A DNA stretch of 64,000 nt from Streptomyces sp. NBC_00341 (lineage in GTDB: Bacteria; Actinomycetota; Actinomycetes; Streptomycetales; Streptomycetaceae). Made by a program: the position numbers and the translations under genes. Below the pieces are notes generated by a model that worked only from the letters and a program-made list of their open reading frames with translations, had not been told where the DNA came from and ran no database searches. The first letter of the stretch is position 1; each line of letters begins with the position of its first letter. Shown here one piece after another: positions 1-64,000 of the stretch. The stretch is from the NCBI RefSeq assembly GCF_041435055.1, contig NZ_CP108002.1, forward strand, positions 1,240,001-1,304,000. The letters run 5' to 3'.

Positions 1-19
1 AGGTTTACGGCTCAGGGAT

Positions 20-595
20 TTACGGCGCCAGGGGCGGGCGGGGGTTCTCGTCGGGCTGGGAGGGATCCTCGCGGATCACCTCGCCCTGGACGACCTTTCC
101 GTCCGGCCGGTGCATCCGGGCCTGCTGGAAGGCGTCCGAGAGGCCGCCGGGGGCCGCCGCGCGCATCCGGCGCTCCAGCGAGCGCTCCGCGTACTTGCTG
201 AGTGCGGAGCGGACCGGCGGCACCAGGAGCAGCAGTCCGGCGACGTCCGAGATCATCCCCGGAATCATGATCAGCAGTCCGCCGAGCATGAGGAAGCCGT
301 TGCCCCTGCTGCTCGACGGAGCGGGCGAGGAGCCACTCGCACCCGGCTGGCCCGGCATCTGCTGGAGCGTCTCGGTGAGATTGCGGAAGGCGCGACGGCC
401 GGCCGCCTTCATCACCACGGCTCCGAGCACGACACCCGCGGCCAGGAGCAGCAGGACGGTGAACCCGCCCGCCACGTCCGCCACCACAACGAGCAGCCAG
501 ATCTCCAGCACCGCCCAGGCGGCGATGGCGAGAGGTACGAAGGTCCGGGCGCGTGAGCGCCGACGGGCGGTCGGGGGCGGTGTGCCGGTCGTCAT
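20..595 (-). CDS. fxsA: FxsA family membrane protein
   Basis: A 191-aa membrane protein. After a basic N-terminus there are two adjacent hydrophobic segments (about residues 20-65). A third long hydrophobic stretch (about 98-128) contains the glycine-rich LMLGGLLIMIPGMISDVAGL pattern typical of FxsA. A charged C-terminal tail follows. FxsA was first described in E. coli, where overexpression relieves phage T7 exclusion by the F plasmid; its normal role is unknown. In Streptomyces it commonly sits next to the Ppm1 gene, as here, on the same strand with about 65 bases between. The ATG start at 595 follows a weak GGGGGT. Family assignment is confident; function in this host is not. Confidence 0.85.
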   Translation of the reverse strand: MTTGTPPPTARRRSRARTFVPLAIAAWAVLEIWLLVVVADVAGGFTVLLLLAAGVVLGAVVMKAAGRRAFRNLTETLQQMPGQPGASGSSPAPSSSRGNGFLMLGGLLIMIPGMISDVAGLLLLVPPVRSALSKYAERSLERRMRAAAPGGLSDAFQQARMHRPDGKVVQGEVIREDPSQPDENPRPPLAP

Positions 596-661
596 ACCCC
601 CAGTGTGCCTGGCCGCGCGTCCGGGCGCGGTAAGGGGGTGGAGATCATCCGGACCGGCGCG

Positions 662-1429
662 TCAGGGCGTCCGGCGTCCGAGCACCCGGTTCGTGCGGGT
701 GGTGACGCCCCAGGCGGTCACCCGCCAGAGGGCCTCGACGAGGATGTCCCGGCTCATCTTGGAGTCACCGACCTCCCGGTCCACGAAGGTGATCGGGACC
801 TCGACGACGTGGTAACCGGCCTCGATCGAGCGGCGTGCCAGGTCGACCTGGAAGCAGTAGCCCTGCGAGGCGACCTCGTCGAGGCCGATCCCCTTCAGGG
901 TCTCCGTGCGGAAGGCCCGGTATCCGCCCGTGACGTCCCTGGTCCGGAGCCCGAGCATCAGCCGCGAGTAGGTGCTGCCGCCGCGGGAGATCATCTCGCG
1001 GGACTTGGGCCAGTTGACCACGCGCCCGCCCGGGACCCAGCGCGAGCCCAGCACCAGGTCGGCGCTCTTGAGGGCGGTGAGCAGCCGGGGCAGTTCCTCG
1101 GGCTGGTGGGAGCCGTCCGCGTCCATCTCCACGAGCACGCCGTAGTCGTGCTCCATCCCCCAGTGGAAGCCGGCGAGATAGGCCGCGCCGAGTCCTTCCT
1201 TGCCCTTGCGGTGCAGCACATGGACCTGGCCGTCGGCGGCGGCCAGCTCGTCGGCCAGCTTGCCGGTGCCGTCGGGGCTGTTGTCGTCGGCGACCAGGAT
1301 GTCCGCCTCCGGTACGGCGGCGCGCACCCGGCTGACGATCGGCTTGATGTTCTCGGCCTCGTTGTAGGTCGGAATGATCACCAAGGTTCTGCCGAGCGGG
1401 CCGTATCGCCTCTGACCGCCGTCGTTCAC
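662..1429 (-). CDS. ppm1: Polyprenol monophosphomannose synthase (Ppm1)
   Basis: A 255-aa GT2-family glycosyltransferase expected to transfer mannose from GDP-mannose to polyprenyl phosphate. The product is the membrane donor for protein O-mannosylation. Seen: the N-terminal nucleotide-binding strand TLVIIPTYNEAENI, VADDNSPDGTG, the DXD-type metal motif in VEMDADGSHQP, and the conserved C-terminal GYCFQVDLARRS region. There is no transmembrane acyltransferase domain, so it matches the single-domain catalytic form rather than the two-domain mycobacterial fusion. The frame stays open to 1744, but GTG at 1429 is chosen because AAGGGG lies just upstream and the protein then starts next to the catalytic fold. 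Any longer version would carry an Arg/Pro-rich, non-conserved leader. Confidence 0.9.
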   Translation of the reverse strand: MNDGGQRRYGPLGRTLVIIPTYNEAENIKPIVSRVRAAVPEADILVADDNSPDGTGKLADELAAADGQVHVLHRKGKEGLGAAYLAGFHWGMEHDYGVLVEMDADGSHQPEELPRLLTALKSADLVLGSRWVPGGRVVNWPKSREMISRGGSTYSRLMLGLRTRDVTGGYRAFRTETLKGIGLDEVASQGYCFQVDLARRSIEAGYHVVEVPITFVDREVGDSKMSRDILVEALWRVTAWGVTTRTNRVLGRRTP

Positions 1430-1956
1430 TAACTGCCCCTTAAGTCCGTACGCAGATGCACACCATATCCAGCGTGGCGGAGCCGCAGACCGACCCGGTC
1501 GGGGCGGTTCGGCGGTGGCGGCGGACAGAAGAGCGGAAGTACGGACAGAACTGCGGATCGGGGCCCGGCGTCCTTCGGGCCGACCTGGGACCCGCCGGCT
1601 GCGGGTCGACCTAGAGCCGTTGTCTACTGAACGTCCGGGCCCCACCCGGGTCGCACCCTCCGTCCGGCTGAAACCTTCCCTCGCCCCCGAGGCGCGGGCG
1701 CTGAACCTGGCTGTGAGTGGTGGTGCGCCGGTGCGGCACACCACCCCACGACCCAGCGGCGTTCGACGACTGCGTGGAGGTTTAACCGGTCGGACGTCCT
1801 GTGGTGGACTCGGCCGAACCTACCGGCCGGTGGGCGCATTCTGTCAATAGTTGCCTGACCTGCGCCCTTTACCGAACTTGCCTGGTCAGTACCGGAGATC
1901 CCCAGGTCGCGGGAGAACCGGGGCACCTTCGATCGGCGGTACGAAATGTCCGCACA
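1430..1956. other. Intergenic region, no gene supported
   Basis: About 527 bases lie between ppm1 and the amidohydrolase, both on the minus strand. Several open frames cross it, but all are Arg/Pro-rich with no recognisable domain, ribosome site or conserved start. The less GC-rich stretch at about 1840-1875 could hold a promoter for ppm1 readthrough. Nothing stronger is visible. Confidence 0.5.
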
Positions 1957-3597
1957 TCACTCGTTCGGCCGTACGTAGACAGTTTGTCCGAACACGACCG
2001 TGCGCAGGCAGACCGGGAGTGCGGCCCCCGGGCTGAGGTCCGGCAGTCCGGGCGTCCCGGACCTGGGATCGGTCGACCAGCGTGCGACCCGGTCGTCCGG
2101 TGCCTGGACCACCAGCTCCTCGGTGCGCCAGACCGCGTAGTCGGCCGGGGCGCCCGGCACCAGGGTGCCCGCGTCGTCGCGGCCGACGGCCCGCCAGCCG
2201 CCCCTGGTGTGGGCGGTGAAGCCGGCCCGTACGGAGATCCGGTGCTCGAGCGTCCGGTGGAACGCGGCGGCCCGCACCGTCCCCCACGGGTCGAGCGGGG
2301 TCACCGGGCTGTCGGAACCGAACGCGAGGGGCACACCGGCCCGCAGGAGGGCCGCGTACGGGTTGAGGGTCCTCGCCCGCCCGGCACCCAGCCGCTGGGC
2401 GTACATGCCCTCCTCACCGCCCCAGGCGGCATCGAACGCGGGCTGGACCGAGGCGGTGAGCCCCAGCTCCGCGAAAGCGGCGACGGTCTCCGGGGTGAGC
2501 ATCTCGGCGTGCTCGATCCGGTGCCTGGCGCCCCGCACCCGGCTCAGCCCCACCTTCTCCGCGGCTGCCCTGACGCCCTCGACGACCGCGCTGAGCGCGG
2601 CGTCCCCGATGGCGTGGAAGCCCGCCTGCAACCCGGCCTCCGTGCAGGCCGCGACGTGGGCCGCGATCTGCGCGGCGTCCAGGTGGGCGGTGCCGGTCAG
2701 CGGGGCGTCGGCGTACGGCTCGTGCAGGCAGGCGGTGTGCGAGCCGAGCGAGCCGTCGACGAAGAGGTCCCCGGCGGCGCCCACCGCGCCCAGCTCCCGG
2801 ATGCGCCGGGCGTCCTTCTCGTCGGCGACCCGCTCGGCCCAGTAGCCGAAGACCCGCGGTCCGCGCGGTCCGGCGGCGAGCTTCAGCAGCGCGGTGAAGT
2901 CCTCCTCGTCGGAGATGTCGGGGCCGCCGCACTCGTGGACCGTTCCGATGCCCAGCGACGCCGCACGGTCCAGCGCGGCACGCTGGGCATCGGCCCGCTG
3001 GAGCGGCGAGACGGCACCGTGGGCGGCCGCGCGCACCGCGTGGTGGGCGGCGGCGGTCAGCGGCTCCTGCGGGTGGTAGCCGGCCATCGAGGCGAGCGCG
3101 GGGACCAGGTCCAGCAGCGCGGTGCTGGCGACCGCCGAGTGCACGTCGACCCGGGGCAGGTAGACCGCCCGGCCGCCGGCCGCCGCGTCCAGCTCCGCGC
3201 GCGAGGGCGGGCGCCCCTCGGGCCAGCGCGTGGCGTCCCAACCGTGTCCGAGGACCACCCGCTCCGCGGGGTGCGCCGCCACGTACGTCCGTACGAGGGC
3301 GAGGGCCTCGTCCAGGGTGCGGGCGCCGGAGAGGTCCAGGCCGGTCAGGGCCAGGCCGGTCGACGTGGTGTGGACGTGGGCATCGGTGAACGCGGGGGTG
3401 ACGAGCGCCCCGTCGAGGTCGATCACCTCGTCGACGCCGCCCGCGAAGGCGTCGGCGGCCCCCTCCGAGCCCACCCAGGCGACATGGCCCCGTTCGACCA
3501 CCATGGCGGTGGCGAAGGGATCGGCGGGACTGTGGACGTCTCCACCGCGCAGCAGCACGGTGCGGTGTTCGCTCTGGGGGGCGGTGCTCTCGGTCAT
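1957..3597 (-). CDS. Amidohydrolase, YtcJ-like (amidohydrolase_3)
   Basis: A 546-aa cytoplasmic metal-dependent hydrolase of the amidohydrolase superfamily. Seen: the N-terminal beta-sandwich (TVLLRGGDVHSPAD) leading to the metal-binding strand VTPAFTDAHVH; a mid-protein GHGWDATRWPEG; later metal/catalytic positions in HAIGDAAL, RIEHAEM and the final FGSDSPV, whose Asp is the usual proton shuttle. This fits the YtcJ/NfdA-like group, which hydrolyses amide or formamide bonds, but the substrate is unknown. The ATG at 3597 is used because the frame upstream is Arg-rich and unlike the family. The Lrp/AsnC regulator gene ends 46 bases upstream on the same strand, so the two may be cotranscribed. 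Confidence 0.85.
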   Translation of the reverse strand: MTESTAPQSEHRTVLLRGGDVHSPADPFATAMVVERGHVAWVGSEGAADAFAGGVDEVIDLDGALVTPAFTDAHVHTTSTGLALTGLDLSGARTLDEALALVRTYVAAHPAERVVLGHGWDATRWPEGRPPSRAELDAAAGGRAVYLPRVDVHSAVASTALLDLVPALASMAGYHPQEPLTAAAHHAVRAAAHGAVSPLQRADAQRAALDRAASLGIGTVHECGGPDISDEEDFTALLKLAAGPRGPRVFGYWAERVADEKDARRIRELGAVGAAGDLFVDGSLGSHTACLHEPYADAPLTGTAHLDAAQIAAHVAACTEAGLQAGFHAIGDAALSAVVEGVRAAAEKVGLSRVRGARHRIEHAEMLTPETVAAFAELGLTASVQPAFDAAWGGEEGMYAQRLGAGRARTLNPYAALLRAGVPLAFGSDSPVTPLDPWGTVRAAAFHRTLEHRISVRAGFTAHTRGGWRAVGRDDAGTLVPGAPADYAVWRTEELVVQAPDDRVARWSTDPRSGTPGLPDLSPGAALPVCLRTVVFGQTVYVRPNE

Positions 3598-3643
3598 GGT
3601 GACCAGTCTCCCGCCTGCCGGGTCCCGCCCCGTGCCCGGCCCC

Positions 3644-4084
3644 TCAGATCTGCGGCGGCCGTGCCTCGTACGGCGTGGAGAGGACGACCGTGGTGCGGGT
3701 GGAGACACCGGCGAGCGAGCGGATGCGGGTCAGCAGGTGTTCAAGCTCCAGCGGGGTCGCGACACGCACCTTCAGGATGTAGTTCTCGTCACCCGCGACG
3801 CTGTGGCACGCCTCCAGCTCCGGGACTCCCGCGAGCCGCTCCGCGATGTCGTCCGGGGCGCTCGGGTCGAAGGGCTTGACCGAGATGAACGCGGTCAGCG
3901 GCAGGCCGACGGCCTCGGGGTCGACGACCGCGGCATAACCCCGGATCACCCCGCGCTGCTCCAGCCTGCGGACCCGCTGATGAACGGCCGAGGTGGACAG
4001 GCCGGTGGCCTTGCCCAGGTCGGTGTAGCTCATCCGCCCGTCCTTGACGAGCAACTCCACGATTTGACGGTCCAGCTCCTCCAT
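3644..4084 (-). CDS. Lrp/AsnC family transcriptional regulator
   Basis: A 146-aa regulator of typical family length. The N-terminal winged helix-turn-helix is visible as ELDRQIVELLVKDGRMSYTD then GLSTSAVHQRVRRLEQRG. The C-terminal RAM effector-binding domain follows (LTAFISVKPFD, then HSVAGDENYILKVRV and TRTTVVLSTPYE). ATG 4084 immediately precedes the helix-turn-helix. The gene is divergent from the small protein at 4288 and lies directly upstream of the amidohydrolase, so a local target in amino-acid-derived substrate turnover is likely by analogy. No specific operator could be identified. Confidence 0.9.
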   Translation of the reverse strand: MEELDRQIVELLVKDGRMSYTDLGKATGLSTSAVHQRVRRLEQRGVIRGYAAVVDPEAVGLPLTAFISVKPFDPSAPDDIAERLAGVPELEACHSVAGDENYILKVRVATPLELEHLLTRIRSLAGVSTRTTVVLSTPYEARPPQI

Positions 4085-4287
4085 ATGGATCAATCTATGG
4101 CCCCGGGCCCCTCCAGGCACAGCCGCGGGAGCCGCCGAAGGGCACCCCGTGGCGGTCATGTGATGAATGCCACAGGTTTACGGGTCGGTAGCAGAGCACC
4201 TCGCGGTTACGGCCGATCCACGACGGGAAGTGCTTGCTTTGGCCGAGGCCACGGCGCCTTGTCGGCCCACCGAGGGGGGAATTTCCC

Positions 4288-4689
4288 ATGCAGAACCTGA
4301 AGGTCACCGGACGTACCGAACCGGAGCCCGTTGATCCGTTCGAGGACACCGCTCCCGACGCGTACGACACGCTTGAGATGTACCGGGTCACCTGCCCGGA
4401 CTGTGCCCAGCCGATCGCCCTCCTGGCGGACGAGACCGTGCTGCCGGAGCACGCGCTGTGCCCGACTCCGTGGAACCCGTTCGTCCTCACGGTGTGCGCC
4501 GGTACCGGCCGTGCGGCGTCGAAGGCGCGGCCCGCCGACGAGTCGCCCGAGGTCCAGGAGCAGGAGACGGCCCTGCTGTTGACGCTCCCTCAGGGGCTCG
4601 ACTGGAGAATGCAGCCGTTCTCGCACGCCGGGGGCAGCGCCTCCCGCCCGTTCCGGATGCCGCACCAGGTCCGGCGCGAGGCCGCCTGA
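4288..4689 (+). CDS. Small conserved hypothetical protein with CxxC pairs
   Basis: A 133-aa soluble protein of unknown function. It has an acidic N-terminus (EPEPVDPFEDTAPDAYDTLEM), then VTCPDCAQPIALLADE and a second cysteine pair around CPTPWNPFVLTVC. The spacing is compatible with a small zinc-binding fold, though it is not a textbook zinc ribbon. The start is set by the strong GAGGGGGGA a few bases before ATG 4288. It has no signal peptide or membrane segment. Neighbours are an Lrp regulator (divergent) and another small hypothetical protein downstream, which do not suggest a role. The reading frame is supported by codon position bias. Confidence 0.7.
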   Translation: MQNLKVTGRTEPEPVDPFEDTAPDAYDTLEMYRVTCPDCAQPIALLADETVLPEHALCPTPWNPFVLTVCAGTGRAASKARPADESPEVQEQETALLLTLPQGLDWRMQPFSHAGGSASRPFRMPHQVRREAA

Positions 4690-4741
4690 CCCCGGCTGCC
4701 GCCTCGCAGGACCACGAACCGCCTGACGCGACAGAACCGCG

Positions 4742-4774
4742 CCGCACCACGACGGCCCGGCCGGCGTGGTGCGG
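4742..4774. terminator. Hairpin downstream of the CxxC small protein
   Basis: A 10-bp stem, CCGCACCACG paired with CGTGGTGCGG, with a 13-base loop lies about 50 bases after the stop at 4689. It lacks a U-tract, as is usual for Streptomyces terminators. Placement supports a transcription stop. Confidence 0.55.
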
Positions 4775-4881
4775 ACGGCGAACGGGACCGCTCCGGCGCC
4801 GGAGCCGCCCGGAGACCTGGCGAACGGGCGCCCGAATCGGCCGGACAGTGACCCGGCCCGGCCCGCCGGCGTTGGCCTGGC

Positions 4882-5181
4882 ATGACCCTGCTGCATTCCA
4901 CGGCCGGCCCCGGTCGCCGCCGTCTCGCCGTTCCGGCCTCCGAAGAATCGGTTCCGCAGCCCGGATCCCCCACGGCGTCCCAGTCCGAGCCGCCGCGCCA
5001 GGTGCCCCACTCGACCGATCCCCCCATCTACCGGGCGATGCTCCGGTACTGGGAGGGCACCGGGAGGACCATGCCGGGCCGCCATGACCAGGAGTGGAAC
5101 CGGATCATGACGATGCCCGTGTGGTCGGACCGGCCGCTACGGGTCAGTGCGTCTCAGGACCCGCGAGGTGGCGGGCGATGA
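4882..5181 (+). CDS. Small hypothetical protein (99 aa)
   Basis: A possible 99-aa protein. The first half is low complexity. The second half, PIYRAMLRYWEGTGRTMPGR then DQEWNRIM, has a mixed, structured composition unlike the Arg/Pro-rich shadow frames of GC-rich DNA, and this kind of short segment recurs in small Streptomyces proteins of unknown role. Its last 38 bases overlap the end of the convergent acyl-CoA dehydrogenase gene, and no strong ribosome site precedes ATG 4882. A start further in, just before the conserved second half, is not available. Real coding status is uncertain. Confidence 0.45.
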   Translation: MTLLHSTAGPGRRRLAVPASEESVPQPGSPTASQSEPPRQVPHSTDPPIYRAMLRYWEGTGRTMPGRHDQEWNRIMTMPVWSDRPLRVSASQDPRGGGR

Positions 5182-6316
5182 CCATGCGCTGGATCTGGTT
5201 GGTGCCCTCGACGATCTGCAGCACCTTGGCCTCGCGCATGAGCCGCTCGACGGGGAAGTCCAGCGTGTAGCCGTACCCGCCGAGGACCTGGACGGCGTCG
5301 ATGGTGACCCGCATCGCGGCGTCGGTGCAGAACAGCTTGGCCATGGCCGCCTGCCGCGAGAACGGGCTGCCCGCGTCGCGCAGCCTGGCCGCCTCCAGGT
5401 AGAGCGCCCGGCCCGCCTCGATCTGGGTGGCCATGTCCGCGAGCATGAACCGCAGCCCCTGGAAGTCCGCGATGGGGCGGCCGAACTGCTTGCGCCCGGT
5501 GGCGTAGGCGACGGCCTCGTCCAACGCCGCCTGGGCCACACCGATGGCGCACGCGGCGATGCCGAGCCGCCCTGAATCGAGTGCGGACAGCGCGATCGCG
5601 AAGCCCTGCCCCTCCTCACCGATCCGGCGCGCGTCCGGGACCCGGACGCCGTCGAAGTGGATTTGGGCGGTGGGCGAGCCCTTCATGCCCATCTTCTTCT
5701 CGGGGACGGCCGCGCTCAGCCCGTCGGCGTCGCCGGGAACGAGGAAGGCGGTGATTCCGCGGGCGCCCTCGGCGCCGGTACGGGCCAGCACGGTGTAGAA
5801 GTCCGCGACGCCGCCATGGGTGATCCACGCCTTGGTGCCGGTGATGACCCAGCTGTCCCCGTCCCGCACGGCCTTCGTCCGCAGCGAGGCGGCGTCCGAG
5901 CCCGAGGCGGGCTCCGAGAGGCAGTAGGCGCCCAGCAGGCCGCCCGCGAGCATGCCCGGGAGGTGTTCGGCCTGCTGCTCCTTGGTGCCGTATCCGGCGA
6001 CCGCGTGGCAGGCGAGGGAGTGGACGCTCACGCCGAGCCCGACGGTGAGGCGGGCGGAGCTGAGCTCTTCGAGGACCTGGAGGTACACCTCGTACGGCTG
6101 GTCGCCGCCGCCGTGGGCGGAGTCGTACGGCAGGCCGAGCAGGCCGGAGCCGGAGAGCAGCGTGAAGACCTCGCGCGGGAACCGGCCGGCGTCCTCCTCC
6201 TCGGCCGCCCGGGGCGCGATCTCCCGCTGGGCGATGTCGCGGACGAGCGCGATGAGCTGCCTGGATTCCTCTGTGGGCAGACGGCGTTCCACTGACTGCG
6301 GGGCACGGTCGGGCAT
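5144..6316 (-). CDS. Acyl-CoA dehydrogenase
   Basis: A 390-aa FAD-dependent acyl-CoA dehydrogenase that catalyses the alpha,beta-dehydrogenation step of fatty-acyl or branched-acyl-CoA degradation. Seen in order: the alpha-helical N-domain (EESRQLIALVRDIAQREIAP); the mid beta-domain signature AYCLSEPASGSDAASL and the FAD-contacting WITHGG; the C-terminal helical domain with RKQFGRPIADFQ, QVLGGYGYTLDFPVER and the catalytic-base region LQIVEGTNQIQR, with Glu in the usual position. Length is normal. ATG 6316 has a good AGGAGAG ribosome site; an in-frame extension upstream is Arg/Pro-rich. The gene is divergent from the chitinase and convergent with the small gene at 4882. Chain-length specificity cannot be read from sequence. 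Confidence 0.9.
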   Translation of the reverse strand: MPDRAPQSVERRLPTEESRQLIALVRDIAQREIAPRAAEEEDAGRFPREVFTLLSGSGLLGLPYDSAHGGGDQPYEVYLQVLEELSSARLTVGLGVSVHSLACHAVAGYGTKEQQAEHLPGMLAGGLLGAYCLSEPASGSDAASLRTKAVRDGDSWVITGTKAWITHGGVADFYTVLARTGAEGARGITAFLVPGDADGLSAAVPEKKMGMKGSPTAQIHFDGVRVPDARRIGEEGQGFAIALSALDSGRLGIAACAIGVAQAALDEAVAYATGRKQFGRPIADFQGLRFMLADMATQIEAGRALYLEAARLRDAGSPFSRQAAMAKLFCTDAAMRVTIDAVQVLGGYGYTLDFPVERLMREAKVLQIVEGTNQIQRMVIARHLAGPETH

Positions 6317-6579
6317 GACGGCGCTCTCCTCCCTGTCGGGCGTTGCGGCGGTCGCGCGCGCGGGGTGTGTGCGGCGCCGCCGGGGGATCTCCGGGCGGAG
6401 CCCGAAAAGACTGCGGTCCAGCCGATGTTGCCCTCCCGGATTGCGAGAGGTGCCGGTCAGCGGCTGTGGCGGCTTGAGTATGCCCGATAGGACGGTATCC
6501 GTCACTGGGTGACAGGGCACTTCGGCCACGGCGGACGTCCGGGTGCGACGGCGGGCCGTCCTGGCGAACGGTCGGCGGA

Positions 6580-6623
6580 ATTGGTCCGAACCATTGACCC
6601 AACTGGTCTAGTCCATCTACGGT
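6580..6623 (+). promoter_or_regulatory. Two DasR-like boxes and promoter of the chitinase gene
   Basis: Two copies of the DasR responsive element pattern (consensus ACTGGTCTAGACCACT) lie upstream of the chitinase. Box 1 is ATTGGTCCGAACCATT at 6580-6595 (11 of 16 match). Box 2 is ACTGGTCTAGTCCATC at 6602-6617 (13 of 16 match). They are spaced 22 bp apart, two helical turns. A promoter TTGACC (6594-6599), 18 bp, TACGGT (6618-6623) can be drawn, placing box 2 in the spacer. Paired repeats of this type are known at Streptomyces chitinase promoters, where DasR represses until GlcN-6-P accumulates. Promoter placement is inferred. Confidence 0.75.
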
Positions 6624-6719
6624 TCACCGCGAATCGGCTTTCCGCGTTCATGCCAATTTCGGGCAAGCGCAGAGAGCCGGTCGTCCACCGGCAAGTCCCC
6701 TCCCCCACGAGGAGCAACG

Positions 6720-7994
<1,275 letters not shown>

Positions 7995-8009
7995 CCTCGG
8001 TGCGGCAGG

Positions 8010-8056
8010 CATGACGGTGGGCGGGGAGCCGGGCGGGCTCCCCGCCCACCGTCATG
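8010..8056. terminator. Strong hairpin between chitinase and the SCO1431-like gene
   Basis: A perfect 21-bp stem (8010-8030 paired with 8036-8056) with a 5-base loop lies between the convergent chitinase and small membrane protein genes, so it can stop transcription from both sides. Confidence 0.85.
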
Positions 8057-8068
8057 TCCGCCGGCTTC

Positions 8069-8224
8069 TTACATCAGACCGATCTGCGTGACGAACATGG
8101 CGATGACGACGACGAGCGTCCAGCCCAGGAGGTTCTCCAGCAGCTTGGCGCGGTCCCCGGGCCCGCCGGTCCGCGTACGGCGGCGGGCGGTAGTGGTGGT
8201 GGTTGCGGCGGCAGTCGCGGTCAT
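8069..8224 (-). CDS. SCO1431-family small membrane protein
   Basis: A 51-aa protein with a Thr/Ala/Arg-rich N-terminus (ATTTTTARRRTRTGG) and one C-terminal transmembrane helix (LLGWTLVVVIAMFVTQIGLM). It matches the small family named after S. coelicolor SCO1431; its function is unknown. ATG 8224 is the only start giving the family length; a weak GAACGAG lies upstream. The position next to a GH18 chitinase fits the presumed ancestral order chitinase, this gene, C39-like peptidase, which the inserted element between 8.45 and 16.37 kb now interrupts. Confidence 0.75.
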   Translation of the reverse strand: MTATAAATTTTTARRRTRTGGPGDRAKLLENLLGWTLVVVIAMFVTQIGLM

Positions 8225-8340
8225 GGCATCTCGTTCGGTCGGCCGGCAGTCGGTGTCCCCCGAGGACCCGACCACAGTGCCAGCCGGACCGGCCCCCGCG
8301 GTAGAGAGCTGCGTCACTCCCCCGGGGGCGCCGGAGCGCG

Positions 8341-8482
8341 TCAAAGGATGCCGACAGCCGCCAGAGCCCGGCGTTGGGCGGGGGTCGGGTGCGCGGGGAA
8401 GTGCAGGTAGCAGACGCCGCCTGTGCCGGAGACCACACTGCCACTCGCGTTGTAGCGCTTGGTGCGGAGCCAGGTCGCCTCC
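8341..8482 (-). pseudogene. Displaced 3' end of a C39-like peptidase gene
   Basis: The last ~47 codons read EATWLRTKRYNASG, SGTGGVCYLHFP, TPAQRRALAAVGIL and stop. This parallels the C-terminus of the intact peptidase at 16226-17593 (ETIWLRTKRYDANG, SGTGGVCYVYWP, APAQHRALRSLGLL). Similarity starts abruptly at the Glu codon near 8482; upstream DNA on the same strand has none. There is no start codon, signal peptide or catalytic part. The fragment looks like the original chromosomal 3' end of the peptidase gene, pushed 7.9 kb away when an element integrated within it. The alternative is a remnant of a separate paralogue. Confidence 0.75.
8452..8482 (+). repeat. Left copy of the putative integration core
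   Basis: 31 bases matching 16337-16367 at 28 positions in direct orientation, including the identical 18-mer CGCTTGGTGCGGAGCCAG (8456-8473). It lies in the peptidase-derived WLRTKR codons. Confidence 0.65.
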
Positions 8483-8638
8483 AGATGGAAGGGCGCCGCA
8501 TATCGTGCGACGCCCTTCCGCGGTTGAAGACGTTGATCGGGCGGTTGTTCCACGTCAGCTGCACGGGGTCCAGTCGTTTTCGCCGAGAATCCAACGCTAA
8601 GCCGTGCGGCATCCTCTGATCTGGGCTGGTCCGTACCG

Positions 8639-8870
8639 GTGCGGCCCATGAATCCGGCCGCCCAGACACTCGGCGGGTTCGTCGGCGCGCATCTGGCAGG
8701 CAGCGGGCAGCTGAACCGCTACCTCACCCCCGGCACGAAGCTGACGGCGGTCTCGCTCGCCCGCACCATATGCGCGCATCGAGGTGGCACAGGTCGCCGC
8801 CGGCCACCCGCCCCGCCGAGCCCGGACCACACCACACCACACCTGACGAATCATCAGATACCCGAGTGAA
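8639..8870 (+). pseudogene. Possible TcpC-like conjugal transfer protein fragment
   Basis: The frame from about 8639 reads NPAAQTLGGFVGAHLAGSG then QLNRYLTPGTKLTAVS. The sense then continues in another frame as PYARIEVAQVAAGHPPRRA, implying a frameshift near 8760. A pattern of an extracellular 'FL.AYLAG.G.L.RYL.PG' helix followed by a beta strand is typical of the periplasmic domain of TcpC-like conjugation proteins in actinobacterial integrative elements. There is no membrane anchor, start or ribosome site. The assignment rests on residue pattern only. Confidence 0.35.
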
Positions 8871-9125
8871 TACCATCGGTAGCCCCAAACGCCCGCAGCA
8901 CGAATTCGTATGGCGGGGGCGGAGTATCAGGAGTCCGGCGTGACGGTTTCGCATCGGCGCCGAGGCCACCGCCTGGTACGAGGACGGTGGTGTCCGGATC
9001 GGGCCCCCGCCCACGATCGGGTGATTGCGGTGAGGGCTTCGCAGTACCGGGTTCTCTGAATCCGGCGGTTCCACCTGGTCGGTGGGGCGGCCCCGGTGGA
9101 ACTCCTTCTCCGAGAGGCACGATCG

Positions 9126-9407
9126 ATGGCCAACCTGAAGCACTCCTGTACTGCGGCGGCAGTGGTAACGGCCGTATCGATCGGGGCCGGTGTCCTCGCC
9201 GTCACCCCGGCCGGCGCCGCTGACCGGGTCGCCATCGAGAACGTGGCGGACTAGCGGTTCCTCACCGCGGACGGCGCTGTGCTGCTCACGGGGCAGTACG
9301 GCGGTGCTGACCAGGACAGGGTGCTGATCTCGCCTCCGGGTGCACCGGCCGGGGTCCAAGACCTGAACGAGGAGAAGTGGCGCCCCGGGATTCCTGCCCG
9401 GGGCTGA
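9126..9407 (+). pseudogene. Secreted beta-trefoil-like protein interrupted by TAG
   Basis: ATG 9126 opens a clear signal peptide: MANLKHSCTAAAVVTAVSIG, a hydrophobic core, then AVTPAGAADRVAIENVAD and TAG at 9252-9254. The same frame continues without shift as RFLTADGAVLLTGQYGGADQ, ending in WRPGIPARG and TGA at 9405-9407. The continuation resembles one blade of a ricin-type or Kunitz-like beta-trefoil ('IENV.DGRFLTADG'), where Gly or another small residue would be expected at the TAG. A full trefoil needs about 120-140 residues, so the 3' part is also missing. It is most simply a decaying gene on the element. A functional 42-aa product or readthrough is less likely. Confidence 0.55.
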
Positions 9408-9617
9408 GCAAGCGTCCTGCGCTGCCAGGAGAGTGGCGGGTCCGGGTGCCGCAGCGGGGTGGCGGCTCGCGTGAGGCTGTGAGCCCCCCCGGGGGGTGTG
9501 GTGCAGGCGGGATGGACAGACTCAGGGACGGGGCAGACCGCGGGAGAGCCCCCTGGACGGTGCTGGCGGTGATGCCACCGGCACCATCTCTCGCCCGGCA
9601 TCATCTCTGGAGGGCTC

Positions 9618-10790
9618 ATGAAGATCGTGCTCGCCTATTCAGGAGGTCTGGACACCTCCGTGGCCCTGCACTGGCTCAAGAAGCGGTATGACGCCGAGAT
9701 CATCGCGTTCTGCGCGGACATCGGGCAGATCGAGTCGCTGGACACGATCGAGGAACGGGCGCTGCGCACCGGCGCCTCGAAGGTGTACGTCGAGCCGCTC
9801 ACCGACCGTTTCCTGAAGGACTTCGCGCTGCCCGCGCTGCGGGCACACGCCCGCTACGAGAACAAGTACCTGGTGGCCGCACCGCTCTCACGTCCGCTGA
9901 TTGCCCAGCGCATGGTCGAGATCGCCCATGCGGAGAACGCTGACGCGGTCGCCCACGGGGCGACGGGCAAGGGCAACGACCAGGTGCGCTTCTTCACCGG
10001 TGTCACCGCTCTCGACCCCGCTCTGCGAGTCCTCGCACCGGTCATCGACTGGGACCTGACCACCCGGGAGTCAGAGCTCGCTTACGCCCGCGAACACGCC
10101 ATCCAAGTGCCGGTCACCCCCGACAACCCCTACAGCATCGACACCAACATCTGGGGAACCAGCATCGAGTGCGGCGAACTGGACGACATCAGCCGGCCGC
10201 CGCCTCCTCGCGCCTGGCAGCTCACGGCAGACCCCAGGACGGCCCCGGACCGGCCGGAGCGGGTCACCATCGGATTCGAGTCCGGGACCCCCGTCGCCCT
10301 CGATGGCGAGAGGCTCCAGCTACCCGAGCTCGTGCACCGGCTCAACGCCGTCGTCGCACGCCACGCGGTGGGCCGCGTCGACATCGTCGAGAACCGCATC
10401 GTCGGATTCAAGACGCGCGGCATCTACGAGGCACCGGCCGCAACCGTGCTGATGACCGCGCACGAGGAGCTCGAAGCGATCGTCCTCGACCGCGAGACGC
10501 TCCACCACAAGCAGTCCATGGCCCTGCGCTACGCCGAACTCGTCTACTACGGCTACTGGTTCTCCGACCTGCGCCGCGCCCTGGACGCCTTCGTCTCCAG
10601 CCTCCAGACCGCCGTGACCGGCGACATCACCCTGGAGCTGTACAAGGGCTCGCACACCGTCATCGCCCGGCAATCCCCGAACTCCCGCTACAGCGGGTCC
10701 CTGGCCACCTACGAAACCGGTGACACCTTCAACCACCAGGCAGGCGCCGCCTTCGCCTACGTATGGTCCCTCCCCCTGGCCCGGCCATGA
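9618..10790 (+). CDS. argG: Argininosuccinate synthase paralogue
   Basis: A 390-aa ATP-dependent ligase joining citrulline and aspartate in the arginine pathway, or a relative acting on another ureido or carboxyl substrate. Seen: the N-type ATP pyrophosphatase loop AYSGGLDTSVALHW at about residues 6-19, the family signature GATGKGNDQVRF near 115-126, PYSIDTNIWGTSIE and the C-terminal KGSHTVIARQSPNSRYS. Both family signatures are intact, so catalysis is plausible. It does not resemble the usual Streptomyces housekeeping ArgG start (longer first helix, different substrate loop), and no other arginine gene is nearby. Placement on the relic element beside a kinase-like gene suggests acquired cargo, perhaps for specialised metabolism. 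ATG 9618 has a GGAGG ribosome site. Confidence 0.85.
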   Translation: MKIVLAYSGGLDTSVALHWLKKRYDAEIIAFCADIGQIESLDTIEERALRTGASKVYVEPLTDRFLKDFALPALRAHARYENKYLVAAPLSRPLIAQRMVEIAHAENADAVAHGATGKGNDQVRFFTGVTALDPALRVLAPVIDWDLTTRESELAYAREHAIQVPVTPDNPYSIDTNIWGTSIECGELDDISRPPPPRAWQLTADPRTAPDRPERVTIGFESGTPVALDGERLQLPELVHRLNAVVARHAVGRVDIVENRIVGFKTRGIYEAPAATVLMTAHEELEAIVLDRETLHHKQSMALRYAELVYYGYWFSDLRRALDAFVSSLQTAVTGDITLELYKGSHTVIARQSPNSRYSGSLATYETGDTFNHQAGAAFAYVWSLPLARP

Positions 10791-10931
10791 CCGGAAGAAC
10801 ACCACACAGAGCGGAGTCCCGGGCATCCCCCACCCACCTCGGCGCGAATGCCGGCCCACCCACCCCGCTGGGTGCAGTCCGGCCGCCCCGGAGCAGTGCC
10901 GCATGCCACCAACGCACAGGAGGTTCACAGA

Positions 10932-11783
10932 ATGGGGCAGTTTCCGTCCGGACACGCAGAGGCTCTCGCAGTGGTCGAGGCCCGCTGCGGAAGCGGCTTC
11001 AGGTTGCGGGAGGTGACGTCCCGCCCGGGCGCGGTGGTGTGGGAGGCGGCGGGTACCGGCGGGAGGTTCGCCGTGAAGATCGGCACCAGCGACGGCGCGG
11101 CAGCCGTGTCACGGGAGACGGAGGTTCTCCGGGCGTTGGGATGGTCCGGGCATCTGCTCGCCTCGGGTCGCGGGGCGGACAGTGCGTGGCTGATGGCGCG
11201 GTGGTTCGAGGGGCCGTCCACGTGGGATGCCTTCGCCCTGTTTCGGGAGAACGGCACCGGGCAGCGGGCGGGGCTCGGCGCGGCGGCGGAGTTGTGTGAA
11301 ACGGTCGCCGGTCTGCACGGTCTGGGCTGGGTCCATGCCGATCTCCAGCCGGACCACGGGATCCACACCCCCGGCGGTGTCCGTCTGATCGACCTGGCCT
11401 GGAGCTGGCGGGAAGGGATGCGGCCGCCACCCGTGACGGGGGTGGGTATCGACCATCTCGTGCCGCCGGAACTGGCCCTGCGCGGTGCGGGCGATATGCC
11501 CCTGGACGCGGGCAGGGCAGCCGACGTCTACACCCTGGCCGCCACCCTGTGGACCTGCGTCACCGGAACCTGGCCCCTGGACTACCGGGCTGCCGGCATC
11601 ACACCGGAGGACCTGACCTCGGACCAGCTCCGCGCGCAGATCGCCACCGGCCGCATCCCCCTGCGGACCGAGACACCATGGCCCGAACTCCAAACAGTCC
11701 TGCAGCAGGCCCTGCTGAGCAGGCCCGGGGACCGGCCCACAGCCCGGGACCTCGCCCAGACCCTGACCCGCCTGGCACCCTGA
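10932..11783 (+). CDS. Protein-kinase-like phosphotransferase
   Basis: A 283-aa single-domain kinase-fold protein. Seen: FAVKI with the ATP-binding Lys near residue 49; a Glu of the alpha-C helix (SRETEVLRAL); the catalytic loop as WVHADLQPDH (about 133-142) in place of HRDLKPxN; the metal site as LIDLAWS (about 152-158) in place of DFG. The HADLQPxH loop keeps the catalytic Asp but resembles small-molecule or peptide kinases more than Ser/Thr protein kinases. It has no membrane or sensor domain. The start is fixed by the strong AGGAGG 8 bases before ATG 10932. It follows argG by 141 bases on the same strand and probably acts in the same pathway. Substrate unknown. Confidence 0.75.
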   Translation: MGQFPSGHAEALAVVEARCGSGFRLREVTSRPGAVVWEAAGTGGRFAVKIGTSDGAAAVSRETEVLRALGWSGHLLASGRGADSAWLMARWFEGPSTWDAFALFRENGTGQRAGLGAAAELCETVAGLHGLGWVHADLQPDHGIHTPGGVRLIDLAWSWREGMRPPPVTGVGIDHLVPPELALRGAGDMPLDAGRAADVYTLAATLWTCVTGTWPLDYRAAGITPEDLTSDQLRAQIATGRIPLRTETPWPELQTVLQQALLSRPGDRPTARDLAQTLTRLAP

Positions 11784-11797
11784 CCCTGTCGGGTCCG

Positions 11798-12350
11798 TCA
11801 CCCACGCTCCTGGCGATGTGCCTGCTGGTAGAGCCGGGTGAACAGCGGGTCCATGGTGCGACCGGAGCGGTAGACGGTCCCGAACCGCTCCTCGTAGGCG
11901 GCGAACCGGTCGGGGGCGTCGTGGAGGAAGAGCACATCGTGCAGGGCCATCCAGCGCAGCGCCAGCATCGGGACCGGGGAGCGGGACACCGGAAACCGGG
12001 GGTTGCGCGCGGCGCCCTGGTCGCCCCGCGAATGGAACTGGCCGAGCATCATCCCCTCCTGGGCCAGCGGCGTCCTGACCTTCTCCTGCACGTGGTCCAG
12101 GAGCTCCTCGTCGGCCTGAGGAAGGTCGGGCAGGACGGCAACCACGGCGTGCAGAGCACGGTTGGTCGTCGGCCAGCAACCGCCCCGCAGTACCTCCACC
12201 ATGGCGTCGACCGTTGACAGCAGACCGTCCAGGTCCACACTGCCGGGGAACACCCGCGCCCGTACTCCGTCGGCGCGCAGGGCAGGAGCCATGAACGGGC
12301 TCCGGCATCCCGGACAGCGCCATGTCTGGAGAGCGGGCCGAGCGAGATGC
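11798..12350 (-). pseudogene. DUF6875-like protein with broken 5' end
   Basis: The 3' part is a well-formed frame: SPFMAPALRADGVRARVFPG, GGCWPTTNRALHAVVAVLPD, then the conserved block SPVPMLALRWMALHDVLFLH and ERFGTVYRSGRTMDPLFTRL. This matches the DUF6875 pattern. The family normally begins ~40 residues earlier with a 'GR.GAVCPF' segment. Here SRHGAV lies in another frame just upstream (near 12320), separated by an apparent insertion of about 11 bases, so the original N-terminus seems frameshifted. A truncated 164-aa product from ATG 12292 is possible. The gene is convergent with the kinase-like gene, 14 bases apart. DUF6875 proteins have no assigned activity. Confidence 0.5.
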
Positions 12351-12377
12351 GTGGCTGCTGTTCCCCTCTCCCGGCGG

Positions 12378-12414
12378 CAGGGGGTCCTCCGCTCACCGCG
12401 CGGAGGACCCCCTG
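12378..12414. terminator. 15-bp hairpin between the DUF6875 remnant and the Rrf2 gene
   Basis: Arms 12378-12392 and 12400-12414 pair perfectly around a 7-base loop. It lies upstream of both divergently oriented genes, so it more probably isolates the rrf2 promoter from incoming transcription than ends a gene that is still complete. Confidence 0.6.
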
Positions 12415-12589
12415 CCCGTATTTCAGGGAGGCCGGCGTCGTCGGGCGAAGGCCGAGGCGGACCGCCCTCGCCATCCACGGTGCCCTGCCCTCTTGGAGGG
12501 CGCTGCTGGTCAGTCGAGTGCGGGCGTAGCGACGGCTTACGCGATCCTGTTGGGGTGGCCGGCAGGGACTGCGCTTGCCCGCCTTCGTC

Positions 12590-12606
12590 GTAACAATTAC
12601 AGTTAC
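12590..12606 (+). promoter_or_regulatory. Operator copy 1 (GTAAC-N7-GTTAC), rrf2 promoter
   Basis: GTAACAATTACAGTTAC, inverted arms GTAAC/GTTAC, 21 bases before the GTG start of the Rrf2 regulator. The same element occurs at 13100 and 14506. Position implies autoregulation. Confidence 0.75.
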
Positions 12607-12627
12607 GCCAGAGAGGGAGGAGGTCCC

Positions 12628-13059
12628 GTGAGTGCCAACAGCAAGCTGACCGTCGCCGTCCACGCGCTGGCATGGGTGGGGCTCTACCAGAGCCGTGGGA
12701 ATGAAGTCGCCACCTCGGAACAGATCGCGGAGAGCGCGAACACCAACCCCGTGGTGATCCGACGCCTGCTCGGTCAACTCCGCAGCGCAGGGCTCGTCCA
12801 CGCGCGGCGAGGCGCCGGCGCGGGGTGGCTGATGAGCCGCGAACTCGCCGACATCACCGTGCTGGACGTGTACGACGCGATCGAGTCCGGCCCCTTGTTC
12901 GACATGCACCGTGCTGAGCCCAATCAGGAATGCGTCGTGGGCGCCGGCATCCAGCCCGCTCTCTCGAACGTCTACAGCCGCCTGGACCAGACGCTTCGCG
13001 GCGAGCTGGCCCGGACGACGTTGGCCGACGTCCTGCGTGACACGCTTTCCGCCTCCTGA
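12628..13059 (+). CDS. Rrf2 family transcriptional regulator
   Basis: A 143-aa Rrf2-type regulator. The N-terminal winged helix reads SKLTVAVHALAWVGLYQ, then SEQIAESANTNPVVIRRLLGQLRSAGLV, followed by the wing ARRGAGAGWLMSR and ADITVLDVYDAIE, all diagnostic of the family. It holds a single cysteine (NQEC, about residue 103), not the three of iron-sulfur members IscR and NsrR, so it more likely senses through one thiol or a ligand. GTG 12628 has a strong GGAGGAGG site. A palindromic GTAAC-N7-GTTAC site lies directly upstream and recurs before two downstream genes, so the regulator probably controls itself and the following operon. It is part of the relic element cargo. Confidence 0.85.
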   Translation: MSANSKLTVAVHALAWVGLYQSRGNEVATSEQIAESANTNPVVIRRLLGQLRSAGLVHARRGAGAGWLMSRELADITVLDVYDAIESGPLFDMHRAEPNQECVVGAGIQPALSNVYSRLDQTLRGELARTTLADVLRDTLSAS

Positions 13060-13099
13060 CCACCGTGCGACACGCACGGTGTGTCCTCAGGCCTTAAAT

Positions 13100-13116
13100 G
13101 TAACCAATATAGCTAC
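13100..13116 (+). promoter_or_regulatory. Operator copy 2, upstream of the monooxygenase
   Basis: GTAACCAATATAGCTAC, with one change in the right arm (GCTAC for GTTAC). It lies 47 bases before ATG 13163 in an AT-rich pocket. Shared with 12590 and 14506. Confidence 0.7.
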
Positions 13117-13162
13117 AACCACCTCGCTCGAAGCGTCACGCCGATTGTCAGGAGAGAAGACG

Positions 13163-13528
13163 ATGACCGAACCCACCAGCAGGAACCTCGCCACGCAGGT
13201 CGTGTTCAACGCCTACTACCGCGTGCACCCGGACGACCGGCAGAAGTTCATCGACGCGGTCGTTCCCCATATCAGCTTCACCGCCGAGCTGCCGGGGTGC
13301 GTGTTCTACGTGTTCGCCGCCGACCTGCTCGACCCCAACACCTTCCATCTCTCCGAGGGCTGGGCCGACCAGGCCGCCATCGACCGCCACAACGCCACCG
13401 AACCCTTCCAGAAGGCCCTGGGGGACGTGATGACCACCGTCAGGATCCTGGACCACCAAGGCCAGCGCTACGAGATCGCAGACCAGGGCGCCGGGGACCC
13501 GCCCGGCGGGGTGGAACTCGCGGGCTGA
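13163..13528 (+). CDS. Antibiotic biosynthesis monooxygenase (ABM) domain protein
   Basis: A 121-aa single ABM-fold protein. Such dimeric alpha+beta barrel proteins include YgiN-type quinol monooxygenases and polyketide oxygenases. Seen: VVFNAYYRVHPDDRQKFIDA (first strand and helix), ELPGCVFYVFAADLLDPNTF (edge strands), LSEGWADQAAIDRHNATEPF (the usual 'E.W....AL..H' signature) and a closing strand TTVRIL. Length is typical. GGAGAG precedes ATG 13163. With an Rrf2-type operator upstream and crotonase, SDR and SnoaL-like genes downstream, a role in modifying or detoxifying a quinone or other small electrophile is plausible but inferred. Confidence 0.8.
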   Translation: MTEPTSRNLATQVVFNAYYRVHPDDRQKFIDAVVPHISFTAELPGCVFYVFAADLLDPNTFHLSEGWADQAAIDRHNATEPFQKALGDVMTTVRILDHQGQRYEIADQGAGDPPGGVELAG

Positions 13529-13644
13529 ACACTGGAGCGCCGACGACCGCGCACCGCTGCCTGTCCAGCAGTAGCCGGCCGCTCGTTCCGATCGCGCACC
13601 CGGCACGGCATCACTCAATGAAGCCCCGCACGGAGGGAACGACC

Positions 13645-14400
13645 ATGGAAACCGTACAGTTCGAACAGAGGGACGGGGTCGGTCACATCGTCCTCGCCAA
13701 CCCGCCCGACCAGCAGATCGGCGTTCGCTTCACCGAGGACCTTGCCACTGCGGTGCACCAGGCCGGCGAGAGCGACATCAAAGCTCTGGTCGTGCGGGCG
13801 GAGGGGCCCAACTTCGGAACCGGCGGGGACGTACCCGATTGGCCGGGGAAAAGCACTGACTGGTTCCGCACCTTCATTGCCGAGGTCAACCAGTCGTACG
13901 CCGCCATCGAAGCGCTGCGCGTGCCGACCATCGCCGCGGTCAGGGGCAAGACGATCGGCGGCCACTACGAACTCGCCCTGCGCTGCGATCTGATCGTGGC
14001 CGCCCACGATGCGACCTTCAGCTGGGTGGAGGCAACCGTAGGGATGGCCCCTTTGGCCGGAGGGGTACAGCGACTGGCCGACCGCATCGGCCGCGGGCGT
14101 GCGGCGCAGCACGTTCTGCTGAGCGAGACTCTCACCGGCGTCGAGGCGGGCCACATCGGTCTGGCCGGCCGCGTCGTACCCCCGAGCACCGTCGACGCCA
14201 CCGCGCAGGCCATTGCCGAGCAGGTCGCCGGCGGCTCGAAGCCGGCGAACGCCGCCATCCAGTCTCTCCTCAAGGCATGGACGGGCGGCGGCACCCCGGG
14301 CGCCGACACGATGATGCTCGACCTCACCATGGACCTGTTCGCCACCCCGCACGCCCAGGCCGCATTCCGCAAGATCGAAGAGGCCGCTCGATTCGCCTGA
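13645..14400 (+). CDS. Enoyl-CoA hydratase/isomerase family protein
   Basis: A 251-aa crotonase-fold protein. Seen: GVGHIVLANPPDQQIG, the oxyanion-hole region TGGDVPDW and the core GGHYELALRCDLIVAAHDAT leading to FSWVEATVGMAPLAGG. Both acidic positions used by true hydratases are Glu here (in HYELAL and WVEATV), so hydratase chemistry is possible. The usual substrate loop 'FsaGaDl' is changed to FGTGGDVPD, which leaves CoA-substrate identity open. The weak site GGAGGGAACGACC precedes ATG 13645. It lies 116 bases after the ABM gene and probably shares its transcript; the next operator copy lies just downstream. Confidence 0.8.
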   Translation: METVQFEQRDGVGHIVLANPPDQQIGVRFTEDLATAVHQAGESDIKALVVRAEGPNFGTGGDVPDWPGKSTDWFRTFIAEVNQSYAAIEALRVPTIAAVRGKTIGGHYELALRCDLIVAAHDATFSWVEATVGMAPLAGGVQRLADRIGRGRAAQHVLLSETLTGVEAGHIGLAGRVVPPSTVDATAQAIAEQVAGGSKPANAAIQSLLKAWTGGGTPGADTMMLDLTMDLFATPHAQAAFRKIEEAARFA

Positions 14401-14505
14401 CCCTGCCTCTCGGGGAGCTTCACCTCGCCCGTCAGGCGATCCAGACGATTCGGCTCTGACTCGCCCGCTCTCGTACGCGGCAAGGCGCTTCCCGTACCCG
14501 AAAAC

Positions 14506-14522
14506 GTAACCAAACCAGTTAC
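14506..14522 (+). promoter_or_regulatory. Operator copy 3, upstream of the SDR gene
   Basis: GTAACCAAACCAGTTAC with perfect inverted arms, 21 bases before the chosen SDR start. The flank ACGCC after the right arm is also shared with copy 1 at 12590. Confidence 0.75.
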
Positions 14523-14543
14523 GCCAAAGATATGGAGAATCTG

Positions 14544-15299
14544 ATGGGCAAGCTGGACGACAAGACCGCCCTGGTGACCGGGGCTTCCGCCGGTATCGGC
14601 CTGGCCATCGCCCGCCGGTTCGCCACCGAGGGAGCGACCGTCTACCTGACCGGCCGCCGCAAGGCCGAGCTGGACGCTGCCGTCGAGCAGGTCGGCAGTC
14701 ACGCGATCGGCATCCAAAGCGACGTGTCGCAACTCGACGACCTCGACCGGCTGTTCGCGGAGATCGCCGAGCGCAGCGGCCGTCTGGACATCGTGGTGGC
14801 CAACGCCGGCGTCGGTGACTTCGGCCCGCTCGGCGCGATCACCGAGGAAGCGTACGAGCGCGCCACCTCCATCAACCTCAAGGGCACCGTATTCACCGTG
14901 CAGAAGGCGCTGCCGCTGCTGTCGGCCGGCGCCTCGGTGGTCCTGCTCTCCTCCAGCGCTGCCCTGCGCGGCGCCCCGGGCCTGGGTATCTATGCCGCGA
15001 CCAAGGCCGCCATCCGCAGCCTCGCCCGCACCTGGGCCGCCGAACTCGCCGGGCGCGGCATCCGCGTCAACGCCCTCACCCCCGGCCCCGTCGCCACCCC
15101 CGGCGGCGACGGACTGCGGGCCGCTTTCCCGCAGGAAGAACAGATCACCGCAGCAGCCGGGCCGGCCGCGCCGACGCCGCTCGGCCGGGCGGGCAGCCCC
15201 GACGAGGTCGCCGCCACCGCCCTGTACCTGGCGGGCGACCAGAGCTCCTTCACCACCGGCGCGGAGCTGTACGTCGACGGCGGCGCGACCCAGCTCTAG
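14544..15299 (+). CDS. Short-chain dehydrogenase/reductase
   Basis: A 251-aa classical SDR. Seen: the Rossmann motif TGASAGIG (about residues 12-19), NAGVGDFG, the catalytic Ser in LLSSSAALRG and YAATK with the Tyr/Lys pair, then PGPVATPG and the C-terminal GAELYVDGGATQL. TGRR after the second strand suggests an NADPH-type cofactor site, as basic residues there favour the phosphate. ATG 14544 is preferred over ATG 14532 because GGAGA lies 6 bases before it and family members start MGKLxxKTALVTG. Its own GTAAC-N7-GTTAC operator lies directly upstream. Confidence 0.88.
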   Translation: MGKLDDKTALVTGASAGIGLAIARRFATEGATVYLTGRRKAELDAAVEQVGSHAIGIQSDVSQLDDLDRLFAEIAERSGRLDIVVANAGVGDFGPLGAITEEAYERATSINLKGTVFTVQKALPLLSAGASVVLLSSSAALRGAPGLGIYAATKAAIRSLARTWAAELAGRGIRVNALTPGPVATPGGDGLRAAFPQEEQITAAAGPAAPTPLGRAGSPDEVAATALYLAGDQSSFTTGAELYVDGGATQL

Positions 15300-15343
15300 A
15301 CCGAGACCACGAGCTCGCCACCCCACGGATCAGGAGGACTGAG

Positions 15344-15763
15344 ATGTCACCCGACAACGAGAAGATCATCCGCAACGCCTACCAACTCGCCGAGGACAGG
15401 GACGTCGCCGGATGGATCGCGGCCTTCACCGATGACGGGACCTTCACCGACGAATCCATCCCGCGCACCTACCGCGGCGCGGAAGAGCTGGGCAAGACGG
15501 TCGAGGTCTACGCGAAGGCGTTCCCCGACATGCACCGTGAGCTCGGCCGGTTCTACGTGACCGGTGACGTGGTCATCGTGCAACTGAGCTTGCAGGGCAC
15601 CCACCTCGGTCCGCTCGAACTGCCCTCGGGAACCGTCCCGCCGACCGGCAAACGCATGGATGCCCCGTGCTGCGACGTGTTCGAGCTGACCGACGGCAAG
15701 ATCAAGCGCTTCGACTGCTACGCGGAAGGATCCGTCGTCGCTGCCCAACTCGGCCTGACCTGA
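15344..15763 (+). CDS. SnoaL-like/ester cyclase family protein
   Basis: A 139-aa single NTF2-fold protein of the SnoaL-like group, whose members include polyketide cyclases, limonene-epoxide hydrolase relatives and many with no known enzyme activity. Seen: EKIIRNAYQLAEDRDVAGWI (first helix), FTDDGTFTDESIP with two conserved acids, YAKAFPDMHRELGRFYVTGD and the end strand PCCDVFELTDGKIKRFDCYA. The ribosome site CAGGAGGA precedes ATG 15344, 44 bases after the SDR stop, so the two are almost surely cotranscribed. A terminator hairpin follows. It is the last gene of the Rrf2-controlled cargo. Confidence 0.8.
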   Translation: MSPDNEKIIRNAYQLAEDRDVAGWIAAFTDDGTFTDESIPRTYRGAEELGKTVEVYAKAFPDMHRELGRFYVTGDVVIVQLSLQGTHLGPLELPSGTVPPTGKRMDAPCCDVFELTDGKIKRFDCYAEGSVVAAQLGLT

Positions 15764-15780
15764 ACCCAGGACGGACGTGA

Positions 15781-15817
15781 GCCTTCAAGCCGAGGGATGG
15801 GGCTTCGGCTTGAAGGC
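15781..15817 (+). terminator. Terminator of the Rrf2-controlled operon
   Basis: A 13-bp perfect stem, GCCTTCAAGCCGA paired with TCGGCTTGAAGGC, loop 11 bases, starts 18 bases after the SnoaL-like stop. The following ~295 bases to 16111 hold no recognisable gene, only low-content open frames that may be decayed integrase sequence. Confidence 0.75.
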
Positions 15818-16111
15818 TTGCGTGATGGGGATCACGACCACCGCGACGCCAGAGTCAGGTGTAAAGGCGCACGGATGGTTCACCTGGCGACTGCGAGCAG
15901 GCTCTTGGCGAATGCCCGCAGGCGAAGGACCCCGCCCAGAGCTCGCCGCAGGCCGCATGTCGCCCAGCCGGTAGTTCAGAGAACCGAATTAACCCACACG
16001 TAAGACCCTGATCATGCACGATCGCGTTGAAAGGCGAGTGCTCCGGATCCGTCGTCAGTGACGACGGTGAACCCTTCACCCGGAGCCATGCGGACGGCGC
16101 CGTCGAGGCGA

Positions 16112-16240
16112 GTCCTCGGACATCGCTCGATCAAGGTCACGGTCGACCAGTACGGCCACCTCACACCGGACGGCCATGAGCGCTGCCGCCAGGTGGTCGA
16201 GGTGGCCGTGTGGGGCCCTACATGCTCACAGCAGGCCTAG
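16112..16240 (+). pseudogene. Tyrosine recombinase (integrase) C-terminal fragment
   Basis: About 42 codons read VLGHRSIKVTVDQYGHL, TPDGHERCRQVVE, a short tail and TAG. LGH followed by the nucleophile Tyr in 'T.D.YGHL' is the C-terminal catalytic end of phage-type integrases. The preceding Arg-His-x-x-Arg part is gone, so the fragment cannot act. It overlaps the 3' end of the convergent peptidase gene by 15 bases. An integrase ending against its target gene is the standard layout at the attachment site of an integrated element. Confidence 0.75.
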
Positions 16241-17593
16241 CGACCTCAGAGCGCGGTGCTGAGCGGGTGCTGGGTCAGACGGCCAGTAGACGTAACAGAC
16301 CCCACCCGTACCACTTTTGACCTGCCCGTTCGCGTCGTAACGCTTGGTGCGGAGCCAGATCGTCTCCCACTCGTGCCGCTTGTAGACGTGGCGGACCGCC
16401 TCGTCGTCCGGGGACGCCGGGTCGTTGGCGATCACGTCGCCGTCCGCGGTGAAGCCGATCACCGTCATCAGGTGACCGGAGGTGCCGTAGCCCGCGCCCG
16501 TCAGCTCCTCCTTGAGGAACGACTGAGACGTTATGGCCGGAATCCCCGCCCGGACCAGGGTCTCCAGGTCCTTCAGCGAGCCCAGCCGGGTCACCACGGC
16601 GCTCATGTCCTCGTACGTGGCGGCGTAGGCGGCGTTGAACGGCCAGTTGCCGCAGCCCTCGTACTGGTTGTCGTAGGTGAACCGCGCCGCGTGGCAGACC
16701 TGTGGGTCCGCCAGCCCCGGCTTGACCCAGGCGAGGTCCGCCGCGCTGGGGTGGCGGCCCCAGTACTCGATGATCATCTGCGAGGAGGTGGGACTGCACC
16801 ACGCCTCGCCGCCGTTGTCGTACTCGGGGTACTGGCCCGCGTGCACGTTCTGCGAGTAGCGCGGCACCCGCAGCTCCCGGACCAGTCCGGGGACGGAGGC
16901 GGGCACGGTGAAGCGGTCGGGGATGTCGGAGGCCATCGCGCCCAGACGCCACACCGTGGGGGTGAGCCGGGTGCCCGGGGTGCGATACAGGGTCAGCCGC
17001 AGCCGGTAGGACGCGAGCCGCAGGCCGCTCGCCGCGTCGTCCACCGAGAAGGTGTCGGTCCAGATGGAGCTCTTGCCGTCGCTCTGGCCGTCGACGGACG
17101 TACGGCGGATGTCGCCGTCGCCGTCGCCGGACGCCCAGCGCCCCATGACGTACCAGGGGGTGTCCGTGCCGTCCGAGTAGGTGCCCCGGAGCTCGATCTG
17201 GATCCAGGTGCCGGCCGGCGTGTGCGCGTTCCAGGAGGCGATCACCTCGGTGGCCGGGACGGCGGAGCGGTGGACGGGTGAGGTCCAGGTCGCGTACTCC
17301 CAGGCCGCCGTCGTACCCGTGTGCGGGTCGGTGTAGTCGGTACGTCCCAGCGGGTGGCCGATCACCAGGCCCGCCCGGCGCCCCGCGACGGCGCGGGTCC
17401 CGGCGCCGGAACCGCAGCGCCAGTCGGTGTACGTACTCCAGGAGTGGTTGTCCACGGGAGAGGCTGCCGCCGAAGGTGCGTGACGCGGGACACGGGAGGG
17501 AGCGGCGGAAGCGGTGGACGACACCGCTCCGGCTCCGGCCGCTGCCGCGATGGCGGCGGCGAGTACGGTTCGGCGTGAGGTCGGACTGGGCAT
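16226..17593 (-). CDS. Tat-exported C39-like cysteine peptidase family protein
   Basis: A 455-aa exported protein. The Tat signal (SRRTVLAAAIAAAAGAGAV, about residues 6-24) ends at STASAAPS. The middle part (50-235) is a beta-rich domain. The C-terminal part is a papain-fold peptidase_C39_2-like domain with catalytic Cys in GGEAWCSPTSSQM (near 266), His in SGHLMTVIG (near 374) and the third residue in ANDPAS (near 391). It likely acts on peptides or peptidoglycan outside the membrane. ATG 17593 sets the Tat motif at the right distance. A good DasR-type box lies about 115 bases upstream. The last ~45 codons lie beyond a putative integration core and may come from the inserted element, which kept the frame open. 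Confidence 0.8.
   Translation of the reverse strand: MPSPTSRRTVLAAAIAAAAGAGAVSSTASAAPSRVPRHAPSAAASPVDNHSWSTYTDWRCGSGAGTRAVAGRRAGLVIGHPLGRTDYTDPHTGTTAAWEYATWTSPVHRSAVPATEVIASWNAHTPAGTWIQIELRGTYSDGTDTPWYVMGRWASGDGDGDIRRTSVDGQSDGKSSIWTDTFSVDDAASGLRLASYRLRLTLYRTPGTRLTPTVWRLGAMASDIPDRFTVPASVPGLVRELRVPRYSQNVHAGQYPEYDNGGEAWCSPTSSQMIIEYWGRHPSAADLAWVKPGLADPQVCHAARFTYDNQYEGCGNWPFNAAYAATYEDMSAVVTRLGSLKDLETLVRAGIPAITSQSFLKEELTGAGYGTSGHLMTVIGFTADGDVIANDPASPDDEAVRHVYKRHEWETIWLRTKRYDANGQVKSGTGGVCYVYWPSDPAPAQHRALRSLGLL
16337..16367 (+). repeat. Right copy of the putative integration core
   Basis: Direct copy of 8452-8482 (28 of 31 identical; identical 18-mer at 16341-16358), inside the intact peptidase gene at the WLRTKR codons. 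Identity to the left copy stops at 16367, on the peptidase N-terminal side. Confidence 0.65.
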
Positions 17594-17707
17594 GGGCGAG
17601 ACCCCCGGTCGTAAGCGGAATGGGGCTTCAGGTGCACGACAGTGCGCCAACTATCGCGGCTTCTTCCCCGGTTCGGCCAGCGATTCGCCTCGCGCCGCCC
17701 GACCAAT

Positions 17708-17723
17708 ATTGGTCTCGACCACT
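17708..17723. promoter_or_regulatory. DasR-like operator upstream of the C39-like peptidase
   Basis: ATTGGTCTCGACCACT matches the DasR consensus ACTGGTCTAGACCACT at 14 of 16 positions; T at position 2 is a known variant. It overlaps a 14-bp palindrome GACCAATATTGGTC (17701-17714). It could serve the minus-strand peptidase (115 bases) or the plus-strand kinase (96 bases). Confidence 0.65.
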
Positions 17724-17752
17724 GGCGTGACCTGCGACGGCTACGCAGCGGC

Positions 17753-17820
17753 TCGTAGACCGGACGCACTCGCGGGCCGGACGGACTCGTAGGCCGGACG
17801 GACTCGTAGGCTGGACGGAT
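17753..17820 (+). repeat. Four tandem 17-bp repeats before the kinase start
   Basis: Four contiguous units of exactly 17 bp: 17753-17769, 17770-17786, 17787-17803 and 17804-17820, with core TCGTAGGCCGGACGGAC and 1-3 changes each. The last unit runs into the ATG of the next gene. No Shine-Dalgarno is present, so the message may be leaderless. Confidence 0.85.
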
Positions 17821-18430
17821 GAGCGACCTCTCGCAGCACGCCGCGCGGCTGCGCACCCTGCCACCGTCCTGCGGGCCGGTCCGGCTGATCGCCGTCGACG
17901 GCCACGCGGGATCGGGCAAGAGCACCTTTGCCGCCCGGCTCGCGGCAGCGCTCGACGGCGCACCCGTACTCCACCTGGACGATCTGGCCAGCCACGAGGA
18001 GATGTTCGACTGGACGGCCCGGCTCCGGAGCCAGGTGATCGAGCCGCTGTCGCACGGGGAGCCCGCACGCTACGAGCCGTACGACTGGACCGCCCGGCGC
18101 TTCGGCCCGGCGCGCACCCTGGAACCCGCCCCGGTGGTCCTGATCGAGGGGGTCGGTGCCGGACGACGGGCACTGCGCCCCTTCCTCGCACACCTGTTGT
18201 GGATGGATCTGCCCGCCGCCGAGTCCTGGGAACGGGGCCGACGGCGGGACGGTCCGGCCCTGACGGCGTTCTGGGACGACTGGACCGTCGCTGAATCGGC
18301 TCATTTCTCGGCCGATCCCTCCCGCCCCTCGGCCGAAACGTTGGTGCGTCAGTTGCCTGTGGGGTACGAGTGGTTGAAGGGATCCGGCGCGACAGCAAAA
18401 GCGAGTCGTTCCGTCACCCAAAGTGATTAA
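17819..18430 (+). CDS. Uridine-kinase-like P-loop nucleoside kinase family protein
   Basis: A 203-aa cytoplasmic P-loop protein. The Walker A motif IAVDGHAGSGKSTFAARLA (about residues 24-42) is followed by VLHLDDLASHEEMFDW, where the DD pair sits as in uridine kinase/phosphoribulokinase-type enzymes. YEPYDWTARRFGP and VVLIEGVGAGRRAL (second strand with Glu) come next. The lid region is Arg-rich (WERGRRRDG). Substrate is not evident; nucleosides, coenzyme precursors or aminoglycoside-like sugars are all possible. No ribosome site precedes ATG 17819, which lies at the end of the fourth 17-bp repeat. Confidence 0.75.
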   Translation: MSDLSQHAARLRTLPPSCGPVRLIAVDGHAGSGKSTFAARLAAALDGAPVLHLDDLASHEEMFDWTARLRSQVIEPLSHGEPARYEPYDWTARRFGPARTLEPAPVVLIEGVGAGRRALRPFLAHLLWMDLPAAESWERGRRRDGPALTAFWDDWTVAESAHFSADPSRPSAETLVRQLPVGYEWLKGSGATAKASRSVTQSD

Positions 18431-18485
18431 TCGGCACCGCCATACCGACCAGTCGGAAATCGGTCCGGAAGTGCCCCGGCTCTGC

Positions 18486-18514
18486 TTGACCCGGCGCGGT
18501 ACAGGTCTTACGTT
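18486..18514 (+). promoter_or_regulatory. Vegetative-type promoter before the AAA+ gene
   Basis: TTGACC (18486-18491), 17 bp, TACGTT (18509-18514) is a near-consensus HrdB-type promoter. Start of transcription is expected near 18521, about 30 bases before a strong hairpin. Confidence 0.6.
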
Positions 18515-18549
18515 CTCAATGTGCGGCTTTTCGGAGCCCCCGCAGACGC

Positions 18550-18585
18550 GAAGCCCCCGGTTGTTCCCCCGTGATCGGGGGCTTC
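18550..18585 (+). terminator. Leader terminator/attenuator upstream of the AAA+ gene
   Basis: GAAGCCCCCG (18550-18559) pairs with CGGGGGCTTC (18576-18585), followed by GTTCT. A second AGCCCCCG just upstream (about 18535-18542) can compete for the same right arm, giving two alternative folds. It may end kinase readthrough, or attenuate or shorten transcripts from the promoter at 18486. Confidence 0.6.
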
Positions 18586-18806
18586 GTTCTGTGCCCCACG
18601 CCGGTTCCCGGCCACCTTTCACCCCATGCCGCTCACCCTGGGTCACGACCCCTCTTCGGCCTGCGGCGCCCTTAGTCGGACACTCCCTGCGCAGGTACGA
18701 TGCCTCTCGGTGCGGTCAATTCCCGTTCGCGGCACAGCGGTTCGGCACGCCTCGGCGGGCAGCCGTGCGGCGGGACATCCTGGGGGCACGGTTTGTGGGG
18801 GACCAG

Positions 18807-20711
18807 ATGGACATCGGCACGCAGGGCGCACAGGCCCCGGCCGACCTCGCCTGGCTGCGCGGCGTGGACGCCTACACGATGGGCGCCTACCCGCAGGCAG
18901 AGGAGGAATTCAGAGCTGCGGTACAGCTCGATCCCGGCATGGCGGACGCCTGGCTGGGCCTCCACGCGCTGCGGGTCGACACCACATCGGCACTGCTGCA
19001 CATGTACAGCCATCGCGACCGCTTCGGGGAGCAGCGCGGCCGCCACCGCCGCACGCTGAACTCCTGGTACTGGCTGGGCTGGTGGGTGCAGCCGGTGCTG
19101 GAGAGCCCGCGCGACCTGCTGCTGGCGCACGCCTCGCACTGGCTGGACGGACGCCATGTGCCGGAGCTCGACCGGGCGTTGGCCGGTCTGCCGCCGGTGG
19201 ACGCCGACGCGCAGGTGCGCTTCCTGCACGCCTGCCGGTCCTACCTGGTCAAGGACTGGGAGCAGCTCGTACGCCATACGGAACAGCTGATCGAGGACCC
19301 GCTGCTGGGCATCGAGGCGGGGCTGTTCGGCGGTATGGCACGGGTCCGGCTGGAGATGTACGGACAGGCCGAGCCGCTGCTCTCCACCGCGCTGATGCGC
19401 TGCCGCAGCGAGCAGCCGCAGCGCAAGGAGCTGCGCTACTGGCTGGCCCGCGCGCACGAGGGAACCGGCCGCAGCGCGGCCGCGCTGCCGCTGTACCGGG
19501 CCGTGCACCGGATCGATCCGGCGTTCATGGACACCTCGGCGCGGCTGGCGGCGATCGCGGACTACGACGGGCTCGACGGCTCCGACGAGTTCTCCGGGCT
19601 GGCCGCGGTCTCGCTGACCGGCCTGGGCGGCGACGGCGCCTTCGTGGAGGCCCAGCCGGACGGCGACGCGGTCCTGGGCACCGACCTGGTGGACGGCCGG
19701 GATCTGCGCCCCGGCGGCGGGGAACCGCAGGACCTGCCGGGGGTCGGGGTGTCGCCTCCGCCCGGTGGGGCGCGGGAGAAGACCTCGGTACCGGGCCAGT
19801 CGGCGCCGTCGCTGTTCCCGGCGGGCCCGAGCGATCCGGTGCTGCTGGCCGAGGCCTTGGCGGAGCTGGAGCGGATGGTCGGGCTGGAGCCGGTGAAGCG
19901 GCAGGTCAAGGCCTTGTCCGCGCAGCTGAACATGGCGCGGCTGCGGGCCGGCCAGGGGCTCCCCGTGCAGCCGCCGAAACGGCATTTCGTCTTCTCCGGG
20001 CCGTCCGGCACCGGGAAGACCACGGTGGCCCGCATTCTGGGCCGGGTGTTCTACGCACTCGGCCTGCTCGGCGGGGACCATCTGGTCGAGGCCCAGCGGG
20101 CGGACCTGGTCGGTGAGTTCCTGGGCCAGACGGCGGTCAAGGCCAATGAGCTGATCGACTCCGCGCTGGGCGGGGTGCTGTTCGTCGACGAGGCGTACAG
20201 CCTCTCCAACACGGGCTACAGCAAGGGCGACGCGTACGGGGACGAGGCCCTTCAGGTGCTCCTCAAGCGTGCGGAGGACAACCGGGACCATCTCGTCGTC
20301 ATCCTGGCGGGATACCCGGAGGGCATGGACCGGCTGCTCGCCACCAACCCCGGGCTGTCCTCTCGGTTCACCACCCGGGTGGACTTCCCCAGCTACCGCC
20401 CCCTTGAGCTCACCTCGATCGGTGAGGTCCTGGCCGAGGAGAACGGGGACGCGTGGGACGAGGAGTCGCTGGACGAGCTGCGGGCCATCAGCGGCCACGT
20501 CGTCGACCAGGGCTGGCTCGACGAACTGGGCAACGGACGGTTCCTGCGCACGCTGTACGAGAAGAGCTGCGCCTACCGCGATCTGCGGCTCTCCGGCTAT
20601 GCGACGGTGCCGACGCGGGACGATCTGGCGACGCTGCGGCTGCCGGATCTGATGCAGGCGTACGGCGAGGTGCTGTCGGGGCGCCGGCCCCCGGAGCGGC
20701 CGGCCGGGTGA
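18807..20711 (+). CDS. EccA/CbbX-type AAA+ ATPase with TPR-like N-domain
   Basis: A 634-aa cytoplasmic protein. The N-terminal half (about 1-260) is helical and TPR-like (GVDAYTMGAYPQAEEEFRAA, ARVRLEMYGQAEPLLSTA). A Gly/Pro-rich linker (about 290-340) leads to a C-terminal AAA+ module. Walker A is FSGPSGTGKTTVARI, Walker B is GGVLFVDEAYSL, sensor 1 lies in VILAGYPEGMD, and an arginine-finger candidate is in NPGLSSRF. The architecture matches the type VII secretion ATPase EccA and CbbX relatives, but no other ESX gene (EccB-E, WXG100) is in the window. ATG 18807 follows GGGGGA; earlier in-frame DNA includes the hairpin leader and is not coding. It may be a chaperone-like remodeller. Confidence 0.85.
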   Translation: MDIGTQGAQAPADLAWLRGVDAYTMGAYPQAEEEFRAAVQLDPGMADAWLGLHALRVDTTSALLHMYSHRDRFGEQRGRHRRTLNSWYWLGWWVQPVLESPRDLLLAHASHWLDGRHVPELDRALAGLPPVDADAQVRFLHACRSYLVKDWEQLVRHTEQLIEDPLLGIEAGLFGGMARVRLEMYGQAEPLLSTALMRCRSEQPQRKELRYWLARAHEGTGRSAAALPLYRAVHRIDPAFMDTSARLAAIADYDGLDGSDEFSGLAAVSLTGLGGDGAFVEAQPDGDAVLGTDLVDGRDLRPGGGEPQDLPGVGVSPPPGGAREKTSVPGQSAPSLFPAGPSDPVLLAEALAELERMVGLEPVKRQVKALSAQLNMARLRAGQGLPVQPPKRHFVFSGPSGTGKTTVARILGRVFYALGLLGGDHLVEAQRADLVGEFLGQTAVKANELIDSALGGVLFVDEAYSLSNTGYSKGDAYGDEALQVLLKRAEDNRDHLVVILAGYPEGMDRLLATNPGLSSRFTTRVDFPSYRPLELTSIGEVLAEENGDAWDEESLDELRAISGHVVDQGWLDELGNGRFLRTLYEKSCAYRDLRLSGYATVPTRDDLATLRLPDLMQAYGEVLSGRRPPERPAG

Positions 20712-20757
20712 TCCCGGGCCGTCGGACGGGTCCAGCGACCCGTCCGACGGCCCGGGA
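20712..20757. terminator. Bidirectional terminator hairpin
   Basis: A perfect 21-bp stem (20712-20732 with 20737-20757) and 4-base loop CAGC fill the gap between the convergent AAA+ gene and the CNNM-type gene. Confidence 0.9.
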
Positions 20758-20760
20758 GCC

Positions 20761-21858
20761 TCAACCGACCAGGGCCGTGAGTTCGTCCGAGCCGGTCTGC
20801 CTCTCCCCGGTGCGGCGCGGCTCCGAGACCCGGTGGGCCGGGTCCCGCACCTCACCGACCAGCATCTCCAGGACGTCCTCCATGGCGACCAGGCCGAGTA
20901 CCCGGCCCGAGGCGTCCGCGACCTGGGCCAGGTGCGTCGCGGCGCGGCGCATCACCGTCAGGGCGTCGTCCAGCGGGAGTTCGGCCCGTACCGTGGCCAT
21001 CGGGCGCCATACGTGCTGCGGGACCGCCCGCTCGCCGTCCTCCAGGTCGAGGACGTCCTTCACGTGCAGGTAGCCCATGAACGGGCCGCCGCCCTCCGCG
21101 CAGACGGGGAACCGCGAGTAGCCGGTCCGCACCGTGAGCGCCTCGATCCGGTGCGGGGTGACGGACGGGTCGACCGTCACCAGGTTCGCCCGGCGCAGCA
21201 GCACATCGGTGACGGGCCTGCTGCCCAGCTCCAGGGCGTCCTCCAGCCGCTCCTGCGCGTCCGGCCCCAGGAGTCCGGCCTGTCCGGAGTCCTCGACCAG
21301 CCGGTTGAGCTGCTCGCTGGTGAAGACGGCCTCCACCTCGTCCTTCGGCTCGACGCCGAAGAGCCGGAGCACCAGCCGGGCGCAGGCGCCCAGCGCGGAG
21401 GTGACCGGGCGGCAGAGGCGGGCGAAGCCGACCAGGCCGGGGCTGAGCCACAGCGAGGTCTTCTCCGGGGCGGCCATCGCCAGGTTCTTCGGGACCATCT
21501 CGCCGATGACGAGGTGGAGGAAGACGACGAAGACCAGCGCCAGCACATAGCCGAGCGGATGGATCAGGCCCTCGGGCAGGTGGACCGCGTGGAAGACCGG
21601 CTCCAGCAGCTGGGCGACGGTCGGTTCCGCGACGGCGCCGAGAGTCAGCGAGCAGATGGTGATGCCGAACTGGGCGGCCGCCATCATCTGCGGCAGGTTC
21701 TCCAGGCCGTACAGCACCTGCCGGGCCCGGCTGGACCCGGTTGCCGCGAGCGGTTCGATCTGGCTGCGGCGTACCGAGACGAGTGCGAACTCGGCGCCGA
21801 CGAAGAAGCCGTTCGCGAGGACCAGGAGTCCGGCGAAGAGCAGTTGGACCAGGCTCAT
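20761..21858 (-). CDS. CNNM/HlyC-type CBS-domain membrane protein (short)
   Basis: A 365-aa membrane protein. The N-terminal DUF21/CNNM domain has about four hydrophobic segments, starting QLLFAGLLVLANGFFVGAEF and including the conserved AAAQFGITICSLTLG and VIGEMVPKN. A CBS pair follows (about 205-335: SRPVTDVLLRRANLVTVD, GYSRFPVC, DVLDLEDG, EDVLEMLVGEV). It lacks the C-terminal CorC_HlyC domain of its neighbour. This family is linked to Mg/Co transport or tolerance. Its ATG overlaps the stop of the upstream paralogue by 4 bases (ATGA), so the two are translationally coupled and probably form a heteromer. Confidence 0.9.
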   Translation of the reverse strand: MSLVQLLFAGLLVLANGFFVGAEFALVSVRRSQIEPLAATGSSRARQVLYGLENLPQMMAAAQFGITICSLTLGAVAEPTVAQLLEPVFHAVHLPEGLIHPLGYVLALVFVVFLHLVIGEMVPKNLAMAAPEKTSLWLSPGLVGFARLCRPVTSALGACARLVLRLFGVEPKDEVEAVFTSEQLNRLVEDSGQAGLLGPDAQERLEDALELGSRPVTDVLLRRANLVTVDPSVTPHRIEALTVRTGYSRFPVCAEGGGPFMGYLHVKDVLDLEDGERAVPQHVWRPMATVRAELPLDDALTVMRRAATHLAQVADASGRVLGLVAMEDVLEMLVGEVRDPAHRVSEPRRTGERQTGSDELTALVG

Positions 21859-23225
21859 CGCGCCGCCTCCAGGACGCCGCGGGCCGCCGGTTCCGCGGTG
21901 AGCTGCTCGTTGACCCCGGCCAGCCGCACGAAGCGGACCTTCTCGGCCCGGTAGTGGCCGACCTGGCGGACCGAGATGCGCCAGCCGGGCAGTTCGGCCC
22001 GGTCTCCGGGGGCGGGGATCCGGCCCAGCAGATCGGCGACGAGACCGGCCACGGTCTCGTACGGGCCGTCGGGTACGTCGAGCCCTATCCGGCGCAGGGT
22101 GAGGACTCGGCAGCTGCCCTCCGCGTCCCAGGCGGGCCTGCCGTCCTCGGGGGCGGCGGGGGCAAGCTCGGGACGGTCGGCGCCTTCGGCGTCGTGCTCG
22201 TCCCTGACCTCCCCGACGAGCTCCTCGATGATGTCCTCCAGGGTGACGACACCGGCGGTACCGCCGTACTCGTCGACCACGACGGCGATCGGCTGCTCCT
22301 TGCGGAGCCGCTGGAGGAGCTGTTCGACGGGCAGCGTCTCCGGGACCAGCAGCGGGGGCACCGCGATCCGGCCGGCCGTGGTGCGCAGCCGGTCCTGGGA
22401 GGGAACGGCGAGCGCGTCCTTGAGGTGGATCATGCCGACGACCTCGTCGATGCGCTCCCGGTAGACGGGGAAGCGGGAGAGGCCGGTGGCCCGGGTGAGG
22501 TTGAGGACGTCGGCCGCGGTGGCGGACGTCTGGAGGGCGCTGACCTTCACCCGAGGGGTCATGACGTGCTGGGCGGTGAGGCCGGCGAGCGACAGGGTCC
22601 GTACGAAGAGATCCGCGGTGTCCTGTTCGAGGGTGCCGGCCTCTGCGGAGTGCCTGGCCAGCGAGACGAGCTCGCCCGGGGTGCGGGCGGAGGCCAGTTC
22701 GTCGGTCGGCTCCACGCCCAGCAGCCGCACCAGCCGGTTGGCGACGGTGTTCAGCAGCCCGATCACGGGCCGGAAGACCATGGTGAACCGGTGCTGGGGT
22801 CCGGCGACGAACCGGGCGACCTGGAGCGGCTTGGAGACCGCCCAGTTCTTCGGTACGAGTTCACCGATCACCATCTGGACGGCGGCCGCGAGGAGCATGC
22901 CGATCACCACGCTGATGCCGGGGACGGCACCGTCGGGGAGACCGGTCAGGGTGAGGGGGCTCTCCAGCAGCTGGGCGAGCGCCGGCTCGGCGAGCATGCC
23001 GACCACCAGTGAGGTGATCGTGATGCCGAGCTGGGTGCCGGACAGCTGGAAGGAGAGTTCGCGCAGGGCGTCGACGACGGTACGGGCCCGCCGGTCGCCC
23101 TCGGTGGCGGCGCGCTCGGCGTCCGCCCGTTCCACGGTGACGAGCCCGAATTCGGCTGCCACGAAGAATCCGTTGGCGAGGATGAGAAGGAATGCCGCAC
23201 CGAGAAGCAGCAGGGGGGTGGTCAT
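21855..23225 (-). CDS. CNNM/HlyC-type CBS-domain membrane protein with CorC_HlyC domain
   Basis: A 456-aa membrane protein. The N-terminal CNNM domain has about four hydrophobic segments ([49 protein letters not shown]). A CBS pair follows with [22 protein letters not shown] and [20 protein letters not shown], then a C-terminal CorC_HlyC domain (about 345-440: [38 protein letters not shown]). The [23 protein letters not shown] block is diagnostic. By family it is an inner-membrane divalent-cation (Mg2+) handling protein. It is paired with the shorter paralogue downstream by a 4-base overlap. Both lie convergent to the AAA+ gene. Confidence 0.92.
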   Translation of the reverse strand: [456 protein letters not shown]

Positions 23226-23409
23226 GCCGCCGCCTCCACAGAAGGGGCGGCGCAGGTACTACCGGAAGATCCGTCCATTGCTGGAGGGAGTCACTCCTTG
23301 GGTCGCAGGAAAGCCCCGCGGGTCTCAAAGACCTCTGGTGGGGGCGGGGCGCCACAGGGCGCCGCCGCCCCCCAGAGTAATCAACAAGAGGCCCTGCGGG
23401 GCAGGGGGC

Positions 23410-23874
23410 TCAGCCGTTGTCCGTACCCGTGCCGTGGTTCTCGGCGAGGGCGCGGAGCGCGCGGGCGTCGCGAATGGCCTGCTCCTTGGCGATTCCGGGC
23501 TGGATGCCGAGGGCGGGCATGCTGGTGCCGTCGCTGAGGTCGAGGAAGACCCAGGGGTCACCGACGCGCAGGTTGACGCGCACGATCTCGGCCCAGGACA
23601 GCCGCCTGGTACGGGTGAGATTGACCACGGTCACCCCGCTGTCGTCCGCGACGACCTTGGGACGGCTGAGCAGCGCCAGCACACCGAGGAAGACCAGCGC
23701 GGTGAAGACGAAGCTGGCCCGCTCCCCGTTGCTGAGCTGCTCCAGGGTGAAGGCGACGACGGTGATGACGACGAACATCATCACGCCGACGCTCAGCAGG
23801 ACCACGCGGGTGCGGGTCGGCCGGAAGGTGACCGGAAGCGCGGGGGCTCCGGCCGGGGGTACGGGGGCTGACAT
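23410..23874 (-). CDS. PH-domain membrane protein
   Basis: A 154-aa protein with two hydrophobic segments (about 24-45 and 55-70: VVLLSVGVMMFVVITVVAF, FVFTALVFLGVLALL). A short bacterial PH-like domain follows (DDSGVTVVNLTRTRRLSWAE, IVRVNLRVGDPWVFLDLSDG). A helix with AIRDARALRALAENHG ends it. This arrangement is common in actinobacterial proteins of unknown role. It lies 22 bases after hisG on the same strand and is probably the last gene of the rib-his transcript. The 184 bases between it and the CNNM-type gene hold GC-rich hairpins that could terminate that transcript. Confidence 0.8.
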   Translation of the reverse strand: MSAPVPPAGAPALPVTFRPTRTRVVLLSVGVMMFVVITVVAFTLEQLSNGERASFVFTALVFLGVLALLSRPKVVADDSGVTVVNLTRTRRLSWAEIVRVNLRVGDPWVFLDLSDGTSMPALGIQPGIAKEQAIRDARALRALAENHGTGTDNG

Positions 23875-23896
23875 GGTCTTCTTCCGTGTCCCGCCG

Positions 23897-24745
23897 TCAG
23901 AGCCGGCAGGCGTGGATGGCCGTGGTGAGGATGGCGCGGGCGCCGAGGTCGTACAGGTCGTCCATGATCCGCTGCGCCTCCTTGGCGGCGACCATGGAGC
24001 GGACGGCGACCCAGCCCTCGTGGTGCAGCGGGGAGATGGTGGGCGACTCCAGGCCCGGGGTGAGGGCGACCGCGCGCTCCAGGTGCTCGACGCGGCAGTC
24101 GTAGTCCATCATCACGTAGCTGCGGGCGACCAGGACGCCCTGGAGGCGGCGCAGGAACTGCTGCACCTTGGGCTCGTCGTCCGGGGCGCCGACGCGGCGG
24201 ATGACGACCGCCTCCGACTTCATGATCGGTTCGCCGATGACTTCGAGGCCGGCGTTGCGCAGGCTGGTGCCGGTCTCGACGACGTCGGCGATGATCTGCG
24301 CGACACCGAGTTCGATCGCGGTCTCGACGGCGCCGTCCAGGTGGACGACGGAGGCGTTGACCCCGACATCGGCCAGGTGCTTGGCGACGATGCCCTCGTA
24401 GGAGGTCGCGATCGTCAGCCCGTCGAAGTCCTGCGGGCCCGCGGCCGTGCCGGGCTTGGTGGCGTAGCGGAAGGTCGAGCGGGCGAAACCGAGCTGGAGG
24501 ATCTCCTCCGACTCGGCGCCGCTGTCCAGCAGCAGGTCACGGCCGGTGATGCCGATGTCGAGGCGGCCCGAGCTGACGTAGATCGCGATGTCGCGCGGCC
24601 GCAGGTAGAAGAACTCCACCTGGTTCTCGGGGTCGACGAGGACGAGCTCCTTGGACTCCTTGCGCTGCTGGTAGCCGGCCTCATGGAGCATCGCCATCGC
24701 AGGCCCTGAGAGTGAACCCTTGTTGGGGACGGCGATGCGCAGCAT
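23897..24745 (-). CDS. hisG: ATP phosphoribosyltransferase (HisG, long form)
   Basis: A 282-aa enzyme for the first, feedback-controlled step of histidine biosynthesis, condensing ATP and PRPP. Seen: LRIAVPNKGSLSGPAMAML at the N-terminus, the PRPP-site region VVETGTSLRNAGLEVIGEP, and a C-terminal ~75-residue ACT-like regulatory domain (RSYVMMDYDCRVEHLERAVA through AILTTAIHACRL), so this is the long, histidine-inhibited type that needs no HisZ. It follows hisE by 59 bases. The other his genes are not in the window. Joining hisE-hisG to a riboflavin operon means FMN-controlled transcripts can extend into it unless an internal promoter exists. Confidence 0.97.
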   Translation of the reverse strand: MLRIAVPNKGSLSGPAMAMLHEAGYQQRKESKELVLVDPENQVEFFYLRPRDIAIYVSSGRLDIGITGRDLLLDSGAESEEILQLGFARSTFRYATKPGTAAGPQDFDGLTIATSYEGIVAKHLADVGVNASVVHLDGAVETAIELGVAQIIADVVETGTSLRNAGLEVIGEPIMKSEAVVIRRVGAPDDEPKVQQFLRRLQGVLVARSYVMMDYDCRVEHLERAVALTPGLESPTISPLHHEGWVAVRSMVAAKEAQRIMDDLYDLGARAILTTAIHACRL

Positions 24746-24804
24746 GAGGTCGGGTTTCCTTTGCGAAAGGGGTCTGGGAGCGTCGGACGGGTGCGAGGTC
24801 GTGC

Positions 24805-25077
24805 TCAGAGATGGGCGTAGACGTCGTCGAGCGAGATTCCGCGCGCGACCATCATCACCTGGACGTGGTAGAGCAGCTGGGAGATCTCCTCGGCTGCCGC
24901 GTCCTTGCTCTCGTGCTCGGCGGCCATCCAGACTTCGGCGGCCTCCTCCACGACCTTCTTGCCGATGGCATGCACACCCTTGTCCACCAGTTCGGCGGTA
25001 CGGGAGGTGGAGGGGTCGCCGTCGGCGGCCTTGAGCTGCAGCTCGGCGAAGAGCTCTTCGAAGGTTTTGTTCGCCAT
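24805..25077 (-). CDS. hisE: Phosphoribosyl-ATP diphosphatase (HisE)
   Basis: A 90-aa all-alpha pyrophosphohydrolase for the second step of histidine biosynthesis, removing PPi from PR-ATP. Seen: [34 protein letters not shown] with the metal-binding Glu cluster, and [20 protein letters not shown]. Length and motifs fit the stand-alone HisE of actinobacteria. Start ATG 25077 matches the usual [10 protein letters not shown] beginning. It sits between ribH (gap 34) and hisG (gap 59). Confidence 0.97.
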
Positions 25078-25111
25078 GATGTCCTTAGAATACGGGGTCC
25101 CGGACACGCAC

Positions 25112-25597
25112 TCAGCGCCAGGGTTCGCTGACCGAGCGCAGCGTGGTGGCGGTGGCGACGGCGGCGGTGACCGCTTCGTGCCCCTTGTCCTCGTTGGACC
25201 CCTCGATGCCCGCCCGGTCGAGTGCCTGCTCCTCGGTGTCACAGGTGAGGACGCCGAAGCCGACCGGTACACCGGTGTCGACCGCGACCTGGGTGAGGCC
25301 GTTGGTGACGCCGTGGGACACGTATTCGAAGTGCGGGGTGCCGCCCCGGATGATCACGCCTAGCGCGACGATCGCGTCGTACCCGCGCCCGGCCAGTACC
25401 TTGGCGACCACCGGGAGCTCGAAGCTGCCGGGGACCCTCAGCAGGGTCGGCTCGTCGATGCCCAGCTCGTGCAGGGCGCGCAGCGCGCCGTCGACGAGTC
25501 CGTCCATGACCTTCTCGTGCCACTGCGCGGCGATGACCGCCACGCGCAGGTCACCGCAGTTGCGTACGGACAGTTCGGGTGCGCCCTTGCCGCTCAT
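25112..25597 (-). CDS. ribH: 6,7-dimethyl-8-ribityllumazine synthase (RibH)
   Basis: A 161-aa lumazine synthase that condenses ArP with 3,4-dihydroxy-2-butanone 4-phosphate. Seen: [20 protein letters not shown] (substrate Trp/His region), [34 protein letters not shown] with the catalytic His, and [21 protein letters not shown] 25597 follows AGGAGAGAC. It lies 53 bases downstream of ribAB in the same transcript. Confidence 0.97.
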
Positions 25598-25650
25598 GTC
25601 TCTCCTACCGCTCGTTTCCTTGATGGCTGCTGGAAGTGCTGGTGGTCCGG

Positions 25651-26949
25651 CTACTGGTTGCCGCAGGTCGACACCGTGGCGGCGTCGAGCCAGGGCAGGT
25701 CGTGGCCCATCCGGTCCCGCTTGGTGCGCAGGTAGCGCAGATTGTGCTCGCCGGCCTGGACGGGCATCGGTTCCCGTCCGGTGACGGCCAGTCCGTGCCG
25801 CAGGATCGCGGCGGTCTTGTCGGGGTTGTTCGTCATCAGGCGCAGGCTGCGGACGCCGAGGTCCTTGAGGATCTGGGCGCCGGCCGCGTAGTCGCGGGCG
25901 TCGGCGGGCAGTCCGAGCTCCAGGTTGGCGTCGAGGGTGTCGACGCCGCGCTCCTGGAGCTCGTACGCGCGGAGCTTGGAGACCAGGCCGATGCCGCGTC
26001 CCTCGTGGCCGCGCAGATAGACGACGACGCCGCGTCCCTCGTCCGTGATGCGTCGCATCGAGGCGTGCAGCTGGGGGCCGCAGTCGCAGCGCTCCGACTG
26101 GAAGATGTCGCCGGTCAGGCACTCGGAGTGGACCCGGACCAGGACGTCGTCGCCGTCCCCGATGTCGCCGTGGACCAGCGCGACGTGCTCGACGCCGTCC
26201 ACGGTGGAGCGGTAGCCGTACGCGGTGAACGCGCCGAAGTCCGTCGGCAGCCGGACCTCTGCCTCGCGGCGGACGGTCGGCTCCGAGGTGCGCCGGTAGG
26301 CGATCAGGTCCTCGATGGAGATGATCGTGAGCCCGTGCTTGCGGGCGAACGGGACCAGCTGGGGAAGGCGCAGCATGACGCCGTCCTCGCCCGCGATCTC
26401 GACGATCGCCCCGGCGGGCCGCAGTCCGGCGAGCCGGGCGAGGTCGACGGCCGCCTCGGTGTGCCCGTTGCGCACGAGCACACCGCCGGTACGGGCCCGG
26501 AGCGGGAAGATGTGGCCGGGCCGTACGAAGTCACCGGGGCCCGCGACGCCGCCGGCCAGCAGCCGGAGCGTGGCGGCCCGGTCGGCGGCGGAGATGCCGG
26601 TGGTGACGCCGTGCGCGGCGGAGGCGTCGACGGAGACGGTGAAGGCCGTCTTCATCGACTCGGTGTTGTGGTCGACCATCTGCGGGAGTTCGAGCCGTTC
26701 CAGCTCGGCGTTCTCCATGGGCGCGCAGATCAGTCCGCGGCACTCGCTCATCATGAAGGCGACGATCTCGGGGGTGGCCTTCTCGGCCGCGATGACGAGG
26801 TCGCCCTCGTTCTCCCGGTCCTCGTCGTCGACGACCACGACGGGCCGGCCCGCCGCGATGTCGCGGATGGCCTGCTCGACGGGGTCCAGGGTGAGGTCCT
26901 CCGCGGGCGCGTGGTGTTCCCGGTGCAACCAGGTGGGCTGGGCAGTCAT
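25651..26949 (-). CDS. ribAB: Bifunctional DHBP synthase / GTP cyclohydrolase II (RibAB)
   Basis: A 432-aa bifunctional riboflavin enzyme. The N-terminal half (about 20-220) is the ribulose-5-phosphate-using DHBP synthase: [20 protein letters not shown] and [11 protein letters not shown]. The C-terminal half (about 225-425) is GTP cyclohydrolase II, with the zinc cysteines in [20 protein letters not shown] and the catalytic region [16 protein letters not shown]. Both sites look complete. The start overlaps the stop of ribM by 4 bases. A longer upstream frame is the antisense-like remainder of ribM and is rejected. Confidence 0.97.
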
Positions 26950-27590
26950 GCCGTGGCTCCTTCCAGAGCGGGTGTCCGCGTACGCAGCCACCAGTCGCGC
27001 ATGCCCCACAGGACGAGGGCCCCGTAGACGACGTAGATGAGACCGGAGAAGGCGAGACCGCTGTGGAAGTTGAGCGGTACGCCGACCAGGTCGACGAGGA
27101 GCCAGGCGAACCAGAACTCGACCATGCCGCGGGCCTGGGCGAGCATCGCCACGAGCGTGCCGGCGAATATGTACGCGTCCGCCCACGGGCTCCACGAGAG
27201 CGAGGGGAACGCGGTGAACAGGCCGCCGACCGCGAGGGTGCCGACCGCCGCCCCGCCGAGCAGGTAGCCGCGCTCGCGCCAGGTGGCGAACCGTACGGCG
27301 ATGGAGCCGTCCTGGGCCTGCTGCCTGCCCCGGGTCCACTGCTGCCAGCCCCAGACGGCCACCGCGATGACGATGACCTGTTTGCCGACGCTGCCCGCCT
27401 GGTGCACGGAGACGTTGGCGGCGACCAGGACGACGCCGGACAGCAACTGCGCCGGCCAGGTCCAGATCGAGCGCAGCCAGCCCAGCGTGAGGGCGATCAG
27501 ACCGATCGTGTTGCCGATCATGTCGGACCAGATGATGTGCTGTCCGAAGACGCTGAACGCCTCCGAGTTCAGCCAGTGCAGAGCGCTCAC
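26946..27590 (-). CDS. ribM: Riboflavin transporter RibM (PnuC family)
   Basis: A 214-aa membrane protein with about six to seven hydrophobic segments ([84 protein letters not shown]). WxWxQWxRGR and [11 protein letters not shown] are PnuC-type signatures. PnuC-family proteins encoded inside FMN-riboswitch operons of Corynebacterium and Streptomyces are riboflavin facilitators (RibM/PnuX) rather than nicotinamide riboside transporters, which supports this call. It starts with GTG, overlapping the ribE stop (GTGA), and overlaps ribAB by 4 bases. Confidence 0.88.
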
Positions 27591-28204
27591 TTCACCGGCT
27601 CCTCTGGCTCCTGCGCGCGGTGGCCGAGCAGCCGCTCGACGTACTTCGCGATGACGTCCACCTCTAGGTTGACCGGGTCGCCGGGCTCCTTGTGGCCGAG
27701 CGTGGTCAGGGCGAGGGTGGTGGGGATGAGGCTGATGGTGAAGTAGTCGGGTCCGGCGTCCACGACGGTCAGGCTCACGCCGTCGACGGTGATCGAGCCC
27801 TTCTCCACCACGTACCGGGTGAGCTCGGCGGGGAGGGAGACCTTCACGATCTCCCAGTTCTCGGAGGGCTTGCGCTCGACGATGCGGCCCGTGCCGTCCA
27901 CATGGCCCTGCACGATGTGCCCGCCGAGCCGGCCGCCGACCGCCATGGGCCGCTCCAGGTTGACCCGGGAGCCGGCCCGCAGTGCGCCCAGACTGGACCT
28001 GTTCAGCGTCTCGGCCATCACATCGGCGGTGAACTCCTGCCCGCCGTGGTCGACGACGGTCAGGCAGACACCGTTGACGGCGATCGAGTCGCCGTGCTTG
28101 GCGCCCTCGGTGACCACGGGTCCGCGCAGGCGGAATCGGGAGGAGTCGCCGAGGTTCTCGACGGCGGTGACCTCACCCAGTTCTTCGACAATTCCGGTGA
28201 ACAC
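27587..28204 (-). CDS. ribE: Riboflavin synthase alpha chain (RibE)
   Basis: A 205-aa riboflavin synthase that dismutates two molecules of ribityllumazine. The two repeated lumazine-binding barrels are visible: [20 protein letters not shown] with [16 protein letters not shown] (1-97), and [20 protein letters not shown] with [16 protein letters not shown] (98-190). A charged C-terminal tail follows. It begins at once after ribD (stop at 28205) and overlaps ribM by 4 bases. Confidence 0.97.
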
Positions 28205-29305
28205 TCAGTTTCCCTTCGGAGCAGGGCCGGGGACGGCGGTGATGCGCAGATCGGGGCCGATACGCACGGTCTCGGTCATCTGGAGGCGCAACGCCTTGGA
28301 GATGGTGGGGATTCCGGCGTCGGCCAGGGCCGCGGGGCCCGCGCCGAGGAGCACGGGGGCGAGGTAGCCGACGATCCGGTCGACGGCTCCCGCCGCGACG
28401 AAGGCCCCGGCCAGGGTCGGCCCGCCTTCGAGGAGTACGGAGCGGATGCCGCGCCCGTGGAGGGCGGCGAGCAGCGCGGCAAGGTCCAGCCCGGGGCCGG
28501 GCACGGCGCGCGGCAGCCGCAGGACGGCCTCTTCCGGAAGGTGGCGGACGTCCGCGTCGTCGGCCACGGCGATCAGAGTGGGGGCGCCCGCGTCGAGAAC
28601 CCGGGCGCCGGGCCGGACGGCGGTGGCGGCGGTGTCCACGACGACCCGCAGCGGCTGGACCGCGCCGTCGATGCCCCTGACCCCGAGCTGGGGGTCGTCG
28701 GTGCGGGCGGTTCCGGAGCCGACGACGACGGCGTCCGCCTCGGCGCGCAGCCGGTGGACGTCGGCGCGGGACTCCGCTGAGGTGATCCAGCGGCTGGTGG
28801 CGTCGGCGGCCGCGATCCGGCCGTCCAGGGTGGCCGCGTACTTCCAGGTGACATGGGGCCGGCCCAGCCGCACGGAGGTCAGCCAGGCTGCGTTGCCCTG
28901 CTCGGCCTCCTCGGCGAGGAGGCCCTGCTCGGCCTTGACCCCGGCGCCGCGCAGGGTGTCGGCACCGCCGGTGGCCTGCGGGTTCGGATCCCCGACCGCG
29001 TACACGACGCGGGCGATTCCGGCCGCGATGAGCGCCTGGGCACAGGGGCCGGTGCGGCCGGTGTGGTTACAGGGTTCGAGGGTGACGTAGGCGGTGCCGC
29101 CCCGGGCCTTCTCGCCGGCCGCGCGCAGGGCGTGGACCTCGGCGTGCGGCCCTCCGGCGCGCTGGTGGAAGCCCTCACCGGCCGGCCGGCCCGTCGCGTC
29201 GAGGACGACACATCCGACGACCGGATTGGGGCTGGTGGAGCCGAGACCGCGGGCTGCGAGCGCGATGGCTCGGCGCATTGCGGTGGTGTCGGCTGCGGTG
29301 TCCAC
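28205..29305 (-). CDS. ribD: Bifunctional deaminase/reductase RibD
   Basis: A 366-aa enzyme for the second and third steps from GTP to riboflavin. The N-terminal deaminase domain (about 1-145) has HAEVHAL and the zinc motif TLEPCNHTGRTGPCAQAL. The C-terminal reductase domain (about 150-360) shows KYAATLDGRIAAAD, DAVVVGSGTARTDDPQLGVR and SVLLEGGPTLAGAF. Length is standard. As the first gene of the operon it receives the FMN riboswitch leader. Confidence 0.96.
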   Translation of the reverse strand: MDTAADTTAMRRAIALAARGLGSTSPNPVVGCVVLDATGRPAGEGFHQRAGGPHAEVHALRAAGEKARGGTAYVTLEPCNHTGRTGPCAQALIAAGIARVVYAVGDPNPQATGGADTLRGAGVKAEQGLLAEEAEQGNAAWLTSVRLGRPHVTWKYAATLDGRIAAADATSRWITSAESRADVHRLRAEADAVVVGSGTARTDDPQLGVRGIDGAVQPLRVVVDTAATAVRPGARVLDAGAPTLIAVADDADVRHLPEEAVLRLPRAVPGPGLDLAALLAALHGRGIRSVLLEGGPTLAGAFVAAGAVDRIVGYLAPVLLGAGPAALADAGIPTISKALRLQMTETVRIGPDLRITAVPGPAPKGN

Positions 29306-29395
29306 CGGGTCCTCCTGCCTCTTCGGGCACGGACTCCGGGGCCTGTCGATGACGACAGATGAAGCGGAACGCGGAACGGGGACGCCGAATGCCGG

Positions 29396-29430
29396 AAAAA
29401 CGGATGGATCGGTCGCCCGAAAACCATCCG
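29396..29430 (-). terminator. Riboswitch-linked intrinsic terminator
   Basis: On the minus strand CGGATGG pairs with CCATCCG (genomic 29401-29407 and 29424-29430), and the RNA then runs TTTTTCC. A U-tract is rare in this genome. It lies 30 bases after the FMN aptamer and before ribD, the place expected for FMN-induced premature termination. Confidence 0.8.
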
Positions 29431-29461
29431 CCGACGGCGGCGTACCCGCGAAACGGCCCGC

Positions 29462-29590
29462 CGCGCACTGCCTCCCATCCGGACTTTAACCGTCGGTCCA
29501 GGAATCCCACCTGGTCAACCGGCCGCTGGATGCGGACGGGTCGCGGACTATAACCGCCGGTTCGGAATTGCACCGACCCCGGAGTGCGCT
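29462..29590 (-). ncRNA. FMN riboswitch (RFN element)
   Basis: A minus-strand leader of about 129 nt carries the conserved RFN sequence: GGGGTCGGTGCAATTCCGA, then GAACCGGCGGTTATAGTCCG, a central ACCAGGTGGGATTCCTGG hairpin, and GACGGTTAAAGTCCGGATGG. The closing P1 helix is formed by 29583-29589 and 29463-29469 (GCGCACT with AGTGCGC). It binds FMN and controls the rib operon, here probably through the terminator at 29396-29430. Confidence 0.96.
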
Positions 29591-29704
29591 GCTGCTGGTA
29601 CAGGATCAGTGTGCCACGACTGGCCGTGGGCCATGCGGGTGAACGCTGTGGAGTGGCTCACAGACAGCCCGTGACGTTGCGGCTTTTCCTTGGTGCGGGG
29701 TTTT

Positions 29705-30132
29705 GTCCTCAATCGCCGGACGGGCTTGGGTGCGGGTGCTCCGCCGGGTGCGGGGTGCGCTTTCCCGGTGGGTGGGGGTCCGGGGTCCCTCCGGGGCGTC
29801 TCCTCGAACGACGAACGTGCGGCGGGTCCGCATTGCGTACCCGGGTATCTGTTCGTCGTTCTGCGGGGACTCCCCTGCACGCCCCCGAACCCGGCCGCCG
29901 CGCGTCTGCGACAGCAGCTCCGCCGGTGTGCAGACGCGACTGACGCTGGGGTGGGGACGTGCAGGGGAGTCCCCGCAGGAAATGGCGTACGACCCGGGTC
30001 CCTCACGTACCCGGGTGAACACGCCATTTTCGAGGAGACGCCCCGGAGGGGCACCACCCCCCCACCCACCGGGCAGGCGCACCCCGCACCCGGCGGAGCA
30101 CCCGCACTCAAGCCCGTCCGGCGATTGAGGAC
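29705..30132. repeat. Inverted pair of structured intergenic repeats (428 bp)
   Basis: Outer arms 29705-29806 and 30030-30132 are about 90% identical when one is reverse-complemented. Inside each arm is a hairpin with its own stem: AACGACGAAC/GTTCGTCGTT (29807-29816, 29851-29860) on the left and AAATGGCGT/ACGCCATTT (29980-29988, 30021-30029) on the right. The next 21 bp (29861-29881 and 29958-29978) are again perfectly inverted. A central CGCGTCTGC/GCAGACGCG hairpin (29901-29909, 29930-29938) closes the structure. No ORF worth calling lies inside. The outer end GTCCTCAATCGCCGGACGGGC belongs to a dispersed intergenic motif family common in Streptomyces. Confidence 0.8.
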
Positions 30133-31325
30133 GGAACCCCGCGCCCCGGGGACCCGTCACCGAACAGCGCGTCCTGCGCCGCCTCCCGCGCCGCGAGCAA
30201 CGCGCCGCGCAGGACCGCCGTGCCGCCGAGCAGGCCGGCCCTGACCTCGGTGCGCAGGGGGGACATCACGGCGAGCCGTTCCTCGACCCGTGCGGCCAGC
30301 GCGTCGCCGCCCGCGAGGCCGACCTCGCCCGACAGCAGCACGCACCCCGGGTCCAGGACCGAGACGACGGCTGCCGCGCCGATTGCCAGCCGGTCGGCGA
30401 GCGCGCCGAGGAACGCCTCGCTGTCGCCCTCCCCCGCCAGGGCCGCGCGGACGGCGTCGGCGGCGCCCGGCTCCCGGCCGCCGGACGGCGTGGCGATGCC
30501 GTGGTCGGCGGCCAGTGCACAGAGCGCCACCGAGCCCGCCAGCGAGTGGAAGCCGCCGTCGCAGCTGACGGCCGACGGGATACCGATCGTGCCGGGCACC
30601 GGGAGGAAACCGAGTTCGCCCGCGCCGCCGGAGGCACCGCGGCGCACCTTCCCGTCCAGCATGACGGCCGCCCCCACCCCGTGCCCGAGCCAGAGCAGGA
30701 CGAACGTGTCGTGGTCACGGGCCGCTCCGACCCGGTGCTCGGCCACAGCCGCCAGATTGGTCTCGTTCTCGACGAGCACGCCGGCAGGCAGCCGCTGCTG
30801 GAGCGCCAGGACCAGTCGGCGGTGCCAGGCCGGCAGTCCTGTGGTGTCGCGGAGTTCCCCGGTGACCGGGTCGATCAGGCCGGGGGCGCCGATGCCGACA
30901 CTGTGCAGCGGCGCGGTGCCGGCCCGGCGCGCGGTGCGTTCGAGGAGGGCCACGGCCTGCTCGACGGCGTCGTCGGTGGCGGTCTCGCTGCCGATCGGCA
31001 GGGTGGCCTCGGCCAGGGTCGCGCCCAGGAGGTCGGCGACGACCACCGCGAGGCTGTCGGTACGGACGTCGAGGGCGGCCAGATGGGCGCGGTCCGCGAC
31101 GATCCCGTAGAGCCGGGCGTTGGGGCCGCGGCGCTCGGCCCCGGCCTCTCCGACCACCCGGACCAGACCCGCTCCCTGGAGCCGTTCGACCAGGTCGGCG
31201 ACGGTGGGCCGGGAGAGCCCCGTCAGGGTCTTCAACTGCGTGGCCGTCAGCGGGCCGTCCTGCTGGAGGAGCCGCAGGGCGAGCCGGTCGTTGATGGCCC
31301 TGGCGGTGCTCGGTGATGCGGGCAT
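30108..31325 (-). CDS. ROK family transcriptional regulator
   Basis: A 405-aa repressor-type ROK protein. The N-terminal winged helix-turn-helix (PLTATQLKTLTGLSRPTVAD) is followed by an actin-like ATPase/sugar-kinase fold with VENETNLAAVAEHRVG, LGHGVGAAVMLDGKVRRGAS and GGAGELGFLPV. The zinc-binding Cys cluster of true ROK kinases is absent; only scattered cysteines (VSCDGGF) are seen, so it is a regulator. The last ~8 codons (PSSIAGRA and stop) lie inside the intergenic repeat at 29705-30132, so the C-terminus has been rewritten by that repeat. It is divergent from an MFS gene with a TATCAGG-N7-CCTGATA operator between. ATG 31325 is preferred. Confidence 0.85.
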   Translation of the reverse strand: MPASPSTARAINDRLALRLLQQDGPLTATQLKTLTGLSRPTVADLVERLQGAGLVRVVGEAGAERRGPNARLYGIVADRAHLAALDVRTDSLAVVVADLLGATLAEATLPIGSETATDDAVEQAVALLERTARRAGTAPLHSVGIGAPGLIDPVTGELRDTTGLPAWHRRLVLALQQRLPAGVLVENETNLAAVAEHRVGAARDHDTFVLLWLGHGVGAAVMLDGKVRRGASGGAGELGFLPVPGTIGIPSAVSCDGGFHSLAGSVALCALAADHGIATPSGGREPGAADAVRAALAGEGDSEAFLGALADRLAIGAAAVVSVLDPGCVLLSGEVGLAGGDALAARVEERLAVMSPLRTEVRAGLLGGTAVLRGALLAAREAAQDALFGDGSPGRGVPSSIAGRA

Positions 31326-31375
31326 GCCGGGATCCTTCCAGACCGTCGCCGCTGTCGATGCCGGCACGGCCTATT

Positions 31376-31396
31376 TATCAGGCAGGGTTCCTGATA
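31376..31396. promoter_or_regulatory. Palindromic operator between ROK and MFS genes
   Basis: TATCAGG (31376-31382), 7 bases, CCTGATA (31390-31396) in the only AT-rich pocket of the divergent intergenic region. Likely the binding site of the ROK regulator, controlling both genes. Confidence 0.6.
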
Positions 31397-31480
31397 GTTT
31401 ACTGCCCGCATCGTGGAGAAGGGCGCCGGGGAGCGTCGGAACCACGGCAGCGGAGAATTCCCAGGGGAGGGCACGGCGGC

Positions 31481-32710
31481 ATGACGACGGATTCCACGGC
31501 AGCGGTCTTCAGCACGGAGCAGGTGAGGCGCGCCAGGTACGCCATCGCCGCGGTCTTCGCGGTACACGGGGCGGTGACCGGCAGTTTCGCCACCCGGGTG
31601 CCGTGGATCCAGGACCACGCCGGGCTCAGTGCCGGACAGCTCGGCATAGCCCTGGCCTTCCCGGCGATCGGCGCCTCGCTGGCGATGCCGCTGGCCGGCG
31701 CGATCAGCCACCGCTTCGGCGCCCGAACCGCGCTGCGCGGGCTGCTGATGCTGTGGACCCTGGCGCTGATCCTGCCTTCCATAGCCCCCAGCCTGCTGAC
31801 GCTGTGCGCGGCCCTCCTGGTGTACGGGGCGTCGGCGGGCATGTCGGACGTGGCGATGAACGCGCTCGGGGTCGAGGTGGAGAACCGCCTCAACAAGTCG
31901 ATCATGTCCGGGCTGCACGGGATGTGGAGCGTGGGCGCCCTGGTCGGATCGGCGGCCGGCACGGTGGCCGCCCATCTGGGGGCCGACGCGCGACTGCACC
32001 ACGCCATCGCCGCGCTCGCCCTCACCGCGCTCGGCCTGATCGCCTGCCGGCAGGTGCTGGATCTGCACAGCGAGCCGGACGCGGAGGCTCCGCCGCGCTT
32101 CACCCTGCCGCCCAGGTCGGCCCTGATCATCGGCGCGGTGGGCTTCTGCGCGGTGTTCGCGGAGGGCGCCAGCCTGGACTGGTCGGCGGTCTACCTCCGG
32201 GATGTCCTGGACAGTTCCGCAGGTCTGGCGGCCGCGTCGACGACCGCGTTCGCACTGACGATGGCGGTGGCCCGGATCGCCGGTGACCGGGTCGTCGACC
32301 GCTTCGGCGCGGTGCGGACCGTACGGACCGGCGGCGTGCTCGCCACGGTCGGCGGGGTCCTGGTGGTCACCGCGCCCAACGTGGTCCTGGCGTTGTGCGG
32401 CTTCGGTCTGATGGGCCTCGGCATCGCCGTGGTCGTACCGCTCGCCTTCGCGGCGGCCGGGCGCAGCGGGTCGAACCCGAGCCGGGCGATCGCGGGTGTC
32501 GCGACGATCACGTACACCTCGGGGCTGATCGCCCCGTCGGCCATCGGCTCGCTGGCCGAGGCGACCTCGCTGGTCGTCTCCTTCGGCCTGGTCTCGGTGC
32601 TGGCCTTCGGGCTGGTGCTCGGAGCCGGAGTGCTGCGGGCGGGCGATCGCAAGGTGTCCTCCTCCGACGCCGGGGTACCGGGACCGGCTCCGGCCGAGCC
32701 GCGCCCCTGA
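31481..32710 (+). CDS. MFS transporter
   Basis: A 409-aa, 12-segment major facilitator. The first half holds ARYAIAAVFAVHGAVTGSFA and the loop HRFGARTALRG between helices 2 and 3. The second half starts near ALIIGAVGFCAVFAEGASLD, with GDRVVDRFGAVRTVR as the matching loop. The pattern (…SFATRVPWIQDHAGLSAGQLG) resembles the FucP/YbjJ-like subgroup often annotated as sugar or drug exporters. ATG 31481 lies 12 bases after GGGGAGG. The divergent ROK regulator suggests control by a sugar-type ligand. Substrate unknown. Confidence 0.85.
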   Translation: MTTDSTAAVFSTEQVRRARYAIAAVFAVHGAVTGSFATRVPWIQDHAGLSAGQLGIALAFPAIGASLAMPLAGAISHRFGARTALRGLLMLWTLALILPSIAPSLLTLCAALLVYGASAGMSDVAMNALGVEVENRLNKSIMSGLHGMWSVGALVGSAAGTVAAHLGADARLHHAIAALALTALGLIACRQVLDLHSEPDAEAPPRFTLPPRSALIIGAVGFCAVFAEGASLDWSAVYLRDVLDSSAGLAAASTTAFALTMAVARIAGDRVVDRFGAVRTVRTGGVLATVGGVLVVTAPNVVLALCGFGLMGLGIAVVVPLAFAAAGRSGSNPSRAIAGVATITYTSGLIAPSAIGSLAEATSLVVSFGLVSVLAFGLVLGAGVLRAGDRKVSSSDAGVPGPAPAEPRP

Positions 32711-32871
32711 GCCGTCCTGGTCACCGGGCGCGGCGGGCGGTGGCTCGCTGTGCCCGGATCCCGGCGGGGGGCGGTTGACGAACCGGCACTAACATGGCGC
32801 TGATCTTTTCCGCGGTCCGCGCCGTGCCCCGTGAGGCACCGGCCCGCCGCACCTACACACAGGGAGCAACC

Positions 32872-34266
32872 ATGGGCGGCCTCGGCGTGCGCTGGACCTT
32901 GCACGGCGACGGGAAGACGCCCGCACCGGGAGCGGTCGTCCGCCCCGACGAGCGGCTCTCCTGGCCGCGGACGTTCGTGCTGGGCGCCCAGCACGTGGTC
33001 GCGATGTTCGGCGCCTCGTTCGTCGCCCCGGTGCTCATGGGTCTCGACCCGAACCTGGCGATCATGATGTCGGGTGTCGCGACGGCCATCTTCCTGCTGG
33101 CCACGCGCGGGCAGGTGCCCAGCTATCTGGGCTGTTCGCTCTCGTTCGTCGGGGTTGCCGCGACCATCCGGGCCAGTGGCGGCAGCAGTGCCGTGGTCAC
33201 CGGGGCGGTCTTCGTGGTGGGGGCGGTGCTCTTCCTCGCCGGCCTCGCGGTGCAGCGGTTCGGCGCGCGGATCATCCACGCGGCGATGCCGCCCGTGGTG
33301 ACGGGTGCGGTCGTGATGCTGATCGGCTTCAACCTGGCGCCGGTCACCGCGTCGACGTACTGGCCGCAGGACCAGTGGACGGCCCTGCTGGTGATGCTGT
33401 TCACCGGACTGGCCGTGGTCTGTCTGCGCGGTTTCCTGTCCCGGATCGCGATCTTCCTCGGGCTGGTCTTCGGCTATGTCCTGTCCTGGGTTCTGGACCG
33501 GGTGTTCGGGAAGATCCACTCGCCCGCCGGGGGCGCCGAGGCCGTGGACCACTGGCGGCTGGACCTGTCGGGGGTGGGCAAGGCCGACTGGGTCGGGCTG
33601 CCGTCGTTCCACGCCCCGAGCTTCGAGTGGTCCGCGATCCTGGTCGCGCTGCCCGTGGTCATCGCGCTCATCGCGGAGAACGCCGGCCACGTGAAGGCGG
33701 TCGGCGAGATGACGGGCCGCTCGCTGGACGGCAAGCTCGGCACCGCGATCGCCGCGGACGGTGCCGCCTCGATGCTGTCGACCGCGGTCGGCGGTCCGCC
33801 GAACACGACGTACTCCGAGAACATCGGCGTGATGGCCGCGACCCGGGTGTACTCCACCGCGGCCTACTGGGCGGCCGCCTGCTTCGCCCTGCTGTTCGGT
33901 CTGTGCCCCAAGTTCGGCGCGGTCGTGGCGGTCATTCCGGGCGGGGTCCTCGGCGGCATCACGGTGATCCTCTACGGCATGATCGGTCTCCTCGGTGCCC
34001 AGATCTGGCTGAACGCCAAGGTCGATCTGCGCAACCCGCTGAACCTGGTACCGGCCGCGGCGGGCATCATCATCGGCGTCGGCGGGGTCAGCCTGAAGGT
34101 GTCCGACAACTTCGAGCTGAGCGGGATCGCGCTCGGCACCATCGTCGTGATCACCGGCTATCACGTGCTGCGGGCCTTCGCCCCGGCCCACCTCAAGACC
34201 CAGGAGCCGCTGCTCGACTCCGGGACCTCCGGCTACGACGGGAAGCCGCCGGCCGACGAAGCCTGA
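32872..34266 (+). CDS. NCS2 family uracil/xanthine permease
   Basis: A 464-aa nucleobase:cation symporter-2 with about 14 membrane segments. Seen: FVLGAQHVVAMFGASFVAPV, the QxxGxVP-like TRGQVPSYLGCSLSFVG, the substrate-site helix VVIALIAENAGHVKAVGEM and GGPPNTTYSENIGVMAATRV, both diagnostic for the family. The end is VITGYHVLRAFAP then a soluble tail. It probably imports uracil or xanthine with protons. ATG 32872 has AGGGAG before it. It is monocistronic, between the MFS gene and the convergent GNAT. Confidence 0.92.
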   Translation: MGGLGVRWTLHGDGKTPAPGAVVRPDERLSWPRTFVLGAQHVVAMFGASFVAPVLMGLDPNLAIMMSGVATAIFLLATRGQVPSYLGCSLSFVGVAATIRASGGSSAVVTGAVFVVGAVLFLAGLAVQRFGARIIHAAMPPVVTGAVVMLIGFNLAPVTASTYWPQDQWTALLVMLFTGLAVVCLRGFLSRIAIFLGLVFGYVLSWVLDRVFGKIHSPAGGAEAVDHWRLDLSGVGKADWVGLPSFHAPSFEWSAILVALPVVIALIAENAGHVKAVGEMTGRSLDGKLGTAIAADGAASMLSTAVGGPPNTTYSENIGVMAATRVYSTAAYWAAACFALLFGLCPKFGAVVAVIPGGVLGGITVILYGMIGLLGAQIWLNAKVDLRNPLNLVPAAAGIIIGVGGVSLKVSDNFELSGIALGTIVVITGYHVLRAFAPAHLKTQEPLLDSGTSGYDGKPPADEA

Positions 34267-34344
34267 CCGCCCGGCGGCCCGGGCGGTACGCATGGCCAGG
34301 CCGTCGACAGGCGGCGCGGCCAGCAGCAGTCGCCGTACCGGCGC

Positions 34345-35277
34345 TCAGAAGCAGTCGCCGTACCAGTGGACCGCGCCGGGCGCCGTGACCGCGGCGCGCA
34401 CCGACCCGGCCGGGGCGTGCAGCGGCCGTGCCATCCCCACGTGCTCCGTGACCTGCCCGGCGTCCGCCAGCAGGACCGGCAGTGCGGCCCGCACCCCGGG
34501 AGTGACGGGAATCCGGACCCGGGCCCTGGTCAGCCCCGCCGCACGGGCCCGGGAGCCGACGGCGGCGAACAGCGCCCCCAGACACGCGTCCGCACCCGCG
34601 AACTCGCGCACCTCCACGCACTCCCCCGCGTGCTGCGCCACGATCCAGCCGGTGAGCGCACCGGAAGCCGGGTCCCGCGCCACGAGCGACTGTTCGAGCG
34701 CGCCGTACCAGGCGGGCACGCGCACCGCCCAGTCCTCCGGGGCCCGCAGCGAGCTGAGCGGCCGCCGCGCGTTGTACGCGTGGTGCAGCGCGGCCACCTC
34801 CACGGCGTCCCGGGCCGTGGCCGCACGGACCGGGAAGGGCTCCGGAGCGGACGAGGGTGCGAGCGTCCCCTCGGTGTAGCTGCTCGCGAACTCCTGCCAC
34901 CCGGAGCCCCGGTAGACGCCGGGCGTTCCGGTGAACAGCAGCGACCATGCGCACTGTTCGGCCGTCATGGTGCGCTCCGCCGCCACCAGCAGCCGTCGCA
35001 CCAGTCCCTGCCCCCTGGCCTCGGGGCGGGTCGCCACGCTGCCGATGCCGCCGACCCTGCGCGGGGTGCCGTCCGCGTCCCGGATCAGCCTCGGTACGTA
35101 GACGACGACCGCGTCGATCCCCTCCCCCGCGTCGTTCTGCGCGACGAAGGTGTGCCGGTGGCGGTCCGGGTCGAGCGCGTGGAGGGCCGCGAGGTGCGGG
35201 GACTCGAAGCACCTCTTCCACAGGGCGGCCAGAGCCGGGTCGTCGGCCGGGGTGGCGGTGCGGACGGTGGCGCTCAC
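34345..35277 (-). CDS. GNAT acetyltransferase, Eis-like
   Basis: A 310-aa GNAT protein. The N-terminal acetyltransferase domain has VRTATPADDPALAALWKRCF, then the acetyl-CoA loop GSVATRPEARGQGLVRRLLV (about 78-97) and a strand LLFTGTPGVYRGSGWQ. The C-terminal half (about 140-310) is a second GNAT-like/SCP-like fold, as in Eis-type enzymes. GTG 35277 overlaps the stop of the upstream beta-helix gene (GTGA), so it is translationally coupled to the sugar-utilisation operon. A 14-base copy of its C-terminal codons (GCAGTCGCCGTACC) lies just past the stop. Possible role: acylation of an amino sugar or a product; unproven. Confidence 0.75.
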   Translation of the reverse strand: MSATVRTATPADDPALAALWKRCFESPHLAALHALDPDRHRHTFVAQNDAGEGIDAVVVYVPRLIRDADGTPRRVGGIGSVATRPEARGQGLVRRLLVAAERTMTAEQCAWSLLFTGTPGVYRGSGWQEFASSYTEGTLAPSSAPEPFPVRAATARDAVEVAALHHAYNARRPLSSLRAPEDWAVRVPAWYGALEQSLVARDPASGALTGWIVAQHAGECVEVREFAGADACLGALFAAVGSRARAAGLTRARVRIPVTPGVRAALPVLLADAGQVTEHVGMARPLHAPAGSVRAAVTAPGAVHWYGDCF

Positions 35278-37409
35278 AGGATCAGGTTCCCGTCCGTGCG
35301 CACCCGTTCGCCGTCCTTCGGCATCGCGCTGCGCCGGGCGCCGTCCTCCACGCACCCGGTGTGCAGGACCGAGTCCAGGGCTTCCGGGGCGAGATGGAGG
35401 ACGCCGCCGGTGAAGCGGCTGCCGGTCGCCGCGTAGTGGTTCACGCCGTCGGCGATGCGGATGTGCGCGGTGTCCGCCCCGGCGGCGGTGCTGCTGAGAC
35501 CGGTGAGGTCCCAGGTCGTGCTCCCGGAGCCGGCCGCCCGGCCGAGCAGCGCTCCCGCCTTGTTGCCGCCGGTGATCCTGGCGCCGCCGGTGACGGTGAT
35601 CCGCTGGTCGCGCACGCCGCTGAGTTCGATACCGGTGTTGTGGAACGTACCGCCGTCCAGTCGCAGATCGGCCGAGCCGACCGAGAGCGGGGCCGCGTCG
35701 TCGGCGCCGGTGACGGTGCAGTCGGTGAGGTGGACGGGGCCCGCACCGCGCAGGACGACACCGTCGACGCCCTTGAACGTGCAGCGCACGAAGTGGACGG
35801 GTGCGGTGACGGGAGTCTGGACGAGGACGGCTCCGGCGGGCGGTTCGAAGGAGCAGTCGCTGACGGTGGTCGGCCGGGTGGAGCGGTCTGAGCGCTGGGC
35901 GACGGCGAAGGTCTTCGCGGTGCAGCCGCGCACCTGGGCCCCGTCGGCGTTCACCGTGAGGGTGCCGGCCTGGTCGAAGGTGGGGCGGGCGATCACCGTG
36001 ACGTCGTCCAGGGTCAGATCCGTGATCTTGGTGTTGGCGGTGAACCAGGAGCAGACGTGTCTGCGTACGGTGATCCGCTTGGCGGAAATGCCCCACTGGG
36101 CACCCGAGTTGGCGATGTCCATGAGCCCGGAGTTGCCGTCGAAGAGCAGATCGTGTTCGTACTGGCCGTGGGTGGTGAAGGGGTTGCCGCCGGCGTCGTC
36201 GCCGTCGCCGTGGCAGTTCACGACGGTGCAGTAGGCGGAGGCGGTGAGGTCGTTGAGGTGGCGCACGTTGCTCGTGGTGCAGTCGGCCACCCGCCCGTAC
36301 AGGCAGTAGATCTGCTGGGTGAGGTAGCCCGCGCCGCCGTACTCGACGGTGGGCGGGTTCTTCAGCGAGCAGCTCTCGGTACGGAAGCGGGTGCACCAGC
36401 GGCGCATGACGACCGGCCAGAAGGTGCCGGTGGCGTGGATGCCGGAGACGTCGCAGCCGACGGCGTACTCGAAGCTGACGGGGTGGGAGCCGGTGTACTC
36501 GTCGGGGCCGGCGCCCTCGAAGAGCATGTTGCGGATGTGGCTGTTGCGGACCGGCTCGATCCGGGTCCAGTTGAGGGTGCGGCCGGCGGCGAGTTCCCAG
36601 CCGTTGAGGTAGCCGATCCGGATGTGGCCCGCGTCGATGATCTCGGTGACCTCGACCAGCTTCTGGAGCTCGCGCTCGTCACCGCCGCCGCCCTCGACCG
36701 GGTCGACCTGCACCGACCACCACTGACCGACCTCGAAGGCCTTCGCGTCGGGAACCGGGAAGGTGTCGGTGAGTTCGATGACCTTGCCGGAGAGCGGGTG
36801 CGTGACGGTGGTGTCGGTGACGGTGCCTCGGAAGGAGAGGACGGCGCCGAAGGGGTTGTCGTGGGTGTTCTTCTCGATGCCTGTGGTGTGGATGTGGTGT
36901 CCGCCGAAGTCGAGTTCGATGTTCGAGCGGTCGAAGAGGTGGCGCTTGGTGAACAGGAGGTCGGTGTGGGCCTCGATGCGGTGGACGCTGTTGTCGTTGA
37001 CCATGGCGTCGAGTGCTGCGTCGGCCGGGGTCTTGGCGTCGAAGTGGCCGAAGGTGCGGAAGTCGAGCGTTCCGGTGTGGAGCTGGTGCCAGCGGCCGGT
37101 CTTCGCCCCGTCGGGGGCGATGACGGTGCCGCCGTTGTGGGCGGCGGTGGACTTCTTGTTCCAGCGCAGGGCCATCGCGCCGCCGTCACCGGGGGTCCGG
37201 TAGCCGGCCAGCAGGATCTGGGTGCCATCGGCCAGTGGCTTGGTGTTCAGGGCCCGCAGCGCGGCGACCGTGTCCAGGTTCAGTACGTCGCCGGTGTGGG
37301 CGGGGGTGGCCTGGGCGGACCCGGCGGCCACGGCCGAACCGGCCATGACCAGACCGGCGAGACCCGAGGCCCGCAGCAGATTCCGGCGGGACGAAGCGTT
37401 CGCGGACAT
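35274..37409 (-). CDS. Tat-exported right-handed beta-helix protein (copy A)
   Basis: A 711-aa secreted protein. The Tat signal is SSRRNLLRASGLAGLVMAGS (about 6-25), cleaved after SAQA. An N-terminal domain (40-190) leads to HGGHHIHTT-like turns and a long repeat-rich region (about 250-680) with many parallel-beta coils (RNSHIRNMLFEGAG, CDVSGIHATGTFWP, DCTTSNVRHLNDLT, DLTLDDVTVIARPT). This is the fold of polysaccharide lyases, epimerases and phage tailspikes. Catalytic residues cannot be assigned. The first 190 codons are almost identical in DNA to copy B at 43251, while the rest is only moderately similar. It lies in an operon with SDR, amidohydrolase, dehydratase and aminotransferase genes. 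Confidence 0.85.
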   Translation of the reverse strand: MSANASSRRNLLRASGLAGLVMAGSAVAAGSAQATPAHTGDVLNLDTVAALRALNTKPLADGTQILLAGYRTPGDGGAMALRWNKKSTAAHNGGTVIAPDGAKTGRWHQLHTGTLDFRTFGHFDAKTPADAALDAMVNDNSVHRIEAHTDLLFTKRHLFDRSNIELDFGGHHIHTTGIEKNTHDNPFGAVLSFRGTVTDTTVTHPLSGKVIELTDTFPVPDAKAFEVGQWWSVQVDPVEGGGGDERELQKLVEVTEIIDAGHIRIGYLNGWELAAGRTLNWTRIEPVRNSHIRNMLFEGAGPDEYTGSHPVSFEYAVGCDVSGIHATGTFWPVVMRRWCTRFRTESCSLKNPPTVEYGGAGYLTQQIYCLYGRVADCTTSNVRHLNDLTASAYCTVVNCHGDGDDAGGNPFTTHGQYEHDLLFDGNSGLMDIANSGAQWGISAKRITVRRHVCSWFTANTKITDLTLDDVTVIARPTFDQAGTLTVNADGAQVRGCTAKTFAVAQRSDRSTRPTTVSDCSFEPPAGAVLVQTPVTAPVHFVRCTFKGVDGVVLRGAGPVHLTDCTVTGADDAAPLSVGSADLRLDGGTFHNTGIELSGVRDQRITVTGGARITGGNKAGALLGRAAGSGSTTWDLTGLSSTAAGADTAHIRIADGVNHYAATGSRFTGGVLHLAPEALDSVLHTGCVEDGARRSAMPKDGERVRTDGNLIL
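36807..37376 (-). repeat. 570-bp block shared with copy B (inverted)
   Basis: Reverse complement nearly identical (about 99%, only a handful of differences seen) to 43299-43868. It covers codons from the Tat signal to SFRGTVTDTT; similarity drops sharply outside it. Confidence 0.9.
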
Positions 37410-37483
37410 GACGGAGGTGCTCCTCGCGTGGTCGGTGCGTGCTCGATGGGGCTCGAAGGGAACCGGCTGCCGCCCGGTCGCGG

Positions 37484-38323
37484 TCAGATCGTGCTGCGGT
37501 ACGGCGGCATGAAGCGCATCCGCGGCATCTGGTCGGCCAGCACCCCGCCGTCCACGACGATCCGCGTCCCGGTGAGGTAGGCACCGGCGTCGGAGGCGAG
37601 CAGCAGCAGGGCGCCCACGCACTCGTCGGGCTGTGCGTACCGGCCGAGCGGGATGCGCTCGCGGTACGCGGACTCGAAGGCCTCCCGGTCGAAGGGGAAC
37701 TCGCCGTCGATGGGGGTCTCGACCATTCCGGGGGCCAGGGTGTTGGCGGTGATGCCGTACGGGGCGAGCTCGACCGCCAGGGTCTCGGTGAGCAGTTGGG
37801 CGGCGGCCTTGGAGGCGTTGTAGTGGGCCAGGCCCGCTTCGGCCACCAGGGCGTTCTTCGAGGTGATGGTGATGATGCGGCCGGCCACGGAGTCCGCCGT
37901 CATGTGTTCGGCGACGCGCTGGCTGAGGAAGAACACCGCGTCCACGTTGACCCGCATGATGTGCGACCAGCTGGCCGGGGTGATCTCGTTGAAGCGTTCC
38001 AGCGCCGCCGTGCCCGCGTTGTTGACCAGGATGTGCAGCGGACCGTTGTCGGCGCGCACCGCGTCGGCGAAGCCGGCCAGCGCGTCGATGTCCGCGAGGT
38101 CCTGGCCGTACACCCGGCAGCGCCGCCCGAGCGCCTCGACCTCCGCCCGGGTCCGCTCGATGCCCTCCGCCCCCGGTAGGTCGACGAGCACCAGATCGGC
38201 GCCCGCCTCCGCCAGTCCCACGGCGAAGGACCGGCCGAGGCCCCGGGCGGCCCCGGTCACGAGCGCGGTGCGGCCGGTCAGGTCGAAGCGGTCGGTGCCG
38301 CGGGGCGGGACGGCTGCGGTCAT
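37484..38323 (-). CDS. SDR oxidoreductase (sugar-acid dehydrogenase type)
   Basis: A 279-aa classical SDR. Seen: LTGRTALVTGAARGLGRSFA (cofactor loop about 22-29), VDLPGAEG with Asp after the second strand (favours NAD), NNAGTAALERF, IITITSKNALVAEAGLAHYNASK with the Ser/Tyr/Lys triad, and PGMVETPI. The nearest functional types are gluconate-5-dehydrogenase and 2-keto-3-deoxy-sugar-acid dehydrogenases. GGAGGAG precedes ATG 38323. It lies 173 bases downstream of the amidohydrolase and 74 bases before the beta-helix gene. Confidence 0.85.
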   Translation of the reverse strand: MTAAVPPRGTDRFDLTGRTALVTGAARGLGRSFAVGLAEAGADLVLVDLPGAEGIERTRAEVEALGRRCRVYGQDLADIDALAGFADAVRADNGPLHILVNNAGTAALERFNEITPASWSHIMRVNVDAVFFLSQRVAEHMTADSVAGRIITITSKNALVAEAGLAHYNASKAAAQLLTETLAVELAPYGITANTLAPGMVETPIDGEFPFDREAFESAYRERIPLGRYAQPDECVGALLLLASDAGAYLTGTRIVVDGGVLADQMPRMRFMPPYRSTI

Positions 38324-38496
38324 GGCGGGGCTCCTCCAGGCGGAGAGATACGGAACAGGGCCTTGCCTTCGGGCTGGGTCGGGCCGCCGCGCGAGGGGAC
38401 ACATGGGTGAGTGCGCGGCGGCCCTGCTACCGGCCGGCGCCCCTGGACAGGGGGTGAACCGGGGCGCCGTACCGGTAGTTCGGGGGGAACGGCGGG

Positions 38497-39342
38497 TCAG
38501 CCGTTCAGGCCCAGCAGATCGAGCGAGGGCCGGTGGATGATCTCCTCGATCGCGTCCGCGTCCAGCGGCGGCAGCCCGGGGATGCCGGGGATACGGGCGA
38601 TCTCCCGGAGCCCCTTCACCGAGTCGTCGACCGTCGTGAACGGGTAGTCGCTGCCGAACAGCACCTTGTGGAAGACCCCGTAGTCCTGGACCAGCCGGAG
38701 GCTGTGCCAGAGCTGGAAGGGCCGGTAGTGCAGGGCGCTGAGGTCGGCGTACACGTGCGGGTGCTTGCGGATGACCGCGATGCACTCGCCCTCGAAGGGG
38801 TGGCCGAGGTGGGCCAGGACCATCCGCAGCTCGGGATGGCGGATGGCGACCGCGTCCAGGTGGCGGGGCATCGCCCACTCCAGCGGCGCGCTGGACACGA
38901 ACGTTGTGCCGGTGTGCACCAGGAGCGGCAGCCCGTGCCGTTCGGCGTACGTGTACAGCTCGTCGTACTCCTCCGCGGCCGGGTCGAAGCCCGCGTACAT
39001 CGGCATCAGCTTGATGCCGCGCAGGCCCAGCTCCTGGTGGCCGTAGCGCAGCTCCTCCTGCCAGCCGGGCTGGGTGGGGTCGAGCGCCAGGTAGCCGATC
39101 AGCCGGTCGGGGTGTTTCCCCACGTACGCGGCCACGGCGGCGTCGTCGACCCAGAGGCCGCTGCGTCTGGCCTTGCCGCCGACGACGATCGTGCGGGTGG
39201 AGTCGGGCGCCGTGGCGGCGTACTCCTCCCACTTCACCGTGAGGTCGACCTCGCCCGCGTGGGCGCGGGCGGAGTCGGAGCTGAACGGGTCGGTGAAGTC
39301 GTGGCTGTGCCGGAAGAGATGGGAGTGGACGTCGGTGATCAT
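38497..39342 (-). CDS. Amidohydrolase family protein (ACMSD/lactonase-like)
   Basis: A 281-aa TIM-barrel metal-dependent hydrolase of the amidohydrolase_2 group, which includes sugar-acid lactonases and ACMSD-type decarboxylases. Seen: MITDVHSHLFRHS with the first HxH metal pair, GLRGIKLMPMYAGF with the barrel Lys, LLVHTGTTF (His), LAHLGHPFEGE (His) and VLFGSDYPFT with the last Asp. The start ATG 39342 overlaps the stop of the dehydratase gene upstream (ATGA). Operon partners suggest hydrolysis of a sugar lactone before dehydration, by analogy with fucose/rhamnose pathways. Confidence 0.82.
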   Translation of the reverse strand: MITDVHSHLFRHSHDFTDPFSSDSARAHAGEVDLTVKWEEYAATAPDSTRTIVVGGKARRSGLWVDDAAVAAYVGKHPDRLIGYLALDPTQPGWQEELRYGHQELGLRGIKLMPMYAGFDPAAEEYDELYTYAERHGLPLLVHTGTTFVSSAPLEWAMPRHLDAVAIRHPELRMVLAHLGHPFEGECIAVIRKHPHVYADLSALHYRPFQLWHSLRLVQDYGVFHKVLFGSDYPFTTVDDSVKGLREIARIPGIPGLPPLDADAIEEIIHRPSLDLLGLNG

Positions 39343-40526
39343 GTGCGGTTCCGCTTCTCCCAGCCGTCCGCGAACATGTTCCAGAAGCGGTGGCTGGGCG
39401 GGTGTTCCTCGAAGACCTCGTCGACGAGTTCGACGCCGAGCCCGGGGGCGGTCGGCAGCCCGATGCGGCCGTCCTTCATCGGGAGGGTGCCCTTGAGGGC
39501 GTCGAAGACGAACGGCTCCAGGAGCCCGTCGAAGGTTTCGAGGATCTTGAAGTTGGGGATTCCGAGCGCCGCGTGCACCGAGACGGTGGTGCAGAGCGGC
39601 GAGTTGGAGTTGTGCGGGGCGACGAGCATGCCGTGGGTGTCGGCGATCGCGGCGAGCTTCCTGACCTCGGTGAAGCCGCCGGCCATCGACAGGTCGGGCT
39701 GGATGATGTCGACGGCGTTGGTGGCGAAGAGCTGCTTGTACTCGTAGCGGTTGTGGAAGTGCTCGCCGCCGGAGATCGGGAAAGTGGCGCGCTGGCGCAG
39801 TTCCGCGTACCGCTCGATGTGGGTCCAGGGCATCGGCTCCTCGAACCAGCCGATGTCGAACGGTTCCAGTTCCCGTACGAGACGGGCGGCGGTCGGCATC
39901 GCGAAGCGGGCGTGGCCCTCGATGAAGAGGTCGATGTCCGGTCCGATGGCTTCGCGGACGGCGGCGACGAGGTCGATGGAGCGGCGCAGTTCGGCGCGTT
40001 CCAGCTCGTGCAGGCCCGGGCCGAAGGGGTCGAACTTGAGGGCGGTGAAGCCCTTGGCGACGGTCTCCTTCGCCTTGGCCGCGAAGGTCTCGGGCTCGCG
40101 TTCCCCGGTGTACCAGCCGTTGGCGTAGACGCGTACGTCGTCGCGGCAGGCGCCGCCGGTCAGCCGGTAGGCGGGGACGCCGAGCGCCTTGCCCATCAGG
40201 TCGTACATCGCCTGGTCGAGGCCGGACAGGGCGACGCCGCCCATGTCGCCGCCGCGCAGGAAGTCGCCCTGGTAGACGCGGAGCCAGAGTTCCTCGACGT
40301 CGAAGGGGTCGGCGCCGATCAGGTGGCGCCGGGCGATGGCCTCGGTGAGCGCGCAGACCTCGCCGACCCGGTAGGGGTGGGTGATCTCCCCGATGCCGGA
40401 CAGGCCCTCGTCGGTGTGGACCCGGACGTAGCCGAAGTCGCGCCAGGAGGTGCCGAGCATCAGGGTCTCGACGCGGGTGATCCGTCCGGCGGGGCCGACG
40501 GGGCGGGTGCGGTTGACGGTCAGCAT
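39339..40526 (-). CDS. Mandelate racemase/enolase superfamily dehydratase
   Basis: A 395-aa enolase-superfamily enzyme. The N-terminal capping domain reads RITRVETLMLGTSWRDFGYV. The barrel has FTALKFDPFGPG (catalytic Lys region), metal ligands in LFIEGHARF, WFEEPMPWT and ISGGEHFHN, and VAPHNSNSP with the general-base His. The ALKFDPFGPG and GEHF pattern is closest to galactonate/gluconate-type acid-sugar dehydratases. It probably forms a 2-keto-3-deoxy sugar acid. Its ATG overlaps the aminotransferase stop (TGATG). Confidence 0.87.
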   Translation of the reverse strand: MLTVNRTRPVGPAGRITRVETLMLGTSWRDFGYVRVHTDEGLSGIGEITHPYRVGEVCALTEAIARRHLIGADPFDVEELWLRVYQGDFLRGGDMGGVALSGLDQAMYDLMGKALGVPAYRLTGGACRDDVRVYANGWYTGEREPETFAAKAKETVAKGFTALKFDPFGPGLHELERAELRRSIDLVAAVREAIGPDIDLFIEGHARFAMPTAARLVRELEPFDIGWFEEPMPWTHIERYAELRQRATFPISGGEHFHNRYEYKQLFATNAVDIIQPDLSMAGGFTEVRKLAAIADTHGMLVAPHNSNSPLCTTVSVHAALGIPNFKILETFDGLLEPFVFDALKGTLPMKDGRIGLPTAPGLGVELVDEVFEEHPPSHRFWNMFADGWEKRNRT

Positions 40527-41896
40527 CAGCGGGTCGCTCCACCCATGGTCGAGGTGTTCTCCAGGTCGCGGGCGCCGCCGTCGGCGAGGACGGCCTTGAC
40601 CGCGGCCTCCGTGCCCTCGATCAGGCGGTCCACGTCGGCGTCGGTGTGCGCGTAGCTGATGTGGCTGCGCTTGAGGTTGAGCGGCAGCTCGAACAGGCCG
40701 TGCTCCAGGAGCTTGCGGCGGTAGCCGACGAACAGCGAGGCGTCGTTGTTCAGCAGGTCCGCGTAGGTGCGGGGGGCCTCGCCTGGCATGAAGTAGCTGA
40801 CGAAGACGGAGCCGTAGCCGGTGACGACGGCGGGGACGCCGAGGCGCTCGTACAGTCCGGTCAGTTCGGTGCGGACGCGGCCGCCGAGCCGGAAGACGTG
40901 GTCGTGGACCGGCTCCTCGCGGAGTTTGCGCAGGGTGGCGAGGGCGGCTGCGACGACGGAGGGGTGGCCGTTGTACGTGCCGGCGAAGAAGGCCGGGGCG
41001 CCGGGGCGGGTGGAGAAGAGGTCCATCAGCTCTGCGCGGCCGCCGATCGCGCCGACGGGGGCGCCGTTGGCGATGGCCTTGCCGAGGGTGGTGAGGTCGG
41101 GGGTGACGCCGGAGATCTGCTGCCAGCCGCCCAGCGCGTGGCGGAAGCCGGTGATGACCTCGTCGAAGATCAGGACGCTGCCGGCCTTCGTGGTCTCCTC
41201 GCGCAGCGTGGTGAGGAACTCCTGGTACGGCAGGAGCGCGCCGACGTTGTGCGGGACGGGTTCGACGATGACGGCGGCGATGTCGGAGCCGTGCTCGGCG
41301 AAGGTGCGCCGGACGGCCTCGCTGTCGTTGAACGGCAGGACGAGGGTGGCTTCGAGGACCTCGGGCAGGATGCCTGTCGAGATCGGGTCGTGGCCGCCGA
41401 CCTTCTCGGGCGCGGAGATGACGTTGAGGCTCACCGAGTCGTGCCAGCCGTGGTAGCAGCCCTGGAACTTGACGACGAGGCGGCGGCCGGTGGCGGCGCG
41501 GGAGACCCGCAGCGCGTGGAACGTGGCCTCGCTGCCGGTGCTGGTGAGCAGCACCTTCTCGATCGAGGGGATCAGCTCGGTGAGCTGCTCTGCGAGGAGG
41601 ACCTCGCCCTCGGTGACGCCGACGCCCATGTGGCCGAGGGTCGCGCCGGCCTCGGCGGTGGCGGCGGCCACGTCGGGGTCGTTGTGGCCGAGCAGCGGCG
41701 GGCCGAACGCCGAGTGGAAGTCGGTGTACTCGCGTCCGTCGGCGGTTCGGAACCGTGCTCCGTCGGTCCCGGTGACGACCAGGTCGGTCAGTCCGGGAAC
41801 GCTGCGCTGACCGCTGTTCACGCCGCCGGGTACGACCTGGCGGGCGCGTTCGGCGAGTCGGGCTCCGGATTCGTTGCCTACCGGGCCTGAACTCAT
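40526..41896 (-). CDS. Class III aminotransferase / GSA aminomutase-like
   Basis: A 456-aa PLP enzyme. Seen: VVPGGVNSGQRSVPGL, SAFGPPLLGHNDPDV, TSTGSEATFHALRVSRA (PLP phosphate loop), FQGCYHGWHD (stacking aromatic), LIFDEVITGFRHA (Asp to the pyridine N) and TTLGKAIANGAPVGAIGG with the Schiff-base Lys. These are shared with glutamate-1-semialdehyde 2,1-aminomutases, but this is no hemL: haem genes are absent and the sequence lies at the head of a sugar-acid operon. It may transaminate an amino-sugar-derived keto acid or aldehyde. ATG 41896 is the first gene of the minus operon facing the IclR operators. Confidence 0.87.
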   Translation of the reverse strand: MSSGPVGNESGARLAERARQVVPGGVNSGQRSVPGLTDLVVTGTDGARFRTADGREYTDFHSAFGPPLLGHNDPDVAAATAEAGATLGHMGVGVTEGEVLLAEQLTELIPSIEKVLLTSTGSEATFHALRVSRAATGRRLVVKFQGCYHGWHDSVSLNVISAPEKVGGHDPISTGILPEVLEATLVLPFNDSEAVRRTFAEHGSDIAAVIVEPVPHNVGALLPYQEFLTTLREETTKAGSVLIFDEVITGFRHALGGWQQISGVTPDLTTLGKAIANGAPVGAIGGRAELMDLFSTRPGAPAFFAGTYNGHPSVVAAALATLRKLREEPVHDHVFRLGGRVRTELTGLYERLGVPAVVTGYGSVFVSYFMPGEAPRTYADLLNNDASLFVGYRRKLLEHGLFELPLNLKRSHISYAHTDADVDRLIEGTEAAVKAVLADGGARDLENTSTMGGATR

Positions 41897-42035
41897 GGTG
41901 CTTGCTCCTTGCGTCGAGAGTCGTCGGTTTTCGCGGGCCCTGCCCGGCCCGTGAGTCCCTGGCGCCATCCGCCCGGCAGTCGCCGCAGGAAGAGGTGATC
42001 CGTGGTGCTCGGTACTGCGTTTCACTTTTTCAGAA

Positions 42036-42060
42036 CACTGTTCTGTAGAGCAGAACAGTG
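42036..42060. promoter_or_regulatory. IclR operator 1
   Basis: A perfect inverted repeat, CACTGTTCTG (42036-42045), 5 bases, CAGAACAGTG (42051-42060), in the AT-rich divergent region between the aminotransferase and iclR. A further half-site CAGAACACTG (42031-42040) overlaps its left arm. Confidence 0.8.
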
Positions 42061-42174
42061 CCTGGATATTACGTCCGCCCCTGAGACCGGTCAACCCCCT
42101 TTCGGCCACTCAAGGCGCCGATTTCCGGGTTTTCTTGACTCGCACGTGCACCACAAGACCCCACAGGCACTAGG

Positions 42175-42195
42175 CTGTTCTGCTATGACGAACAG
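42175..42195 (+). promoter_or_regulatory. IclR operator 2 overlapping the iclR start
   Basis: CTGTTC (42175-42180), 9 bases, GAACAG (42190-42195) shares the half-site of operator 1 and covers the ATG at 42185. A TAGGCT -10-like hexamer (42171-42176) just upstream would make a leaderless message. Indicates autoregulation. Confidence 0.6.
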
Positions 42196-43042
42196 TGCTG
42201 CCCCTGAGGAACCGAAATACTGGGTCAAGAGTGTGGCCAGGGCAGCCGACATCCTCGAAGCTCTTGCCGCCCCCTCCCAGGGGAACGGTCTGAGCGTCAC
42301 CGAGGTCGGCCAGGTCTGCTCCATCTCCAAGAGCGCCGCGTTCGGCATGCTCCAGACCCTGCGCGCCTACGGCCTGGTCTCGGACGACGGCGAGGGCATG
42401 AACCGCCGCTACCGGCTCGGCATGAGCCTGGCCAGGCTCGGCGACCGGGCCAGGTCCCAGGTCTCGCTGCGCGGGGTCGCCCACCCCGTCCTGCGCGAGC
42501 TCAGCCGCGCCACCGGCATGGCCTCCAGGCTCGCCGTCCCGGAGGACGGCCACGCGGTCGTGGTGGACCAGGTCGAGCTGGACCAGCGCGTCCGGCTCGA
42601 TCTGCGGATGGGCCAGCGCGAGCTGCCGCACTGCACGGGCCTGGGCAAGGCGCTGCTCTCCGCGGTGCCGCAGGGCGAGGCCGCCTCGATCGTCGAGCGG
42701 TTCGGGCTGCCCCGGCGCACGTCCCGCACGATCACCGACCCGGCGACCTTCCTGTCCCACCTCCGCGACATCGCCAGGGTCGGCTACGCCCTGGACGACG
42801 AGGAGGACGCCGAGGGGATCATCTGCATCGGCGCACCGGTCTTCGACGACCGCTCGGTGTGCGCCGGGGCCGTCTCCATCACCGGCCTGAAGACCGGACT
42901 GCCGGCCTGGCGCTACCAGGAGCTGGGCGGCCAGGTGCGGGACTCGGCGCACCGGATCAGCGTCTCGCTGGGCTGGGTCGACGACCCGGAGGACGGCGTT
43001 TCGGACACCACGACGTCGCATTCCGACGAAATCGGGTCTTGA
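42185..43042 (+). CDS. IclR family transcriptional regulator
   Basis: A 285-aa IclR protein. The N-terminal winged helix reads WVKSVARAADILEALA, SVTEVGQVCSISKSAAFGML, and RYRLGMSLARLG. The C-terminal ligand domain (about 105-265) has LRELSRATGMASRLAVPEDG, DLRMGQRELPHCTGLGKALL, and the family block GYALDDEEDAEGIICIGAPV. These define an acyl/sugar-acid sensing IclR. It is divergent from the aminotransferase operon and upstream of the beta-helix copy B operon; its palindromes at 42036 and 42175 imply control of the minus operon and of itself. It probably responds to an intermediate of the pathway. Confidence 0.9.
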   Translation: MTNSAAPEEPKYWVKSVARAADILEALAAPSQGNGLSVTEVGQVCSISKSAAFGMLQTLRAYGLVSDDGEGMNRRYRLGMSLARLGDRARSQVSLRGVAHPVLRELSRATGMASRLAVPEDGHAVVVDQVELDQRVRLDLRMGQRELPHCTGLGKALLSAVPQGEAASIVERFGLPRRTSRTITDPATFLSHLRDIARVGYALDDEEDAEGIICIGAPVFDDRSVCAGAVSITGLKTGLPAWRYQELGGQVRDSAHRISVSLGWVDDPEDGVSDTTTSHSDEIGS

Positions 43043-43081
43043 CCGATCGGCACAACCCGCCGTAGGTTCCCTGCCAACCCC

Positions 43082-43101
43082 GGTGACGCTCACCCGTCAC
43101 C
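43082..43101 (+). promoter_or_regulatory. Inverted repeat upstream of beta-helix copy B
   Basis: GGTGACG (43082-43088), 6 bases, CGTCACC (43095-43101), 40 bases after the iclR stop. It may be a terminator stub of iclR or an operator for the plus-strand operon. It does not match the IclR half-site. Confidence 0.4.
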
Positions 43102-43250
43102 GCCGATTTACCCCTCCCGGTCCGATTCCGACGCCTGCCCAGCGCGTCGTGAACATCCGACGGCCGGACCCTTTTCAGCCATCCGCCCCATGGCAGTCCA
43201 CCGCAGGAACGCTCCCTCACTTGTCGCGCTTCTTGGAAGGCGAAGTCCGC

Positions 43251-45398
43251 ATGAGCGTTCCGCACCACTCCACCCCTGCCTCGTCCCGTCGCAATGTGCT
43301 GCGGGCCTCGGGTCTCGCCGGTCTGGTCATGGCCGGTTCGGCCGTGGCCGCCGGGTCCGCCCAGGCCGCCCCCGCCCACACGGGCGACGTACTGAACCTG
43401 GACACGGTCGCCGCGCTGCGGGCCCTGAACACCAAGCCGCTGGCCGATGGCACCCAGATCCTGCTGGCCGGCTACCGGACCCCCGGTGACGGCGGCGCGA
43501 TGGCCCTGCGCTGGGACAAGAAGTCCACCGCCGCCCACAACGGCGGCACCGTCATCGCCCCCGACGGGGCGAAGACCGGCCGCTGGCACCAGCTCCACAC
43601 CGGAACGCTCGACTTCCGCACCTTCGGCCACTTCGACGCCAAGACCCCGGCCGACGCAGCACTCGACGCCATGGTCAACGACAACAGCGTCCACCGCATC
43701 GAGGCCCACACCGACCTCCTGTTCACCAAGCGCCACCTCTTCGACCGCTCGAACATCGAACTCGACTTCGGCGGACACCACATCCACACCACAGGCATCG
43801 AGAAGAACACCCACGACAACCCCTTCGGCGCCGTCCTCTCCTTCCGCGGCACCGTCACCGACACCACCATCAAGCACACACTGAGCGCGGCGATGCCGGA
43901 TCTCTCCGACCTCTTCGAGGTCGGTGACGCGTCGAAGTTCGCGGTCGGCCAGTGGTGGGCCGTGGAGATCAACGCCCTGGCGGGCACGTACGAGAAGGAG
44001 ATCCAGCGGCTCGTCCAGGTCACCGGTGTCGTCGACGCCACGCACATCCGGGTCAACTACCAGATCGGCTGGGACCTGGCCGCCGGACGCACCCTGAACT
44101 GGACCCGGATCGAACCCGTCGACCGCGCCCACGTGCGCAACATGGTCTTCGAGGGCTGGGGCGAGGACGAGATGACCGGCTCGCACCCGGTCGCCTACGA
44201 GTACGCGGTGCGCTGCGACGTCTCCGGGATCGAGGCCATCGGCACGTTCTGGCCGGTGGTGATGCGCCGCTGGTGCACGTACTACCGCACCGAGCAGTGC
44301 TCGCTGACCAACCCGAAGTCCGTCACCTACGGCGGCGCGGGCTACCTCACCCAGCAGATCTACTGCCTGTACGGGCACGTGGAGGACTGCCACACCTCCA
44401 ACGCCCGCCATCTGAACGACTTCACGGCCTCGGCCTACTGCTACGTCACCAACTGCCACGGCGACGGTGACGACGAGGGCCCGTTCGTGACGCACGGCCA
44501 GTTCGAGCACGACCTCACGTACACCGGCAACTCCGGGCTGATGACCTTCGCCAACTCGGGTGCGGCCTGGGGCGGCCGGGCCAAGCGGATCACCGTGCGC
44601 AGGCACGCCTGCTCCTGGTTCGTGGCCCGCGTCAAGATCACCGATCTGACTCTTGAGGACGTCCTGGTCATCGGCAAGAAGTCGCTGGACGGCTCCGGAA
44701 TGCTCTGGGTCAACGCGGACGGCGTGCAGATGCGGGGCTGTACGGCGACGGGCCCGCTGATCGTCTCCCGGGCCTCCGACCTGTCCACCCGCCCCAACGT
44801 GATCGCGGACTCCTCCTTCTCCTTCGCGGCGGGCGCGGAGATCACCCAGGCAGGCGTCACCGTCCCGCTCACCCTCCAGCGCACCACCCTGAAGGGCGTC
44901 GACGGCGCGCTGTTCAACGGCACCGGGCCACTCGTCCTCGACCAGTGCACGCTGACCGGTTCCAAGGACACCGCCCCGGTCTCGCTCGCCCACTCCGACG
45001 TCACCGTCCTGGGCGGCGAACTCCGCGACACCGGGCTGAAGCTGACCTCGGCCAAGGACCAGCGCCTGCGCATCGACGGCACGCGGCTGTCCGGCACCAA
45101 CAAGGACGGCGCCCTGCTCGCCCGTACCGGCTCCGGGCGCACCGTCGACTGGCAGCTCGGCGGCATCGACTCGGCCGCGTCCGGGGACACCGCCCATGTG
45201 CTGCTCACCGAGGGGCCCAACCGCTACCGGGCCACCGGCTCCACCTTCACCGGTGGCCGGCTCGAACTGCGGCCCGCGGCGTTCGGCGGCTCCAGCCATC
45301 TGCTGCACACCGGCTGCGTCGAGGACGGCACCGAGCGCACCGCGCTCCCGGACGAGGGCGACCGCGTCGCCCACACCGCGGCCACGCTGCGCTTCTGA
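43251..45398 (+). CDS. Tat-exported right-handed beta-helix protein (copy B)
   Basis: A 715-aa secreted protein with Tat signal SSRRNVLRASGLAGLVMAGS and the same layout as copy A: an N-domain to about residue 195, then parallel beta-helix coils (RAHVRNMVFEGWGE, CDVSGIEAIGTFWP, DCHTSNARHLNDFT, DLTLEDVLVIGKKS). A shared Cys-rich stretch (RRWCTYYRTEQCSLTN, QIYCLYGHVEDCHTSN) may be structural. It probably cleaves or binds an extracellular polysaccharide whose products enter by the ABC system downstream. GGAAGG lies 10 bases before ATG 43251. It is the first structural gene of the plus operon, 208 bases after iclR. Confidence 0.85.
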   Translation: MSVPHHSTPASSRRNVLRASGLAGLVMAGSAVAAGSAQAAPAHTGDVLNLDTVAALRALNTKPLADGTQILLAGYRTPGDGGAMALRWDKKSTAAHNGGTVIAPDGAKTGRWHQLHTGTLDFRTFGHFDAKTPADAALDAMVNDNSVHRIEAHTDLLFTKRHLFDRSNIELDFGGHHIHTTGIEKNTHDNPFGAVLSFRGTVTDTTIKHTLSAAMPDLSDLFEVGDASKFAVGQWWAVEINALAGTYEKEIQRLVQVTGVVDATHIRVNYQIGWDLAAGRTLNWTRIEPVDRAHVRNMVFEGWGEDEMTGSHPVAYEYAVRCDVSGIEAIGTFWPVVMRRWCTYYRTEQCSLTNPKSVTYGGAGYLTQQIYCLYGHVEDCHTSNARHLNDFTASAYCYVTNCHGDGDDEGPFVTHGQFEHDLTYTGNSGLMTFANSGAAWGGRAKRITVRRHACSWFVARVKITDLTLEDVLVIGKKSLDGSGMLWVNADGVQMRGCTATGPLIVSRASDLSTRPNVIADSSFSFAAGAEITQAGVTVPLTLQRTTLKGVDGALFNGTGPLVLDQCTLTGSKDTAPVSLAHSDVTVLGGELRDTGLKLTSAKDQRLRIDGTRLSGTNKDGALLARTGSGRTVDWQLGGIDSAASGDTAHVLLTEGPNRYRATGSTFTGGRLELRPAAFGGSSHLLHTGCVEDGTERTALPDEGDRVAHTAATLRF
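43299..43868 (+). repeat. 570-bp block shared with copy A (inverted)
   Basis: Nearly identical partner of 36807-37376 in opposite orientation. Identity ends at the codons after TVTDTT, where copy A continues VTHPL and copy B IKHTL. Confidence 0.9.
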
Positions 45399-45439
45399 CC
45401 ATCTGGGCCCCCGCGCCCATCGAGCACCAGGGATTCCCC

Positions 45440-46696
45440 GTGTCCACGCATACCCCGATCACCGGCCGGCCCGTACGCGTCGCACTCGTCGGCGCCGGCA
45501 ACCGCGGTCTGACGTACGCCGAGTGGATCAAGGCGCACCCGGAGCGCGCCGAACTCGTCGCCGTCGCGGATCCGCGCCCCGCGGCGCGGGCGGCGGCGGG
45601 CGCGCCCGTCGAGTTCGACGACTGGCGGCCGCTCGTGGAGAACCGCATCGCGGACGCCGTCATCGTCGCCACCCAGGACCGCTTCCACGTGGAGCCGGTG
45701 CTGGCGCTGGCCGGGGCCGGTTACGCGATCCTCGCGGAGAAGCCGCTCGCCCCGACCGAGGAGGAGACCCGGCGGATCGTCGAGGGGGTGGAGCGGGCCG
45801 GGGTGCTGTTCGCGGTGTGCCACGTCATGCGGTACACCCCGTACACCGACCTGGTGAAGGAGGTCGTGGACTCCGGGGTGCTCGGTCAGCTCGTCTCGCT
45901 CGACCATCTGGAGCCCGTCGGCTGGTGGCACTACGCCCACAGCTACGTACGCGGTCCGTGGCGCAGCGAGAAGGACTCCTCCCCGATGCTGCTGGCCAAG
46001 TCCTGCCACGACCTGGACTGGATCACGTACATCATGGGCGGCCGGATCGAGCAGGTCACCGGCTTCGGCGGGCTGAAGCACTTCCGGCCGGAGAACGCTC
46101 CGGCCGGCTCCTCGGAGCGCTGCCTCGACTGCGCGGTCGAGGCGGACTGCCCGTACAGCGCGCTGAAGCTGTACATGCCGACGCTGCGCGAGAAGGGCGC
46201 GGTCTGGCCGGTCACCCATGTCACGGAGGCGACCGACGAGGCCGGTCTCCTGAAGGCCCTGCGCGAGGGCCCGTACGGGGTCTGCGCGTACCGGAGCGAC
46301 AACGACGTGGTGGACCACCAGGTCCTCGCCATGCAGTTGACGGACGGGGTGACCGCGACCTTCCAGATGGTCGCGTTCACCGAGCAGACCCACCGCCAGA
46401 CCCGGATCTTCGGCTCGCACGGCTGGCTCATCGGTGACGGTGAGCGGGTCACGGTGCAGGACTTCCGGACCGGCGAATCCACCGTCCACGAACTCGGCAC
46501 GTCCGGTTCGAACGCGGCCGACGGGCACGGCGGCGGGGACGCCGCACTCGTCGAGGCGTTCGTCACCGCCGTCGCCACCGGCGACTCCGGGGCCGTCCGC
46601 TCCGGTCCCGCCACCTCGCTCGGCAGCCACCTCGCGGCGTTCGCCGCAGAACGCGCCCGGCACACCGGCACCGTCCAGACGGTCCCGGCGCAGTGA
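45440..46696 (+). CDS. Gfo/Idh/MocA family oxidoreductase
   Basis: A 418-aa NAD(P)-dependent sugar oxidoreductase. The N-terminal Rossmann domain is VRVALVGAGNRGLTYAEWIK and ILAEKPLAPTEEE (with the conserved EKP), and the C-terminal domain has LVSLDHLEPVGWWHYAHSYV, SCHDLDWITYIMGG. A cysteine-rich insert, SERCLDCAVEADCPYSALKL (four Cys), marks a subfamily seen in polysaccharide-degradation clusters and may bind metal. GTG 45440 is chosen for the AGGGA site and the exact start at the Rossmann strand. It lies 41 bases after copy B. Confidence 0.88.
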   Translation: MSTHTPITGRPVRVALVGAGNRGLTYAEWIKAHPERAELVAVADPRPAARAAAGAPVEFDDWRPLVENRIADAVIVATQDRFHVEPVLALAGAGYAILAEKPLAPTEEETRRIVEGVERAGVLFAVCHVMRYTPYTDLVKEVVDSGVLGQLVSLDHLEPVGWWHYAHSYVRGPWRSEKDSSPMLLAKSCHDLDWITYIMGGRIEQVTGFGGLKHFRPENAPAGSSERCLDCAVEADCPYSALKLYMPTLREKGAVWPVTHVTEATDEAGLLKALREGPYGVCAYRSDNDVVDHQVLAMQLTDGVTATFQMVAFTEQTHRQTRIFGSHGWLIGDGERVTVQDFRTGESTVHELGTSGSNAADGHGGGDAALVEAFVTAVATGDSGAVRSGPATSLGSHLAAFAAERARHTGTVQTVPAQ

Positions 46697-46737
46697 CTTC
46701 CCCTCTTCCCGCCCTCAGGTTCCCGGAGGACCACCTC

Positions 46738-47994
46738 ATGTCCCGTCTCCTCACCCGCCGTTCCAGAGTCCGCGCCCTCGCCGCGCCCGTCCTGGCCACC
46801 GCGCTCGCCGCCGGTGTGCTGGCCGGCTGTTCCGGCAGCGGCGACGACGGCAACACCGTGACCATGTGGACCTACCCGGTCATCTTCGACGAGGCCAAGA
46901 ACAAGGCGTACTGGGACGGCCTGGTCAAGGCGTTCGAGAAGAAGCACGACGGCGTCAAGGTGAAGGTGGAGACCTTCCCCTGGGCCAACCGCGACACCGC
47001 CCTGGCCACCGCGATCGCCTCCGGCAAGGGCCCCGACGCGGTCTACCTGATCCCCGACCAGCTGCCGAAGTACACCAAGAGCATCATCCCGGCAGGCGAC
47101 TACATGCCGGCCTCCGCCAAGTCGGACTACACCGACTTCGCGCTGAAGTCCGTCACCGTGGACGGCAAGCCGCTCGCCACCCCGATCCTGACCAGCGCCA
47201 ACCCGCTGATCTGCGACAAGCGGGTGTTCGACGCGATCGGTGAGAAGAGCTACCCGTCGAGCTGGGCCGACCTGGAGTCGCTGGCCCCGAAGCTGAAGAA
47301 GAAGGGCTACTACGCCACCAGCTACAGCGGTGACACCCAGCAGACCCTGAACATGACCTTCTACCCGCTGCTCTGGCAGGCCGGCGGCGACGTCTTCTCC
47401 GAGGACGGCAAGAACGTAACCTTCAACGACGCGGCCGGCGTCAAGGCCCTGACGTACCTGAAGAAGCTGGTCGACGGCGGCTACACCGACAAGGACCTGG
47501 TCACGACCACGCCCAAGCTGGAGCAGACCCCGACCGCCAAGGGGAAGGTGGCCTGCACCTGGCAGAACACCCCGGCGGACGTCGAGCCGTTCTGGGGCAA
47601 GGAGAACATCGTCGTCCAGCCGCCGCTGAAGGACACCGCGTCGGTCGGTTACGGCACCGTGGGCGCGCTGGCGATGCTGAAGGGCGCCGACAAGAAGAAC
47701 ACCGGCGACTGGCTGAACTTCGTCGCGGAGTCGAAGAACTCGGCCGGGCTGCAGAAGGCCGCCGGCTACTTCCCGGCCCGCAAGTCCGGCGGCGACCTGT
47801 ACCCGGACGACAAGCTCCAGACCGCCGTCGGCGCCACGCTGCCGAGCATGGACGTGGGCCCGCTCCAGGACAAGGCGCGTGAGGTCCAGGGCGTGCTCGC
47901 CCCGGAGATCCAGGCCGCGCTGCTCGGCAAGAAGAGCCCGCAGGACGCGCTGGACACCGCACAGAAGGCCGCGCAGGCGATGCTCGGCCGCTGA
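46738..47994 (+). CDS. ABC transporter sugar-binding lipoprotein
   Basis: A 418-aa extracytoplasmic solute-binding protein of the family 1 sugar type. The signal peptide ends in a lipobox, AAGVLAGCS, with Cys near residue 31 as the lipid site. The mature part shows TVTMWTYPVIFDEAKNKAYW, AIASGKGPDAVYLIPDQLPK, ADLESLAPKLKKKGYYATSY and LWQAGGDVFSEDGKNVTFND. This is typical of oligosaccharide importers. GGAGGA precedes ATG 46738. It lies 41 bases after the oxidoreductase; a hairpin after it limits readthrough into the permease genes. Confidence 0.92.
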   Translation: MSRLLTRRSRVRALAAPVLATALAAGVLAGCSGSGDDGNTVTMWTYPVIFDEAKNKAYWDGLVKAFEKKHDGVKVKVETFPWANRDTALATAIASGKGPDAVYLIPDQLPKYTKSIIPAGDYMPASAKSDYTDFALKSVTVDGKPLATPILTSANPLICDKRVFDAIGEKSYPSSWADLESLAPKLKKKGYYATSYSGDTQQTLNMTFYPLLWQAGGDVFSEDGKNVTFNDAAGVKALTYLKKLVDGGYTDKDLVTTTPKLEQTPTAKGKVACTWQNTPADVEPFWGKENIVVQPPLKDTASVGYGTVGALAMLKGADKKNTGDWLNFVAESKNSAGLQKAAGYFPARKSGGDLYPDDKLQTAVGATLPSMDVGPLQDKAREVQGVLAPEIQAALLGKKSPQDALDTAQKAAQAMLGR

Positions 47995-47999
47995 CCCAC

Positions 48000-48032
48000 G
48001 GTCGCGGGGGCCGGTTTCCGGCCCCCGCGACC
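48000..48032 (+). terminator. Hairpin between binding protein and permease genes
   Basis: A 15-bp perfect stem (48000-48014 with 48018-48032) and a 3-base loop. Intercistronic hairpins here are common in sugar ABC operons and stabilise or enrich the binding-protein mRNA. Confidence 0.7.
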
Positions 48033-48087
48033 CCTGGGGCACTCCCCCAAACCCCCCGCAATTCCCCCGTACCGCAAGGAGATCCCC

Positions 48088-48993
48088 GTGGCAGTCGTCG
48101 CGGAACCCACCCGCCGGGGCCGTCGCAGCGGGCCGCAGGCGCGCCGCGAGGCCCGGATCGGCCTGCTCTTCGTCCTCCCGTGTTTCCTGCTGTTCCTCGC
48201 CTTCCGGTTCGGACCGGGCGTCGCCGGTGTGCTGATGAGCTTCACCGACTACTCCCTCACCGGCGGCGGCAGCTTCATCGGGCTCGACAACTTCACCCGC
48301 CTCTGGGCCGATCCGCTGTTCTGGCAGGCCCTCAAGGTCACCGTCCTGTACACCGTGATCGCCGTACCGGGCACGCTCGCCGCCTCTGTGTGCCTGGCGC
48401 TGATCACCCGCCGCGCGTTCCGCGGCGCCAAGTTCTTCCGTTCGGTGTTCTTCCTGCCGGTGGTCACCTCACTGGTGCTGGCAGCCACCGTCTTCGTCTG
48501 GATCTTCTCGACCGGCGGCCCGTGGTCCACCCTGATGGGCTGGTTCGGGCTGTCCGAGGGCTCCTGGCTCTCCGACGACGTGCTGGTGCTGCCCGCGCTC
48601 GCGATCGTCGGCATCTGGTCCCGCTTCGGCTACGGGATGCTCATCCTGCTCGCCCGGATGCAGGACATCCCGCGCGAGCTGGAGGAGGCCGCGCTCACCG
48701 ACGGGGCGGGGCCCTGGCAGCGGTTCCGGTACATCGTGCTGCCGCAGCTCAAGCCCGCCCTGTTCTTCCTCGCCGTGATCGAGACGACGGCCTCGTTCCA
48801 GGTGTTCGACGCCGTCTACACCATGACGGGCGGCGGACCCGCCAACGCCAGTTACACGCTCGTCTTCCAGCTCTACGACGCGGGCTTCAAGTACTTCGAC
48901 CTGGGTTACGCCTCCGCCATCGGGGTCGCGCTCTTCGTGCTGACCGTGGTCGTCGCGGTGATCCAGCGGCTCGTGATCGGGAAGGACCAGTGA
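48088..48993 (+). CDS. Carbohydrate ABC transporter permease (MalF-type)
   Basis: A 301-aa inner-membrane permease with six hydrophobic segments. The first is IGLLFVLPCFLLFLAFRFGP after a basic N-terminus. The EAA loop that docks the ATPase is ELEEAALTDGAGPWQRFRYIVLP (about 202-224). FNVFD-type GGP (TMTGGGPANASYTLVFQLYD) marks a sugar permease. GTG 48088 has AAGGAG. It overlaps or abuts the second permease. No ATPase is encoded nearby; sugar importers in Streptomyces often share MsiK. Confidence 0.92.
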   Translation: MAVVAEPTRRGRRSGPQARREARIGLLFVLPCFLLFLAFRFGPGVAGVLMSFTDYSLTGGGSFIGLDNFTRLWADPLFWQALKVTVLYTVIAVPGTLAASVCLALITRRAFRGAKFFRSVFFLPVVTSLVLAATVFVWIFSTGGPWSTLMGWFGLSEGSWLSDDVLVLPALAIVGIWSRFGYGMLILLARMQDIPRELEEAALTDGAGPWQRFRYIVLPQLKPALFFLAVIETTASFQVFDAVYTMTGGGPANASYTLVFQLYDAGFKYFDLGYASAIGVALFVLTVVVAVIQRLVIGKDQ

Positions 48994-48995
48994 CC

Positions 48996-49943
48996 ATGAC
49001 AACGGCACCCGAAGAGACGAAGGCCCCGCCCGTCCGCAAGGCCCCGGCGCCCCCGGACCGCGCCGCGCGCCGGGCCGAGCGCAGGCTGCGCAAGCTCTCC
49101 GAGCAGGACACCGTCCCGTACGGCATGCGCCCGAGCCGGGCCGGCCGGATCGCGCGCGGCGCGCTGCTGACGGTGGCCGCGCTCGTGACGGTCTTCCCGT
49201 TCTACGCGATGGTCGTGCTCTCGCTGAAGCCGTCCGCGGCGGTCGACTTCCCCGGCAGTCTGCTGCCCTGGCCGCTGACCGGCGAGGCGTACGACACCGT
49301 CATGGGCGCCCAGGACGTACCGCGCTGGCTGCTGAACACGCTGATGTACTCGGTCGTCTCGGTCGTCGGCGTGCTGCTGCTCGCCTCGCTCGCCGGATAC
49401 GCGTTCGCCAAGAAGCGCTTCCCCGGCCGGGAGGCCATGTTCTGGTCGTTCCTGTCGATGGTGATGGTCCCGTACCACGTCACGATGATCCCGACGTTCG
49501 CGATGATCGCGAAGCTCGGCGGCGTCGACACGTACTGGGGACTGATCGTGCCGACCCTGGCCAACGCCCAGGCGGTGTTCCTGATGCGGCAGTTCATCCA
49601 GGGGCTGCCCGACGAACTCTTCGAGGCGGCCCGGCTCGACGGGTGCAGCGAGTGGCAGATCTTCTACCGGATCGTGCTGCCGCTCCTCAAGCCGATCCTC
49701 GCCACGCTCGGCGTCTTCGTCTTCCTGTGGCACTGGAACGACTTCCTGTGGCCACTGGTCATCGGCCAGTCCACCGACATGCGCACCCTCACCGTCGGCA
49801 TCGCCTCGCTCCAGCAGCAGAACGTGCCGCTCAACGTGGTGCTGTCCGGCTCCGTCATCGCGTTCGTCCCCATCTTCGCCGCGTACATGGTGGGCCAGCG
49901 CTACTTCACCGAGGGCGTCACCGCGTCCGGAATCAAGGGATAG
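48996..49943 (+). CDS. Carbohydrate ABC transporter permease (MalG-type)
   Basis: A 315-aa permease with a charged cytoplasmic N-tail (about 1-55), then six hydrophobic segments. The EAA loop is ELFEAARLDGCSEWQIFYRIVLP, and the C-terminal VGQRYFTEGVTASGIKG ending is characteristic of MalG-type partners. ATG 48996 is used; GTG 48990 in the same frame overlaps the previous stop by 4 bases and is an alternative. It works with the permease and binding protein upstream. Confidence 0.92.
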   Translation: MTTAPEETKAPPVRKAPAPPDRAARRAERRLRKLSEQDTVPYGMRPSRAGRIARGALLTVAALVTVFPFYAMVVLSLKPSAAVDFPGSLLPWPLTGEAYDTVMGAQDVPRWLLNTLMYSVVSVVGVLLLASLAGYAFAKKRFPGREAMFWSFLSMVMVPYHVTMIPTFAMIAKLGGVDTYWGLIVPTLANAQAVFLMRQFIQGLPDELFEAARLDGCSEWQIFYRIVLPLLKPILATLGVFVFLWHWNDFLWPLVIGQSTDMRTLTVGIASLQQQNVPLNVVLSGSVIAFVPIFAAYMVGQRYFTEGVTASGIKG

Positions 49944-49949
49944 CCAGGT

Positions 49950-50978
49950 ATGTTCACCGATGAGGCCGCACTCGAAGAGCGGCTCGCCACCCCCTCCCCC
50001 GCGCTCGTCACCGACCTCGGCCGCCTCGAAGGCGATCTGCTGGTCCTCGGGGCGGGCGGCAAGATGGGCCCCAGCCTGTGCCGGCTGGCCCGCCGGGCGC
50101 TGGACGCCGCCGGCCGCACGGACGTGACCGTGTACGCGGTCTCCCGCTGGTCGGACAAGGCCGCCGCGGACGAGCTGGAGGCCGCCGGGGTCCGCACGGT
50201 CGCCTTCGACCTGATGGACCCGGCCGCCGATCTGGCCGAACTGCCCGACGCCGGGAACGTCGTCTTCATGGTCGGCGCCAAATTCGGCTCCGCCGGGGCG
50301 CCCTCGCTCGCCTGGGCGGTGAACGCCGCGATGCCGGACCGGGTGGCGCGCCGCTGGTCCGGCGCGCGGATCGCCGCGTTCTCCACCGGCAACGTGTACC
50401 CGCTGGTACCGCTGTCCTCCGGCGGCTGCACCGAGACCGACCCGGTCGGCCCGGTCGGGGAGTACGCCATGTCGTGCCTCGGCCGGGAGCGGATCTTCGG
50501 CCACGCCGCGCTGACCCTCGGCACCAGGGTCGCCAACATCCGGCTCAACTACGCGGTCGACCTGCGCTACGGAGTCCTCGCCGACATCGCGTACCGGGTC
50601 CGGGCCGGCGAGCCCGTCGATGTGACGACCGGTCACGCCAACGTCGTCTGGCAGGGTTACGCCAACGAGGTCGCGCTGCGCTCGCTGCTGCACGCCACCG
50701 ACGGCGAGCCGTTCACCCTCAACCTCACCGGCCCCGAGACCGCTTCGGTGCGCCGCATCGCGCAGTGGTTCGGCGAGGAGTTCGACCGTGAGCCCGTCCT
50801 CGCCGGGACAGAGGCGCCCACCGCGCTGCTCTCCGACGCGAGCCGCTGCCACGCCCTCTTCGGCTACCCGGACGTGGCGCTGCGCACCCTCGTCGAGTGG
50901 CAGGCCGACTGGCTGCGGCGCGGGCTCCCGCTGTCCGGCAAGCCCACCAAGTTCCAGGTCCGTGACGGAAGGTTCTGA
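49950..50978 (+). CDS. NAD-dependent epimerase/dehydratase family protein
   Basis: A 342-aa extended-SDR-like protein. The cofactor loop is LLVLGAGGKMGPSLCRLARR, deviating from GxxGxxG but still glycine-rich. FSTGNVYPLVPLSSGGCTET supplies the Ser/Thr region and GEYAMSCLGRERIF the place where YxxxK would be: the Tyr is present (EYAMS) but the Lys is replaced (CLGRE), so activity as an epimerase is doubtful. QGYANEVALRSLL follows. The gene starts 6 bases after the permease gene and ends 8 bases before the aldolase-like gene, so cotranscription is certain by spacing. Confidence 0.8.
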   Translation: MFTDEAALEERLATPSPALVTDLGRLEGDLLVLGAGGKMGPSLCRLARRALDAAGRTDVTVYAVSRWSDKAAADELEAAGVRTVAFDLMDPAADLAELPDAGNVVFMVGAKFGSAGAPSLAWAVNAAMPDRVARRWSGARIAAFSTGNVYPLVPLSSGGCTETDPVGPVGEYAMSCLGRERIFGHAALTLGTRVANIRLNYAVDLRYGVLADIAYRVRAGEPVDVTTGHANVVWQGYANEVALRSLLHATDGEPFTLNLTGPETASVRRIAQWFGEEFDREPVLAGTEAPTALLSDASRCHALFGYPDVALRTLVEWQADWLRRGLPLSGKPTKFQVRDGRF

Positions 50979-50986
50979 TCCACTCC

Positions 50987-52090
50987 ATGTCCGCTTCCCC
51001 CCGCCCGTCCACCCAGGCTTCCGCCCGCCCGTCCACCCAGGCTTCCCCCCGCCCGTCCACCCCCGCTCTGGATCTGCTCGCCCGGGGTGCGGCGATACCC
51101 GCCCATCCGCTGGCGCTGCACGCGGACGGCACGTTCGACGAGCGCCGCCAGCGCGCGCTGACCCGCTACTACCTGGCGTCCGGGGCGGGCGGCGCCGCCG
51201 TCGCCGTACACACCACGCAGTTCGAGATCCGCGAGCCCGGCGTCGGTCTCTTCCGGCCCGTCCTGGAACTCGCGGCCGAGACGATCGACGCCGAGGCCGG
51301 CCGCCCGTTCGTCAAGGTCGCCGGCGCCTGCGGCTACACCGCGCAGGCCGTCTCCGAGGCCACCACCGCCGCCGAGCTGGGCTACGACGCGGTACTGCTC
51401 TCCCCGGCCGTGCCCGGCGCCGACGAGAAGGGGCTGCTGGAGCGGGCGCGGGCGGTCGGCGAGGTACTGCCGGTGATCGGGTTCTACCTCCAGGAGGCGG
51501 TCGGCGGACGGTACTTGTCGCCCGGCTTCTGGTCCGCGTTCACCGACCTGCCGAACACCGCCGCCGTCAAGATCGCCCCCTTCGACCGCTACCGCACCGC
51601 CGATGTAGTACGGGCGGTGTCCGCCGCCGACCGGGCCGGCGAGGTGGCCCTGTACACCGGCAACGACGACGACATCATCGGTGACCTGCTCACCCCGTAC
51701 GGCGCGGCGGACGGGCCCCGGCGCTGGTTCGCGGGCGGGCTGCTCGGCCAGTGGGCGGTGTGGACGAGCTCCGCGGTCACCCTCCTCGACGACGTCCGGC
51801 TGGCCCGCGCCGGGGACCACGACGCGATGGTCCGCTGCCTGGCCCGCCGCACCGAGCTGACCGACGCCAACAGCGCGGTCTTCGACGTACGCAACGCGTT
51901 CCGCGGCTGCATCGCCGGAGTGCACGAAGTGCTGCGCCGCCAGGGCCTGTTGGCGAACATCCGCTGCCTGGACCCGACCGAGACGCTCTCCCCCGGACAG
52001 GCCGAGGAGATCACCCGGGTGGCCTCGGCCTACCCTTGGCTGACCGATGACGCCTTCGTTGCGGAGCACCTCGATGCCTGGCTCTCCTGA
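50987..52090 (+). CDS. Dihydrodipicolinate synthase/aldolase family protein
   Basis: A 367-aa class I aldolase-fold protein of the DapA superfamily. The first ~27 residues are three 8-residue repeats (RPSTQASA, RPSTQASP, RPST) encoded by 24-bp tandem DNA repeats, probably not structured. The barrel reads ALTRYYLASGAGGAAVAVHT, VAGACGYTAQAVSEATTAAE, YDAVLLSPAVPGADEKGLLE, and the Schiff-base Lys is likely in TAAVKIAPFDRYRT. It may cleave a 2-keto-3-deoxy sugar acid. The stop overlaps the next gene (17 bases). Confidence 0.8.
   Translation: MSASPRPSTQASARPSTQASPRPSTPALDLLARGAAIPAHPLALHADGTFDERRQRALTRYYLASGAGGAAVAVHTTQFEIREPGVGLFRPVLELAAETIDAEAGRPFVKVAGACGYTAQAVSEATTAAELGYDAVLLSPAVPGADEKGLLERARAVGEVLPVIGFYLQEAVGGRYLSPGFWSAFTDLPNTAAVKIAPFDRYRTADVVRAVSAADRAGEVALYTGNDDDIIGDLLTPYGAADGPRRWFAGGLLGQWAVWTSSAVTLLDDVRLARAGDHDAMVRCLARRTELTDANSAVFDVRNAFRGCIAGVHEVLRRQGLLANIRCLDPTETLSPGQAEEITRVASAYPWLTDDAFVAEHLDAWLS
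51003..51065 (+). repeat. 24-bp tandem repeats in the aldolase 5' end
   Basis: About 2.6 copies with exact 24-bp spacing (GTCCA at 51007, 51031 and 51055). In frame they add eight residues each and may vary in copy number between strains. Confidence 0.8.
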
Positions 52091-53099
52091 AACCGCCGAC
52101 CGCTCCTCCCGGGTGGTCGTCGCCGTACCCCCGCACCTGCGCGACCAGTTCTTCACCGCGGAGGTGTGGCAGGAGCTGGAGCGGGCCGCCGCACTGACCG
52201 TCCTGGACGACCACAGCGACCGGGAAGCGCTCAAGGCGGCGCTGCCCGGCGCCCGCGCGCTGATCCTGTCCTGGCGGGCGCCCAAGGTGGACGCCGGACT
52301 CCTCGCCCACGCGGACCGGCTGGAGCTGGTGGCGCACACCGGCTCAGCGGTCGCGCCCTATGTCACCGAGGACGTGTTCCGGCGGGGCATCCTGGTCACC
52401 CAGGCCGGCGACGAGATGGCCCGCCCGGTCGCCGAGGTGGCCCTCGCCTTCACCCTCTCGCTGCTCCACCGCATCCAGCGCTTCGACCACGCCCTGCGCG
52501 GCGGGCAGGACTGGGCGGCGGCGAGCACGGCACCGCCGCGCCACGAGATCCACGGCAGCGACATCGGGGTGATCGGCGCCTCCCGCACCGGACGGGCCTA
52601 CATCCGGATGGTGCGGGCGATGGGCGCACGGGTCAGCGTCACGGACCCGTTCCTCTCCGAGGCCGACGCGGAGGCGCTCGGCGTGCGGTCCGTACCGCTG
52701 GAGACGCTGCTCTCCGGCAGCCGGATCGTGGCCGTGCACGCACCGGTCACCGAGGAGACCCACCGGATGATCGGCGCCGAACAGCTGGCGCTAATGCCGG
52801 ACGGGGCGGGCCTGGTGAACACCGCCCGCTCGTGGCTGGTCGACGAGGACGCGCTGCTGGCCGAGCTGACCACCGGCCGCCTCGACGCGGCGATCGACGT
52901 CTACGACGCCGAGCCGCTGCCCGTCGGCCACCCCTTCCGCGCCCTGCCGAACGTGCTGCTCACCCCGCACCAGGCGGCCGGCAGCGTCGAGTGCCGGCAG
53001 CGGCTGGGCACCAGCGCCGTCAACGAGGTGCTGCGCCTGCTCGCCGGGCGCCCGCCGGTGCACGCCGTCACCGCCGAGGCGCTCGCCCGGCTGCGCTGA
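52074..53099 (+). CDS. D-isomer-specific 2-hydroxyacid dehydrogenase
   Basis: A 341-aa NAD-dependent dehydrogenase. The Rossmann core is SDIGVIGASRTGRAYIRMVR. Catalytic Arg sits in LVNTARSWLVDEDAL, Glu in AAIDVYDAEPLP and His in LLTPHQAAGSVECR, all intact. AGDEMARPVAEVALAFTLSL is the hinge helix. It probably interconverts a 2-keto acid and a 2-hydroxy acid of the pathway. ATG 52074 lies within the previous gene (17-base overlap). ATG 52047 further in is an alternative but would overlap more. Confidence 0.87.
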   Translation: MPGSPETADRSSRVVVAVPPHLRDQFFTAEVWQELERAAALTVLDDHSDREALKAALPGARALILSWRAPKVDAGLLAHADRLELVAHTGSAVAPYVTEDVFRRGILVTQAGDEMARPVAEVALAFTLSLLHRIQRFDHALRGGQDWAAASTAPPRHEIHGSDIGVIGASRTGRAYIRMVRAMGARVSVTDPFLSEADAEALGVRSVPLETLLSGSRIVAVHAPVTEETHRMIGAEQLALMPDGAGLVNTARSWLVDEDALLAELTTGRLDAAIDVYDAEPLPVGHPFRALPNVLLTPHQAAGSVECRQRLGTSAVNEVLRLLAGRPPVHAVTAEALARLR

Positions 53100-53157
53100 C
53101 CACCACCCGTACCGAAACCCGTACCCGTCCCCGTACCTGTCAGGAGATCCACCCGTC

Positions 53158-54006
53158 ATGCGACTGATGCGCATAGGCGAGCCGGGCCACGAGCGCCCGG
53201 TCGTCGTCTGCCCCGAGGGCCGCCACTACGACCTGTCGGGCATCACCGACGACATCGACGGCGCGTTCCTCGCCGCGCTGGCCGACAACCCGCACCTGAT
53301 CCCCGCCGAACCGAAGCTCCCGGAGACCGACATCACCGGGCAGCGGGTCGGCGCCCCGGTGGCCCGGCCCTCCGCGCTCCTGTGCATCGGGCAGAACTAC
53401 GCGGCCCACGCGGCGGAGTCCGGCGCCGAGCCGCCCGAGCAGCCGATCCTGTTCTACAAGTCCCCGAACACCGTCGTCGGCCCGTACGACGACGTGCTCA
53501 TCCCGCGCGGCTCGAAGAAGACCGACTGGGAGGTGGAGCTGGCCGTCGTCATCGGCCGCCGCGCCTCCTACCTGGACTCCCCCGCCGACGCGGCCGCGCA
53601 CATCGCGGGCTACGCCGTCAGCAACGACGTCTCGGAGCGCGCCTTCCAGCTGGAGGAGTCGGGCGGCCAGTGGTCCAAGGGCAAGAGCTGCGCCACGTTC
53701 AACCCGCTGGGCCCGGTGCTGGTGACGGCCGACGAGGTCGGTGACCCGCAGCGGCTCCGGCTGACCAGCCACGTCAACGGGGAGCCCCGGCAGGACTCCT
53801 CCACCGCGGACATGATCTTCAGCGTGGCGCATCTGGTGCACCACCTGTCGCAGTACCTGGTGCTGGAGCCCGGAGACATCATCAACACGGGTACGCCGCA
53901 GGGCGTGGCGCTGTCCGGCCGCTTCCCCTACCTGGGCCCGGACGATGTGATGGAGGTCGAGATCTCCGGCCTGGGCCGCCAGCGCAGCGTCTGCCGGCCC
54001 GCGTAA
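53158..54006 (+). CDS. Fumarylacetoacetate hydrolase (FAH) family protein
   Basis: A 282-aa FAH-fold enzyme. Seen: LLCIGQNYAAHAAESG (catalytic loop), ILFYKSPNTVVGPYDDVLIP, the metal-binding DWEVELAVVIGR (Glu/Asp triad), SNDVSERAFQLEE and INTGTPQGVALSG. In sugar-acid routes, FAH members hydrolyse 2,4-diketo-3-deoxy-acids (fuconate/rhamnonate pathways) to pyruvate and a hydroxy acid; this fits the SDR and dehydratase of the divergent operon. It is the last gene of the plus operon, convergent with the monooxygenase gene (6-base gap). Confidence 0.9.
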   Translation: MRLMRIGEPGHERPVVVCPEGRHYDLSGITDDIDGAFLAALADNPHLIPAEPKLPETDITGQRVGAPVARPSALLCIGQNYAAHAAESGAEPPEQPILFYKSPNTVVGPYDDVLIPRGSKKTDWEVELAVVIGRRASYLDSPADAAAHIAGYAVSNDVSERAFQLEESGGQWSKGKSCATFNPLGPVLVTADEVGDPQRLRLTSHVNGEPRQDSSTADMIFSVAHLVHHLSQYLVLEPGDIINTGTPQGVALSGRFPYLGPDDVMEVEISGLGRQRSVCRPA

Positions 54007-54012
54007 CCGGCC

Positions 54013-55713
54013 TCAGTCCTCCGGGAGTTCGACCGGGGCGAGCTCGTCGAACAGGTCGCCGGGGCCGGGGTTGGCCGCGTCGGTCGCGCCGCCGAACTGG
54101 GTCATCACGCCCCAGACGGCGTTCAGCGCGGTCTGCACGGCCCCCTCGGCCCAGCCGGCCGTCCAGGAGATGTCGTCGCCCGCCAGGAACACCCCCCGCT
54201 TGTCGGCGGGCAGCCGGTCCTGCATGAAGTGGGTGAACAGCCGCCGCTGGTAGCGGTAGTGGCCGGGCAGGTTGGCCTTGAACGCGCCCATGAAGTACGG
54301 CTCGTTCTCCCAGGACACCGTCACCGGGTTACCGGTGATGTGCTTCCTGATGTCGACGCCCGGGTAGATCTCGCCGAGCGACTTCAGCATGACGTCCATG
54401 CGCTCGGTCGCGGAGAGCGGCAGCCACTTCAGGCTGTCGTCGCACCAGGTGTACGAGAGGCAGATGCTGGCGGGCCTGTCCGGGCCGTCGTCGAGCAGGT
54501 ACGTGCCGCGCGTCATCCGGTCGGTCAGCGTCATCGACATGGTGTCGCGACCGGTGGTCTCGTCCTTGTCCAGCCAGAACGGCCGGTCGACGGGGACGAA
54601 CAGCTTGGACGACTCCATGTAGTGGGTGCGCTCCATCGCCGTCCAGTGGTCGATCGGGAAGAGCGCGTCGTCGCAGGCGATCTTGGAGAGCAGCAGCCAG
54701 GACTGCCCGGTGAAGACGGCCGCCCGGAAGGTGCGGATGTCGCCGGAGGCGTCGGTGACGGTGATCCGGTTCCCCGCGGTGCGGTTCAGCCGGGTCACCG
54801 CGGGGCGCGGCTCGCCGTCGTGCAGCGAGGCCAGCGAGGTGCCGAGCGGCCAGTGGATGATCTTCTGCGGTTCGCGTTCCCACAGGCGCAGCGGAAGCTG
54901 CTGGCTGCCGCCCACGATGGAGCGGTGGTGGTCGTCCGCCTCGGTGTAGACGACGCGCAGGATCTCCAGGATGGAGTTGGGGAAGTCGGTGTCCCAGCCG
55001 CCGGTGCCGAAGCCGACCTGGCCGAAGATCTCGCGGTGCCGGAAGGACTTGAAGGCCTCGGAGTCGCAGAGGAAGCCGTAGAAGGTCTGGTTGTCGAGCT
55101 TCTCGACGAGCCGGGCCCAGATCTCCCGGATCCTCGGCACGTCGCGCTCGCGCATCGCCCGGTTCATGTCGGAGAAGTCGGCGCCCTCCTCCAGGCAGCT
55201 GTTCCAGGCGTCCATCACGTCCCGGTAGATCTGCGGGAGGTCGTCGATCGTACGGGCGTAGTGCGATTCGCCCTTCAGGTCGACGACGGTCGAGGGGGTG
55301 ACCGGGGAGAGCGGGTTGGGGAACGGCTTGGTCTCCAGGTCGACCAGGTCGATGTAGTGCTGGAGCGCGGTCGAGGACGGCGGGAAGCGCATGGCGCCCA
55401 TCTCGGCGGTGAGCGGCTCCCCGTCCACCGTGCAGCCGTCGAACTCGACCGTGCGCAGCCGGCCGCCGATCCGGTCGGCCTCGTACAGGACGGGCCGCAG
55501 CCCCATCTTCATCAGCTCGTAGGCGGTGATGATCCCGGAGAGCCCGCCGCCGATGACGGCCACCTCAGCGCCGTGCTCGGTCGCCGGTATCTGGCCGAGC
55601 CCGGCGGGGTGTGCGAGGAAGTCGTCGTACGCGTACGGGAAGTCCGGCCCGAACATGGTGATCGGCGGGGCTGCCTCGGTGTGCGGGACGGCGGTGGGCA
55701 CCGTGGACGTCAT
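54013..55713 (-). CDS. davB: Flavin amino-acid 2-monooxygenase, DavB-like
   Basis: A 566-aa flavin amine oxidase that resembles the L-lysine 2-monooxygenase DavB of Pseudomonas over its full length: PITMFGPDFPYAYDDFLAHP, AEVAVIGGGLSGIITAYELM (FAD loop), GAMRFPPSSTALQHYIDLV, FGQVGFGTGGWDTDFPNSIL, GAFKANLPGHYRYQRRLFTH and SWTAGWAEGAVQTALNAVWG. The reaction is oxidative decarboxylation of the amino acid to an amide with one carbon less. The substrate could be Lys or an aromatic amino acid (Trp and Phe enzymes are in the family). The partner amidase lies 50 bases upstream on the same strand. Confidence 0.82.
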   Translation of the reverse strand: MTSTVPTAVPHTEAAPPITMFGPDFPYAYDDFLAHPAGLGQIPATEHGAEVAVIGGGLSGIITAYELMKMGLRPVLYEADRIGGRLRTVEFDGCTVDGEPLTAEMGAMRFPPSSTALQHYIDLVDLETKPFPNPLSPVTPSTVVDLKGESHYARTIDDLPQIYRDVMDAWNSCLEEGADFSDMNRAMRERDVPRIREIWARLVEKLDNQTFYGFLCDSEAFKSFRHREIFGQVGFGTGGWDTDFPNSILEILRVVYTEADDHHRSIVGGSQQLPLRLWEREPQKIIHWPLGTSLASLHDGEPRPAVTRLNRTAGNRITVTDASGDIRTFRAAVFTGQSWLLLSKIACDDALFPIDHWTAMERTHYMESSKLFVPVDRPFWLDKDETTGRDTMSMTLTDRMTRGTYLLDDGPDRPASICLSYTWCDDSLKWLPLSATERMDVMLKSLGEIYPGVDIRKHITGNPVTVSWENEPYFMGAFKANLPGHYRYQRRLFTHFMQDRLPADKRGVFLAGDDISWTAGWAEGAVQTALNAVWGVMTQFGGATDAANPGPGDLFDELAPVELPED

Positions 55714-55763
55714 GGGGTACGGACTCCTTGCGGGAAAAGGTGTGGGTGAGCGGAGCGGCGGGC

Positions 55764-56561
55764 TCAGACGAGGGAGCCGTACAGGCCGGGGCGGCGGTCG
55801 GCCAGATACGGGTTGGCGGCCCTGGACGCGGTCAGCAGGGCCGGGTCCACGTCCGCGAGTACGAGCTCCTCGCCGCGTCCGGCCCGGGTGCGGACCGTGC
55901 CGTCGGGACCGGCGAGGCAGCTCAGCCCGACGAACTCGAACTCGCCTTCCGGGCCGGTCCGGTTGACGTAGGCGATGTACAGCTGGTTCTCGAAGGCACG
56001 GACGGGGACGAGGGACTCCGCGACGAACTGGAAGGGGTGCATCTGGGCGGTCGGCACCAGCAGCAGATCGGTGCCGGCCAGCGCGTGCGCCCGGACGTTC
56101 TCCGGGAACTCGACGTCGTAGCAGATCATGAGCCCGAGGCGGACGCCGTCCAGCTCCGCCTGGACGACCGGCTGCTCACCGGGGGTGAACCAGCGCTGCT
56201 CGAAGCCGCCGAAGAGGTGGGTCTTGCGGTAGTTCGCGAGCGGGGTGCCGTCCGGGCCGATGAGCTGGGCGGCGTTGTACAGGGTGTCGCCGTCCCGCTC
56301 CGGGTAGCCGTAGTGGACGGCGATCCGGTGCCGTGCGGCGATCCGGGCGACGGCCTGCGCGGCGGGCCCGTCGGCGGCCTCGGCCAGCCGGGGCACGTCG
56401 TCCCCGATCGCGTACCCGGTCAGGAACATCTCGGGGCAGACGAGCAGCCGTGCCCCGTCTGCGGCGGCGCGCCGTGCGGCGTCGTCGAGCGCCTCGGTGT
56501 TCCGGGCCACCGAGCCCGGAGTTCCGGAGCTCTGGAGCAGGGCGGTGCGCAACGGCGGCAT
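55764..56561 (-). CDS. davA: Carbon-nitrogen hydrolase, DavA-like amidase
   Basis: A 265-aa nitrilase-superfamily amidase with the catalytic triad Glu in LLVCPEMFLTGYAI, Lys in YRKTHLFGGFEQ and Cys in LMICYDVEFPENVR. A second Glu helper (VAESLVPVRAFENQ) is present. Length and position next to a DavB-like enzyme match the 5-aminovaleramidase DavA, which turns the amide into an acid. If the upstream enzyme acts on Trp or Phe, the product would be indole- or phenylacetate instead. ATG 56561 is preceded by a weak site. It probably forms an operon with the monooxygenase. Confidence 0.82.
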   Translation of the reverse strand: MPPLRTALLQSSGTPGSVARNTEALDDAARRAAADGARLLVCPEMFLTGYAIGDDVPRLAEAADGPAAQAVARIAARHRIAVHYGYPERDGDTLYNAAQLIGPDGTPLANYRKTHLFGGFEQRWFTPGEQPVVQAELDGVRLGLMICYDVEFPENVRAHALAGTDLLLVPTAQMHPFQFVAESLVPVRAFENQLYIAYVNRTGPEGEFEFVGLSCLAGPDGTVRTRAGRGEELVLADVDPALLTASRAANPYLADRRPGLYGSLV

Positions 56562-56769
56562 GGCTGACCTCGGGCGGTGCGGGCGGGGCGGGGACGTATT
56601 GACGGTACGGTCCGCGCTTACTCCCGGACAAGGCGCGACCGTTGCGCATGGACCATTGATCCATTGCGTCTGTCCACCCCGGTGCGGCGATTCGTTGCGC
56701 CTGAGGTCTCCGGCCGGCCGGATCCGGCCCGTCCGGCGTTCGAGGACAACGCCGTCGGCGGAGGACCGG

Positions 56770-57273
56770 CTACCCCGGCGCCCCCGACGAGTACCGCCGC
56801 ACCAGCGGTGAGAGCACCAGTACGGACTTCGTCCGCTCCACGTAGGGCTCGCCCGCGATCCGCTCCAGCACCTGCTCGAAGTGGCGCATATCGGCCGCGA
56901 ACACCTGGACGATCGCGTCGGCGTCCCCGGTCACCGTGGACGCCGACGCGACCTCCGGATACCGGGCGAGGCCGTCCTTGATCGACTCCGGCGAGGTGTT
57001 GCGGCTGCAGTAGATCTCGATGAACCCCTCGGTCTCCCAGCCGAGCGCCGCCGGGTCCACCCGCACGGTGAACCCCGTGATCGCGCCCTCGGCGCGCAGC
57101 CGGTCCACCCGGCGCTTCACGGCGGGCGCGGACAGTCCGATGATGGAGCCGATGTCGGCGTAGGAACGGCGGGCGTCTTCGGCGAGGGCGTGGACGATGC
57201 GTTCGTCGAGGTCGTTCAGTCGCACGTCGTACGGGTCACTTCTCTGCGAGGGCGATGGCCGGGTGACGGCCAT
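56770..57273 (-). CDS. Lrp/AsnC family regulator
   Basis: A 167-aa regulator. The helix-turn-helix reads LNDLDERIVHALAEDARRSY, IGSIIGLSAPAVKRRVDRLR. The RAM domain has ALGWETEGFIEIYCSRNTSP, SASTVTGDADAIVQVFAADM and VERTKSVLVLSPLVRRY. The frame is open to 57321; ATG 57273 and GTG 57225 are both possible and none has a good ribosome site. It lies between the davBA-like pair and the aldehyde dehydrogenase on the same strand and probably regulates both in response to an amino acid. An intergenic-repeat end (56727-56747) lies between it and davA. Confidence 0.87.
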   Translation of the reverse strand: MAVTRPSPSQRSDPYDVRLNDLDERIVHALAEDARRSYADIGSIIGLSAPAVKRRVDRLRAEGAITGFTVRVDPAALGWETEGFIEIYCSRNTSPESIKDGLARYPEVASASTVTGDADAIVQVFAADMRHFEQVLERIAGEPYVERTKSVLVLSPLVRRYSSGAPG

Positions 57274-57363
57274 GGCGACGGCCGGTTCGGGGGCGGCGGT
57301 GCCGCCCCCGAAGTAGACCATGGGCCCGCCCGGCAGGGCGCGCTCACCGCAGGTGGAGCGGGG

Positions 57364-58821
57364 TCAGAACGGGAACTGGGAGCGTCCGTGCTGCACGGAG
57401 ATCCACTTCAGGGTGGTGAAGGCGTCGAGCATCGAGTCGCCGTTCAGCCGCCCGAGTCCGGAGCTCTTCTCGCCGCCGAAGGGGACGATCGGCTCGTCGT
57501 GGACGGTGCCGTCGTTGATGTGGATCATGCCGGTGCGGATCCGCTGCCCGACCCGGACACCGCGCTCGATGTTGCCGGTGTGCACCGCGCCGCTCAGCCC
57601 GTACGGGGAGTCGTTGGCGATCCGGACGGCCTCGTCCTCACCGTCGAAGGGCACGAGGAGCGCGACCGGGCCGAAGATCTCCTGCGAGAGCACCGGGGAG
57701 TCGGCGGCCAGGCCGGTCAGCACGGAGGGGCTGACGAGGTTGCCGACGGCCTGCCCGTGCAGCAGCGCGGTCGCACCGGCCGCCACGGTCTGGTCGACGA
57801 GGGCGGTGATCGCCTCGGCCTGGGTGGAGTTGATCAGCGGGCCGATCTGGGTCGCCGGGTCGGCCGGGTCACCGACGCGCAGCGAGGCGACCTTGGCGAC
57901 GAACTTCTCGGTGAACTCCCGCTCCACCGAGCGGTCGACGAGAATCCGGTTGGCGGCCATGCAGACCTGGCCCTGGTGCACGTAGCGGCTGAACACCGCC
58001 GCGTCGACCGCGTAGTCCACATCGGCGTCGTCGAGCACGATGAGCGCGCTGTTGCCGCCGAGTTCGAGCACGGAACGCTTCAGGTTGGCGGCGCACACGG
58101 TCGCGACGTGCCGCCCGACCTTGTCGGAGCCGGTGAAGGAGATGACCTGCGGTACGGGGTGCTCCAGCAGCGCGTCCCCGATCTCCGCGATGTCGGTGAC
58201 CACCACGTTGAGGAGTCCGGCGGGCAGCCCGGCGTCCTCGAACACCTTGGCCACCAGGGTGCCGCCGCAGATCGGCGTGTTCTGGTGCGGCTTGAGGACC
58301 ACGGCGTTGCCGAGCGCCAGGGCGGGGGCGACCGACTTCAGCGACAGCAGGAAGGGGAAGTTGAACGGGCTGATGACACCGACGACTCCGGCGGGCACGC
58401 GGTAGACCCGGTTCTCCTTGCCCTCGGTCGGTGAGGGCAGTATCTGTCCGGTGGACCGCAGCGCGAGCTGGATCGACTCGCGCAGGAACTCCTTGGCCAG
58501 GTGCAGCTCGAATGCGGCCTTGAGGCGGGTGCCGCCCAGCTCCGCGACGATCGCGTCACCGATCTCGGCCTCGCGGTCCTCGACGATCCGCAGCGCCTTC
58601 TCCAGTACGGCCCGCCGGGCGTAGGCGTTGGTGTCGGCCCACGCCTGCTGAGCCGTCTCGGCCGCCCGGTAGGCCTGGTCCACCTCGTCGGCCGTGGCGA
58701 CCGTGATCGAGGCGAGCTTCTCCCCGTCGAAGGGGTTGAAGTCGATGATGTCCCACGAGCCCTTGCCCGGCCTCCACTCGCCGTCGATGTACTGATGGGC
58801 CAGGTCAGTGAAGAAGGACAT
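57364..58821 (-). CDS. Aldehyde dehydrogenase (vanillin/benzaldehyde-type)
   Basis: A 485-aa NAD(P)-dependent aldehyde dehydrogenase. Seen: QYIDGEWRPGKGSWDIIDFN, ISPFNFPFLLSLKSVAPALA, the Glu motif LELGGNSALIVL (general base), and HQGQVCMAANRILVD with the nucleophile Cys. GPVALLVPFDGEDEAVRIAN and HVHD-less VHDEPIVPFGGEKSSGLGRL follow. The overall pattern is nearest vanillin or benzaldehyde dehydrogenases (YfmT type). Start ATG 58821 has a weak GGGATCTC site. Linkage to a DavBA-like pair and Lrp suggests oxidation of an amino-acid-derived aldehyde. Confidence 0.9.
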   Translation of the reverse strand: MSFFTDLAHQYIDGEWRPGKGSWDIIDFNPFDGEKLASITVATADEVDQAYRAAETAQQAWADTNAYARRAVLEKALRIVEDREAEIGDAIVAELGGTRLKAAFELHLAKEFLRESIQLALRSTGQILPSPTEGKENRVYRVPAGVVGVISPFNFPFLLSLKSVAPALALGNAVVLKPHQNTPICGGTLVAKVFEDAGLPAGLLNVVVTDIAEIGDALLEHPVPQVISFTGSDKVGRHVATVCAANLKRSVLELGGNSALIVLDDADVDYAVDAAVFSRYVHQGQVCMAANRILVDRSVEREFTEKFVAKVASLRVGDPADPATQIGPLINSTQAEAITALVDQTVAAGATALLHGQAVGNLVSPSVLTGLAADSPVLSQEIFGPVALLVPFDGEDEAVRIANDSPYGLSGAVHTGNIERGVRVGQRIRTGMIHINDGTVHDEPIVPFGGEKSSGLGRLNGDSMLDAFTTLKWISVQHGRSQFPF

Positions 58822-58878
58822 GAGATCCCTTACCGCAGAGAGGCGGGCAGCTGATTGGGGTTCATGTTACTTAATTTT

Positions 58879-58889
58879 CAACTGAGTTG
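58879..58889. promoter_or_regulatory. AT-rich inverted repeat upstream of the aldehyde dehydrogenase
   Basis: CAACTGAGTTG (5-bp arms, 1-base spacer) lies in a rare AT-rich stretch (58864-58892), 58 bases before the aldehyde dehydrogenase start. It is a candidate operator or promoter element, perhaps for the adjacent Lrp protein. Confidence 0.4.
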
Positions 58890-59041
58890 GAAAGCGTGAA
58901 GGCCTTCGCAGGCACCGGGATCCGGACACCTGAACGACCCCCCACGAGCCCCCCGTGAACGCCCCTGAGCTCCCCGGAAACGCCGGGACCCCCTCCGGCG
59001 CGAACGGCCGGAAGGGGCACGGGTGGTGCGGTGGCCCGGGG

Positions 59042-60643
<1,602 letters not shown>

Positions 60644-60764
60644 CTACCCCCACCGCCTCCGGATCATTGGGGATCATCATCCCTGGACCTGGTGACAAGG
60701 GGTCAGGTAGCTTCAAATCCGCAGGTCCGACGGGTCAGCCAGACACCCCGGAGGAACAGGCGGA

Positions 60765-61832
60765 ATGCTCACAACTTCCGTCGCAGGCACGACCGGAGAG
60801 GATCACGACCCGCCCGTGGAGAGCGAACTGCCGGACATCTACTGCCCGTTCCCCCAGCGCACGAACCCGCACGTCGGGCACGTACGGGAACACCTCGACA
60901 GCTGGACCCGCAACACCGGTCTGGTGCACCGGGATTCAGCCAGGGACCGCTTCGAGCAGGCCGACTTCGGGGCCTTCGTCGGCATGGTGTACCCGACCGC
61001 CGACAGCGAGAATCTGGACCTGGTCGCCGACTGGTTCGTCTGGCTGTTCCTCGTCGACGACCAGCTGGACGACGGACACCTCGGCCGCAGCCCGGACCGG
61101 GTGCGCAGCGTGGTGGAGGTGATGCGTTCCGTGGTCGAGCGCGGTGCCAGGCCCGCGGACGAGGGGCTGCCGGCCGCGGTCGTCGCCCTCGTCGACCTGT
61201 GGGAACGCACGGTGCCGGCCGCCGCACCCCAGTGGCGGCGCCGGTTCACGTACCACCTGATGAAGTACCTCACGACCGCCACCACCTGGGAGGCCGGGAA
61301 CAGGGCCGACGGGGTGGTCCCGGCCGAGGCGACGTACATCGAGAAGCGCCGGCACACCGGTGCGATCCACGTCTGCATGGACCTGATAGAGATCGTGGCG
61401 GGCATCGAGGCGCCCGAGTCGATCCACAACGACCCCCGGTTCATCACCGCGCTGGAGGCCTCGTGCAACGTCGTGTGCTGGGCCAATGACGTGTATTCGT
61501 ACGAGAAGGAGCAGGTCCTGGGCGAGATCCACAATCTCGTCCACCTGGTCAGGCACCACCGCGGGTACGGCAAGCAGGAGTCGCTCGACCACGTCTGCGC
61601 GGAGATCGCCACCGAGACCGAGCGCTTCCTCTCCGCGGAGGCCGAGCTGCTCGCCGCCTATCCGCAGCTCGGCTGGATGCTGGAGCCGTATCTGGACGGC
61701 ATGCGGAGCTGGATGCGCGGCAACCTCGACTGGTCCCGGCAGACACCGCGCTACAACCCGGCCGACGTCAGCCAGTACAAGGAGCCGGAGCAGTATCTGG
61801 AGGCCACGGTCCTGGGCGTCCCGCAGGACTGA
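60765..61832 (+). CDS. Class I terpene cyclase
   Basis: A 355-aa bacterial terpene synthase-fold protein, the typical single-domain length. The first metal motif is WLFLVDDQLDDGHL (about residues 93-106), an Asp-rich variant of DDxxD. The second, ANDVYSYEKE (N241, S245, E249 by my count), is the complete NSE triad. YIEKRRHTG carries the diphosphate-sensing Arg and a C-terminal QTPRYNP the RY pair. All ionisation residues are therefore present; the enzyme probably cyclises FPP or GPP in the cytoplasm. The product cannot be predicted. GGAGGA lies 9 bases before ATG 60765. No P450 or prenyl transferase is adjacent. Confidence 0.92.
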   Translation: MLTTSVAGTTGEDHDPPVESELPDIYCPFPQRTNPHVGHVREHLDSWTRNTGLVHRDSARDRFEQADFGAFVGMVYPTADSENLDLVADWFVWLFLVDDQLDDGHLGRSPDRVRSVVEVMRSVVERGARPADEGLPAAVVALVDLWERTVPAAAPQWRRRFTYHLMKYLTTATTWEAGNRADGVVPAEATYIEKRRHTGAIHVCMDLIEIVAGIEAPESIHNDPRFITALEASCNVVCWANDVYSYEKEQVLGEIHNLVHLVRHHRGYGKQESLDHVCAEIATETERFLSAEAELLAAYPQLGWMLEPYLDGMRSWMRGNLDWSRQTPRYNPADVSQYKEPEQYLEATVLGVPQD

Positions 61833-61847
61833 CGGGGCCGAGGGCGT

Positions 61848-61900
61848 CGAAGGACGTGGGGGCGGGGACGGCGACACCGTCCCCGCCCCCACGTCCTTCG
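61848..61900. terminator. Bidirectional terminator after the terpene cyclase
   Basis: A perfect 24-bp stem (61848-61871 with 61877-61900), 5-base loop CGACA, between the convergent cyclase and the SorC-type gene. Confidence 0.9.
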
Positions 61901-61901
61901 C

Positions 61902-62927
61902 TCACTCGCCGTCCGGGTCGCGCCGCTCCAGCGCCGGCCTGCGCGGCGCGGCCGAGTCGGTCAGCAGGTAGTCGGCCGCCGCGGTGTCCGTCACCAGGCT
62001 GGTGACCAGACCGGACCGCAGCACCGCGCCGATCGCCGCGGCCTTGCGCTGGCCGCCCGCGATCGCCACCACCTCGGGGATCCGGCGCAGCCGGTCCGCC
62101 TCGACCGTGATGCAGCGCTCACCGAGGTCCCGGCCGACCCGCCGGCCCTCCGAGTCGAAGAGGTGCGCCGACATCTCGGCGGCGACGCCGAGCGAGGCGT
62201 AGTGCTCGCGCTCCTCGTCGGACAGCATGTCGTGCACCGTGGAGATGCCGGGCTCCCAGGAGCCGATGGACACCGCCGCGACCGTCACCTTGTCGAAGTA
62301 CTCGAAGGCGCGGGCGATCCCCGTCTGGTGGCGCAGCGCGGCGGCCGTGGCCGGGTCGGGCAGCAGCATCGGCGCGTAGATCGGGTGGGCCTCGCCGCCG
62401 GAGACCTGCGCGGCCCGCCGGACCGCCTCGACCGAGCCGCGCTCGGCGGTGCCCGCGTCGTACACCCCGGTGAGCTGCACGACCGTGCACGGCGGGAGCC
62501 GGTCCAGGGCGGCGGCCATGTGGATGGTGGACCGGCCCCAGGCCAGCCCGAGCACATCGCCCTCGTTCACCAGTTCGCCGAGCAGATCGGCCGCGACCTC
62601 GCCCAGGTTCTCCGGATCGGCGGCGTCGTCCTGCTCCTCCGCGGGGGACTCGACCACGACCGCGTGGCGCAGCCCGTAACGCGCGCGGAGCGCGTCGGAG
62701 CGCTCGGCGTCCAGCTCTGCGGGGACCCGGATCTCGATCCGTACGAGGTCGCGCTCCAGCGCCGTCTCCAGGACCCTGGCGACCTTGAAGCGGCTGACGC
62801 CGAACTCCTCCGCGATCTGGATCTTGGATTTGCCCTCAAGGTAGAAGCGGCGGGCCATGGCCGCCGCCTGCACCAGCTCCGCGGGCCCCATCCGCAGGGC
62901 GGACCGGCCCGCCGACATTGCAGACAC
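61902..62927 (-). CDS. SorC/DeoR-type sugar-binding transcriptional regulator
   Basis: A 341-aa regulator. The N-terminal helix-turn-helix is MARRFYLEGKSKIQIAEEFG then VSRFKVARVLETAL. The C-terminal sugar-phosphate-binding domain is of the NagB/RpiA-like type (LGLAWGRSTIHMAAALDRLP, CTVVQLTGVYDAGTAERGS, VAAVSIGSWEPGISTVHDML, VAIAGGQRKAAAIGAVLRSG). GTG 62927 is chosen because GAGGAG lies exactly 6 bases before; GTG 62951 is an alternative. It sits beside rpe, so control of pentose-phosphate or sugar metabolism is likely. Confidence 0.88.
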   Translation of the reverse strand: MSAMSAGRSALRMGPAELVQAAAMARRFYLEGKSKIQIAEEFGVSRFKVARVLETALERDLVRIEIRVPAELDAERSDALRARYGLRHAVVVESPAEEQDDAADPENLGEVAADLLGELVNEGDVLGLAWGRSTIHMAAALDRLPPCTVVQLTGVYDAGTAERGSVEAVRRAAQVSGGEAHPIYAPMLLPDPATAAALRHQTGIARAFEYFDKVTVAAVSIGSWEPGISTVHDMLSDEEREHYASLGVAAEMSAHLFDSEGRRVGRDLGERCITVEADRLRRIPEVVAIAGGQRKAAAIGAVLRSGLVTSLVTDTAAADYLLTDSAAPRRPALERRDPDGE

Positions 62928-63082
62928 CGCGTTCTCCTCACTGCTGTTCACGCTCTCGATACGCCGTTCATCCTGTCAGATACGGCGATCCTTGATCGGC
63001 CACGTCGGGCCGCGTTCATCTGCCCTTGGCCGGACCGACCGGCGATCGGGGGCCGGAGCGGCTGCCTGCTCCGTCGCCCCCG

Positions 63083-63766
63083 TCAGTGGCCGCACGCCCA
63101 CGGCGCCGAGGCGGTGGCCCCGTCGGCCTTCGCGCGCAGCGCCCGCACCGCCTCGGCCGGGTCCTTGGCGCCGTACACGGCGGAGCCCGCGACGAAGACG
63201 TCGGCGCCGGCGTCCGCGCACCGCTCGATGGTGGACTCGGAGACTCCGCCGTCGACCTGGAGCCACAGTTCGAGGCCGTGCCGGGAGATCAGCTCACGGG
63301 TGCGGCGGATCTTCGGCAGCATGATGTCCAGGAAGGACTGGCCCCCGAAGCCCGGCTCGACCGTCATGATCAGCAGCATGTCCAGCTCGGGGAGCAGGTC
63401 CTCGTACGGTTCGATGGGCGTCGCCGGCTTGAGCGCCATGGAGGCGCGGGCGCCCTTGGCCCGGATCTCCCGCGCCAGCCGTACGGGGGCTGCCGCGGCC
63501 TCCACGTGGAAGGTGACGGAACCCGCGCCCGCCTCGACGTACTGCGGGGCCCAGCGGTCCGCGTCCTCGATCATCAGATGGCAGTCCAGCGGGGTGTCCG
63601 TGGCCCTGCTGAGCGATTCCACGATCGGCACACCGAGGGTCAGATTGGGCACGAAGTGGTTGTCCATGACGTCGACATGAAGCCAGTCGGCGCCTTCGAC
63701 GGCCTGTGCCTCCTCGGCGAGGCGTGCGAAGTCGGCGGAGAGAATGCTGGGGTTGATCTGGGCCAT
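63083..63766 (-). CDS. rpe: Ribulose-phosphate 3-epimerase
   Basis: A 227-aa TIM barrel that interconverts ribulose 5-phosphate and xylulose 5-phosphate. Seen: [39 protein letters not shown] (metal His and catalytic Asp), [32 protein letters not shown], and [20 protein letters not shown] with the second catalytic Asp. ATG 63766 sits directly at the conserved start. It follows the partial gene at the window edge on the same strand. Confidence 0.97.
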
Positions 63767-63915
63767 GGGTCCAGCCTGCCATGTTCTGCGGCACTTCCCC
63801 GCTTCGGTGCGCTCCAAAGCCTCACGGGATCATTACGGTTCGCACATTCCTGGCTTTATCGCCCACGGACGATCACCAGGACAGCGGCCGTTCCCCGACG
63901 TCCGCGTCGTCGGCA

Positions 63916-63965
63916 GGCCACGGGCCTCTGAGGAATCCCAGGGGCCTCCTCAGAGGCCCGTGGCC
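63916..63965. terminator. Hairpin overlapping the end of the edge gene
   Basis: An 18-bp perfect stem (63916-63933 with 63948-63965), loop 14. It contains the stop codon of the partial gene at 63950, so the gene's last codons form part of its terminator. The 117 bases from 63767 to the hairpin's left base hold no gene. Confidence 0.75.
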
Positions 63966-64000
63966 CTCAGGAAGGCCTCCGCGATCCGCGCGGGGGTGTG
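63950..64000 (-). CDS. Partial C-terminus of a gene continuing beyond the window
   Basis: Sixteen codons and a TGA read HTPARIAEAFLRATGL on the minus strand. They continue beyond the right edge, so family cannot be named. The coding sense is supported by position just before a terminator that overlaps its stop, and by typical codon use. Confidence 0.4.
   Translation of the reverse strand, partial: HTPARIAEAFLRATGL

Follow-up and report, generated by a model that had tools for sequence, protein, structure and literature searches.

A stretch of about 7.9 kb adjoining a C39-like peptidase gene at its 3' end in Streptomyces sp. NBC_00341 is very probably a decayed integrative element, belonging to a family that includes conjugative-looking members. 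The window, that is, the whole stretch of DNA analyzed, comprises 64,000 nucleotides (contig NZ_CP108002.1, positions 1,240,001 to 1,304,000), and the site lies 1.25 Mb into the 8.8-Mb contig. The intact peptidase gene occupies 16226..17593 on the minus strand (PF13529, E 9.6e-26).

Direct copies of a 31-bp core were located at 8452..8482 and 16337..16367, both on the minus strand, with 28 of 31 bases identical and 18 of these consecutive, at the positions given in an earlier note on this DNA. The repeat finder extended the match to 8445-8482 and 16330-16367 (34/38 identical). The 18-base block has exactly two occurrences in the window, namely the two core copies, and no third copy with up to two mismatches was found there. 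Two such sites with ≤2 mismatches appeared in 0 of 100 shuffled sequences, and between the two 1-kb regions the top 38-base match reached 34, whereas 100 Markov resamples never gave more than 28. Both copies read the codons WLRTKRY of the peptidase gene, so that the cores do sit at identical codons, as the note had stated. Judged from sequence comparison, the two copies are attachment-site scars, 16337..16367 being the integrase-side (attR-like) junction and 8452..8482 the far (attL-like) junction. Direct-repeat cores thus flank the insert, as in elements of tyrosine integrases. A tRNA target was considered and rejected: the sole tRNA call in the window (11128-11227, unassigned type) falls within a kinase-like gene, away from both junctions.

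Adjoining the far core, an inverted-repeat block at 8483..8521 (minus strand) forms the left end of the element that is common to relatives; in alignments to other loci the similarity reached 8521 in two genomes (G352 and G342) and 8514 in a third (G203). The hairpin at this end has a 13-pair stem kept in eight sequences, with 89% of cells paired compared with 44-66% when the stem was slid. Covariation was not above that of shuffles (one pair with two-sided change; 241/500 shuffles as high), and we therefore claim no RNA structure. A TGCATGTTTG-like motif was also observed about 50-60 nt outside the core in 12 of 21 displaced-end rows, the pattern having been written post hoc.

We next describe the target site in relatives, where it was found uninterrupted. 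Fifteen of the fetched loci were classed as insert-free, by our own classification. The chitinase, small membrane and peptidase genes lie together in G019, G297 and G309, and insert-free endings resemble 8341-8482, in agreement with what the earlier note had predicted for relatives that lack the insert. In the window, the corresponding flank consists of a GH18 chitinase gene (6720..7994, plus strand; Pfam and synteny) and a small membrane-protein gene (8069..8224, minus strand; synteny). The latter is the normal neighbor of the peptidase 3' end and is the gene that the note called 'SCO1431-like'. In 9 of the 15 loci, about 80-255 bp separate it from the end of the peptidase gene; in the other six (L057, L061, L064, L065, L068, and L071) it is not close or was undetected, and two of these, L057 and L061, carry endings that partly match the element type. 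Alignments to the left flank of the window ended exactly at 8482 in six insert-free loci, at 8473 in eight and at 8326 in one, and none of the 15 passed 8482.

The left fragment (8341..8482, minus strand) remains open to its own stop codon, and its similarity to the peptidase and to insert-free endings identifies it as the displaced original 3' end of the host gene. Its match to the intact peptidase is confined to residues 400-456 (E 2e-14), and the 40 nt upstream of the left core show 25% identity with the intact gene, which is the chance level. The left copy is thus only partial, with the abrupt edge that the note had read as a displaced gene end, and no full-length paralog occupies this position. 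In the 102 nt after the core, the intact ending had a mean identity of 74% to 19 other occupied loci and 63% to the 15 insert-free loci, whereas the displaced end had 61% and 75%, respectively. The 60 nt before the core showed no difference (76% occupied, 77% insert-free). This comparison took in 20 occupied loci (21 displaced-end rows; G122, G180, and G230 left aside) and 15 insert-free loci. The last ~43 codons of the intact peptidase (about 16226-16358) are thus element-supplied, since they resemble element-bearing and not insert-free loci, and the peptidase now ends in element sequence, as the note had proposed. Restoration of the target gene by element sequence is not visible in every occupied genome; in G322, G415, and G173, intact and displaced endings are 94%, 86%, and 84% identical.

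A partial duplication, with the left fragment arising as a truncated tandem copy of the peptidase and the integrase tail present by coincidence, would likewise place two stretches of peptidase sequence in the same orientation. We reject it as hardly credible because the displaced end is 85% identical to insert-free G309 and 60% identical to the window's own gene. The point at which the insert-free alignments to the left flank end also contradicts it. Moreover, 20 genomes repeat this pattern, each time at these few codons and with orientation unchanged, sequence is common beyond the core, and an integrase often lies beside the gene.

A tree was obtained from 74 rows, omitting L045, which repeats the stretch of L044, and L081, whose anchor fell two codons too early. 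Most forks were weak. The labels 'occupied' and 'no insert' were clustered (0/500 shuffles as low for each), and the label 'displaced end' barely so (36/500). The displaced ends of G000 and G203 cluster, which may point to one shared ancestral insertion, although their hosts would cluster too. Directly after the peptidase stop, GCATGT was noticed post hoc at 12/21 element-bearing loci and 0/9 insert-free loci.

On the right, the C-terminus of a tyrosine integrase is encoded at 16112..16240 on the plus strand, tail-to-tail with the intact peptidase gene as the earlier note had described, with a 15-nt overlap that includes the peptidase stop codon (16226-16228). The stub has 42 residues, 35 of which align to a full-length relative with 74% identity. 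It retains the His of GHRS and the Tyr of QYGHL and is devoid of the upstream Arg and HxxR region, all of which we take to be catalytic as in other tyrosine recombinases. The integrase matches PF00589, and full-length relatives were found in G088, G114 (two), G180, G215, and G295; frames of ≥371 aa occur in 6 of 23 adjacent integrases. A cognate integrase thus lies beside one attachment site, in the window as a stub only. In named genomes, 14 integrase loci were compared: a peptidase gene lies tail-to-tail at 11 of them (counting G295, G180, and G215 again), and one more has the ending alone. An attP-like junction in L093 (S. inhibens) could reflect either a circle or a tandem array.

The integrase might have come from a temperate phage rather than from a conjugative element, as the full-length protein matches the phage integrase family phrog_1 (E 2.6e-51) and has low-identity matches in 762 phage records. 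The best of these phage matches reaches 30%, however, and viral contigs gave 20-23% in a search detecting close relatives only. No phage structural gene was recognized among the eight cargo genes of the window (Pfam, PHROGs), and conjugation genes occur in two full-sized relatives. A prophage remnant is therefore very unlikely. Plasmid relatives of the integrase showed ≤30% identity among the 25 matches listed.

The peptidase is present in 384 of 392 sampled genomes of the genus, and a scar or integrase was found at its end in at least 30. A displaced end was detected in 23 genomes; in 20 of them it lies downstream of the intact gene and shares its contig and strand. The intact peptidase frame is ≥474 aa in all 23. 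An integrase C-terminus lies ≤60 bp from the peptidase end in at least 23 genomes, seven of which have no detectable displaced end; this count and the union of 30 are lower bounds, adjacency having been judged where the peptidase position was listed. Second matches in G065, G094, G100, G186, G370, and G395 and the third match of G294 were counted as paralogs and not as displaced ends, and G215:C10 was placed in neither class.

Inserts at this site range from about 3 to 114 kb, with tandem copies in some genomes. Four are about 110 kb, and two of these (G295 and G215) carry coupling-protein, relaxase, and VirB4-like genes and therefore have the appearance of conjugative elements. Of 10 element-bearing genomes searched for the coupling-protein family, only these two have a match within the insert; none was found in the other two inserts of equal size (G088 and G114). 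A relaxase domain of the MobA/VirD2 type is present in the G295 insert, with a 49% homolog in G215; a VirB4-like protein is present in the G215 insert, with a 72% homolog in G295, the matches to the VirB4 model scoring far under curated cut-offs. A TrwC-type relaxase lay inside the insert in none of the 10 genomes, the sole match (G373) being on another contig. FtsK-family proteins in the G088, G114, and G215 inserts resemble EccC, being multi-domain and encoded beside EccD or a homolog.

The window's insert carries, by Pfam, an argininosuccinate synthase paralog (ArgG; 9618..10790, plus strand), a protein-kinase-like gene (10935..11783, plus; E 1.2e-5, 25.3 bits, under the cut-off of 31.7), a DUF6875 gene (11798..12673, minus), an Rrf2-family regulator gene (12628..13059, plus), an ABM-domain gene (antibiotic biosynthesis monooxygenase-like; 13163..13528, plus), an enoyl-CoA hydratase-like gene (13645..14400, plus), a short-chain dehydrogenase (SDR) gene (14532..15299, plus), and a SnoaL-like gene (15344..15763, plus). 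Neither transfer nor replication genes were recognized among these eight (Pfam, PHROGs), and the relaxase, coupling protein, and VirB4-like ATPase of T4SS-type ICEs were not found among them. At 62 other fetched loci the insert genes had no close match, only SDR or enoyl-CoA-hydratase family matches of 30-33% at five loci; nothing at these loci marks them as core genes of related genomes, which would have refuted the note's reading. A 3.2-kb operon was matched in some part by 60 of 61 genomes, in a search interpreted gene by gene, and no other place listed spans the operon.

The note had taken the ~7.9 kb to be acquired cargo. This cargo may have come in several steps and may differ from the original load of the element. 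A composite history, in which the element inserted and was gutted and the present cargo entered later by unrelated events, is a variant of the decayed-element explanation and not its opposite, and we consider it a real possibility with a little less than an even chance. In G203, whose peptidase is similar in sequence, both junctions recur around other cargo (kinase, GH43, lysozyme-like, esterase), although differing cargo is expected anyway for elements at one site. Cargo relatives occur elsewhere: the ArgG paralog is 94% identical to a copy on another contig of G019, and SDR and Rrf2 relatives are adjacent to each other in G003 and G023. The GC content of the insert is 68.7%, compared with 71-72% in the flanks. 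Against later entry, no insertion-sequence gene was found among the eight cargo genes scanned, and a third core copy within two mismatches is missing from the window.

For the decayed element, the sequences show the junctions, the layout of the insert-free site, the exchange of endings, the integrase family, and the decay of this copy, and from these we infer the recombination chemistry, past mobility, and order of losses as follows. The tyrosine integrase would recombine two cores of ~20-35 bp, one in the host, within the codons (EN)IWLRTKRY(D/N)A close to where the peptidase gene ends, and its counterpart on a circular element. Behind the element core would come a 43-codon peptidase ending belonging to the element, which on the opposite strand abuts or overlaps the integrase 3' end; integration would therefore leave an intact chimeric peptidase gene beside the integrase and move the host ending out to the other edge of the insert. 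The window copy would later have lost any transfer genes and the integrase except its stub, leaving cargo, part of which may be a later arrival. Because no transfer gene is recognized among the eight cargo genes scanned and the integrase is a stub, it is the two junctions that tie this copy to the family.

Streptomyces elements with targets in protein genes have been described before, so that the site is less exceptional than the earlier note had supposed. PAISt and its relatives in S. turgidiscabies, S. scabies, and S. acidiscabies sit at the bacA 3' end (PMC4057263). As described there, PAISt shares with the present family a tyrosine recombinase at one edge, a protein-gene 3' end as target, a duplicated gene end of about 140 bp, a modular or tandem arrangement, and an eroded integrase in some hosts (PMC4057263). 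The target here is the C39-like peptidase gene and not bacA, and the 8-bp palindrome core of PAISt, TTCATGAA (PMC4057263), has no copy in the window. IntSt of PAISt is described as unrecognized by Pfam (PMC4057263), whereas the present integrase matches PF00589. In a Streptomyces rhizosphere population, AICEs (mostly TraB-type), ICEs, and decayed elements are reported at 36 tRNA genes, 14 protein-coding genes, and one intergenic site (PMC9513070). These resemble the present family in integrase-mediated insertion, accretion at one site, and decay to a truncated integrase and cargo between repeats; sites mentioned by name include tRNA genes, rlmN, and one glycosyltransferase gene (PMC9513070). 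The AICEs pSAM2 and SLP1 likewise use a tyrosine integrase for site-specific insertion into gene 3' ends in Streptomyces (PMC3218068). According to that account, AICEs with tyrosine recombinases mostly target tRNA genes, and AICEs have an FtsK-like transfer protein (PMC3218068). The target here is a protein gene, and no such protein (TraB/TraSA) was seen among the scanned window cargo. Samy phage also integrates at a conserved site within a protein gene, in the outer region of the Streptomyces chromosome, with a serine integrase and a radical-SAM gene as target (PMC12924846). Neither the peptidase target site nor this integrase family was found in the literature searched.

In the 17 codons after the core, pN/pS was 0.29 for the 19 endings of element type, compared with 0.27 for the 14 insert-free endings; the values were 0.54 and 0.65 in the last 17 codons, and 0.50 and 0.30 in the 20 codons before the core. 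Since the groups were chosen by us, the pairs are non-independent, and the figures carry no significance test, these values only suggest coding constraint on the peptidase endings. A more speculative reading, which we consider rather unlikely, is that the last ~43 residues of the peptidase are a genus-wide exchange module, replaced by a mobile-element version at each integration, with the element version under coding constraint and overlapping the integrase in most intact elements. If this were true, the element would preserve the function of its target and repeatedly re-diversify the C-terminus of the enzyme.

These findings add a widely shared integration site and an integrase family to the known Streptomyces protein-gene sites. 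If the integrase works as inferred, the site may be of use for integration vectors, given the wide occurrence of the peptidase gene, the position of the site 1.25 Mb into the contig here, and the open frame of the gene in every genome with a displaced end. The occupied loci grade from elements of full size down to scars that are almost erased and so offer material for the study of integrative-element decay, and the locus presents a case of mobile DNA exchanging the end of a secreted enzyme.

Repeat analysis confirmed the two direct core copies reported in the earlier note, at 8452–8482 and 16337–16367 (28 of 31 positions identical). The repeat finder extended the match to 34 of 38 positions, and the best 38-base match in resampled sequence reached 28 of 38 over 100 trials. 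An 18-base block of the core occurred at exactly two sites in the window, both of them core copies. As had been proposed, both copies were located at the same codons (WLRTKRY) of a C39-like peptidase gene (PF13529). The right copy lies in the intact gene (about 455 codons, minus strand), and the left copy lies in a frame that stays open until a separate stop codon at 8341. The left copy was indeed a gene end that breaks off abruptly upstream: peptidase similarity began only at residue 400, and identity to the intact gene was 25% across the 40 nt compared just upstream of the left core. The integrase C-terminus (42 residues, 16112–16240, plus strand) was likewise found tail-to-tail with the intact peptidase gene, overlapping its last 15 bases.

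A peptidase match was present in 384 of the 392 sampled genus genomes (G-numbers; L-numbers denote fetched loci). The contiguous insert-free arrangement predicted earlier was observed in G019, G297 and G309, where the peptidase, small membrane-protein and chitinase genes were at most 0.8 kb apart. In 9 of 15 fetched loci that we ourselves classified as insert-free, the small membrane gene lay approximately 80–255 bp from the peptidase end. Alignments of these loci to the left flank of the window stopped exactly at 8482 in six cases, at 8473 in eight and at 8326 in one, and none of the 15 continued past 8482 into the insert.

We further compared the peptidase endings. Within the 102 nt that follow the core, the intact ending of the window was on average 74% identical to 19 other occupied (element-bearing) loci, compared with 63% for the 15 insert-free loci, whereas the displaced end (8341–8482) showed the reverse, 61% and 75%. 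In the 60 nt before the core, occupied and insert-free loci were alike (76% vs 77%). The best match of the displaced end among intact endings was insert-free G309 (85%), and its identity to the window's own intact ending was 60%. In a tree of 74 endings, in which most forks were weak, the displaced end grouped closest to genes lacking an insert, while the nearest neighbours of the intact ending were loci that carry an integrase remnant. Clustering on this tree was evident for the labels "occupied" and "no insert" (0 of 500 shuffles as low for each) and barely so for "displaced end" (36 of 500). The swap was not visible in some genomes: in G322, G415 and G173, the intact and displaced endings were 94%, 86% and 84% identical, respectively. 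As descriptive values, pN/pS in the first 17 codons past the core was 0.29 among element-type endings and 0.27 among insert-free ones. At the level of sequence, these comparisons establish the junctions, the insert-free arrangement and the ending swap at the window. We infer that a circular element recombined with the chromosome by a single crossover inside the core of ~20–35 bp, after which the element's own 43-codon ending would have restored the peptidase gene.

A second, truncated peptidase end was detected in 23 of the 392 genomes; in 20 of them it shared contig and strand with the intact gene and lay downstream of it. The intact frame was open and at least 474 aa long in all 23. Spans ranged from ~3 kb (G273) to ~114 kb (G295). 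Because G004 carried two consecutive displaced ends and a ~112-kb insert in G114 was followed immediately by a second integrase, elements evidently accumulate at the peptidase site. A group II intron reverse transcriptase gene adjoined the second integrase (L079:17962–19383). At least 23 genomes had an integrase C-terminus no more than 60 bp from the end of the peptidase gene, seven of them without a displaced end, and at least 30 of 392 genomes carried one or both features. Frames of at least 371 aa were found in 6 of 23 peptidase-adjacent integrases. The peptidase gene was tail-to-tail with the integrase at 11 of 14 integrase loci from named genomes; two of these 11 (L104 and L106) had a broken integrase, and three were G295, G180 and G215 again. 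These data establish that the pattern recurs at the same few codons and that the peptidase ending is tightly packed against the integrase 3' end.

No peptidase was found near the integrase within the fetched stretch at two of the 14 loci (L096 and L101), whose integrases belong to the same family (63–67% identity). At that of S. inhibens, the peptidase ending occurred without the rest of the gene. There (L093, 4001–5200), the integrase, the ending and an apparent element left end were directly joined in an attP-like junction, which looks like the product of a tandem array or a circle. An integrase tail with a peptidase ending also lay far from the intact peptidase of G122 and on the opposite strand (L077, G122:C1:320000-335000, ~7924–8172); this would be either the end of an element inserted elsewhere or the result of a rearrangement. 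In G005, the peptidase gene was present as two overlapping frames (L032, 9605–10968), which reflects either a genuine frameshift or an error in sequencing.

The full-length integrases were tyrosine recombinases (PF00589) of 371–386 aa, or 417 aa in G295 when counted from the first start codon. In four of G088, G114, G180, G215 and G295, the integrase frame overlapped the intact peptidase on the other strand by 23 or 53 nt; in G114 the exception was an abutment with 4 bp between. The names S. triticirhizae (G295), S. albospinus (G215) and S. sedi (G180) were assigned from an identical 599-base stretch. A TraG/TraD-type coupling protein was encoded inside the ~110-kb inserts of G295 and G215, together with a MobA/VirD2-type relaxase domain in G295 (homologue in G215) and a VirB4-like protein in G215 (homologue in G295), with VirB4 model matches below cut-offs. 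Of 10 genomes searched, only two had the coupling-protein family inside the insert, and G088 and G114 were not among them, so a simple ICE label for all members is disfavoured. Instead of, or besides, the coupling protein, G088, G114 and G215 shared a block encoding EccD and multi-domain FtsK/EccC-like proteins. Located in the ~110-kb inserts of these three species (L079 in G114; L117–L118 in G088; L089 and L121 in G215), the block combined its EccD and EccC-like (type VII secretion) genes with an Imm49 immunity gene or homologue, DUF6177 and DUF6507 genes, and a large gene that matched no family; G215 carried it together with conjugation genes. Defence-like genes were placed 1–10 kb inside the insert left end in G215 (L089:4489–14565, best matches HmaB and HmaC, with a neighbouring helicase whose best match was PbeA and which also matched HmaA) and G088 (Shedu, SduA; L034:14911–16242). 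Phage, plasmid and viral-contig collections yielded only distant relatives of the integrase.

The window copy retained both junctions and ~39 bp of the element left end, with similarity to G352 and G342 up to 8521. Its integrase stub aligned over 35 residues with a full-length relative (74% identity). No other match to this integrase was found in the genome (E 1e-8; 14 of 19 first-look candidates scored), so the element should be unable to move unaided. The cargo comprised, in order, genes for an argininosuccinate synthase paralogue (ArgG, 9618–10790), a kinase-like protein and a DUF6875 protein, followed by a series of Rrf2, ABM, enoyl-CoA hydratase, SDR and SnoaL-like genes. The ArgG paralogue is an additional synthase in this genome (45% identity to the next-best copy). 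Relatives of single cargo genes sit elsewhere, the ArgG paralogue being 94% identical to a copy on another contig of G019. At the 62 other fetched loci, only family-level matches to the cargo were found (SDR or enoyl-CoA hydratase, 30–33%, five loci). GC content was slightly lower in the insert (68.7%) than in the flanks (71–72%). Because G203 had the same junctions and different cargo, the window cargo may have changed after insertion.

The earlier suggestion that a target in a protein gene is notable for Streptomyces was too strong, since two reports describe such sites: the bacA 3' end is the target of PAISt and its relatives (PMC4057263), and a Streptomyces population survey lists 14 protein-gene insertion sites, with accretion and decay (PMC9513070). 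PAISt resembles the window element in its protein-gene 3' end target, the duplication of the gene end, its tyrosine recombinase and the existence of eroded copies (PMC4057263). Most AICEs that have a tyrosine recombinase target tRNA genes (PMC3218068), and in the Samy phage system a serine integrase acts on a radical-SAM gene (PMC12924846). The peptidase target and integrase family were not found in a literature search whose reach excluded most subscription journals and the PMC9513070 supplement, so that absence is not proven. The window element would have decayed after integration. We conclude from these comparisons that the element family probably includes conjugative elements, and that the window copy is very probably a worn-down member of this family.
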